33,948 bases of DNA from an uncultured Intestinimonas sp. (GTDB lineage Bacteria > Bacillota > Clostridia > Oscillospirales > Oscillospiraceae): contig NZ_CALXGA010000017.1 in the NCBI RefSeq assembly GCF_944387725.1, positions 1-33,948 of the forward strand, in the 5' to 3' direction. Of the stretch, positions 1 through 33,948 are shown piece by piece. Numbering within the stretch: the first letter of the stretch is position 1; each line of letters begins with the position of its first letter. A program made the translations under genes and the position numbers. The notes under the pieces are model-generated. The model made no database searches. It saw only the letters and a program-made list of their open reading frames with translations, and was not told the origin of the DNA.

Positions 1-44
1 CATACCTTTTAGTTTCGCATATTTGCTCCTTTTGTGCAACTTTT

Positions 45-61
45 ATTTTTCAAACAAGCCC
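45..61 (+). repeat. orphan end of the MITE-like repeat
   Basis: These 17 bases are identical to the right end of the full-length element copies at 7232-7393 and 24730-24891. They are followed by TA (62-63) and then by the next copy, which is the same copy-TA-copy junction seen at 24891-24894. The rest of this copy is absent, so it looks like the remnant of a tandem pair that was deleted or rearranged. The short length leaves some room for chance. Confidence 0.55.
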
Positions 62-63
62 TA

Positions 64-218
64 GGGCTTGTTTGAAACATGTCAACATGCCCAACCGGCG
101 GGTCTTTTGTCCCCTGGACGGCGCAATTTTTCCTTGAAATCCGCCAGGATTCCTGCGAAAAAATTGCTTGCCAGAGGCCCAAAATCCCTCCCTGCTGGAC
201 ACATCGCCAATTTTCAAT
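64..218 (-). mobile_element. MITE-like element, copy 1 (inverted, one end truncated)
   Basis: This copy matches the 162-bp repeat family but lies in the opposite orientation to the other five. It starts with GGGCTTGTTTGAAAC after a TA dinucleotide and runs to the CCAATTTTCAA motif. The last seven or so bases of the far terminal repeat are missing and replaced by unrelated sequence from 219. It has no coding capacity. The short reading frames crossing it recur in every copy only because the DNA is repeated. Confidence 0.85.
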
Positions 219-404
219 GCGGAAAGCCGCAGGGCGGCACAGCCGCAAAAGAAACCGGCGGCCCTCTGCAAGAAAGCCGCCGCCGGCGGGCGAAAACAGC
301 ACAAAAAGCGCGGCAAAAACTGGCGCACATAGAAACCTGGCGCGGGGCAAAGCTATGTCTGGATTCCCAATCCACCATCAACGAACAGAGGAGATGTGAA
401 GCTT
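219..404 (+). other. upstream region of the spore protein gene
   Basis: This stretch holds no gene that I can support. It is the leader of the following spore protein gene and must contain its promoter, probably one read by a forespore sigma factor by analogy with the family. I could not identify a convincing -35/-10 pair. The ribosome binding site AGAGGAG lies at 387-393. Confidence 0.4.
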
Positions 405-611
405 ATGTCCAGCAACAACAACAATTCCAACCAGCCTGTGGTCCCCAGCGCCCGTGAGGCCCTCAACAAGTTCAAGATGGAGGCGGCCCAGGAGGTGGGC
501 GTCAACCTGAAGCAGGGCTACAACGGCGATCTCACCAGCCGCGAGGCCGGCAGCGTGGGCGGTCAGATGGTCAAAAAGATGATTCAGGCCTACGAGAACG
601 GGATGCAGTAA
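405..611 (+). CDS. alpha/beta-type small acid-soluble spore protein (SASP)
   Basis: This 68-residue protein has the hallmarks of alpha/beta SASPs: a polar Asn/Ser-rich start, an amphipathic segment ALNKFKMEAAQEVGV, and the C-terminal block REAGSVGGQMVKKMI. Members of the family coat forespore DNA, protect it from UV and hydrolysis, and are degraded by the GPR protease at germination. I chose the ATG at 405 because AGAGGAG (387-393) sits 11 bases upstream. A GTG at 396 would add three residues but lies only two bases from that site. The gene is monocistronic and ends at the terminator at 642-686. It implies an endospore-forming host. Confidence 0.93.
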   Translation: MSSNNNNSNQPVVPSAREALNKFKMEAAQEVGVNLKQGYNGDLTSREAGSVGGQMVKKMIQAYENGMQ

Positions 612-641
612 CCAGCTTTCCCGAAAACGGCCCGTAGCAAC

Positions 642-686
642 GCCCCGGGCCCGGAGGAACTTTCCTCCGGGCCCGGGGCCTTTTTC
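642..686. terminator. bidirectional intrinsic terminator
   Basis: A GC-rich stem of about 17 bp (GCCCCGGGCCCGGAGGA and its complement) has a very short loop and is followed by TTTTT. It lies between the convergent SASP and GH13 genes and can serve the plus-strand gene. For the minus-strand operon the stem is equally strong but the U-tract is poorer. Confidence 0.85.
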
Positions 687-694
687 CATCTTCT

Positions 695-2557
695 TTATCT
701 CTCTTCCGGCAGGCGGCGCAAAAGCAGGCCGGTCATGGGGGGCAGCTCAATGCGGGCCAGGCCGGTATCCCGGCGGGCAGGCCAGGCCACCCTGCCGTCC
801 AGATCGGCCCAGGCGCCGGGGAGTTCCAACCGGGCCGGGGTCCCGCCCCCGTTGGCGGCGCAGAGCACCACGTCCCCCTCCCAGGTCCGGGTAAAGGCCA
901 GCACTCCGTCCTCCGCCCGGACATACTGGATGTCCCCCCGGCGCAGGGGCGGGAGCGTCTGCCGGGCCCGGCCCAGGGCGGCGTACCAGGCCGTCAGGTC
1001 CCGGTCCTCACTCCCCCAGGGGAAGGGGCGGCGGTTGAAGGGGTCCTCAAAGCCCTCCATCCCCGCCTCGTCCCCGTAGTAGAGGGTAGGGCTGCCGGGA
1101 AAGGCGTACTGCACCAGAGAGGCCAGCCGCAGCCGCTGGAGGCCCCGCTGCCGCTCCTCCGGCGTCATGCGGTACTCGGCCCGCCACCCCTTACTCTGGG
1201 CGGCGCAATCGCTCCCTACCCCCAGCAGAGTGAGAATCCGCACCGTGTCGTGGGTGCCCAGGGCGTTCATGCCGGAGTGGAAGGCGGCGGGGGGGTAGTT
1301 CTCCCGCTGCTGCTCCATGGTCTCCCGGAAGGCCCCGGCGTCCCCCCCCAGCAGCCAGGAGAGCACCGCGTTGCGGAAGGGGTAGTTCATCAGACCGTCC
1401 AGATACCCCCCCTGGAGGTGCCGCCGCCGGACGCCGTAGGCGATCTTGTTGGAGCCGTCCTCCCACACCTCGCCGATGACCACCGCCTCGGGCTTCACCG
1501 CCCGGGCGGCGGCGTGGAGCCCGCGGATAAACTCGTCGGGGAGCTCGTCGGCCACGTCCAGCCGCCAGCCGTCCGCCCCGGCCTCCAGCCACCGGCGGAC
1601 GATGCTGTCTGGGTTTTCCACAATGTAATCCACATAGCTGGGCTCGGCCTCGTTCACCGCCGGCAGGGAGTAGATGCCCCACCAGGACTCGTATTGGTCC
1701 GGCCATTGGGAGAAGCGGTACCACCTGTAATAGGGGGACTCCTTGGACTGGTGGGCCCCCAGGCCGGGGTAGGAGCCATCCCCGTTGAAGTAGCGGCTCA
1801 CAAAGCCCTGGTGGTTGAAGACCCCGTCCAGCATCACCCGCATCCCCCGGGCCCGGGCGGCGGCGCAGAGGACCTCAAAGTCCTGATTGCTCCCCAGCAT
1901 GGGGTCGATCTTCTCGTAGTCCCCGGTGCCGTAGCGGTGGTTCTCCGCCCCCTCGAAGACAGGACAGAAGTAGAGGGTCTCCACCCCCAGGTCCCGAAGG
2001 TAGTCCAGCTTCTCCAGGACCCCGGCGAAGGAGCCGCCGAAGAAGTCCCGGTTGCGGACCTCCCCCCGCGCATCGGGCCGCCACTCCGGCTCCTCGTACC
2101 AGCCGGTGTGGACGCTGCGGCCCCCCACCATGCCGGTGGGGTCGGGAATGGAGGTGCGGCGGAAGCGGTCGGGGAAAATCTGATAGGTGACCCCCTCTCC
2201 AAACCAGGCCGGGACCTGGGCCGTGCCGTCGTAGACCGTGAGCTGCCGCTCCGGGAGCTCCAGGCGCCTCCCGTCCAGCCCCTCCAGAAGGAAGGAGTAC
2301 CAGATCAGGCCCAGGTAGTCCCCGGTGTCCAGGGTGCAGGAAAAGAGGTCCCGGTCCTCCTCCAGCCCCGTCCAGGGCATGGGGAGGGTGCGGACCTCGT
2401 TGTCCCAAAACTCAAACCGGGCCCGGAGAAAGGCCCGGGACCAGCCCTCCCCCCGGCCGGGCCGGAGGGTCAGGGCTACCTGGGTCCCGGAGGGGACCGC
2501 CCCGAAGGGGGTCTTGCACCGGGGGTCCCGGGAATCAAAGGTGGTGTGCTCGCTCAA
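695..2557 (-). CDS. GH13 family alpha-glycosidase (neopullulanase/cyclomaltodextrinase-like)
   Basis: This 620-residue alpha-amylase superfamily enzyme probably hydrolyses alpha-1,4 (and possibly alpha-1,6) links in maltodextrins, pullulan or cyclodextrins. An N-terminal beta-sandwich-like region (about 1-115, CBM34-type placement) precedes the TIM barrel. The four GH13 signatures are visible: DGVFNHQG (Asp at about 244), GWRLDVADE with nucleophile Asp at about 334, GEVWE with acid/base Glu at about 363, and GTHDT with His-Asp at about 436-437. No signal peptide is evident, so it is likely cytoplasmic. I chose the TTG at 2557 because GAGGG lies six bases upstream; a TTG five codons further up lacks a site. 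It follows mrdA by 28 bp and may be the last gene of that operon, although its function is unrelated. Confidence 0.88.
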   Translation of the reverse strand: MSEHTTFDSRDPRCKTPFGAVPSGTQVALTLRPGRGEGWSRAFLRARFEFWDNEVRTLPMPWTGLEEDRDLFSCTLDTGDYLGLIWYSFLLEGLDGRRLELPERQLTVYDGTAQVPAWFGEGVTYQIFPDRFRRTSIPDPTGMVGGRSVHTGWYEEPEWRPDARGEVRNRDFFGGSFAGVLEKLDYLRDLGVETLYFCPVFEGAENHRYGTGDYEKIDPMLGSNQDFEVLCAAARARGMRVMLDGVFNHQGFVSRYFNGDGSYPGLGAHQSKESPYYRWYRFSQWPDQYESWWGIYSLPAVNEAEPSYVDYIVENPDSIVRRWLEAGADGWRLDVADELPDEFIRGLHAAARAVKPEAVVIGEVWEDGSNKIAYGVRRRHLQGGYLDGLMNYPFRNAVLSWLLGGDAGAFRETMEQQRENYPPAAFHSGMNALGTHDTVRILTLLGVGSDCAAQSKGWRAEYRMTPEERQRGLQRLRLASLVQYAFPGSPTLYYGDEAGMEGFEDPFNRRPFPWGSEDRDLTAWYAALGRARQTLPPLRRGDIQYVRAEDGVLAFTRTWEGDVVLCAANGGGTPARLELPGAWADLDGRVAWPARRDTGLARIELPPMTGLLLRRLPEER

Positions 2558-2585
2558 GAAAATCCCTCGCAATGGCGTAAAAATT

Positions 2586-4703
2586 TCAGCGTAGAAGGGT
2601 GTTCTCCGGGGTCACTGTCTCCATGCCGCCGCCGGAGGAGAAGTAGTACTCCAGAATCTCCACGGCGATGCCGGCCAGGAGGGAACCGGAACCCCCCCGT
2701 TCCACCACGATGGCCACGGCGATCTCCGGGTCGTCGTAGGGGGCGAAGCAGACAAAGAGGTTGTTGGACTGGGTGGCGCTGCTGACCTGGGCCGATCCCG
2801 TCTTGGCGGCCACCGGGATGTCCAGATTGGCAAAGTAGCCCCGGGCGGAGCCCTCGGTGGTCACCAGCAGCATCCCCTCAGTGACAGCCGCGAGATTTTC
2901 GGGGTCCAGGTCCAGCTCATTGAGGACCTGAGGCTCGTACTGGTAGGCCACCTGGGAGTAGTCGCTGGACTTGACCTCCTTGAGGAGGTGGGCAGCGTAG
3001 TGGGTGCCGCCGTTGGCCAGGGTGGCCGCATAGTTGGCCAACTGGAGGGGGGTGAACAGGCTGTTGCCCTGGCCGATGGCGATTTGAAGGGTGATGCCGT
3101 CGTACCAGGGAAGGCCCAGGCTGAGGGTGGTCTCCTCGCAGTCCATCCGTCCGGTGGACTCCGCGATCTCAATGCCTGTGGGTTCCCCCAGGCCGAAGCG
3201 GGCGGCGTATTCCGCCAGCGTCTCCTCGCCCAGCCGCCGGCCCACATCGTAGAAGAAGACGTTGCAGGAGTCCCGGATGGCCTCGGTGACATTCTCCAGG
3301 CCGTGGGTGCCGCGGGACTCCCGGTAGAGCCAGCACATGGGCTGGTAGTCCGGGTAGGCGCGGTAGCGGCCGGTGTCCAAAATCTCCGTCTCCGGGGTGA
3401 TGAGCCCCTCCTCCAGCCCGGCCAGGCCGGTGACCATCTTGAAGGTGGAACCAGGGGGATAGGCGCCCTGGGTGGCCCGGTTGAACAGGGGACGCAGGGG
3501 GTCGGCATTCAGAGTGTTGTAATTCTGGGTGTAGGTGGTTGGGTCATAGGTGGGGTAGGAGGCACTGGCCAGCACCCCGCCGGTCATGTCCACCACCACT
3601 GCCGCGCCGCCCTGGGTGTCCTGGGAGGTCAGGCCCTCGATGCCCTCGGCCAGGGCCCGCTCCACCGCCTCCTGGAGCTTGATGTCCAGGGTGAGGACCA
3701 CGTTGTCCCCGGGGTCGGGGGCCAGGACCTCTCCGGTGGCGCTGTCCACCGCCCAATTCTCGTCCCCGCTGACCACCTTGCCCTGGTCGTCGGTCTCGAT
3801 GGACCGCCGGCCCGGGGTACCGTGGAGGTAGGACTCAAAGGCTTGCTCCACCCCGCCCCGGCCCACCCGGGCGTCCATGGAATAGCCCAGCTCCGCATAG
3901 TAGTCCACCTCCTCGGGATAGATGGAGGTCACCAGCCCCAGAAGATGGGCGGCATAGGTGGTGTTGTAGACCCGGGTGGAGGTGGTGTCGATATTGACCC
4001 CCGCCAGTCCCGCCTCCGTGACCTTGACAATGAAGGGCATCTGGACGTCCTGGGCGAAGACGTAGGCGGTATAGGTGATCTCCCGGTCCCGGAGGGTGAG
4101 CTCATAGCGCACCCCGATCAGGGCACGGGCCTCGGCGTCGGAGAGGGCGGGGTCCACCTCATAATCGTCCCGCAGGACCTCCATAAAGGCCTGGGCGCTG
4201 GGCCGGACGGAGCCCAGGCCGGCCTGGGCGGTCTCCCGGATCGAGTCCACCTCCTCCTCATCGGGCAGGAGGCCGCTCCAGTCCCGGTCGGCCGCCAGGC
4301 GCTGGAGGTTGCTCACCGCCCCGGAGGCGGCGGAGTCCAGGGTGAAGACAAAGGGGGCGGTTTCGGAGACCGGCAGGGTATCTGCCCACGCCACCCCCTC
4401 CTCCCGGCTGATGGAGAGGAGTTTGAGGAGAATCTCGTTCTCCTCTCCCCCCATAAAGGAGGTGTCCAGGCGCACGTTGTAGCTCTCCTGGTTGGTGACC
4501 AGGACCCGGCCATAGCGGTCCAGAATCTCCCCCCGGGCGGCCTCCACCGTCTCCGTGCGGGCGATGCGCCGCTGGGACTGCTCCAGATACTCCGCCCCGT
4601 GGACGTACTGGAGGTCGTAGAGGACCCAGACAAAGGCGAACAGGATGGCCCCCAGCAGGGCGATGATGCTGCGGACGCGAAATCGAAACTGCTTGCCGTC
4701 CAT
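2586..4703 (-). CDS. mrdA: penicillin-binding protein 2 (elongasome transpeptidase)
   Basis: This 705-residue class B PBP cross-links peptidoglycan during cell elongation with the MreCD/RodA machinery. A single N-terminal membrane segment (about 11-32) is followed by the dimerisation domain containing ARGEILDRYGRVL, then the transpeptidase domain. The three active-site motifs are intact: STFK (419-422, nucleophile Ser419), SCN (479-481) and KTG (634-636). The ATG at 4703 has AAGGAG eight bases upstream. The gene lies directly downstream of mreC and mreD, the usual arrangement in Firmicutes. Length is typical for clostridial PBP2/SpoVD-type proteins. The absence of PASTA domains and the mre context favour PBP2 over SpoVD. 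Confidence 0.93.
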   Translation of the reverse strand: MDGKQFRFRVRSIIALLGAILFAFVWVLYDLQYVHGAEYLEQSQRRIARTETVEAARGEILDRYGRVLVTNQESYNVRLDTSFMGGEENEILLKLLSISREEGVAWADTLPVSETAPFVFTLDSAASGAVSNLQRLAADRDWSGLLPDEEEVDSIRETAQAGLGSVRPSAQAFMEVLRDDYEVDPALSDAEARALIGVRYELTLRDREITYTAYVFAQDVQMPFIVKVTEAGLAGVNIDTTSTRVYNTTYAAHLLGLVTSIYPEEVDYYAELGYSMDARVGRGGVEQAFESYLHGTPGRRSIETDDQGKVVSGDENWAVDSATGEVLAPDPGDNVVLTLDIKLQEAVERALAEGIEGLTSQDTQGGAAVVVDMTGGVLASASYPTYDPTTYTQNYNTLNADPLRPLFNRATQGAYPPGSTFKMVTGLAGLEEGLITPETEILDTGRYRAYPDYQPMCWLYRESRGTHGLENVTEAIRDSCNVFFYDVGRRLGEETLAEYAARFGLGEPTGIEIAESTGRMDCEETTLSLGLPWYDGITLQIAIGQGNSLFTPLQLANYAATLANGGTHYAAHLLKEVKSSDYSQVAYQYEPQVLNELDLDPENLAAVTEGMLLVTTEGSARGYFANLDIPVAAKTGSAQVSSATQSNNLFVCFAPYDDPEIAVAIVVERGGSGSLLAGIAVEILEYYFSSGGGMETVTPENTLLR

Positions 4704-4746
4704 GGCTGCTCCTTTCTAAAACGCGGGGAAGGGCGCTGAAATGGAA

Positions 4747-5259
4747 TCAGAGCCGCAGAAACTTGTGAATCCGCCGCCGCACCCAGAAAAACCAGGGATA
4801 GAGGGGGCAGACAAAGCACAAGGACCAGAGAAGCTCCGGCACGGCCACCTCCAGCAGGGCCGGGAGGTGGGCAAGGCCCGTAAAGAGCCCCGAGACCACC
4901 CGGGCGGCGGCGATGACGGCCAGGGCGGCGGCGGCGCAGAGCAGGGATCCGCCGAAGTTCCGGCGCAGGGCGTACTGGGCGGCGGCCCCGGCTCCCCAGC
5001 CCAGCAGGCACAGGCCCAGGGTCATCCCCCCCCAGCCGCCGTAGTACACGGCGTCGCAGAGGATGCCCACCCCCAGGCCGAAGCCGGCCCCGGCCACAGT
5101 CCCCTCCAGCACCGCCACGGTGACGGCGGCCACCGGCAGCAGCATGGGAACCACTCCCAGCACCGGAAAGCGGTTGAGGACATAGACCTCCAGCCACCAC
5201 ACCGGCAGCAGGGCCAGGGCGTAGATTGTCCATTTTCGGACGTGATCCTGACGGGTCAA
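4747..5259 (-). CDS. mreD: rod shape-determining protein MreD
   Basis: This 170-residue, almost wholly hydrophobic protein has about five membrane-spanning stretches and a basic C-terminal tail (RRRIHKF), which fits MreD. MreD helps anchor MreC and the elongation complex in the membrane. Sequence conservation in the family is low, so the call rests mainly on size, hydropathy and position between mreC and mrdA. The start is a TTG at 5259, with GAGGAGG seven bases upstream. The 19-bp gap to mreC fits one transcript. Confidence 0.9.
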   Translation of the reverse strand: MTRQDHVRKWTIYALALLPVWWLEVYVLNRFPVLGVVPMLLPVAAVTVAVLEGTVAGAGFGLGVGILCDAVYYGGWGGMTLGLCLLGWGAGAAAQYALRRNFGGSLLCAAAALAVIAAARVVSGLFTGLAHLPALLEVAVPELLWSLCFVCPLYPWFFWVRRRIHKFLRL

Positions 5260-5278
5260 GACGAGACCTCCTCGGGGG

Positions 5279-6121
5279 TTACTCTACGATGTCGAAGTCC
5301 TTGATGATGAAGACCTGGACCAAACTCTCCAGGTCGGCCGCCGGCGTGATGACGGCGTAGCGGGACATGCCGGAGGCGTCGGTGTGGATGGACGCGATGG
5401 TCCCCACCACCAGGTCGGAGGGGTAGTTCCCCCCCAGGCCGGAGGTGAGCACCAGGTCCCCGGTAAGCAGCTCCGTGTTCTCCGGCAGGTAGGTGAGCTT
5501 CAGCCGCTCCTGGGCCATGAGGGTGAAGTCCCCTTCGAGAATGGCGATGGACTCGGTGCGGGAGAGCAGGGCCCCCATCTCCAGGGTGGCGTCCACCACG
5601 GTAATCATGGTGGACCAGTTGGTCCCCGCCTCGTCGATGATGCCCACCAGATTCCCGGCGGCGTCCACCACGCAGTCCCCCGCCGCCACCCCCTGGGCGG
5701 AGCCCTTGCTGAGGGTCATGGTGGAGGCCCAGTTGCTGGTGGAGCGGGCGGTGATGGTGGCCGACTCAAAGGTGAGCTCCCGGCGCTGCTCCCGCAGGCC
5801 CAGCAGCTCCCGCAGGCGCTCGTTCTCCTTGACGGCGGCCTCGGCGTCCCGGGCCGTCTCCTGGAGCTGGGCCAGCTCGGCCCGCAGGCGCTCGTTTTCG
5901 GCCTGGAGCTCCTCATAGTGGAAGGAGTAGTTGTAGATCCCCTCGGCCCAGCCGGCCAGGGCGGAGATGCCGTCCCGAATGGGGGTGGTCACCACCCCCA
6001 GGACGTTTTCCAGGGGGTTGGGCGCCCCCTGGAACAGGTAGGAGCCCACGGCGGTGAGGGCGGCCAGGAGGGCGGCGGCAATGAGGATCAAAAGGCCGTT
6101 GTTGCGGAAAAAGTCCTTCAA
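5279..6121 (-). CDS. mreC: rod shape-determining protein MreC
   Basis: This 280-residue protein has an N-terminal membrane anchor (about 8-30), a coiled coil with many Glu/Leu residues (about 70-110, LQAENERLRAELAQLQET) and the C-terminal double beta-barrel domain of MreC, which lies outside the membrane and organises PBP2. The start is a TTG at 6121, with AAGGAG nine bases upstream. A reading frame extending further upstream overlaps maf and is not needed. The ribosome binding site of mreC overlaps the end of maf, so the two are probably translated from one message. No mreB lies in the window. Confidence 0.93.
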   Translation of the reverse strand: MKDFFRNNGLLILIAAALLAALTAVGSYLFQGAPNPLENVLGVVTTPIRDGISALAGWAEGIYNYSFHYEELQAENERLRAELAQLQETARDAEAAVKENERLRELLGLREQRRELTFESATITARSTSNWASTMTLSKGSAQGVAAGDCVVDAAGNLVGIIDEAGTNWSTMITVVDATLEMGALLSRTESIAILEGDFTLMAQERLKLTYLPENTELLTGDLVLTSGLGGNYPSDLVVGTIASIHTDASGMSRYAVITPAADLESLVQVFIIKDFDIVE

Positions 6122-6134
6122 TGGCGGTATCTCC

Positions 6135-6728
6135 TTATTCCGGCAGGGCCCCAGCGTCCTCCAGGGGACGGACCCCGAACCGGGAGAGCATCCGTCCCAG
6201 GCGGCACAGGGGCAGCCCCATGACGTTGAAGTAATCCCCCTCCAGCCGCTCCGCCAGCAGGGCCCCCAGGCCCTGGATGCCGTAGGCCCCGGCCTTGTCC
6301 ATGGGCTCCCCGGTGGAGACATAGGCGGCGATCTCTTCCGGGGACAGGGAGCGGAAGGTGACAGCGGTGACTTCGTGCTCGGTGCGCCGGACTCCGTCCC
6401 GGATCAGGGTGACGCCGGTGTAGACCTGGTGGGTGCGTCCCGAGAGGGAAGTGAGCATGCTCACAGCCTCCTCCCGGTCCTGCGGCTTCCCCAGAATAGC
6501 GCCGTCCAGGGACACCACTGTATCGGCGGCCAGAATCAGGTCCCCGGGGGCGGCCCCGGCGGCCACCGCCTCCCCCTTCCGGGCCGAGAGGACCTCCACC
6601 ACCTCTGCCGGGGAGAGGCCGGGGACCACGCGCTCGTCGGCGTCGGAGGCCCGGACTGTGAAGGTCAGTCCGATCTGCTCCAAAAGCTGCCGCCGCCGGG
6701 GAGAGCCGGAGGCAAGAATCAACTGCAT
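6135..6728 (-). CDS. maf: Maf family nucleoside triphosphate pyrophosphatase
   Basis: This 197-residue Maf/Ham1-like protein hydrolyses non-canonical or excess nucleoside triphosphates (dTTP/UTP or methylated forms in characterised members) to monophosphates. The diagnostic N-terminal loop ASGSPRRRQLLE (residues 6-17), the metal-site block AADTVV (about 66-71) and the downstream GKPQDREEAVSML are present. Maf next to mreC/mreD is a widespread arrangement linked to septum and shape control in Bacillus. It sits 29 bp downstream of dut, which gives a pair of nucleotide-sanitising enzymes at the head of the mre block. Confidence 0.94.
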   Translation of the reverse strand: MQLILASGSPRRRQLLEQIGLTFTVRASDADERVVPGLSPAEVVEVLSARKGEAVAAGAAPGDLILAADTVVSLDGAILGKPQDREEAVSMLTSLSGRTHQVYTGVTLIRDGVRRTEHEVTAVTFRSLSPEEIAAYVSTGEPMDKAGAYGIQGLGALLAERLEGDYFNVMGLPLCRLGRMLSRFGVRPLEDAGALPE

Positions 6729-6757
6729 GGGTACAACACCTCGTTTTCTATGGGCCC

Positions 6758-7207
6758 TCAGAGGCCGGTGGAGCCGAAGCCCCCGGTCCCCCGGGCGGTC
6801 TCGTCCAGGTCCTCCACCGGCACCAGCCGGGCCTGGACCACCGGCACCACCGCCAGCTGGGCGATGCGATCCCCAGGCCGGACGGTGTAGGGGACGTGGG
6901 AGAGGTTGGTGAGCCCCACCCGAATCTCCCCCCGGTAGTCGCTGTCAATGACCCCCACCCCGTTGGAGAGGGCGATGCCGTGCTTGACCCCCAGCCCCGA
7001 TCGGGCGAAGACCAGGGCCATATACGCCGCCGAGGGCAGGGCGATGGCCAGGCCGGTGGGGATGCTCACCAGGGCCCCGGGGGAGAGGGTCAAAGGCTCG
7101 TCCAGGCAGGCATGGAGGTCCATGGCCGCCGCGCCGGGGCTGGCGTAGTAGGGAAGGGGCAGCTCCCCGCCCAGCTTGGGGGAGACGGCTTTGATTTTCA
7201 GTTCCAT
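6758..7207 (-). CDS. dut: deoxyuridine 5'-triphosphate nucleotidohydrolase (dUTPase)
   Basis: This 149-residue trimeric-type dUTPase converts dUTP to dUMP and pyrophosphate, which keeps uracil out of DNA and supplies thymidylate synthesis. All five family motifs are seen: PGAAAMDL (motif 1), ARSGLG (2), GVIDSDYRGE (3, with the catalytic Asp), RPGDRIAQL (4) and the C-terminal RGTGGFGSTG (5), which closes over the active site. Start ATG 7207. Only 22 bp separate the start from a MITE-like element, so the ancestral upstream context is displaced. Transcription must come through or from that element. Confidence 0.96.
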   Translation of the reverse strand: MELKIKAVSPKLGGELPLPYYASPGAAAMDLHACLDEPLTLSPGALVSIPTGLAIALPSAAYMALVFARSGLGVKHGIALSNGVGVIDSDYRGEIRVGLTNLSHVPYTVRPGDRIAQLAVVPVVQARLVPVEDLDETARGTGGFGSTGL

Positions 7208-7231
7208 AACAGGGCTCCTCGTGTTTCTCTA

Positions 7232-7393
7232 GGGCTTGTTTGAAAATTGGCGATGTGTCCAGCAGCGAGGGATTTTGAGCCGCTGGCAAGCAATTTTTTT
7301 GCAGGAATCCTGGCGGATTTCAAGGAAAAATTGCGCCGTCCAGGGGGCAAAAGACCCGCCGGTTGGGCATGTTGACATTTTTCAAACAAGCCC
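7232..7393 (+). mobile_element. MITE-like element, copy 2 (full length)
   Basis: This 162-bp element has inverted ends GGGCTTGTTTGAAA and is flanked by TA on both sides (7230-7231 and 7394-7395). Its interior is an imperfect nested palindrome, for example CAATTTTTT near 7290 against AAAAATTG near 7330, around AATCC-TGGC-GGATT. There is no transposase. The TA target is typical of IS630/Tc1-mariner relatives, so it could be a non-autonomous derivative of such an element. It lies inside an otherwise co-directional gene block, between the tiny ORF at 7393-7503 and dut. Confidence 0.92.
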
Positions 7394-7503
7394 TAGTTGG
7401 ATGGCTTTGCCGGGCATCCGTCCGCTCGGCGGCTCCTGCGACAGCGCATCAGGGCGGCGGCGTTTAGGACCACGTTCCACCCTTTCGGCGGTTTCTTCTG
7501 CAC
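7393..7503 (-). CDS. possible small basic protein (36 aa), unrecognised
   Basis: A GTG start at 7503 has AAAGGAG eight bases upstream and opens a 36-codon frame rich in Arg, Lys and Pro (PPKGWNVVLNAAALMRCRR near the start). It ends at a TAG whose TA is the target dinucleotide of the adjacent repeat element; without the element the same TAG would still form. It follows the U32 gene by 19 bp. I recognise no family. The good ribosome binding site argues for translation, but the short length and low complexity argue for caution. It could equally be part of another interspersed repeat. Confidence 0.35.
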   Translation of the reverse strand: MQKKPPKGWNVVLNAAALMRCRRSRRADGCPAKPSN

Positions 7504-7522
7504 GGGTTTCGCTCCTTTCCAG

Positions 7523-9604
7523 TCACTCCACATCCCGATAGTAGAGCCCCCGGGTCAGGTCCCTGGGGGCCCAGCTCCCCCGGCCCAGGCAGCGCTCCGC
7601 CGCCCGGACGCAGGTCTGGGGGTCCTCGGTGGTGAAGAGGAGCCGGGCGGCCCAGGCCCCCGCCCGGCGGTACTCCGGCTTGTCGGCCAGGAAGAGGGTC
7701 TTGGCATTGAGGATTTCACTGCGGCAGCCCGGGGCCGGGACCACCGGGAAGCGCTCTCCCTTCCGGTCGGTGAGCATGGGGCTCTCCCTGCAGGCGCAGC
7801 GGCCAAAGCCGTTTTTCACAATGCAGTTCTCGGTGATCATCAGGGGCAGCCGCCCGTAGACGATGACCTCCAGGTCCAGACACTTGGAGAGGTCCCGAAT
7901 CTGAGCCAGCTTGAGCTCGAAGGAGGCGGTGGCCGAGGCGAAGCCCAGGCGCTTGAGCTCCTTGAGGGCCTGGGCGTTGAAGACGTGGAGGCCGAAGTCC
8001 CCCCGGAGGGTGAGCCCGGCGGCCTGGGCGGCGTCCATCAGGTCCAGGGCGCCCACCAGGGCGTCGGTGACTCCCAGGGCCCGGAGGGCCTCCAGGTCCC
8101 GCTCCAGGGCCTTCCGCTCCCGGTCCCAGCAGACCCGGGGCAGGACCGCCCCCACCCGGCAGCCCTGGGAGAGGGCCAGCTCCACCGTCTGGGGGTGGGC
8201 GGCGGCCTCCGCCGCCGGGAGATAGACCAGGGCGGGGCCCAGGGCGCACAGCTCCGGGGTGAGCTGCTCCGCCCGGAGCAGGGAGAAGGTGAGCGCCGGG
8301 GGCTCCCGGCGGTTTTCGTAGCGGACCCCGGGTTGGAATTCCATCAGCTCCACCGGGGCGGGGGCCCCTCTCTGGCGGGTCAGGTCCTCCAGCACCTCCC
8401 GGCGCAGGGCGTTGAGGGCGGCCGCCGGAGCCGAGAGCCCCGGCTCCACCAGGGCCCGGACGTTCTCGCAGCGGTAGGGGGTCCCCCCGGTGCGGGAGAG
8501 CTGCTTTTCCACCGCCTCCCGGTCCAGGGGGCGGGTTCGGGCCGGTTCCGGGACGGGCCCGGCGGCGGTGGCGGTGCGGCCCTCCCCGTCCCGGACCCCC
8601 ACCTGAAGGGGCTCTCCGGGCCGGACCAGGGCGTAAAAAGTCACCCCCACCCGCTGGCGTTCCCCGCTGAGGTACTGGCTCCGGGTCTGGGCAAAGAGCG
8701 CACGGGGCTCCTCGCCCTCCTGCCGGACGCCGAACATCTCCGGGCCCTTTTGGTTCAGGTAGTACCCGTCGGTGAAGCCCTGCCGGGAGAAGGCGGCCTC
8801 CAGCTGCTCCAGCTCTTCGGAGGTGGGCTCCCGGTTTTCGTGGAGGGCCCGGGCGTAGATGCCCGTGACCACGGCCACATACTCCGGGCGCTTCATGCGC
8901 CCCTCCAGCTTCAGGCACTTGACCCCCAGCTTTCTGAGCTCCTGGAGGTGTCCGGCCAGGGAGAGGTCCTTGAGGGAAAGGGGGTGGCCGTTGGCCTTCT
9001 TCCCCCAACCATAGGCCAGGCGGCAGGGCTGGGCGCACAGGCCCCGGTTCCCTGAACGGCCCCCAATCACCGAGGAGAAGAAGCACTGGCCGGAGTAGCA
9101 CATACACAGGGCCCCGTGGGCGAAGATTTCGATTTCGATGGGGGCGTGCAGGCAGATATACTCAATGGCCTCCCGGGAGAGCTCCCGGGCGAGGACCACC
9201 CGGGTCATGCCCAGCCCGGCGCAGCGCCGGGCCCCCTCCAGGGAGTGGACGGTGAGCTGGGTGGAGCCGTGGACGGCCAGGCCGGGGACGGTCTGACGGA
9301 GCATCCGCAGGACTCCCAGGTCCTGGATGAGCACGGCGTCCACTCCGGCCTGGGCGGCCTGGGCCACGGTCTCGGCAGCGGCGGGGAGCTCCCGGTCGGT
9401 GACCAGGGTGTTGAGGGTGAGGTAGACCTTGACCCCCCGGACGTGGCAGTAGGAGACGGCCTGGGTGAGCTCCTCCAGGGTGAAGTTTTTGGCGTTGCGG
9501 CGGGCGTTGAACGCGCCGAAGCCCAGATAGACGGCGTCGGCGCCGGCCTGCACCGCAGCGGTAACCGCCTCCGGCGATCCGGCAGGGGCGAGCAGTTCCA
9601 GCAT
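7523..9604 (-). CDS. U32 family peptidase/RNA-hydroxylation protein with DUF3656-type C-terminus
   Basis: This 693-residue protein begins with the U32 core (LLAPAGSPEAVTAAVQAGAD at 3-22) and carries the family signature EIFAHGALCMCYSGQCFFSS (about 160-180), followed by Cys-containing CAQPCRLAYGW. Characterised U32 members such as TrhP and RlhA hydroxylate tRNA or 23S rRNA, while older reports describe collagenase activity. The role here is therefore best given as RNA modification, probable but unproven. The long C-terminal half fits the DUF3656 architecture found in Firmicutes, and a second Cys cluster (GFGRCACRES) is at about 600. ATG 9604 was chosen for AGAGGA ahead of it; an in-frame extension to 9766 is Pro/Arg-rich and crosses the inverted repeat. 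Confidence 0.9.
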   Translation of the reverse strand: MLELLAPAGSPEAVTAAVQAGADAVYLGFGAFNARRNAKNFTLEELTQAVSYCHVRGVKVYLTLNTLVTDRELPAAAETVAQAAQAGVDAVLIQDLGVLRMLRQTVPGLAVHGSTQLTVHSLEGARRCAGLGMTRVVLARELSREAIEYICLHAPIEIEIFAHGALCMCYSGQCFFSSVIGGRSGNRGLCAQPCRLAYGWGKKANGHPLSLKDLSLAGHLQELRKLGVKCLKLEGRMKRPEYVAVVTGIYARALHENREPTSEELEQLEAAFSRQGFTDGYYLNQKGPEMFGVRQEGEEPRALFAQTRSQYLSGERQRVGVTFYALVRPGEPLQVGVRDGEGRTATAAGPVPEPARTRPLDREAVEKQLSRTGGTPYRCENVRALVEPGLSAPAAALNALRREVLEDLTRQRGAPAPVELMEFQPGVRYENRREPPALTFSLLRAEQLTPELCALGPALVYLPAAEAAAHPQTVELALSQGCRVGAVLPRVCWDRERKALERDLEALRALGVTDALVGALDLMDAAQAAGLTLRGDFGLHVFNAQALKELKRLGFASATASFELKLAQIRDLSKCLDLEVIVYGRLPLMITENCIVKNGFGRCACRESPMLTDRKGERFPVVPAPGCRSEILNAKTLFLADKPEYRRAGAWAARLLFTTEDPQTCVRAAERCLGRGSWAPRDLTRGLYYRDVE

Positions 9605-9733
9605 GGGGATTTCCTCTCTGTTTGATTTTCCATAGAAACGGTTGGGCAAGGGTACCCCCCCTTGGGGTCGTTTGCCAGATTCCATCTGGCCTTGAGGTCC
9701 GGCGGCCAGCCGGAGGCAAGGGGCCCCCCTGAG

Positions 9734-9826
9734 GGTCCAGCGTCCCGCCGGAACAGGTCTCGGCACCCTGCCGGGGGCCGGAATCCCTCCGGGGGCCGCA
9801 AACCCGTTCCGGCGGGACGCCGGACC
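9734..9826. repeat. large GC-rich inverted repeat
   Basis: Arms at 9734-9754 and 9806-9826 (GGTCCAGCGTCCCGCCGGAAC-type) are complementary at all but one position, with about 51 bp between them. Weaker complementarity extends the arms outward into the neighbouring G/C runs to about 9712-9848. It fills the gap between zapA and the U32 gene. No clear U-tract follows, so a plain intrinsic terminator is not certain. It could be an mRNA-stabilising or processing hairpin or a genome-wide intergenic repeat. Confidence 0.75.
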
Positions 9827-9859
9827 TTCAAAAGGGGGCCTGCCCCCGAAATCCCCCAG

Positions 9860-10201
9860 TCAGGTGGCGGTCTTCCCCCCGGCGGGCGGCTTCTTGTTCT
9901 GGAGCTTGAAAATCTCCCGCTTGGCCTCGGAGAGCTCCATCTTCAGCTTGGTGGCCTCCTCCAGGTACTCCTTGAGCTGGCGGCGGAGGTTTTCCGAGGT
10001 CTCCACCTCTTTGAAATACTCGTCGGCAATATTCAGTGCGCCCAGTACCGCGCCATCCACCAGAGAGACCTTGGACGCCTCCAACACCTCCTGGATCTTC
10101 GCATCCACATGGGCGGCCACCTTTTCCATGTAGCAGGACTCCTCAGAGGCGACCAGATGGTAGGTCTGCCCCGCGATGGAAACAGCGATCTTGTTTTTCA
10201 C
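9860..10201 (-). CDS. zapA: cell division protein ZapA
   Basis: This 113-residue protein fits ZapA, which binds FtsZ and bundles protofilaments at the division ring. The N-terminal beta-rich head (KIAVSIAGQTYHLVASEE, residues 4-21) is followed by the conserved dimerisation helix and a long C-terminal coiled coil (about 65-103). The start is a GTG at 10201, with GGGAGGG seven bases upstream; no nearby ATG is in frame. It is the promoter-proximal gene of the minus-strand block and is divergent from the DnaD-like gene. Neighbours for division, shape and wall synthesis fit its role. Confidence 0.92.
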   Translation of the reverse strand: MKNKIAVSIAGQTYHLVASEESCYMEKVAAHVDAKIQEVLEASKVSLVDGAVLGALNIADEYFKEVETSENLRRQLKEYLEEATKLKMELSEAKREIFKLQNKKPPAGGKTAT

Positions 10202-10232
10202 AACGGGCCCTCCCTAGTTGAGATGATGCAAC

Positions 10233-10261
10233 ATTATATCATAAGTTGGCAAGAGATGAAA
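10233..10261 (-). promoter_or_regulatory. probable zapA promoter
   Basis: Read on the minus strand, a perfect TATAAT (10233-10238) lies 17 bp downstream of TTTCAT (10256-10261). The -35 match is weak. The site is 32 bp ahead of the GTG start of zapA, in the only AT-rich stretch of the neighbourhood. Confidence 0.6.
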
Positions 10262-10274
10262 ATGAAATTTATCT

Positions 10275-10302
10275 TTTCTTCCGACAGGTTTTACGGTACA
10301 AT
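10275..10302 (+). promoter_or_regulatory. possible promoter of the dnaD-dnaI pair
   Basis: A TACAAT -10 (10297-10302) is preceded by TTTCTT (10275-10280) at 16 bp. The -10 is good and the -35 poor. It sits 31 bp ahead of the ATG at 10333 in the divergent intergenic region shared with zapA. Confidence 0.45.
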
Positions 10303-10332
10303 AGACGGTACGGAAGGAAGGAGGCGGAGCGA

Positions 10333-11313
10333 ATGACGGTGCAGGTGCTGCCCCCGGGCGGGGTGGTCTCTATGACGGCGGCGGCCGCCGACCGTCTGGT
10401 GAAGGGGGGCAGCGGGGACGCCGCCCTCCTCTATCTTCACCTCCTGCGGAGGGGCGGGCTCTTTGAGGCCGAAGCCGCCCGGAAAGCCCTGGGCTGGACC
10501 GACGCCCGGGTCCAGGAGGCCTACCGGGCCCTGGCCGGGCTGGGCCTGGCCAGGGCCGACGCCGACCTCTCGCCCGCCCCGGCCCCCCCGGAGCCGGAGG
10601 GCCCCCCGGACTACGCCGCCGCCGACATCGCCCAGGAGCTGGAGGGGGGCGGGATCTTCCCCCATCTGGTCCGGGAGCTGGAGCGGCGTCTGGGAAAGGT
10701 CCTCTCTCCCTCCGATTTGAAGATGCTCTACACCATGTACGACTTTCTGGCCCTCCCCGCCGAGGTCATTTTGCTGCTGACCACCTGGTGTACCGAGGAG
10801 GCCCAGCGCAAGTACGGCCCCGGCCGCAAGCCCCGGATGTCCCAGCTCCGCCGGGAGGCCTTCCTCTGGAAGCGCCTGGGGGTGGACACCCCCGAGGCCG
10901 CCGACGCCCACGTCCGGCACCTCTCCGCCCTCCGGGACCGGGAGCGCACCCTTCTGCCCCGGCTGGGCATCTCCGGCCGGCCTCCGGTGGAGGGGGAGCG
11001 CAGGTATCTCGCCTCCTGGGTGGATCTGGGCTTCGACGACGAGGCCATCGCCCTGGCCTACGAGCGGACCGTTATGAAGAAGGGGGCCCTGAACTGGGCC
11101 TATATGAACTCCATCCTCCGCAGCTGGCACCAGAAGGGCCTCCACACCCGGCAGCAGGTGGAGGAGGGGGACTCCACCCGGCCCCAGAGCCCGGCCCGGA
11201 GTCCGGCGGGCCCGGCGGCCCAGCCCTCCCCCCAGCGGGCCCAGGAGCGGCTCAAGGAGGATATGGACTGGATGGACCGGTTCCTGGAGGAGACCGGAAA
11301 GAAGGAGGACTAG
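10333..11313 (+). CDS. DnaD-like primosome protein with two DnaD (DnaB_2) domains
   Basis: This 326-residue protein has a winged-helix-like N-terminal region (about 1-80), a Pro-rich linker (80-95), and two DnaD/DnaB_2-type helical repeats at about 97-180 and 200-266. The second ends in the signature DDEAIALAYERTV and WAYMNSILRSW. The C-terminus is a charged, Pro-rich tail. DnaD-type proteins remodel DNA and recruit the helicase loader at origins and restart sites. ATG 10333 was chosen because AAGGAGG lies eight bases upstream, although the frame is open further. Four bases separate its stop from dnaI, which supports a joint role in helicase loading. Confidence 0.9.
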   Translation: MTVQVLPPGGVVSMTAAAADRLVKGGSGDAALLYLHLLRRGGLFEAEAARKALGWTDARVQEAYRALAGLGLARADADLSPAPAPPEPEGPPDYAAADIAQELEGGGIFPHLVRELERRLGKVLSPSDLKMLYTMYDFLALPAEVILLLTTWCTEEAQRKYGPGRKPRMSQLRREAFLWKRLGVDTPEAADAHVRHLSALRDRERTLLPRLGISGRPPVEGERRYLASWVDLGFDDEAIALAYERTVMKKGALNWAYMNSILRSWHQKGLHTRQQVEEGDSTRPQSPARSPAGPAAQPSPQRAQERLKEDMDWMDRFLEETGKKED

Positions 11314-11316
11314 CCC

Positions 11317-12321
11317 ATGGGATACAGCGAAAGCGTTCTGCACAGCGCCCAGGCCCGGCTGGCCGCCCAGCGATCGGCCTGGCGTTCCCGGCAGGAGGCG
11401 ACCCGCCAGGAGATCTTCCGAACCCTGCCCCGGGCCCGGGAGATCGACCGGAAGCTCCGGCAGACCATGGCCCAGGTGGTGGCCGCCGCCCTCCGGGAGG
11501 GGGTAGACCCCGGCCCGGCCCTGGCGCACATCCGGGCGGAGAACCAGGCCCTCCAGCGGGAGCTCTCCGGCCTCCTCACCAGCCACGGCTGGAGCGCCGG
11601 CGCCCTGGAGGACAAGCCCATGTGCCCCAAGTGCGGGGACACCGGCTGGGTGGGGGCCGGCATGTGCGACTGCCTCAAGGCCCTCTGCGCCCAGGAGCAG
11701 CTCAAGGAGCTCTCCCAGCTGCTGGACCTGGGGGAGCAGTCCTTCGAGAAATTTGACTTTTCCTACTACTCCCCGGAGGTGTGGCCCGACTGGGGCCGCT
11801 CCCCCCGGGAGAACATGGAGAAGGTCTATAAAATCTGCCGGGATTACGCCCGGAACTTTGGCCGGTACTACTTTGACAACCTCTTCCTCAGCGGGGGCAC
11901 CGGCCTGGGGAAGACCTTCCTGTCGGCCTGCATCGCCCGGACCGTGTCGGAAAACGGCTTCTCCGTGGTCTACGAAACGGCGGGGAACCTCTTCGCCCAG
12001 TTCGAGACGGAAAAATTTTCCCGGGACGGGGGGGACGCCCGGGAGGCCCGGGACGGCACCCGGCGGTATCTGGGCTGTGATCTGCTGGTGCTGGACGACC
12101 TGGGCAGCGAGCTGTCCACCCCCTTCGTCCAGTCCGCCCTCTACCGGCTGGTGAACAGCCGCCTGGCCGCCGGGCGGCGGACGGTTGTCAGCTCCAACCT
12201 CACCATGGACGACGTGCGGCTGCGGTACACCCCCCAGATCGCCTCCCGGCTGGAGGGGGAGTACCGGGTCCTGCCCTTCTTCGGCCAGGACATCCGCCTC
12301 CAGCGCAAGCAGAGACTCTGA
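11317..12321 (+). CDS. dnaI: primosomal helicase loader DnaI/DnaC-like AAA+ ATPase
   Basis: This 334-residue AAA+ ATPase would load the replicative helicase onto DNA. A helical N-terminal domain (1-95) leads into a zinc-binding motif CPKCGDTGWVGAGMCDC (Cys 103, 106, 117 and 119), as in DnaI where it contacts the helicase. The AAA+ core follows, with Walker A GGTGLGKT (193-200) and Walker B LLVLDD (256-261). A conserved Arg (ASRL) sits near the C-terminus. The ribosome binding site AAGGAGGAC overlaps the end of the DnaD-like gene, indicating translational coupling. Transcription probably stops at the hairpin at 12332-12357. Confidence 0.93.
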   Translation: MGYSESVLHSAQARLAAQRSAWRSRQEATRQEIFRTLPRAREIDRKLRQTMAQVVAAALREGVDPGPALAHIRAENQALQRELSGLLTSHGWSAGALEDKPMCPKCGDTGWVGAGMCDCLKALCAQEQLKELSQLLDLGEQSFEKFDFSYYSPEVWPDWGRSPRENMEKVYKICRDYARNFGRYYFDNLFLSGGTGLGKTFLSACIARTVSENGFSVVYETAGNLFAQFETEKFSRDGGDAREARDGTRRYLGCDLLVLDDLGSELSTPFVQSALYRLVNSRLAAGRRTVVSSNLTMDDVRLRYTPQIASRLEGEYRVLPFFGQDIRLQRKQRL

Positions 12322-12331
12322 GCACACAAGG

Positions 12332-12357
12332 AAAGGCCGCCCGGACGGGCGGCCTTT
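12332..12357. terminator. hairpin terminator after dnaI
   Basis: AAAGGCCGCCCG and its perfect complement form a 12-bp stem with almost no loop, 11 bases after the dnaI stop. The distal arm ends in CTTT but no longer U-tract follows. It also lies just beyond the end of the minus-strand RHH pseudogene. Confidence 0.65.
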
Positions 12358-12360
12358 GTG

Positions 12361-12533
12361 CTACGTCCGGGGCGGAGAATCGGGTGGCTCCGCCCGGTCC
12401 AGGGTCTCCAAATGGGCCCGCAGGACCAGGTTGATGTAGCTGGAGAGGGAGCGGTCTCCTCGGCCAAGGCGGAAACACGCTCCAGAATGGGGGCGTCCAG
12501 GGCTATGCTGACGCTTTTCTTCAAGGGCCGCAT
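12361..12533 (-). pseudogene. frameshifted ribbon-helix-helix (Arc/CopG-like) protein
   Basis: From ATG 12533 (GAGGTG upstream) the frame encodes a typical RHH start, LKKSVSIALDAPILERVSALAEE. The conserved helix DRSLSSYINLVLRAHLETLD continues in a different frame to a TAG at 12361. Comparison with the sibling protein at 12706-12900 (LAEDSDRSLSSY) places the lesion near 12455-12462, as a loss of one or four bases. The intact product would be about 57 residues, a DNA-binding antitoxin-like or regulatory protein. Divergent paralogues on either side of a MITE insertion suggest a decaying locus. Confidence 0.75.
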
Positions 12534-12569
12534 GGGAAATCACCTCAAGGCTGGCTTCACATTGTCTTA

Positions 12570-12730
12570 GGGCTTGTTTGAAAATTGGCGATGCGTCCAG
12601 CGGCGATGGATTTTGGCCGCTGGCAAGCAATTTTTTCGCAGGAATCCTGGCGGATTTCAAGGAAATATTGCGCCGTCCAGGGGGCAAAAGCCCCGCCGGT
12701 TGGGCATGTTGACATGTTTCAAACAAGCCC
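12570..12730 (+). mobile_element. MITE-like element, copy 3 (full length)
   Basis: This 161-bp copy has both GGGCTTGTTTGAAA ends and TA on each side (12568-12569 and 12731-12732). It lies between two divergent RHH reading frames and abuts the first recognisable codons of the rightward one. Its right end carries an in-frame ATG (12706) for that gene. Confidence 0.92.
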
Positions 12731-12900
12731 TAAAAGAAAAGGTCAGTCTGACCCTGGATATGACCGTTCTGGAGCGTCTTCACACGTTAGCGGAAGACTC
12801 GGACCGCTCCCTTTCCAGCTATGTCAATCTTGTCCTGCGGGACCACCTGGAGAACCAGGAATCGGTGGAGCCCTCCAGAAGAAACATTTTACATCGGTGA
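12706..12900 (+). CDS. ribbon-helix-helix protein with 5' end replaced by the MITE
   Basis: The frame encodes KEKVSLTLDMTVLERLHTL followed by DRSLSSYVNLVLRDHLEN, which is the beta strand, helix and helix of an Arc/CopG-type RHH protein. Related proteins dimerise and bind operators or act as antitoxins. The native start is not visible. The only in-frame ATG lies inside the repeat element at 12706 and would add MLTCFKQAL before the RHH strand, giving 64 residues. No good ribosome binding site precedes it, so the gene may be silent. The stop TGA overlaps the ATG of the next gene. Confidence 0.6.
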   Translation: MLTCFKQALKEKVSLTLDMTVLERLHTLAEDSDRSLSSYVNLVLRDHLENQESVEPSRRNILHR

Positions 12901-13112
12901 TGGTAATGTACAGCAACGAGTTTGAAGCGGCCTTTTCTGATTTTCTGGAGCGGCACGCGTATGACGAGGCCGAGCACTACCTCTTTTCCATGGTGCGGCT
13001 GGCCTTTGCCGCCGGCTGGCGGGCGGCTGGGGGACAGCCCCCCAAAACCGAGCGAATTTACCAGCTCCTGCCCCCGCCGGAGGGCCAAACTGCGTCCGCG
13101 TCGGAACTATAA
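12900..13112 (+). CDS. small hypothetical protein, coupled to the RHH gene
   Basis: This 70-residue protein starts at an ATG that overlaps the preceding stop (TGATG), which suggests translational coupling. The sequence is mostly helical, with acidic and aromatic residues (SNEFEAAFSDFLERHAYDEAEHYLFSMVRLAFAAGWRAA) and a Pro-rich tail. I recognise no family. Being the second gene after an RHH protein, it could be a partner such as a toxin or a co-regulator, but nothing in the sequence shows this. A terminator follows. Confidence 0.6.
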   Translation: MVMYSNEFEAAFSDFLERHAYDEAEHYLFSMVRLAFAAGWRAAGGQPPKTERIYQLLPPPEGQTASASEL

Positions 13113-13115
13113 CAG

Positions 13116-13158
13116 AAAAGGATGGGCTCCAGGATTTCCCGAAACCCATCCTCTTTTT
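13116..13158. terminator. intrinsic terminator
   Basis: AGGATGGG (13119-13126) pairs with CCCATCCT (13145-13152) and is followed by CTTTTT; AAAA on the other flank allows use from both strands. It separates the RHH locus from the convergent isochorismatase-family gene. Confidence 0.8.
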
Positions 13159-13166
13159 CGTGTTTT

Positions 13167-13733
13167 TTACTTCAAAGCCTTGGAGAGGACCTTGAAGGCG
13201 GGGGTGCCGGAGACCTTCAGCAGGTCGAAGACCGCCCCCTCGGCGGTGAGGATCACCGCCCCCATTTCCCGCATGAGGGCCAGGCCGCTCTTGTAGTTGT
13301 GGGTGAACCGGGAGCACACTGCGTCCTGGATCAGGAAGACCTGGTAGCCCTGCTCCAGCAGGCTCCGGGTGGTCTGGTAGACGCACACATGGGTCTCGGT
13401 GCCGCACACCACCACCGACTTCCGGCCCAGGGCGGAGAGCACGCCCAGGAGCTCGGGGCCAGCGGCGTCAAAGGCGGACTTCTCAATCCGGGTCCAGCCC
13501 TGGGGCATGGCCTCCAGCAGCTCGGCGGAGGTGGCCCCCAGGCCCTGGGGGTACTGCTCGGTAACCACCACCGGGAAGTCAAGCTGTTGAGCCGCCAGAA
13601 GGAGCAGCTTGGTGTTCTTGAGGACCTGGGGGGTGTGGTCCATGGCCGCCATCAACTTCTCCTGGGCGTCGATGACCAGGAGGACGGCGTCCTCGGCGTT
13701 GAGGCGGAAACGGGCGTTCTGGTTCTTTTCCAT
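13167..13733 (-). CDS. isochorismatase-family cysteine hydrolase
   Basis: This 188-residue hydrolase of the isochorismatase/nicotinamidase superfamily has the catalytic triad in place: Asp22 in VLLVIDAQEKL, Lys85 in RIEKSAFDA and Cys117 in GTETHVCVYQT. The cis-peptide region VVVCGTE before the Cys is also typical. It resembles the YcaC-like subgroup of uncertain substrate more than nicotinamidases, because the metal-binding DxHxxxD motif of nicotinamidases is absent. The gene lies 52 bp after the phospholipase-like gene and may share its transcript. Confidence 0.88.
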   Translation of the reverse strand: MEKNQNARFRLNAEDAVLLVIDAQEKLMAAMDHTPQVLKNTKLLLLAAQQLDFPVVVTEQYPQGLGATSAELLEAMPQGWTRIEKSAFDAAGPELLGVLSALGRKSVVVCGTETHVCVYQTTRSLLEQGYQVFLIQDAVCSRFTHNYKSGLALMREMGAVILTAEGAVFDLLKVSGTPAFKVLSKALK

Positions 13734-13785
13734 GGGGATGCACTTCCTTTCTCGTTAGTCCCTCCCGGCGGAAGGGGGCGGAGCC

Positions 13786-14622
13786 TTAATAGGCAGGTGC
13801 AGAGCGGGCCCCGGCGGGGTGGCCGCCGGCGGAGAGATTCCCCTTGAAGTCCCGGTCCAGCCAGGCGTCCAGGGGGCCGCCGCTGACCGCCGCCCGGAAG
13901 AAGCGGGCCGTCTGCTGGGCGGCGGGCTCCACGGCGGCGGAGAGCTGCTGGGTCAGGTAGACGTTGCTCTCTTCAAAGGCGGACCGGGGCCGGGCGGTGA
14001 GGAAGATCCCCCGGAGGGCCCGGAGCTTGGGCAACCGGCCCGCCAGGAAGTTGGCCGGGCGGCTGAGCTGGCGCCCGGAGAGCCGGGCAAAGAGGGCGGT
14101 GGTCTTCCGCATGGAGCGGTAGCCCTCCTCCACCTGGGCGGGGCCGGCCTCATAGGCCAGGGCGGCGGCGGCAAAGACCTCCTCCGGCGGCACGGGGGGC
14201 AGGTAGGAGCAGCCCAGGGAGCGCAGGCCGTCCCGCTCCATCAGCAGGCGGTCAAACTCGGCCTCCATGGCCAGATGGGTCACAGGTCCGGCGTCGGCCT
14301 TTTGGTCGATCCAGCGGTGGCAGGCGCTGTCCAGGGCCAGGTGGCACAGGAAGCCGGCGGCATAGCCCCAGGCCATGGGCCGCTCCTCCGCCACCCCACG
14401 GCGCAGCCGCTCGAAGACCGGCAGGGCGGACTGGGCGTGGAGGGCCATGCCCTCCCGGCGGACCCGGTTGGGCAGGACCGGGTGGTAGAAGAACAGGGGG
14501 TCAGGCCCCAGGCAGCCCAGATCGAAGGCGGGGCGCTCCTCCTCCAGCCGGAGGCGCAGGGCGGGGTCCAGGCGGGCGAGCACCTGGGCGCCGAAGGTCA
14601 GATGGGCGTAATAATTGGGCAT
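13786..14622 (-). CDS. zinc-dependent phospholipase C-like protein
   Basis: This 278-residue protein fits the zinc-dependent phospholipase C/S1-P1 nuclease-like fold (PF00882 type). It starts PNYYAHLTFGAQVL with an early His, then has FDLGCLGPDPLFF with Asp, and the helical metal-ligand stretch GFLCHLALDSACHRWIDQ followed by HLAMEAEFDRLL. No signal peptide is seen, so unlike secreted alpha-toxins it would act inside the cell. The substrate is unknown; many such intracellular homologues in gut Firmicutes are uncharacterised. ATG 14622 has AGAGGA nearby. The terminator at 14759-14786 isolates it from the gene upstream. Confidence 0.82.
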   Translation of the reverse strand: MPNYYAHLTFGAQVLARLDPALRLRLEEERPAFDLGCLGPDPLFFYHPVLPNRVRREGMALHAQSALPVFERLRRGVAEERPMAWGYAAGFLCHLALDSACHRWIDQKADAGPVTHLAMEAEFDRLLMERDGLRSLGCSYLPPVPPEEVFAAAALAYEAGPAQVEEGYRSMRKTTALFARLSGRQLSRPANFLAGRLPKLRALRGIFLTARPRSAFEESNVYLTQQLSAAVEPAAQQTARFFRAAVSGGPLDAWLDRDFKGNLSAGGHPAGARSAPAY

Positions 14623-14758
14623 GAATGGTCCTCTTTCTGTCTGCGATGTAGTTTCCTTGATTCTACCACGTTTTCCGAGAGAAGAAAAGAGCAAAATTGC
14701 CGAATTCCCCGGCCCGGCCCCCGGCCTTCCCCCCAAAGCGCCCGGCGGCAGACAGGGA

Positions 14759-14786
14759 AAAGGCCGCCTCTTTCGAGGCGGCCTTT
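14759..14786. terminator. hairpin terminator
   Basis: AAAGGCCGCCTC, loop TTTC, GAGGCGGCCTTT form a perfect 12-bp stem. It sits directly after the stop of the DUF4234 protein (minus strand). The same AAAGGCCGCC core is used after dnaI at 12332-12357. Confidence 0.75.
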
Positions 14787-14791
14787 GGCCG

Positions 14792-16009
14792 TTACCGCCG
14801 GTTGTAGGCGTCGCAGATGCGGTTGGTGTTCTTGATGAGGAAGAACATGGCCACATAGGGGCCGATGCCGCACAGCAGCAGGCCCAGCAGATACCACAGC
14901 AGGATGGTGGTGCCGTTCTCCTGGATGTTCAGGCCGTACCGGGGGCCGTTGGCCGCCAGGCGGTTGGCCACGCAGTAGTACCAGTAGAGGGCATAGAACC
15001 CGCAGGTGACAATGCTCAGCAGGATAAAGGGCAGCAGGCCGGGGGTCCGCTCCCCGTCGCCCTCGCAGACGGTGTTCACGTCCCGGGCCAGGGTGTAGAG
15101 GAAGTAGTAGCCGTAGATGCCGCAGGTGACGATGTTCAGCAGGATGTAGGCCACCAGGCTCCGGTCAGTCTTCAGGGGGCCGGTCTGGTAGCTGTAAGCG
15201 CCGCCGCCGGGCTGGGGGGCGCCCTGATAGCCGTAGGAGTAATTCTGTCGCGCCTGGCCGCCGTCCTGGGCCCCAGAGGGGCCGGGCTGGTAGTAGCCTC
15301 CGGAGGGCGGGGGGGTCTGCTGGGGACCGCCGGCGGGGGCGTCATTGGACAGCAGCAGAGCGAGGCCCTCCAGGACGCTGGCCTTGAGGCTGTCCCCGGT
15401 CTTGCCCAGGAAGGGGGGCTCCCCCATCAGATAGAGGAGCAGGAAGACCACCGCCGCCGGCAGGGCGTACCACAGGAAGCTGAAGCTGAAGTGGAAGTAA
15501 CCGCCCAGCAGGTTGACCAGGGTGGCCAGGAGGTTGAGCACCAGCCGGGCCGCCACCCCCGCGCACAGGCAGGCCATAAGGGCGTCATTGGCCGGCGGCG
15601 TGCGCTTGAGGATCAGGACCACCAGCACCAGGGCCATCCAAATGGCCGCCACCGCCCCCAGGAGGCTCAGGAGCACAAAGGGGATGCTCCCCAGCCAGAA
15701 ATAGGAGAACAGCCGCAGGGTACCGAGCAGGAGGCCCAGGGCCTGGAAGGCGAAGAGGGCGGCGCAGATGCCCGAAAAGATTTTCAGCACCAGGTCCAGG
15801 GTCTTGGCGTTGGGGTTCCCGCCGCCGGGGGGCGGGTAGGACCCGCCGGGGGGCGGATATGAGCCTCCCGGGGGCGGGTAGGAGCCACCGGGAGGCGGCG
15901 GGGGCGGTGTGGCCCCCGAAGAGGCCGCGCCGGAGTCTGCCGGCGCACCGCAGTTGGCGCAGAACTTCTGGCCGTCCTGAAGCTCTTGGCCGCACTTGCT
16001 GCAATACAT
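14792..16009 (-). CDS. zinc-ribbon, DUF4234-type membrane protein
   Basis: This 405-residue protein starts with a zinc ribbon (MYCSKCGQELQDGQKFCANCG, four Cys). A low-complexity linker with GGSYPPP repeated three times and a GGGNP end (about 35-65) follows, then hydrophobic segments. Two related blocks near the C-terminus (YILLNIVTCGIYGYYFLY and FILLSIVTCGFYALYWYY) are the DUF4234 signature. Such proteins are predicted membrane proteins of unknown function; the ribbon may mediate protein contacts. I took ATG 16009 because the Cys motif begins there and AAGGGAGA precedes it. A strong promoter lies at 16135-16163. Confidence 0.85.
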   Translation of the reverse strand: MYCSKCGQELQDGQKFCANCGAPADSGAASSGATPPPPPPGGSYPPPGGSYPPPGGSYPPPGGGNPNAKTLDLVLKIFSGICAALFAFQALGLLLGTLRLFSYFWLGSIPFVLLSLLGAVAAIWMALVLVVLILKRTPPANDALMACLCAGVAARLVLNLLATLVNLLGGYFHFSFSFLWYALPAAVVFLLLYLMGEPPFLGKTGDSLKASVLEGLALLLSNDAPAGGPQQTPPPSGGYYQPGPSGAQDGGQARQNYSYGYQGAPQPGGGAYSYQTGPLKTDRSLVAYILLNIVTCGIYGYYFLYTLARDVNTVCEGDGERTPGLLPFILLSIVTCGFYALYWYYCVANRLAANGPRYGLNIQENGTTILLWYLLGLLLCGIGPYVAMFFLIKNTNRICDAYNRR

Positions 16010-16134
16010 GGTTCGGATTCTCCCTTCTCTCAACATGGTCTGCCTCCGCCGCCGGGGACAGGACCCTCCCAAGGGAGGAGGGCGGCGGGAGCGGGTCGGT
16101 GGACCCCGGCCCGGCTGGGGTTACCGCACCCCTT

Positions 16135-16163
16135 ATTTTATCACGAAGTCCGAAGGAACTCAA
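16135..16163 (-). promoter_or_regulatory. promoter of the zinc-ribbon/DUF4234 gene
   Basis: On the minus strand TTGAGT (16158-16163) and TAAAAT (16135-16140) are separated by exactly 17 bp. The site is about 125 bp ahead of the ATG. The intervening leader contains a GGGTCC/GGACCC-type hairpin-forming stretch but no recognisable riboswitch. The remaining 16164-16278 shows nothing I can assign. Confidence 0.75.
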
Positions 16164-16278
16164 CAGGCGGAGGGGCTTTTTTGTCCTTTTCTGGGGAAGC
16201 TTTCCCCGCCTGGACCGCCGGGAGGGCGGTGGAAGGGGCCGGGAATCAACCTATGCGGCGAGGGTCCGAAAGAGAACG

Positions 16279-16317
16279 CCCCGGCCTGGGCTGCGCAGGG
16301 GCAGCCCAGGCCGGGGG
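16279..16317. terminator. terminator of the aro operon
   Basis: CCCCGGCCTGGGCTGC and its complement form a perfect 16-bp stem with a short loop, directly after the aroE stop on the minus strand. The U-tract is weak on both sides, so efficiency is uncertain, but position and stem strength fit the operon end. Confidence 0.75.
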
Positions 16318-16322
16318 TTCTG

Positions 16323-17189
16323 CTATGCCTCCGCCGCCAGCAGGGGGGCTACCCTCCGGGCCATGGCTGCGGCGTCAATGGAAGCGCCGGTGAAATGCTC
16401 CAGGGCGAAGACCGCCTGGTAGAGGAGCATCCCCAGGCCGTTGAGGGCCGTGTGTCCTCCGGCCCTTGCCCGGGACAGGAGGGCGGTCTCGGCGGGGTGG
16501 TAGATGGCGTCGAAGACAGCCGCCTCCGGGGGCATGGCGTCCACAAAGCCCAGGTCCTCGAACTGCCCCCCGCCCCCGGCCATGCCCAGGGAGGTGCAGT
16601 TCACCAGCAGCCCGGCCTCCCGGCACAGCCGCCGGAGGGTCTCCGGGGCGAAGTCCGCCGGAGCCAGCCGCCCCGCCGGGTCCTGGGCACAGAGGGCCTG
16701 GGCCTTCTCCGCCGTGCGGTTGCAGACCCAGACCCGCTCGGCCCCCTGCTGGGCGAGCTTCAGGGCCACCGCCTTGGCCGCCCCGCCGGCCCCCAGGAGC
16801 ACCACCTTCCGTCCCTCCGGCCGGACCCCGGCGTCCTCCAGGGCCCGGAGGAAGCCCAGGCCGTCGGTGTTGCAGCCCAAGGCCCGGCCCTCCCGGAGGC
16901 AGACGGTGTTCACCGCCCCGTAGAGCCGGGCGTCAGGGTCCAGGCCGTCCATCAGGGGGACCAGGGCCTCCTTGTGGGGCATGGTGGCGTTGAACCCGGC
17001 ATACCCGGCGCACTTTGCGGCGGAGAGCCAGGCCGCCGTCTCCCCGGCGGGGACCGGCTGGCAGAGGTAGACATAGTCCAGCCCCAGGGCTGCAAGCATG
17101 GTGTTGTGGATCAGGGGCGATTTGGAGTGGAGCACCGGGTCCCCGATGACACAGAGCTTTCGGGTGGTGTTTCTCAACTCGACCAGCAT
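16323..17189 (-). CDS. aroE: shikimate dehydrogenase
   Basis: This 288-residue enzyme reduces 3-dehydroshikimate to shikimate with NADPH. The substrate-binding start GDPVLHSKSPLIHN, the catalytic Lys in FNATMPHKEAL, NTDGLGF, and the nucleotide-binding glycine loop VLLGAGGAAKAVALKL with the following NRT (NADP-preferring) are all present. The start ATG is directly after the aroQ stop (TGAATG). It is the last gene of the aro operon. Confidence 0.96.
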   Translation of the reverse strand: MLVELRNTTRKLCVIGDPVLHSKSPLIHNTMLAALGLDYVYLCQPVPAGETAAWLSAAKCAGYAGFNATMPHKEALVPLMDGLDPDARLYGAVNTVCLREGRALGCNTDGLGFLRALEDAGVRPEGRKVVLLGAGGAAKAVALKLAQQGAERVWVCNRTAEKAQALCAQDPAGRLAPADFAPETLRRLCREAGLLVNCTSLGMAGGGGQFEDLGFVDAMPPEAAVFDAIYHPAETALLSRARAGGHTALNGLGMLLYQAVFALEHFTGASIDAAAMARRVAPLLAAEA

Positions 17190-17639
17190 TCAGAGCCCCT
17201 CCCCGCGGCCCTGCTCCTGGGCCAGGAAGTAACCCATAGCGGCCTCATAGCCGTAGAGGCCCAGGCCGCAGATCTGGCCCACGCAGGCGGGGGCGGTGAC
17301 GCTCTTGTGGCGGAATTCCTCCCGCTGGTGGATATTGGAGATGTGGACCTCCACGCAGGGCACCGAGACGGCCTTGAGGGCGTCCAGAATGGCGATGGAG
17401 TAGTGGGTGTAGGCCCCGGGGTTCATGACGATGGCGTCGTAGACCCCCTGGGCGGCCTGGATGGCGTCCACAATGGCCCCCTCGTGGTTGGACTGGAAGC
17501 ACTCAGCCGAGGCGCCATGGGCAGCGGCGAAGGCCCGGAGCCGGTCACAGAGGCCCTGGTAGTTCTCCTGGCCGTAGATGCCGGGCTCCCGCTGGCCCAG
17601 CAGGTTCAGGTTGGGTCCGTTGATGATGAGGAATTTCAT
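17190..17639 (-). CDS. aroQ: type II 3-dehydroquinate dehydratase
   Basis: This 149-residue dodecameric-type dehydroquinase converts 3-dehydroquinate to 3-dehydroshikimate. The N-terminal GPNLNLLGQREPGIYG carries the catalytic Arg and Tyr, NPGAYTHYSIAILDAL binds substrate, and EVHISNIHQREEFRHKS carries the catalytic His. ATG 17639 overlaps the aroK stop by four bases (ATGA), so translation is probably coupled. Confidence 0.96.
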   Translation of the reverse strand: MKFLIINGPNLNLLGQREPGIYGQENYQGLCDRLRAFAAAHGASAECFQSNHEGAIVDAIQAAQGVYDAIVMNPGAYTHYSIAILDALKAVSVPCVEVHISNIHQREEFRHKSVTAPACVGQICGLGLYGYEAAMGYFLAQEQGRGEGL

Positions 17640-18667
17640 GGGGCGACCTCCTCGAAAAAAATGGTGGCGGCCAGGGCGGCGGCGGCCTCCGGGGTGGGCT
17701 CCGCGATGAAATAGTCGGCCCAGCGGCGGTAGATGGGCTCCCGCTGGCGGTATCGCTCCACAAAGGCCTCCCGCCCTCCCTGGCCCAGAGGCCGGCCGGC
17801 CATGGAGACCGTGTCGTAGGTCTCCCCCGGGTCCCGGCGCAGCCAGAAGACCAGGCCGCTCTCCTTCAGGGGGGCCATGGCCTCCGGCTGGGTGGGGAGC
17901 CCCCCGCCGCAGGCGATGACCAGTCCCCGCCGCCGGGAGAGCTCCTCCGCCGCCGAGCGCTCCCGGGCCCGGAAGCCGGCCTCCCCCTCGGCGGCGAAGA
18001 GCTCCGGGATGCTCCGGCCGGCCTGGGCCTCGATCCAGGCGTCGGTGTCCGCCAGCTCCCGGCCCAGCCGCCGGGCCAGGAGCCCCCCCACGGTGGTCTT
18101 GCCACAGCCCATCATGCCGATGAGCACCAGATTTCGGTCCGCTTCCCCGTTTCTCCGGGGGACAGGGTCCTCCGGCGGCAGCCGGTCCGCCGCCGGGAGG
18201 TACAGGGCCTGCCGGACCAGGGCCTGGAGCTCCCGGCCGTCTCCACAGCCCATCTCTGCCAGGTCCTGGGCCAGGTCCAGCTCCAGCCTCAGGTCCGTGC
18301 CCTGCACCACGCCGCCCAAGTGCTCCTCCAGCGAGAGCAGCCGCCGGGCGGGCTCCCACCAGGCCTGGGGGTCCTGGCTCCGCCGGCTCCGGACCCCTGC
18401 CCGGACGCGCGCCAGCAGGGCCTGCCGGACCCGCTCCCGGCTCCAGTCCCGGTTCCGCAGGGCCTCGGACAGGGTGTGGGTCAGGGGCAGCCACCCCTTG
18501 GTGACGCTCCAGGCCGCGTCTACACAGGCCAAGGGCGGATCGGGGTCCTCCGCCATGCGGCGGTCCAGTCCGGCCTCCACCTCCTCCAGGGTCAGGATGC
18601 CGCACTCCAGCCCCAGGAGCCAGAAGGCCAGCTGCTCCCAGACCGTGAGGGCTTCCCGTTCCGCCAT
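17636..18667 (-). CDS. aroK: shikimate kinase with a long N-terminal extension
   Basis: The C-terminal half (about 179-343) is a complete shikimate kinase: Walker A GMMGCGKT (184-191), the DTD/AWIE substrate site (ADTDAWIE), FRARE, and the glycine-rich ACGGGLPT. It phosphorylates shikimate with ATP. Ordinary shikimate kinases are about 170 residues. Here 178 further residues precede the kinase in the same frame; they are predicted mostly helical (WEQLAFWLLGLECGILTLEE early on; LRLELDLAQDLAEMG later). I do not recognise that region. No ribosome binding site and start are needed internally, so fusion is likely. It starts three bases after the pheA stop and overlaps aroQ by four. Confidence 0.93.
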   Translation of the reverse strand: MAEREALTVWEQLAFWLLGLECGILTLEEVEAGLDRRMAEDPDPPLACVDAAWSVTKGWLPLTHTLSEALRNRDWSRERVRQALLARVRAGVRSRRSQDPQAWWEPARRLLSLEEHLGGVVQGTDLRLELDLAQDLAEMGCGDGRELQALVRQALYLPAADRLPPEDPVPRRNGEADRNLVLIGMMGCGKTTVGGLLARRLGRELADTDAWIEAQAGRSIPELFAAEGEAGFRARERSAAEELSRRRGLVIACGGGLPTQPEAMAPLKESGLVFWLRRDPGETYDTVSMAGRPLGQGGREAFVERYRQREPIYRRWADYFIAEPTPEAAAALAATIFFEEVAP

Positions 18668-18670
18668 GGC

Positions 18671-19825
18671 TCAGCCCTCCCCGCTGGAGCGGTAGTTGCC
18701 CAGGACCCGGAGCTGTTCGGCGGTCTGGAAGAGCTCCAGCAGGGCCCCGTCCATGCCGGGAGCGGTCAGGTCCCCGGAGAAGTCGGCGAAGAAGCGGTAC
18801 TCCCAGCTCCGGCACGGGATGGGCCGGGACTCCAGCTTCAGGAGGTTCAGGCCGTTGACGGCGAAGATGGTCAGCAGCTCCTGAAGGGAGCCCGCCCGGT
18901 GGGGCAGGCGGAAGAGAATGCTGACCTTGTCGCTCCCCGACCGGCGCTCCATCACCGGGGAGACCACTACGAAGCGGGTGTCGTTGCTGTCGGAGTCGCT
19001 GATGTGCTCCGCCAAAATCTCCAGGCTGTAGAGCCGGGCGGCCCGGGGGGAGCAGATAGCGGCCTGGCCGGGCGACCCGGACCGGGCCACGAACTGGGCG
19101 CTCTCGGCGGTGTTGAGCCGGGGAACGCAGGTCCAGCCCCGGCCCTTGAGGAAGCCGGCGCACTGGAGGAGCCCCTGCTCGTGGGAGTAGACGGTGGTAA
19201 CGCCGTCCAGCCGGGCCCCGGCGGGGGCGGCCAGGCAGTGGTCCACCTTCACGGTCTGTTCCCCCACGATGGAGTGGCCGTACTGGGCCAGCAGGTCGTA
19301 GACCTGGTTGATGGAGCCGGTGGAGCTGTTTTCGATGGGCACCACGCCATAGTCGGCCTCTCCCCGCTGTAATGCCTGGAAGACCTCCTCCCAGGTCCCC
19401 ACATGGGACCGGGGCAGGTCCTCCCCGAAGAAGCGGGCCGCGGCCTCGTCGGCGTAGGCCCCCGGCTCCCCCTGGTAGAGGACCCGGGGGTGCTCCAGGG
19501 GGGCACGGGCCCCGTCCATGGCCCCCCGAATCCGGGCGTAGTCCTGGTTCCCCGCCTCGTTCACCAGCCGCCGCTGCTGGCGGCGGCTGATGCCCATAAT
19601 GGCCTCGTAGAGGGCGGCCACATCGTCCCGGAGGGCCGGGTCGGCCACCAGGGCCGTCTTTTGGGCCAGGACCTCCCGTTCCCGCTGGGGGTCCAGCACC
19701 GGGATGCCATGGGCCCGCTTGTACTCCCCCACCCGCCGGGTCAGCTCCATGCGCTGGAGAAAGAACTCCGTAAGCCGGGCGTCCAGGGCGTCGATCGCTT
19801 CCCGGAGGCCGTTGAGCTCGCTCAT
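18671..19825 (-). CDS. pheA: bifunctional chorismate mutase/prephenate dehydratase
   Basis: This 384-residue P-protein has an AroQ-class chorismate mutase at about 1-85 (LREAIDALDARLTEFFLQRM, then RVGEYKRAHG), a prephenate dehydratase domain at about 110-285 (YQGEPGAYADEAA; VVPIENSSTGSI; the Thr-containing TRFVVVS) and a C-terminal ACT domain at about 297-375 with the GSLQELLTIFAVNGLNLLKLESRP motif that binds phenylalanine in relatives. It makes phenylpyruvate from chorismate and is likely inhibited allosterically by Phe. It sits between aroC and aroK, which ties the operon to phenylalanine. Confidence 0.96.
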   Translation of the reverse strand: MSELNGLREAIDALDARLTEFFLQRMELTRRVGEYKRAHGIPVLDPQREREVLAQKTALVADPALRDDVAALYEAIMGISRRQQRRLVNEAGNQDYARIRGAMDGARAPLEHPRVLYQGEPGAYADEAAARFFGEDLPRSHVGTWEEVFQALQRGEADYGVVPIENSSTGSINQVYDLLAQYGHSIVGEQTVKVDHCLAAPAGARLDGVTTVYSHEQGLLQCAGFLKGRGWTCVPRLNTAESAQFVARSGSPGQAAICSPRAARLYSLEILAEHISDSDSNDTRFVVVSPVMERRSGSDKVSILFRLPHRAGSLQELLTIFAVNGLNLLKLESRPIPCRSWEYRFFADFSGDLTAPGMDGALLELFQTAEQLRVLGNYRSSGEG

Positions 19826-19859
19826 AGGGCGTTCACCTCTAAACTAAGATGGTTTGGGC

Positions 19860-20903
19860 TCAGATGCCCAGCAGGGTGCAGGAGGCCAGAGCCGCCGCCG
19901 CCTCGATGACGGGGACCGCCCGGGGGACGACGCAGGGGTCGTGGCGGCCGTGGATGGAGAGCTCCACCGGCTCCCCGGTCCGCAGGTCCACGCTCTCCTG
20001 GGGGCGGGCGATGGAGGCAGTGGGGCGCATGGTCACCTCAAAGACCACGGGCATCCCGTTTGTGATGCCCCCATTGACCCCGCCGGCGTGGTTGGTGCGG
20101 GTGACGATCCTGCCGTCCCGGACCTCAAAGGGGTCGTTGGCCTCGCTGCCCCGCATGAGGGCCAGGGCCACCCCCGCCCCGAAGTCCACTCCCTTGACGG
20201 CGGGGACGGCAAAGAGGTACTGGGCAAACAGGCCCTCCACATTGCGGCCGAAGTCGGGGGAACCCAGTCCGGCGGGGAAGCCGGTGACCACGCACTCGAT
20301 GGAGCCCCCCACCGAGTCCCCCTCCCCCTTGGCCTCCAGAATGGCGGCCTTCATCTCCTCCCCCTTGGCGTCGTCCAGCACAGGGAAGTCCTTCTCCGCC
20401 ACAGCCCGGAGGTCCTCCGGGTCCTCCAGGCCGGCGTCGGAGATGCCATAGATGGCGCTGATGTGGGCCCCCACCCAGACCCCCCGGCGCTCCAGGAGCT
20501 GCTTGGCCACCGAGCCCGCCGCCACCAGGGGGGCGGTGAGCCGGCCGGAGAAGTGTCCGCCACCCCGGTAATCCAGGCAGCCGCCGCTTTTGAGGAAGCC
20601 GGCGTAGTCTCCGTGGCTGGGCCGGGGGGTGAAGCGCAGGGCCTCGTAGTCCCTGGAGTGCTGGTCCTCGTTGAAAATCAGGAGGGCCAGGGGGTCCCCG
20701 GTGGTCTTCCCCTCGAAGACTCCCGAGAGGACCTGAACCTGGTCGGCCTCCTTTCGGGCGGTGGACCAGGGGTTTTTCCCGGTGGCCCGGCGGGCCAGCT
20801 CCCGGGCTATGCGGTCCAGGTCCAGCTCCAGCCCGGCGGGAGCCCCCTCCAGCACCACCCCAATGGCGGGGCCGTGGGATTCGCCGAAAATCGTGTGCCT
20901 CAT
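19860..20903 (-). CDS. aroC: chorismate synthase
   Basis: This 347-residue enzyme makes chorismate from EPSP, using reduced FMN as cofactor. Family signatures GESHGPAIG, RRATGKNPWSTARKEADQV and DYRGGGHFSGRLTAP are clear. The start is unusual: ATG 20903 leaves only MRHTIF before GESHG, about eight residues fewer than common homologues. GGGAGG lies seven bases upstream, though, and the frame further up runs inside aroA, so the short N-terminus appears real. The ATG overlaps the aroA stop by four bases (ATGA). Confidence 0.95.
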   Translation of the reverse strand: MRHTIFGESHGPAIGVVLEGAPAGLELDLDRIARELARRATGKNPWSTARKEADQVQVLSGVFEGKTTGDPLALLIFNEDQHSRDYEALRFTPRPSHGDYAGFLKSGGCLDYRGGGHFSGRLTAPLVAAGSVAKQLLERRGVWVGAHISAIYGISDAGLEDPEDLRAVAEKDFPVLDDAKGEEMKAAILEAKGEGDSVGGSIECVVTGFPAGLGSPDFGRNVEGLFAQYLFAVPAVKGVDFGAGVALALMRGSEANDPFEVRDGRIVTRTNHAGGVNGGITNGMPVVFEVTMRPTASIARPQESVDLRTGEPVELSIHGRHDPCVVPRAVPVIEAAAALASCTLLGI

Positions 20904-22087
20904 ACCGTTCCCTCCCGGCGGATGTCCCCGCCCAGCTTCTCATAGTCCTCCCAGAAGCTGGGGTAGGACTTGGCCACGCACTCCGCCCCGGTGATGGTCA
21001 CCGGGGCCTCGCAGGCCAGGGCGGCCACAGCGGCCATCATGGCGATGCGGTGGTCGTTGCGGCTGTCCACCACCGCCCCGCCGGGGAGGGAGTCCCGGCC
21101 CGTCAGGGTCAGGCTGTCGGGGCCCTCCAGGACCTCCGCCCCCAGGGCCGTCAGAACCTCTGCCACGGCGGAGAGGCGGTCGCTCTCCTTGTCCCGGAGC
21201 CGGGCGGCGTGGGTGAGGTGGGTGACGCCGCAGCGTCCGGCGGAAATGGCCGCCAGGGGGGGCGCCAGGTCGGGGCACTGGGACACGTCCAGTTCCACCT
21301 CTCCGGGCCGGGCCAGGGTCCAGTAGTCCAGAGCAATGCGCCTGTCCCCCTGGACCGAGTCGTGGTTGAGGCCCTGAATCTCGATGTCCCCGTCCAGGAA
21401 GCTGGCGGCGTACCAGAAGGCGGCCTGGGACCAGTCGGCCTCGATAGTCAGGTCCCGGGCCCGAAAGGTCTGGTTCCCCGGCGCCCGGAAGCCCTGGGGC
21501 CCCTCCTCCACGGCGACGCCGAATTTCTCCAGCGCGTCCAGGGTCAGGTCCACATAGCCCCGGGACTCCAGGGGGGTGGTGAGGACGATCTCGCTGTCCC
21601 CCTCCAGCAGGGGCAGGGCGTAGAGGAGCCCCGTGACGAACTGGGAGGACACATCGCCGGGCAGGGCGTAACGCCCCGGCGTGAGCCGCCCCCGGACGGT
21701 GAGACCGTCCCCGGTCTTCTCATAGGAAATCCCCTTCTCGTCAAAGAGGGTGAAATAGGGGCCCAGGGGCCGCTCCAAAAGCCGCCCCCGGCCGGTGAAA
21801 TGGCCGCCCCCCCGCAGGGCCAGGGCCACGGGAATCAGAAAGCGCAGGGTGGAGCCAGACTCCCCGCAGTCCAGGCGGGGCAGACCATCGGCCCCGGCGG
21901 GCCGGCCGTGCTTCAGGGCGGCCAGGCAGTCCCGGGTGGCCTGGATGTCCCGGGACTGGGCCAGGTTGGAAAGGCGGCTCTCCCCCTCCGCCAGGGCGGC
22001 GGCGATGAGGGCCCGGTGGGCGATGGACTTGCTGGGGGGCGGGGTGACGGTCCCCGCCAGGGGCTTGGGGGTGATGGTGACGTTCAT
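20900..22087 (-). CDS. aroA: 5-enolpyruvylshikimate-3-phosphate synthase
   Basis: This 395-residue EPSP synthase transfers enolpyruvate from PEP to shikimate-3-phosphate. It is slightly shorter than the usual 425-430 residues. Key motifs are PSKSIAHRALIAAAL (PEP/S3P site), LDCGESGSTLRFLIPVA and RLRDKESDRLSA near the C-terminus. The segment after the CGESGSTLRF block lacks the canonical GNAGT motif of class I enzymes, as is common in compact clostridial homologues. ATG 22087 overlaps the aroB stop by four bases. Confidence 0.95.
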   Translation of the reverse strand: MNVTITPKPLAGTVTPPPSKSIAHRALIAAALAEGESRLSNLAQSRDIQATRDCLAALKHGRPAGADGLPRLDCGESGSTLRFLIPVALALRGGGHFTGRGRLLERPLGPYFTLFDEKGISYEKTGDGLTVRGRLTPGRYALPGDVSSQFVTGLLYALPLLEGDSEIVLTTPLESRGYVDLTLDALEKFGVAVEEGPQGFRAPGNQTFRARDLTIEADWSQAAFWYAASFLDGDIEIQGLNHDSVQGDRRIALDYWTLARPGEVELDVSQCPDLAPPLAAISAGRCGVTHLTHAARLRDKESDRLSAVAEVLTALGAEVLEGPDSLTLTGRDSLPGGAVVDSRNDHRIAMMAAVAALACEAPVTITGAECVAKSYPSFWEDYEKLGGDIRREGTV

Positions 22088-23166
22088 GGAAAGTCCTCCT
22101 CTCGCTGGAGCAGCCGCAGCAGCTCCGCCTTGGGCAGCTTGTGTGGGACGGCCCTGCCCAGGGCCGACAGGAGAATGAGGGTGATGTCCTCCCCCGCACC
22201 CTTCTTGTCCAGGCCCACGGCGGCGGCGTAGCCGGCCTGGGAGCAGGCAATGCGGGCGGGGAGTCCCAGGGCCCCCACCGCCCCCGCGATCTGGCCGGAG
22301 ACCTCCGCCGGAGTGACCCCCAGCGCCGCCCCCAGCCGGGCCGCCAGCACCATCCCCGCCGCCACCGCCTGGCCGTGGGTCCACCGGGTATAGTGTCCCG
22401 CCAGCTCGTAGGCGTGGCCCAGGGTGTGTCCAAAGTTCAGCAACATCCGCGCCCCGGTGTCCCGTTCGTCCTGGACCACTACGGCGCGTTTTAAGTCGCA
22501 GCAGGTATACAAAATGGACTCAATTTCGGCCCGCAGGGCCCCCCGGCTGGGCCGCTGTGCCAGGAAGTTGAAGAAGCCCCGGTCAAAGATACAGCCGTAT
22601 TTGAGGACCTCGGCCATACCGTCGGCGAAGGTCTTGTCGTCCAGGGTGTCCAGGGTGTCCGGGTCCATGAGGACCAGCCGGGGCTGCCAGAAGGCCCCGG
22701 CCAGGTTCTTCCCGTGCTGGAGGTCAATGGCCACCTTCCCCCCCACGGAGGAGTCCACCTGGGAGAGGAGGGTGGTGGGGATCTGGACGAAGTCCACCCC
22801 CCGGAGGATGGTGGCGGCGGCGAAGCCCGCCAGATCTCCCACCACGCCGCCCCCCAGGGCAATCACGGCGTCGGTGCGGGTGAGGCCGAAGGCCATCATC
22901 TCCTCCCACAGGACGGCGAGCTGCCGGGGGGACTTGGAGGGCTCCCCGGCGGGGACGGGGACCAGGAGGGCCTCAAAGCCCGCCTGGGAGAGGCTGTCCA
23001 GCACCCGCTGTCCGTAGAGCGGGCCCACCGTGGTATCGGTGACCACGAAGAGCCGCCGGGCCCGGGGTAGGGCGGCCTGGATGCGCACACCGGCCCGGTC
23101 CAGCAGGCCCCCCGCGATTTCGATGTCGTATGCCCGGCCGGGCAGGTCCACCGTCAGGGTCTTCAT
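22084..23166 (-). CDS. aroB: 3-dehydroquinate synthase
   Basis: This 360-residue NAD-dependent, metal-dependent synthase cyclises DAHP to 3-dehydroquinate. Visible family blocks are EPSKSPRQLAVLWEEM, ALGGGVVGDLAGFAAATILRG, QIPTTLLSQVDSSVGGKVAID and the metal-binding LLNFGHTLGHAYE. A GAGGAGG site lies eight bases before ATG 23166, and 13 bp separate it from aroF. It is the second gene of the operon. Confidence 0.96.
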   Translation of the reverse strand: MKTLTVDLPGRAYDIEIAGGLLDRAGVRIQAALPRARRLFVVTDTTVGPLYGQRVLDSLSQAGFEALLVPVPAGEPSKSPRQLAVLWEEMMAFGLTRTDAVIALGGGVVGDLAGFAAATILRGVDFVQIPTTLLSQVDSSVGGKVAIDLQHGKNLAGAFWQPRLVLMDPDTLDTLDDKTFADGMAEVLKYGCIFDRGFFNFLAQRPSRGALRAEIESILYTCCDLKRAVVVQDERDTGARMLLNFGHTLGHAYELAGHYTRWTHGQAVAAGMVLAARLGAALGVTPAEVSGQIAGAVGALGLPARIACSQAGYAAAVGLDKKGAGEDITLILLSALGRAVPHKLPKAELLRLLQREEDFP

Positions 23167-23179
23167 GGGCGTTTCCTCC

Positions 23180-24193
23180 TCAGCCCTGCTGGGTCAGCCA
23201 CTGCCGGAGGCTGGTGACCTTCCGCATCAGGGCGTCGAACTTGGCGGGTGTTAGGGACTGCTGTCCGTCGCATTTGGCGTGGGGCGGGTCGTTGTGGACC
23301 TCTATGATGAGGCCATCGCAGCCGATGGCGGTGGCGGCCAGGGCCAGGGGCTCCACCATCCAGTACATCCCGGCGGCGTGGGAGGGGTCCACCACAATGG
23401 GCAGGTGGCTCATCTGCCGGATGGCGGGGATGGCCGAGATGTCCAGAGTATTCCGGGTGAAGGTCTCGAAGGTGCGGATGCCCCGCTCGCAGAGGATGAC
23501 GTTCTCATTGCCCTCGGCCATGATGTACTCGGCGGACATGATCCACTCCTCGTAGGTGCTGGATAGGCCCCGCTTGAGGAGGATGGGCTTGGACATCTTG
23601 CCCACCTCCTTCAAAAGCTCGAAGTTCTGCATGTTCCGGGCCCCCACCTGGACCACGTCCACCTCCCGCTCGAAGAGGTCGGCCATGCGGGGGTCCATGA
23701 TCTCGGTGACGATGGGCAGGCCGGTCTTAGCCCGGGCCTCCATCATCAGGTCCAGGCCGGGGGCGCCCATGCCCTGGAAGGAGTAGGGGGAGGTCCGGGG
23801 CTTGAAGGCCCCGCCCCGGAGGAGCTTGGCCCCGGAGGCCTTCACGTCCTCGGCCACTTCACAGATCTGCGCCTCGCTCTCCACCGAGCAGGGGCCGGCA
23901 ATGACGGCGAAGTTTCCCCCGCCGATCTTCACGTCCCCCACAGTGACCACGCTGTCCTCTGGGTGGAACTTGCGGTTGGCCTTCTTGTAGGCCTCCTGGA
24001 CCCGCATGACCCGCTCCACGTTGGGCTCCATGGAAATCTTATCGATGTCCAGGCTGATGGTATCTCCCACCAGTCCCAGGATGCTGCACCCCACGCCGTT
24101 GGTGATGCCCACGTCCAGGCCCATGCCCCGGAACTTGTCGGCCAGGGCCTGAATGTCCTCCTGCTTGGTGCCTGGCTTCATGATAACTACCAT
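23180..24193 (-). CDS. aroF: DAHP synthase, type I-beta with ferredoxin-like N-terminal domain
   Basis: This 337-residue enzyme condenses PEP and erythrose-4-phosphate, the committed step of aromatic synthesis. A 70-residue ferredoxin-like domain (VVIMKPGTKQEDIQALADKF onward) precedes the TIM barrel with AGPCSVES, LRGGAFKPRTSPYSFQG and DPSHAAG. In Thermotoga-type enzymes this N-terminal domain closes over the active site when Tyr or Phe binds, so feedback inhibition is likely. It is the first structural gene of the operon and lies behind an attenuator-like leader. The ribosome binding site AAAAGGAG is ten bases from ATG 24193. Confidence 0.96.
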   Translation of the reverse strand: MVVIMKPGTKQEDIQALADKFRGMGLDVGITNGVGCSILGLVGDTISLDIDKISMEPNVERVMRVQEAYKKANRKFHPEDSVVTVGDVKIGGGNFAVIAGPCSVESEAQICEVAEDVKASGAKLLRGGAFKPRTSPYSFQGMGAPGLDLMMEARAKTGLPIVTEIMDPRMADLFEREVDVVQVGARNMQNFELLKEVGKMSKPILLKRGLSSTYEEWIMSAEYIMAEGNENVILCERGIRTFETFTRNTLDISAIPAIRQMSHLPIVVDPSHAAGMYWMVEPLALAATAIGCDGLIIEVHNDPPHAKCDGQQSLTPAKFDALMRKVTSLRQWLTQQG

Positions 24194-24236
24194 AACAAAT
24201 TCTCTCCTTTTCTCCCCAATGGACGCGGAAAGATAG

Positions 24237-24275
24237 AAAAAGCGCGCCCATTGACGGTAAAATCAATGAGCGCGC
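24237..24275 (-). terminator. attenuator terminator ahead of aroF
   Basis: On the minus strand GCGCGCTCATTGA, an 8-base loop, and TCAATGGGCGCGC form a 13-bp stem with one G-T pair, followed at once by TTTTTCT. It lies 44 bases upstream of the aroF start and downstream of the operon promoter. It must therefore be bypassed for the operon to be expressed, which is the hallmark of an attenuator. Confidence 0.88.
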
Positions 24276-24306
24276 GGTAAGCCGCTGCAAAGGGCCCCCT
24301 TCCGGG

Positions 24307-24319
24307 GCCTGCCCATTCA
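24307..24319 (-). promoter_or_regulatory. candidate antiterminator segment at the leader stop codon
   Basis: The minus-strand sequence TGAATGGGCAGGC begins with the leader's own stop codon and matches 10 of 13 bases of the terminator's 3' arm (TCAATGGGCGCGC). AATGGGC can pair with GCTCATT in the terminator's 5' arm (seven contiguous pairs, one of them G-U), which would block terminator formation. A separate GGCCCC/GGGGCC hairpin lies between the two pairing partners. Confidence 0.6.
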
Positions 24320-24427
24320 CCTGATTCCGCCGTCTCTGCCCATGCCAAAAAAGCCGGCGCCCGTAAATCGGGCCCAGCCAAAGCGGGTAAAGAAGCGGGA
24401 TGCAGTTGTGAGGCAAACGGTATCCAT
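24317..24427 (-). CDS. phenylalanine-rich leader peptide of the aro operon
   Basis: This 36-codon frame starts at an ATG with GTGAGG eight bases upstream and only about 30 bases after the promoter -10. It encodes six Phe (residues 12, 13, 16, 21, 26 and 27, including two FF pairs) and one Trp (18), far above chance in so short a peptide; SRFFTRFGWARFTGAGFFG holds them all. It ends ahead of a terminator that precedes aroF. By analogy with the enterobacterial pheA leader, scarcity of charged tRNA-Phe would stall the ribosome, leave the segment at the stop codon free to pair with the terminator's 5' arm, and allow read-through. It makes no functional protein by itself. The call is inference from layout and composition. 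Confidence 0.8.
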   Translation of the reverse strand: MDTVCLTTASRFFTRFGWARFTGAGFFGMGRDGGIR

Positions 24428-24457
24428 AAAAACAACCTCACCGAACAGGTTGGAGGT

Positions 24458-24486
24458 ATTTTACACCTCTTCGGCGGAAAATGCAA
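24458..24486 (-). promoter_or_regulatory. aro operon promoter
   Basis: Minus-strand TTGCAT (24481-24486) and TAAAAT (24458-24463) are 17 bp apart, a near-consensus housekeeping promoter. Transcription would begin near 24450, just upstream of the leader peptide's ribosome binding site, giving a leader of about 255 bases before aroF. Confidence 0.82.
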
Positions 24487-24729
24487 GTCCCAATTTTCAC
24501 CCGATGTGTCACAACACGGCCCTCTGAACCGAAATCCTGACAGACCCACCGTGCGCGGGCATGGGGAAGGGAGGCGCTTCTGACCGCCGGGGAGGGGCCC
24601 TCCGGGCCCGGCTGGCGGTCTTTCCCAGCCATTTCTGGCTGCTGGAGGAGAACGGGCAGCTCCTGGCCTATGCCAACGGCATGGTGAGCCTTCAGCCCCG
24701 GATCACCGACGACCTCTATGCCGAGCCTA

Positions 24730-24891
24730 GGGCTTGTTTGAAAATTGGCGATGTGTCCAGCAGCGAGGGATTTTGAGCCGCTGGCAAGCAATTTTTTCGC
24801 AGGAATCCTGGCGGATTTCAAGGAAAAATTGCGCCGTCCAGGGGACAAAAGACCCGCCGGTTGGGCATGTTGACATTTTTCAAACAAGCCC
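24730..24891 (+). mobile_element. MITE-like element, copy 4 (in the GNAT gene)
   Basis: This 162-bp copy has both terminal repeats and is preceded by TA at 24728-24729. Its sequence is almost identical to copy 2. It forms the first half of a head-to-tail pair sharing one TA (24892-24893) with copy 5. Confidence 0.93.
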
Positions 24892-24893
24892 TA

Positions 24894-25055
24894 GGGCTTG
24901 TTTGAAAAATAGCAACGTGTCCGGCAGCGAGGGATTTTGGGCCTCTGGCAAGCAATTTTGACCCAGGAATCCTGGCGGATTGCAAGGAAAACTTGCGCCG
25001 TCCAGGGGGCAAAAGACCCGCAGGTTGGGCATGTTGACATGTTTCAAACAAGCCC
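24894..25055 (+). mobile_element. MITE-like element, copy 5 (in the GNAT gene)
   Basis: This 162-bp copy lies directly after copy 4 and is followed by TA at 25056-25057. It differs from copy 4 at several positions (for example ATAGCAACGTGTCC against TTGGCGATGTGTCC, and TTTTGACCCAGG against TTTTTTCGCAGG). The pair is therefore two separate insertions rather than a recent tandem duplication. The second element evidently used the TA at the edge of the first. Confidence 0.93.
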
Positions 25056-25331
25056 TAGCCGGCATCGGGAGGACGGCCCCTGGCAGCTGATTTTCGGCCT
25101 GGCCACCCAGCCAGACTGCCGGCGGCGGGGGTTGGCCGGGCAGGTGCTCCGGCGTGCCGCCGACGCCCGGGCCCAGGGACGGCGGGGGATGGTCCTCACC
25201 TGCAAGGAGGGGCTGATCCCCTTCTACCAGTCCTTCGGCTTTGAAAATCGGGGCCTCTCGGCCTCGGTCCACGGCGGGGCGGTGTGGTACGACATGGTGC
25301 TGGCGTTTCCCCAAGAGGCCGATGCAGAATA

Positions 25332-25375
25332 AAAAACCGCCGGACCGCGCACAAACGCACGGTTCGGCGGTTTTT
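25332..25375. terminator. bidirectional intrinsic terminator
   Basis: AAAAACCGCCGGACCGCGC pairs over 19 positions (with G-T pairs) with GCACGGTTCGGCGGTTTTT around a six-base loop. A-tract and T-tract flanks serve both the GNAT remnant and the convergent DHHW gene. Confidence 0.9.
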
Positions 25376-25377
25376 CG

Positions 25378-26532
25378 CTATCGGGCCAGGACAAAGAGGT
25401 TGCTGTCGCTCACGAAGTTGGCCACGCTGTAGAGGACCAGCACCTGGTCGATGTCGTTGTCCCGGACGTACTGCGCCACGGAGGTCTTGTTGTACCGGGG
25501 GTCAAAGAGGTGGATCTCCGAGAAGTTGGCCGTCAGGAAGGGGGTCAGGCTGTCGGCGTAGGAGTCCCGGATCACCAGCAGCTTAGGGGCATCGGTGTGG
25601 GGGGGCTCCACCACCGCCAGGGGCTTGTTGCCACCCAGGAAGAAGGAGTACTGGTCCTTCTCCTCCAGGCGGCTCCAGTCGTAGAGGGCCCCGGGCTGGG
25701 ACTGGGTCCCGTTCCAGGCCGTCACTGTAATTCCCTCCTCGGGGACGTAAATGTCGATGTGGTCCGGGGGCATCCACCGCACCCCGGAGGTGGAGAAGGT
25801 GGTGCCGTTGAAGTTCTCCGAGACGGTGGTTTTGGTGTACGCCTCCAGGGGGACGGGCTCCAGGCCCATGGTCTCCATCAGGGCGGCATAGCCGTAGTAG
25901 GCCCCCAGGCTGGTCCAGTGGTGGTCCAGGCGGTAGTAGATCTCCTCCCCGGCGTGGGCGCGGAGGATGGCGTCCAGGCCGGCCCACCGGGCGGCGGTGG
26001 ACGCCTGGGCCTGGGCCAGGATGTCCTCCTCGCTGGCGTTGGGGGCCCCCTCCGGCAGGCGGTCGGCCCACACCGAGACCTTTCCGGGGATCAGGGAGAA
26101 GGTCACGGGGATTTCCACATTTTCCACCAAGTTGTTCACATAATCCAGATTGTCCGCCACCCGGTCAGGGTCGGGTCGGTCAAACCGGGCGATGAGGGTG
26201 TCCTCCTTGCAGAGGTAGACCCCGTTGTTCTCCCCTTTGCCCAGGGCCCGCTCGGAGAGGGCCTTGGCGGCAATCCACAGGTCCCGGCCGGCGAACTGGT
26301 CGGTGAGGTAGGTCTCGAAGTCGGACATAAAGGTCCCGTTGAAGAAGTCCCCGCTCTCCCGCACCGGCCAGGCCAGGCGGAAGTCCTGGGCGTCCAGCTC
26401 CGGCCTCTGGGCCAGGTAGCGGTTCTCCAGGGGGGAGAATTCCCGGTCCGGGGTCACGAGGTTCAGAAGCAGAAAGCCCCCCAGATAGGCGCAGAAGAGG
26501 GCCGAGAGAAAAACGGCGTATTTTTTGGACAT
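25378..26532 (-). CDS. DHHW family protein (AlgX/AlgJ-like, polysaccharide O-acetylation partner)
   Basis: This 384-residue protein has an N-terminal membrane anchor (about 5-27, AVFLSALFCAYLGGFLLLNLV) and an extracytoplasmic domain with the motif YYRLDHHWTSLGAYYGY (near residue 203), which names the family. The fold relates to SGNH-type acetyltransferases such as AlgX/AlgJ, and the Asp-His pair would be catalytic with a downstream Ser in LLVIRDSYADSL. Encoded 15 bp after an MBOAT protein, it probably transfers acetyl groups, handed across the membrane by MBOAT, to an exported glycan or wall polymer. The glycan is unknown. Confidence 0.88.
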   Translation of the reverse strand: MSKKYAVFLSALFCAYLGGFLLLNLVTPDREFSPLENRYLAQRPELDAQDFRLAWPVRESGDFFNGTFMSDFETYLTDQFAGRDLWIAAKALSERALGKGENNGVYLCKEDTLIARFDRPDPDRVADNLDYVNNLVENVEIPVTFSLIPGKVSVWADRLPEGAPNASEEDILAQAQASTAARWAGLDAILRAHAGEEIYYRLDHHWTSLGAYYGYAALMETMGLEPVPLEAYTKTTVSENFNGTTFSTSGVRWMPPDHIDIYVPEEGITVTAWNGTQSQPGALYDWSRLEEKDQYSFFLGGNKPLAVVEPPHTDAPKLLVIRDSYADSLTPFLTANFSEIHLFDPRYNKTSVAQYVRDNDIDQVLVLYSVANFVSDSNLFVLAR

Positions 26533-26547
26533 GTCAGCGCACCCCCC

Positions 26548-27951
26548 TTAGAAGCGGAAATAGAGGAAGGGATTGTAGGTGGCGTCCACCAGGTAGGCGG
26601 TGGAGAGGAAGAGCCCCGCCACCACCAGCGCTGGCAGAATCACGGCCTGTCCCCGTTTGGGGATGCGGGGCCACAGCCCGGCGCACAGGGGAGTGGCGGT
26701 GACGCAGCCGATGACCAGCACCCCCAGATAGGAGCGCAGGTAGTAGCCGAAGGCCGGGTCCCACAGGCCGCCCCCAGCCCGGCCGAACATGGCGGCCAGA
26801 TAGGCCCCCATCTGACCAAAATCCTCCAGGGCGAAGATGGCCCAGCTCACCAGTACCAGAAAGAGGGTGTAGCCGTGCCGCAGGAGGGCGGGCCAGCCCT
26901 CCAGCAGCCGCCCCAGCCAGAGCTTTTCCACAATGAGGAGGAGGCCGAAGTAGAGCCCCCACAGCAGGAAGTTCCAGCTGGCCCCGTGCCAGAGGCCGGT
27001 GAGGCCCCACACCACCAGCAGGTTGAAGCACAGCCGCCCCCGGGAGACCCGGTTGCCCCCCATGGGGATATAGACGTACTCCCGGAACCAGGAGCCCAGG
27101 GAGATGTGCCAGCGCCGCCAGAACTCCGTCACCGAGCGGGAGATATAGGGGTAGTCGAAGTTCTTCAAAAACTCGAAGCCCAGCATCCGGCCCAGGCCCA
27201 CGGCCATGTCGGAGTAGCCCGAAAAGTCGAAGTAGAGCTGGAGAGAGAAGGCCAGCACCCCCAGCCAGGCCCCCAGGACGGTGAGCTCCTCCACGGGCAT
27301 GGCCTGGTAGGCGTCCCACAGCATCCCGATGTTGTTGGCCAGCAGGACCTTCTTTCCCAGGCCGATGACAAAGATGTGGACGCCGTTGGCGAACTGCTCC
27401 ACCGAGTAGCTCCGTGCGTCCACCTGGTCGGCCAGCTCCTTGTACTTCAGGATGGGCCCGGCGATGAGCTGGGGGAAGAGGGTCACGAAGGTGCCGAAAT
27501 TCACCAGGCTCCGCTGGACCTGGGCGTCCCTCCGGTAGACGTCCACCGGGTAGGTCATGGTCTGGAAGGTGTAGAAGGAGATGCCGATGGGCAGGGAGAG
27601 CCCCAGAGAGGGCAGCAGGTCCAGCCCCAGGCCCCGGAGGGTGCCGGCGATGAGGTCCCAGTACTTGAAGAAGAAGAGAATGGCCAGGTTCAGGCCCAGG
27701 GAGACCGCCACGGTCCACCTGGCCCAGCCGTCCCGCCCCTGGTCCTTCCATCGGCCCACCAGGGCCCCGGCGAAGTAGTCCAGGACAATGGTGAAGATCA
27801 TCAAGAGGATATAGGTGGGCTCCCCCCACCCGTAGAAGATGAGGTTCACCACCAGCAGGAAGGCGTTGCGCCAGCGCAGAGGGGTGACATAGTAGATGCC
27901 CAGCACCAGGGGCAGATAGAGGAAGAGGAACAGCAGACTGGAGAAGACCAC
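26548..27951 (-). CDS. MBOAT family O-acyltransferase (AlgI/DltB-like)
   Basis: This 467-residue polytopic protein of the membrane-bound O-acyltransferase family has the typical start VFSSLLFLFLYLPLVLGIYY, the conserved YFDFSGYSDMA, FWRRWHISLGSWFREYVYIP, and the invariant His in GLWHGASWNFLLWG (about 322). It moves acyl (usually acetyl) groups across the membrane to an acceptor on the outer face. I chose the GTG at 27951, giving the common MVFSSLLF start with GAGGTG six bases upstream; a GTG three codons earlier overlaps that site. It forms an operon with the DHHW gene. Confidence 0.93.
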   Translation of the reverse strand: MVFSSLLFLFLYLPLVLGIYYVTPLRWRNAFLLVVNLIFYGWGEPTYILLMIFTIVLDYFAGALVGRWKDQGRDGWARWTVAVSLGLNLAILFFFKYWDLIAGTLRGLGLDLLPSLGLSLPIGISFYTFQTMTYPVDVYRRDAQVQRSLVNFGTFVTLFPQLIAGPILKYKELADQVDARSYSVEQFANGVHIFVIGLGKKVLLANNIGMLWDAYQAMPVEELTVLGAWLGVLAFSLQLYFDFSGYSDMAVGLGRMLGFEFLKNFDYPYISRSVTEFWRRWHISLGSWFREYVYIPMGGNRVSRGRLCFNLLVVWGLTGLWHGASWNFLLWGLYFGLLLIVEKLWLGRLLEGWPALLRHGYTLFLVLVSWAIFALEDFGQMGAYLAAMFGRAGGGLWDPAFGYYLRSYLGVLVIGCVTATPLCAGLWPRIPKRGQAVILPALVVAGLFLSTAYLVDATYNPFLYFRF

Positions 27952-27960
27952 AGACGACAC

Positions 27961-28055
27961 CTCGGCTTTTTCGGCAGGAATGGCGGGAGGGCATTCCGCC
28001 CTTTCCCTTGGACGGCGGGAGGCAGGGAAAGGTTCCCAGCCCCCCGAAAAGTTTT
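27961..28055. other. intergenic region between udk and the MBOAT gene
   Basis: This 95-bp stretch has imperfect hairpins (GGAATGGCGGGAGGGCATTCC-like near 27976-28000, GGGAAAGG/CCTTTCCC-like near 28000-28035) but no strong stem with a U-tract, and no clear promoter. udk and MBOAT may be partly co-transcribed. Confidence 0.4.
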
Positions 28056-28673
28056 TTATGTACCCAAGACGTGGCTGCGGATGCGCTGGATGATCATGTC
28101 CAGGGCCACCAGATTCCGGCCCCCCTCGGGCACCACGATGTCGGCATAGCGCTTGGAGGGCTCCACAAACTGCTCGTGCATGGGCTTGACGGTGGTGAGA
28201 TACTGCTGGACCACCGAGTCCAGGCTCCGGCCCCGGTGCTTCACGTCCCGCATGATCCGCCGGAGGATGCGCACGTCGGCGTCGGTGTCCACGAAAATCT
28301 TGATGTCCATCAGATCCCGGAGTGCCTGGTTCTCAAAGATCAGGATGCCCTCCAACAGGATGACCTTGGTGGGCCGGACCTCCAGGGTCTCCGGGGCGCG
28401 GTCGTGGATGGTATAGTCGTAGACGGGGCACGCCACCGTCTCCCCCCGCCGGAGGGCCTGGAGGTCGGCGATGAGCCGCTCCGTCTCAAAGGCGTCCGGG
28501 TGGTCGTAGTTGAGCTTGGTGCGCTCCTCATAGGTGAGGTCACTGTGGGATTTGTAGTAGTTGTCGTGGTAAAGGATGCTCGCATCCCCCTGGAACTCGT
28601 CCCTGAGCCGCTCGGTAAGCGTGGTCTTTCCGGATCCGGTCCCACCGGCGATGCCGATGATCATGGTGTCCAT
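28056..28673 (-). CDS. udk: uridine kinase
   Basis: This 205-residue P-loop kinase phosphorylates uridine and cytidine to UMP and CMP (pyrimidine salvage). Walker A GGTGSGKTT (10-18), the substrate loop HDNYYKSHSDLTYEER, DHPDAFET, and PVYDYTIHDR followed by VILLEGIL fit the uridine kinase family closely. Length is standard. It has its own promoter at 28716-28744 and lies divergent to the PadR gene. Confidence 0.95.
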   Translation of the reverse strand: MDTMIIGIAGGTGSGKTTLTERLRDEFQGDASILYHDNYYKSHSDLTYEERTKLNYDHPDAFETERLIADLQALRRGETVACPVYDYTIHDRAPETLEVRPTKVILLEGILIFENQALRDLMDIKIFVDTDADVRILRRIMRDVKHRGRSLDSVVQQYLTTVKPMHEQFVEPSKRYADIVVPEGGRNLVALDMIIQRIRSHVLGT

Positions 28674-28715
28674 GTGCCTCTTCGCCCCTTCCCAGTTTGT
28701 ACCTCTGACGGAAGT

Positions 28716-28744
28716 ATTATACCCGCTCCGCCGGGACGCCGCAA
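28716..28744 (-). promoter_or_regulatory. udk promoter
   Basis: On the minus strand TTGCGG (28739-28744) and a perfect TATAAT (28716-28721) are 17 bp apart, 43 bases ahead of the udk start. Confidence 0.7.
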
Positions 28745-28782
28745 GGGTTTGGGGGAAATTTGGGAAAAAAGGGCGGGGCCCC

Positions 28783-28810
28783 TTGACAATAGATAGAACA
28801 TCGATATAAT
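28783..28810 (+). promoter_or_regulatory. strong promoter of the padR gene
   Basis: TTGACA (28783-28788) and TATAAT (28805-28810) are both perfect consensus hexamers with a 16-bp spacer. The start point would fall inside the adjoining palindrome. This is the strongest promoter match in the window. Confidence 0.88.
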
Positions 28811-28833
28811 AATAGATAGATAATCTATCTATT
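28811..28833. promoter_or_regulatory. probable PadR operator palindrome
   Basis: A 23-bp perfect palindrome (AATAGATAGAT, one central base, ATCTATCTATT) touches the -10 box and covers the expected transcription start. A further half-site AATAGATAG lies at 28787-28795 between the -35 and -10. Placement predicts repression by blocking RNA polymerase. The adjacent PadR-family protein is the obvious ligand, though this is inference. Confidence 0.72.
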
Positions 28834-28848
28834 TAAGGAGGACCAGAG

Positions 28849-29187
28849 ATGCCAAGAGAAAAGAATCAGCCCGGCGCCACGGGGATGCTGCTGCTCTCCC
28901 TGCTGTCCCGGCGGGAGATGTACGGCTATGAGATGATCGCCGCCCTGCGGGAGCGGTCCAACCACGTCTTTGACTTGAAGGCCGGGACCCTCTACCCCCT
29001 TCTCCACGGCCTGGAGCAGCGGGGATGGGTGGTCTCCCGAGACGGGGAGGCGGGGGGCCGGATACGCCGGTACTACGCCATTACCGCCTCCGGCCGGGCG
29101 GCTCTGCAGGCCCAGAAGGAGCGGTGGGACGCCTACGCCGCCGGGGTGCGGGGGGTGCTGGAAGGGGGCGTGACCTGTGGCGCGTGA
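28849..29187 (+). CDS. PadR family transcriptional regulator
   Basis: This 112-residue protein contains the PadR winged helix. TGMLLLSLLSRREMYGYEMIAAL starts the DNA-binding domain, and LKAGTLYPLLHGLEQRGWV is the recognition helix and wing, followed by RRYYAITASGRAAL. The short C-terminal helix is of the dimerising subfamily-2 type. PadR proteins commonly repress their own operon and an adjacent membrane or transport gene and respond to small molecules or envelope stress. AAGGAG lies eight bases before ATG 28849. It overlaps the next gene by 11 bases, and the operator lies just upstream. Confidence 0.94.
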   Translation: MPREKNQPGATGMLLLSLLSRREMYGYEMIAALRERSNHVFDLKAGTLYPLLHGLEQRGWVVSRDGEAGGRIRRYYAITASGRAALQAQKERWDAYAAGVRGVLEGGVTCGA

Positions 29188-30517
29188 GGCATTGCAGGAG
29201 TACCTGGAGGCTGCGGGGGCGGAAATCCGCTGGCGGCGGGCCCGGGGTCCCCTCCTGCGGGAGCTCTCCGACCACATCGCCGATCAGGCCGCCGAATTTC
29301 AGACCCAGGGCCTGGAGGAGGGGCCCGCCCTGGAGCGGGCGGTGGCCGAGATGGGGGACCCGGCGGCGGTAGGCCGGGACTTGGACCGGCTCCACCGGCC
29401 CCAGAACCGCTGGGGTCTGGCCCTGGGGGTGCTGCTCCTCCTGCTGGCGGGGCTCCTCCTCCAGCATCTGGCGGCCCGGTTCCTCCAGGACAGCGAGGCA
29501 GACGCCTACTTCCGCCGGCAGGGCTTCGGGGTGCTGCTGGCCGTGGGGGTCCTGGCGGGGCTGTGGTTCTCCGACTGCACCCTCCTCCTCCGGCGGCGGT
29601 GGGCGGCTCCGGCGGCCCTGGGGGTGCTGCTGGCCGCCTGTCTGGCCGGCTGGCTCCTGCTCCCTTGGTACGATGCCATGCCAGTCTGCACCTACCTGAC
29701 CCTCTTGATGCCCGTCCCCTACGCCGCCCTTCTCTGCCGCCTCCGGGGGCAGGGGGGCGGGGCAGTCCTCCTCGGCGGCCTGCTGGCGGCAGTCCTGCCC
29801 CTGCCCGCTTTCCTTGTCCCAAGCACCACGGCCTGGGCCGTCTCCGCTGGGACCATGCTGCTGACCCTGGGGGGGGCGGCGGGCCTGGGCTGGTTCTCCG
29901 GGGGCCGGGGGAAGGCCCTGCTCCTGGCCTGGGGCCCCGCCCTGGCCCTGGGCGTCCTCCTGCTGCTCCAAAATCCGGGCTTTCGGGCACAGATGGCCGT
30001 CTTTTTCCACCCCCAGCGGGACCCCTTTGGCGCCGGCTTCCTCTACCTCACCCTCCGGGAGGGGCGGATCTTTTCGGATTTTTTCTCCAGCAACGCCTGC
30101 GACTATTTTCTGGCCTTCCTGGCCCGGGTGCTGGGCCGGTGGGTCTTCCCGGCGGCGTCGGGGCTGCTGCTCCTCTCCGCCGGACTCCTGCTCCGGCGGA
30201 CAGCCCGGCTCCAGAGCCGCCCGGGGAAGATCCTGGCCCTCTCGGCCCTCCTCCCCCTGGTCCTCCAGGCGGGGCTCTATCTGCTCTTCAATCTGGGCTG
30301 GTCTCCCTTCGCCCCTCTGTCCCTGCCCTTCCTCTCCTACGGGGTGGGCTATCTGGCGGTAAACGCCGCCCTGGCGGGGGTCCACCTCTCGGTCTTCCGC
30401 ATGGACAGCCTCCTTCGGGACAGCGCCGGGACGGCTCCGCTCCGGCCCCGGCCGGGCCAGTGGGCGCTGCCCCTGGGCCGGGGAACCCTCCACATCTCCT
30501 ACCGCCCCAGGGCGTAA
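29177..30517 (+). CDS. PadR-linked multi-pass membrane protein
   Basis: This 446-residue protein begins with a cytoplasmic helical domain (about 1-70: LREAL-type helices, LLRELSDHIADQAAEFQTQG, EEGPALERAVAEMGDPAAVG), which matches the 'permease prefix'/HAAS domain often encoded next to PadR regulators. About ten hydrophobic segments follow (75-430). No transporter motif is recognisable in the membrane part. The GTG start at 29177 lies within the end of padR with AAGGGGG upstream, so the pair is translationally coupled. A role in envelope stress or as an ABC-type permease partner is possible but not shown. A long terminator follows. Confidence 0.85.
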   Translation: MAREALQEYLEAAGAEIRWRRARGPLLRELSDHIADQAAEFQTQGLEEGPALERAVAEMGDPAAVGRDLDRLHRPQNRWGLALGVLLLLLAGLLLQHLAARFLQDSEADAYFRRQGFGVLLAVGVLAGLWFSDCTLLLRRRWAAPAALGVLLAACLAGWLLLPWYDAMPVCTYLTLLMPVPYAALLCRLRGQGGGAVLLGGLLAAVLPLPAFLVPSTTAWAVSAGTMLLTLGGAAGLGWFSGGRGKALLLAWGPALALGVLLLLQNPGFRAQMAVFFHPQRDPFGAGFLYLTLREGRIFSDFFSSNACDYFLAFLARVLGRWVFPAASGLLLLSAGLLLRRTARLQSRPGKILALSALLPLVLQAGLYLLFNLGWSPFAPLSLPFLSYGVGYLAVNAALAGVHLSVFRMDSLLRDSAGTAPLRPRPGQWALPLGRGTLHISYRPRA

Positions 30518-30521
30518 AAAC

Positions 30522-30575
30522 CGCCAGCCTGTCGAAAAAGTCTTTCGGCTTTTTCGACAGGCTGGCGAACTTTTT
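30522..30575. terminator. long perfect-stem terminator
   Basis: CGCCAGCCTGTCGAAAAAG (30522-30540) and its exact complement (30549-30567) form a 19-bp stem with an 8-base loop, then AAC and TTTTT. It lies four bases after the membrane protein stop and before the convergent fakA-like gene. The AAAAAG/CTTTTT inner part and flanking A-run would let it act in both directions. Confidence 0.88.
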
Positions 30576-30610
30576 CCATTGTGCACAAAAGGGGGGCGGT
30601 TTTCTTCCGC

Positions 30611-32260
30611 TTACTCGGCGGCGATGAGGTAGTAGTACACCGGCTGGCCCCCGGCGATAAGGGTGATATCGGCGTGGGGGCAGGCGGCGGTGAAGATCTC
30701 CTTGGCGGTCTCGGCCTGGGAGCTGGTGACGTCCTCGCCGTAGTAGAGGGTGATGAACTCGGCCTTCTGCTGGTGCTCCTCCCTGGCCAGACGGCCCAGG
30801 AGAGCGAAGATGTCCCGGTCGGTGCCGAAGAGCTGGCTCTCGCTGAGGGCCAGGTAGTCCCCCTCCCGGATCTCGAAGCCGTCGAAGTCGGAATTCCGGG
30901 CGGCGTAGGTAATCTGGGAGGTATGGACCTGCTCCATGGCCTGGGTCATGGCCCGGGTGTTGTCCTCCTGGGAGGCGTCTGGGTCGAAGCTCAGGAGGGC
31001 GGAGACCCCCTGGGGGATGGTCTTGGTGGGGAGGACCACCACTGTCTTCCCCTGGGCCAGGGGGATGCACTGCTCCGCAGCCATGATGATGTTCTTGTTG
31101 TTGGGCAGGACATAGACGATCTCGGCGGGGGTCCGGTCGATCTCCCCCATGATGTCCTGGGTGGAGGGGTTCATGGTCTGGCCCCCGGAGACGATGCGGT
31201 CCACCCCCAAATCCCGGAAGACGGCGGCGATGCCCTCCCCGGCGCAGACCGAGACGAAGCCATACTTTTTCTCCGGTGCGGCCGGCCCTTGGGGGGCGGG
31301 CGCACCGGCCGCCTGGCCGGCCTCCTCCAGAAGCTCGGTGTGCTGGCTGCGCATGTTCTCGATCTTCACGGTCTGAAGGGCGCCGTAGGTCAGGGCCTCC
31401 TCCAGCACCTTGCCGGGGTGGTTGGTGTGGACGTGGACCTTGATGATCTCGTCATCGTCCACCAGCACCAGGGAGTCCCCCAGGGCGCTGAGGAAGCCCC
31501 GGAGGGCCTCCGGGTCCTTCTGGGTGTCCCGGGAGCAGATAAATTCGGTGCAGTAGCCGAATTGGATGTCCCCGGTCTGGAAGGCGCCGAAGTCGGCGTG
31601 GTCCTGAACGGCCGCGTCCTCCTCCTGGGGCCCCTGGGGCATGGGCATCCCCCGGAGCTCGTCCAGCATCCCCTGGAGGATCACCAGAAAGCCCTTGCCC
31701 CCGGCATCCACCACCCCGGCCTTTTTCAGCACGGGGTTCTGATTGACGGTATCGGCCAGGGCGATGTGGCCCTCCTTGAGGGCCTCGTCCAGGACGAACT
31801 CCACGGAGAGGTCCTCCTGGGCGGCCTCGGCGGCCCGGCGGGCGCACAGCCGGGAGACGGTCAGAATGGTACCCTCGGCGGGCTTCATGACCGCCTTGTA
31901 GGCGGTGGACACACCGCAGTCCAGGGCTGCGGCGAAGTCGGCGCCGTCGGCGGTATCCCTGTCCTTGAGGGCCTTGGCAAAGCCCCGGAAGAGCAGGGAC
32001 AGGATGACCCCGGAGTTGCCCCGGGCCCCCCGCAGCAGGGCGTTGGCGTTGGCCTGGGCCGCCGCCCCCACCCCGGTGAGGGGCTTCTTCCGCAGCTCGG
32101 CGGAGGCGGTGGCGATGGTCATGCTCATGTTGGTGCCGGTGTCCCCGTCGGGGACCGGGAAGACGTTGAGCTCGTTGATCTGCTGCTTTTGGGCGCTGAT
32201 GGAGGCCGCCGCGTGGACGATCATCCGGGACAGCAGCGGCCCGTCAATGGTTCCTCTCAT
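30611..32260 (-). CDS. fakA: DAK2/DegV-associated kinase, FakA-like (YloV)
   Basis: This 549-residue protein begins with the DhaL-type nucleotide-binding domain (NVFPVPDGDTGTNMSMTI at about 31-48, whose Asp residues bind Mg-ATP) and continues with the middle and C-terminal YloV domains. In Staphylococcus FakA phosphorylates fatty acids presented by FakB (DegV proteins), for incorporation into phospholipids. I chose ATG 32260 because AAAGGAA lies nine bases upstream; a TTG two codons earlier is closer to that site. The 29-bp gap after the Asp23 gene is the conserved yloU-yloV arrangement in Firmicutes. Confidence 0.9.
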   Translation of the reverse strand: MRGTIDGPLLSRMIVHAAASISAQKQQINELNVFPVPDGDTGTNMSMTIATASAELRKKPLTGVGAAAQANANALLRGARGNSGVILSLLFRGFAKALKDRDTADGADFAAALDCGVSTAYKAVMKPAEGTILTVSRLCARRAAEAAQEDLSVEFVLDEALKEGHIALADTVNQNPVLKKAGVVDAGGKGFLVILQGMLDELRGMPMPQGPQEEDAAVQDHADFGAFQTGDIQFGYCTEFICSRDTQKDPEALRGFLSALGDSLVLVDDDEIIKVHVHTNHPGKVLEEALTYGALQTVKIENMRSQHTELLEEAGQAAGAPAPQGPAAPEKKYGFVSVCAGEGIAAVFRDLGVDRIVSGGQTMNPSTQDIMGEIDRTPAEIVYVLPNNKNIIMAAEQCIPLAQGKTVVVLPTKTIPQGVSALLSFDPDASQEDNTRAMTQAMEQVHTSQITYAARNSDFDGFEIREGDYLALSESQLFGTDRDIFALLGRLAREEHQQKAEFITLYYGEDVTSSQAETAKEIFTAACPHADITLIAGGQPVYYYLIAAE

Positions 32261-32289
32261 GTCCAACGTTCCTTTCTGATGACGGTATG

Positions 32290-32640
32290 TCAGCCGATGA
32301 CCATGGAGTCCACGCAGACATCCACACTGCTGACCTTGACGCCGGTAAAGCGCTCCACAATGTAGCGCACCTCGCTCATGATGGAGCGGCTGACGGCGGT
32401 GAGGTTGACTCCGTTGTCCACAATGATGTGCAGCTCAATGGCCACGGCGCCGTCCTCCCGGAAGCGGACCTTGACCCCCTTGGACATGGACTCCCTGCGG
32501 AGCAGGTGGACCAGGCCGTCGGTCTTGGAGCGCACCGCCATGCCCTTGACGCCGTAGCAGTTGGTGGCGGCCGCGCCGGTGATGCTGGTAAAGACGTCGG
32601 GGCTGATGGTGATGACGCCCCGCTCGGTTTCCAATTTCAT
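32290..32640 (-). CDS. Asp23/Gls24 family envelope stress response protein
   Basis: This 116-residue protein shows the Asp23 family pattern: ITISPDVFTSITGAAATNCYGVKGMA at the start and the central VAIELHIIVDNGVNLTAVSRSI, with MSEVRYIVERFTGVKVSSVDV at the end. In Staphylococcus Asp23 lies under the membrane and its loss triggers a wall-stress response. The YloU-type member next to fakA is widely conserved but its role is not settled. AAAGGAGG precedes the ATG, and a promoter is at 32694-32722. Confidence 0.93.
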   Translation of the reverse strand: MKLETERGVITISPDVFTSITGAAATNCYGVKGMAVRSKTDGLVHLLRRESMSKGVKVRFREDGAVAIELHIIVDNGVNLTAVSRSIMSEVRYIVERFTGVKVSSVDVCVDSMVIG

Positions 32641-32693
32641 ATAGAACCTCCTTTTTCAGGACCAGGACAGAATACGCCAGCTTGGTATCCCTT

Positions 32694-32722
32694 ATTGTAT
32701 TCTATTTTCTCCACAAATACAA
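32694..32722 (-). promoter_or_regulatory. promoter of the asp23-fakA operon
   Basis: Minus-strand TTGTAT (32717-32722) and TACAAT (32694-32699) are 17 bp apart, 54 bases ahead of the Asp23 start. Confidence 0.75.
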
Positions 32723-32744
32723 GGGAAAAAATTGCGCCGGGTGA

Positions 32745-32773
32745 TTGTAATTTGGGCGGAAATCGTGTAGACT
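32745..32773 (+). promoter_or_regulatory. promoter of the small membrane protein gene
   Basis: TTGTAA (32745-32750) and TAGACT (32768-32773) are separated by 17 bp and lie 35 bases before ATG 32808. The asp23 promoter lies back to back with it, only 22 bp away. Confidence 0.68.
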
Positions 32774-32807
32774 AGGGGTATCTTTAAAGATGAGGAGGCA
32801 TACTGGG

Positions 32808-32999
32808 ATGAAGGTTGCCCGTTTTGTACTGAAGATCGTGGGTTGGTCTCTGGCCCTGGCCGCCGCCATTTGCTGCGTGGTGGCCTACTGGGACAAGCTC
32901 TCCGACGGACTCAGCGGCCTAAAGGACAAGGCCGCTGAGCGCCGGGCGCACTGCCACTGCCCCTCCGAGTTCGACGATTACGCCGACTGGGACGAGTAA
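32808..32999 (+). CDS. small single-span membrane protein, unrecognised
   Basis: This 63-residue protein has a basic start (MKVARFVLKIVG), one hydrophobic segment (about 10-28), an amphipathic charged helix (WDKLSDGLSGLKDKAAERRA) and an acidic tail CHCPSEFDDYADWDE with two Cys around a His. AGGAGG lies nine bases ahead of ATG 32808. An ATG six codons earlier overlaps that site and is unlikely to be used. I do not recognise the family. The CHC motif could bind metal or be modified. A dedicated promoter and terminator support a real gene. Confidence 0.75.
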   Translation: MKVARFVLKIVGWSLALAAAICCVVAYWDKLSDGLSGLKDKAAERRAHCHCPSEFDDYADWDE

Positions 33000-33043
33000 G
33001 CGGCAGGCCGGGAGCCCCCGGCGCGGCGGAGCTCCCAAGGCAG

Positions 33044-33102
33044 AAAAACGCCCTCTCCCCGGGCGCGGTCAAGGCCGCGCCGGCAGGGAAGGGGGCGTTT
33101 TT
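33044..33102. terminator. branched hairpin terminator
   Basis: AAAAACGCCC pairs with GGGGCGTTTTT across an inner GGCGCGGTC-AAG-GCCGCGCC hairpin. It carries a T-tract for the plus-strand small gene. The preceding 33000-33043 contains another GGGAGC/GCTCCC hairpin. Confidence 0.8.
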
Positions 33103-33127
33103 CTTGGTCTGGGCCGCCGTGCTCACA

Positions 33128-33287
33128 GGGCTTGTTTGAAGCGTAGCAATGTGCTCAGCGGCGAGGGATTTTGACTGCCGGTAAGCAATGGGACCGCAGG
33201 AATCCCGACGGATTTCAAGGGAGCATTGCGCCGTCCGGGGTCAATAGCCCCGCCGGTTGGGTATGTTGATGAGGTTCAAGCATGCCC
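33128..33287 (+). mobile_element. MITE-like element, copy 6 (diverged)
   Basis: This is an older, substituted copy. GGGCTTGTTTGAAG opens it, the internal landmarks GGCGAGGGATTTTGA, GCAGGAATCC, GGATTTCAAGG and GCCGGTTGGG are all in order, and the right end has decayed to TTCAAGCATGCCC. A TA (33290-33291) lies two bases beyond the end and forms part of the stop codon of the collagen-like gene. Confidence 0.85.
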
Positions 33288-33288
33288 T

Positions 33289-33948
33289 CTAGCTTGGGAT
33301 ATCCCCCAGCCGGTAGACGGTGATCCCCAGCAGGGCGTAGAGGAAGGCGCTGCCGCTCCCCAGGACCTGGAGGGTGGAGGGAGCGGCGGTCACCTGCACC
33401 GGGGCGCTGAAGGCCAGGGCGGCCGAGTCGGCGGTGGTGTGGAAGGTGTGCAGGGCGGCCGCGCCGGGTACCTGAGCGCCATCCTGCACCAGGCTCGCTC
33501 CGATGGCGGCGGGGAAGCTGAGGCCCCGGCCCGGGGCGAAGTTTCCCTGGAAGGCCACGGCATAGACGCCGGGCTGGTTCAAGGTGAAGCTGCCGCTGCC
33601 GGAGGTGTGGCTCACTGCCGCGCCATAGCTCAGACCGTTGCGGTCAAAGAGCAGCGGGGCGCCGCCGGCGCCGCTCTGGGACGGGGTGGAGTAGGCCGAC
33701 AGGAGCGCCACCGCTCCGCCGCTCTCTCCGGTCGCGCCCTGGGGGATGGTGAAGTTCAGCACGGCATTCTGCTCGGTGCCGCTGTTGACCACGCTGGCGC
33801 TGCTGCCGGGCTCCCCTGTGGCCACCGTCCCCACCCGGACGGTGGCGGCGGCCCCGGCAGGGCCTGTAGACCCGGCGGGCCCTCGGGGACCAGTTGGACC
33901 CGTGGCGCCGGCGGGGCCCGTAGCGCCGGCGGGGCCCGTAGCGCCGGC
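33289..33948 (-). CDS. collagen-like (BclA-type) protein, C-terminal part; 5' end outside the window
   Basis: The frame is open from the window edge to a TAG at 33289, giving 219 residues. It starts in a collagen-like Gly-X-Y tract (GPAGAT repeated, then GPTGPRGPAGSTGPAG, about 35 residues seen). A segment VRVGTVATGEPGSSASV and a second short GATGES tract follow, then a C-terminal domain of about 135 residues that is rich in small residues and beta-prone (LNQPGVYAVAFQGNFAPG). This matches bacterial collagen-like surface or exosporium proteins, whose C-terminal domain trimerises. The repeat tract is encoded by exact 18-bp direct repeats at the edge. Its full length and N-terminus are unknown. 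Confidence 0.88.
   Translation of the reverse strand, partial: AGATGPAGATGPAGATGPTGPRGPAGSTGPAGAAATVRVGTVATGEPGSSASVVNSGTEQNAVLNFTIPQGATGESGGAVALLSAYSTPSQSGAGGAPLLFDRNGLSYGAAVSHTSGSGSFTLNQPGVYAVAFQGNFAPGRGLSFPAAIGASLVQDGAQVPGAAALHTFHTTADSAALAFSAPVQVTAAPSTLQVLGSGSAFLYALLGITVYRLGDIPS

Follow-up and report, generated by a model that had tools for sequence, protein, structure and literature searches.

A predicted phenylalanine-responsive leader attenuator upstream of the aroF operon of an uncultured Intestinimonas sp., and apparent Phe/Tyr recoding of aroF leaders among Clostridia

The aroF operon of an uncultured Intestinimonas sp. raises the question of how a leader peptide coded by phenylalanine could stand in front of the common aromatic pathway, on which tyrosine and tryptophan also depend. 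Aromatic operons of Firmicutes are usually taken to be under the control of T-boxes, TRAP or repressors. A preliminary description of the locus had nevertheless proposed a complete phenylalanine attenuator and had called the control of all shikimate steps by such a leader unusual. We examined the locus in the stretch of 33,948 nts that carries it (hereafter the window), together with related aroF loci.

The features of the region are collected in Table 1. The leader ORF includes six Phe codons (12, 13, 16, 21, 26 and 27) and one Trp codon (18). These codons, the promoter, the ribosome binding site and the 36-codon frame were all recovered on the minus strand where the preliminary description had placed them. 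The promoter agrees with the consensus at 8 of 12 positions and lies under the cut-off of the promoter scan. When the sequence upstream was shuffled 2000 times, an ORF with a Shine-Dalgarno sequence, an ATG and at least six Phe codons turned up in 14 cases, and the folding energy of the RNA 24455-24235 is 4.6 sd below that of dinucleotide shuffles. The predicted terminator stem (24275-24242) is followed by a TTTTT tail (24241-24237); it consists of 14 pairs by the tool used and ends 43 bases upstream of the aroF ATG at 24193, close to the 13 pairs and 44 bases given earlier. The stop-codon segment TGAATGGGCAGGC and TCAATGGGCGCGC in the terminator 3′ arm are alike in 10 of 13 bases as judged by eye, in agreement with the earlier count. 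The Shine-Dalgarno sequence of the leader lies within a small stem, CAACCTGTTCGGTGAGGTTG, at 24452-24433, with U5 behind it; this stem could restrict translation of the leader.

Table 1. Coordinates of the leader elements and operon genes in the window
Feature	Position	Strand	Remarks
promoter	24458..24486	(-)	-35 TTGCAT 24486-24481, 17-nt spacer, -10 TAAAAT 24463-24458
Shine-Dalgarno GTGAGG of leader ORF	24436..24441	(-)	
leader ORF	24317..24427	(-)	ATG 24427, 36 codons + stop 24319-24317; peptide MDTVCLTTASRFFTRFGWARFTGAGFFGMGRDGGIR
apical hairpin P1 within leader ORF	24353..24378	(-)	loop CGAUUUA 24370-24364
segment 2, predicted antiterminator strand overlapping stop codon	24306..24321	(-)	core AATGGGC 24317-24311
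segment 3, terminator 5′ arm, partner of segment 2	24262..24275	(-)	predicted pairing
segment 4, terminator 3′ arm + U5 tract	24237..24255	(-)	
aroF, DAHP synthase (PRK08673 / TIGR01361)	23180..24193	(-)	
aroB	22084..23166	(-)	
aroA	20900..22102	(-)	
aroC	19860..20903	(-)	
pheA, chorismate mutase / prephenate dehydratase	18671..19825	(-)	strong matches, below curated NCBIfam cut-offs
aroK, shikimate kinase domain from ~residue 178	17636..18667	(-)	below curated cut-offs
aroQ, type II dehydroquinase	17190..17639	(-)	
aroE	16323..17189	(-)	

The genes behind the leader follow the order aroF-aroB-aroA-aroC-pheA-aroK-aroQ-aroE. Since pheA is included, the aroF operon is a Phe-branch operon. The same genome carries a second DAHP synthase, 66% identical to the first and followed by tyrA, with a Tyr-rich leader in front. 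This arrangement recurs in the two-copy genomes of the family, where one copy belongs to the pheA operon with a Phe leader (type A) and the other to an aroF-tyrA operon with a Tyr leader (type B). Most of the sampled single-operon genomes carry aroF-tyrA-aroBAC-pheA-aroEKQ (type C) with mixed leaders, e.g. MLNKLYAAVYFYFYFSRSEVKAFSAA. In extended A loci, pheA was located downstream in 19 of 20 (L210 is cut by the contig) and tyrA in none of the 20; nor was tyrA seen in any of 80 named A loci, for which up to 3 kb downstream were covered. As side observations in the window, the aroK ORF includes an N-terminal extension of ~175 residues outside the kinase match, and a weakly self-complementary repeat of ~168 nts is present in five copies (44-217, 7229-7396, 12566-12733, 24727-24894 and 24891-25058), one of which matches the reference at only 78%. 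Upstream of the aro promoter, two of the copies stand head to tail. At least 40 near-full copies with 97–100% identity were counted genome-wide; as only 40 of 207 candidates were scored, the true number may be higher. The repeat looks like a recently spread MITE.

To what extent is the leader conserved? Among the 80 named aroF orthologs of type A, L078 and L119 were dropped for too little upstream sequence, leaving 78 assessable loci. A leader was found upstream of aroF in 65 of these, 62 by an automatic rule and three by eye (L086, L107, for which the start codon was not assigned, and L115). At least three Phe codons are present in 61 of the 62 automatically found leaders, the exception being L095 with two, and a GAGG Shine-Dalgarno sequence is likewise present in 61. 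The conservation of Phe codons in orthologous leaders, on which the preliminary description depended, was thus observed, and the frame is unbroken in Candidatus Intestinimonas pullistercoris (L052), the closest named relative found (AroF 96% identical), whose leader MQTARLTTASRFFCCFGWARFMSTGFFGMGRDSGIK is intact and in the same frame as that of the window. A leader of this kind is also present in a culturable relative, Flavonifractor plautii ATCC 29863 (L070).

The remaining 13 of the 78 loci carry no Phe leader. A sigma-factor-like gene lies upstream of six of them, with a short hairpin-bearing 5′ end, and a cytidine-deaminase-like gene upstream of five (both labels were given from translations), while L104 and L106 keep the terminator but have no Phe ORF. 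In L082, L085, L088, L089, L092 and L101, which are without a leader, a GC-rich hairpin, in most cases with a U tract behind it, was observed between the promoter and the aroF ribosome binding site.

For further comparisons the loci were aligned on an Arg-Phe anchor, defined as Arg or His followed by Phe or Tyr, which caught 59 of 81 loci; these 59 were used for the terminator, duplex, P1 and promoter analyses. A terminator is present in all 59, with a mean of -22.9 kcal/mol. Upstream of all 59 leaders lies a TTG/TA hexamer pair that agrees with the consensus at 8 or more of 12 positions, compared to 42 of 1180 shuffled stretches, and promoter-like hexamers are found 105–125 nt upstream of the anchor in 56. 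This conserved promoter stands before the leader, so that transcription is predicted to start there and not downstream of 24275, in line with the earlier proposal. More generally, when a dense aromatic ORF plus a terminator was required, 106 of 140 aroF loci passed, compared to none of 700 shuffles and one of 140 antisense strands.

We then come to the pairing on which a switch would depend. In the anchored loci, the segment near the stop codon, with a median start at +1, is complementary to the 5′ arm of the terminator. Taken singly, 21 of the 59 loci gave a duplex with p<0.05, and for the window p was 0.27; support for the window duplex comes from the comparison among loci. The two partners vary together by clade, a point that the preliminary description had raised for checking: in L129 the arm GGTCTCATT is matched by the post-stop segment AATGAGACC, in L087, L091, L102, L117 and L124 the arm GAAGCTCAT by RTGAGTTTC, and in L130 the arm GGGCACATT by AATGTCC. 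The 3′ strand of P1 was also considered as the main antiterminator. Duplexes with the terminator arm reached z below -1 for the P1 3′ strand in 32 of 59 leaders and for the post-stop segment in 30, but the P1 strand is weak where the arm has changed (L087, L091, L102, L117, L129), whereas the post-stop segment follows the arm. The P1 pairing was kept as ancillary.

Folding was also computed for RNA that stops short of the terminator 3′ arm, with the footprint of a ribosome imposed. In the window, the probability that the terminator 5′ arm is captured by upstream sequence is 0.90 when the ribosome is stalled at Phe and 0.40 when it is at the stop codon, in agreement with the proposed choice between 2:3 and 3:4 pairing. 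The state without ribosome did not follow the textbook attenuator, in which a 1:2 hairpin enforces termination of an untranslated leader: P1 is present, but the arm is captured upstream with a probability of 0.87, and read-through is predicted. The stalled value exceeded the stop value in 48 of the 58 A loci, 36 of the 39 C loci and 7 of the 12 B loci; here group C takes in all family loci that have a leader and are not of type B, among them L177, L182 and L187, which are without tyrA. When every codon was scanned as a stall site, aromatic codons did better than others in C (31/39, p 1.3e-6) and no better in A (32/53, p 0.25) or B (7/12, p 0.73). As judged by these two results, the equilibrium model backs the switch clearly in C, mainly via the stop-codon effect in A and weakly in B.

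Within the leader ORF lies the hairpin P1. Its loop CGAUUUA (CGATTTA in DNA) is present in 64 of 66 leaders, the exceptions being L113 and L115. The anchor Arg is encoded by CGA in 59/59 leaders, a codon used for 5 of 166 Arg in seven of the eight genes of the operon, and the anchor Phe by TTT in 59/59, while the same seven genes use TTT in 12 of 72 cases and TTC in 60. When identical P1 segments were collapsed, the 42 distinct ones were on average more stable than their synonymous versions (mean z -1.38), 13 of them with p<0.05. Double-sided changes in the stem were observed in L098, L114, L131, L129 and L083. Covariation is modest: the outer stem is paired at 94.3%, compared to a shuffle mean of 90.7% and maximum of 93.3%, and pairing of the inner registers was not above the shuffle maxima in the 59 anchored leaders. 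Given the fixation of the CGA and TTT codons and a stability beyond that of synonymous sequences, the conserved peptide GWARF.GAG probably reflects in good part a constraint on the RNA. The Trp codon, present in 53 of the 59 A leaders, may be explained in part by the P1 stem, as leaders that keep the hairpin can have another codon there. A U-rich stretch follows P1, and P1 may be a polymerase pause hairpin.

These data bear on two other ways of reading the leader. The peptide itself, FGWARFxGAGFFGM, might stall the ribosome on a ligand rather than codon by codon, in the manner of the TnaC peptide, which stalls the ribosome with Trp. Residues other than Phe are indeed retained in the 59 anchored leaders (Gly +5 in 58, Gly -3 in 50 and Trp in 53; Arg and the next Phe were excluded from this count because the anchor demanded them). 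Against this, conservation sits at the nucleotide level (the CGA and TTT codons invariant in the anchored set), the segment folds better on average than its synonymous versions, the hairpin persists in spite of an altered peptide in L098, L108, L114, L129 and L131, and C leaders encode very different peptides at the same location. Following the synonymous randomisation and codon-use tests, we rate arrest by the nascent peptide as very improbable. No meaningful NCBIfam or Pfam match to known leader-peptide families was obtained for three leaders, the best (E 0.13, a photosystem subunit) being taken as chance.

It is likewise very improbable that the leader ORF is incidental to a terminator governed without translation by a T-box, a riboswitch or an RNA-binding protein. 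T-box leaders (RF00230) sense uncharged tRNA and control amino-acid operons and, unlike the window element, have no leader peptide. The covariance model gave no match at the window aroF, and none of 4227 Rfam models reached the gathering score anywhere in the window or gave a match with E<=1 in 24150-24620. The scan was able to detect T-boxes, as shown by positive controls upstream of trpE: all 8 loci scanned carry one before the best trpE of relatives (the match scores above gathering in one locus and below it, with E <=1e-14, in seven; two weaker trpE-like matches, L200 and L201, were left out). Six loci in which a leader was not detected (L138, L151, L257, L274, L283, L292) also gave no T-box and only a cobalamin riboswitch, in L292. 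Also against an incidental ORF, Phe, Tyr or mixed codons recur across different peptides and operons. What speaks for control without translation is the near-invariance of CGAUUUA, for which no cause is apparent, and the six leaderless A loci with a hairpin, mostly with a U tract, immediately behind the promoter; since the hairpin is present there without a leader ORF, another control may act at these six loci.

Four sequence features of a ribosome-mediated attenuator are found here: a leader ORF with a ribosome binding site downstream of a promoter, conserved codons for the end product, a terminator ahead of the first structural gene and a predicted, mutually exclusive antiterminator at the stop codon, the latter weak in B. 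We therefore favour, with a probability of roughly 0.9, a transcription attenuator that would respond to charged tRNA-Phe. From the parts, their conservation and their complementarity we infer the following course of events. RNA polymerase would start near 24450 and a ribosome would translate the Phe-rich leader. With little Phe-tRNA available, this ribosome would stall at Phe codons 12, 13 or 16, the stop-codon segment would stay free to base-pair with the 5′ arm of the terminator, and transcription would read through into aroF to aroE. When Phe-tRNA is plentiful, a ribosome at the stop codon would cover this segment, the terminator would form and transcription would end before aroF.

The preliminary description had gone further and proposed that Phe governs the entire aromatic pathway. 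This stands in so far as aroB, aroA, aroC, aroK, aroQ and aroE, which are also needed for Tyr, lie behind the Phe leader. It is too simple in that pheA belongs to the operon and a separate DAHP synthase and tyrA serve Tyr. As for Trp, trpE and trpA were not found in the window genome, which is 84.7% complete; in 30 chosen genomes, trpE was matched in eight (seven above cut-off) and trpA above cut-off in eight. What had been called unusual is mostly explained by pheA, by the second, Tyr-leader aroF-tyrA operon and by the trp genes not found. Because pheA is in the operon, the Tyr copy elsewhere and T-boxes on the trpE of relatives, the puzzle of a whole pathway under Phe largely dissolves. The observation is confirmed, and its predicted mechanism is an ordinary one.

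If the window element is a Phe-responsive attenuator, do leaders of other aroF operons carry codons that fit their genes? Leaders also occur upstream of aroF in other families of class Clostridia. Among 44 further loci from three families, some of them seen before, 12 carry a dense aromatic ORF and a terminator, and at many aroF loci in other Clostridia families no leader was found by the rule. We assigned 116 of the 140 loci to three operon classes; 21 were unclassified, and three with tyrA and common genes, in which pheA was not seen, were kept apart. A leader and terminator are present in 30 of 37 loci with pheA and no tyrA, in 17 of 23 with tyrA and no common-pathway genes and in 48 of 56 with both tyrA and pheA. 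The mean F/(F+Y) of these leaders is 0.74, 0.24 and 0.57, respectively. Phe codons exceed Tyr codons in 29 of the 30 leaders of the first class (one equal) and Tyr codons exceed Phe codons in 16 of the 17 of the second (one equal), whereas loci with both genes gave 30 leaders with more Phe, nine with more Tyr and nine equal. Exceptions to the rule are L284 and L285 (no tyrA, F6 Y5), L219 (no tyrA, F4 Y4), L147 (tyrA only, F5 Y5) and L190 (both, F2 Y5). Ignoring shared descent, raw p values are 1.8e-8 for Phe versus Tyr operons, 4.3e-6 for Phe versus both and 9.5e-9 for Tyr versus both. In the raw counts, in which the class-level Phe rows number 10, leader codons thus tend to fit the end branch of the operon.

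The attenuator could be real and this association still be inherited from a few ancestors instead of reflecting repeated adaptation. Once descent was corrected for with independent pairs on the AroF tree, the link between codons and operon was not significant: of six independent Tyr pairs, on average 3.4 were for and 0.0 against, and of six Phe-versus-both pairs, 2.3 were for and 1.3 against. For this test six repeats and nine rows with an AroF of less than 300 aa were omitted from 44 rows, and the operon class, based on 1.5 kb downstream only, was coarser than in the 140-locus comparison. This shortfall in significance speaks for shared inheritance, as does the fact that one clade holds 16 of the 23 Tyr-type rows. 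On the other hand, Tyr-rich leaders with tyrA-only operons occur outside that clade (L259, L265, L286), Phe-rich leaders without tyrA occur in L177, L187, L255/L256, L260, L273 and L319, and no Tyr pair, on average, points in the opposite direction. We regard inheritance alone as a possible but rather doubtful account. Somewhat better than even, in our view, are the chances of one Clostridia-wide family of leader attenuators on the DAHP synthase operon, the specificity of which would have been repeatedly rewritten: mixed Phe/Tyr codons for both branches, Phe codons after the loss of tyrA and Tyr codons on aroF-tyrA. Tyr-rich leaders would then sense tyrosine, and each operon split would amount to a natural re-coding of a sensor for tRNA charge. 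Recoding between paralogous operons is well seen in the predicted leaders and not yet statistically independent of descent.

Separately, B promoters share an inverted repeat like ACTTTAACAC-CAAAAA-GTGCTAAAGT that spans the -35 to -10 region, in L132 (~242 nt upstream of aroF), L133-L144 and L149-L151. In the 16 B loci inspected, 6/8 to 12/12 arm positions match. The repeat is possibly a repressor operator forming a second layer of control. L151 keeps the inverted repeat, and its leader was not detected.

How does this element compare with known systems? In E. coli, the leaders of pheA and pheST are pheL and pheM. The aroR leader upstream of aroF in C. glutamicum was reportedly described by Neshat in 2014. 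E. coli pheA is subject to Phe-tRNA-dependent leader attenuation (PMC11802643), and pheA and pheST resemble the window at the level of function in having such a leader ahead of a Phe-branch gene. Unlike in E. coli pheA, the window leader stands ahead of aroF, the rest of the common pathway and pheA, and its ORF includes an apical hairpin with a near-invariant loop. In C. glutamicum a Phe-Tyr-Phe leader, aroR, is reported before an aroF (DAHP synthase) operon, with attenuation under Phe limitation (PMC11802643, PMC4046766). The likeness, a Phe leader upstream of a DAHP synthase operon, is again functional; aroR differs in belonging to Actinobacteria and in its short F-Y-F run, and the passages cited describe no Phe/Tyr recoding series. 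According to a review, Tyr availability had no effect on the C. glutamicum aroF operon in spite of the Tyr codon in the leader. A leader codon is therefore not proof of sensing. In Acholeplasma, uORFC-13-1 is described as a uORF with at least one Phe, a promoter and an adjacent terminator before aroF (PMC8632094). By this description its layout is that of the window, and in the same text it is reported only from Acholeplasma and an environmental sequence. Leader attenuators also occur in some Firmicutes for His, and differ from the window in their operons and codons, both for His.

The kind of control is thus already known from E. coli pheA, C. glutamicum aroR and the His attenuators of Firmicutes. 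In open-licence PMC full text, no paper was recognised on these Clostridia leaders or on Tyr-rich leader attenuators. The new element, as far as precedent in that text goes, is a Clostridia-wide set of aromatic leaders with Phe/Tyr recoding, including Tyr-rich leaders.

The main interest of the locus lies in this recoding between paralogous operons. If true, a leader-peptide system for the shikimate pathway would stand beside trp T-boxes in several families of Clostridia, so that two sensors of tRNA charge would divide the pathway between them. With their Phe, Tyr and mixed leaders, the paralogous operons would provide a natural series of joint changes in sensor codons and gene content, in which the evolution of regulatory specificity could be tested with simple reporters.
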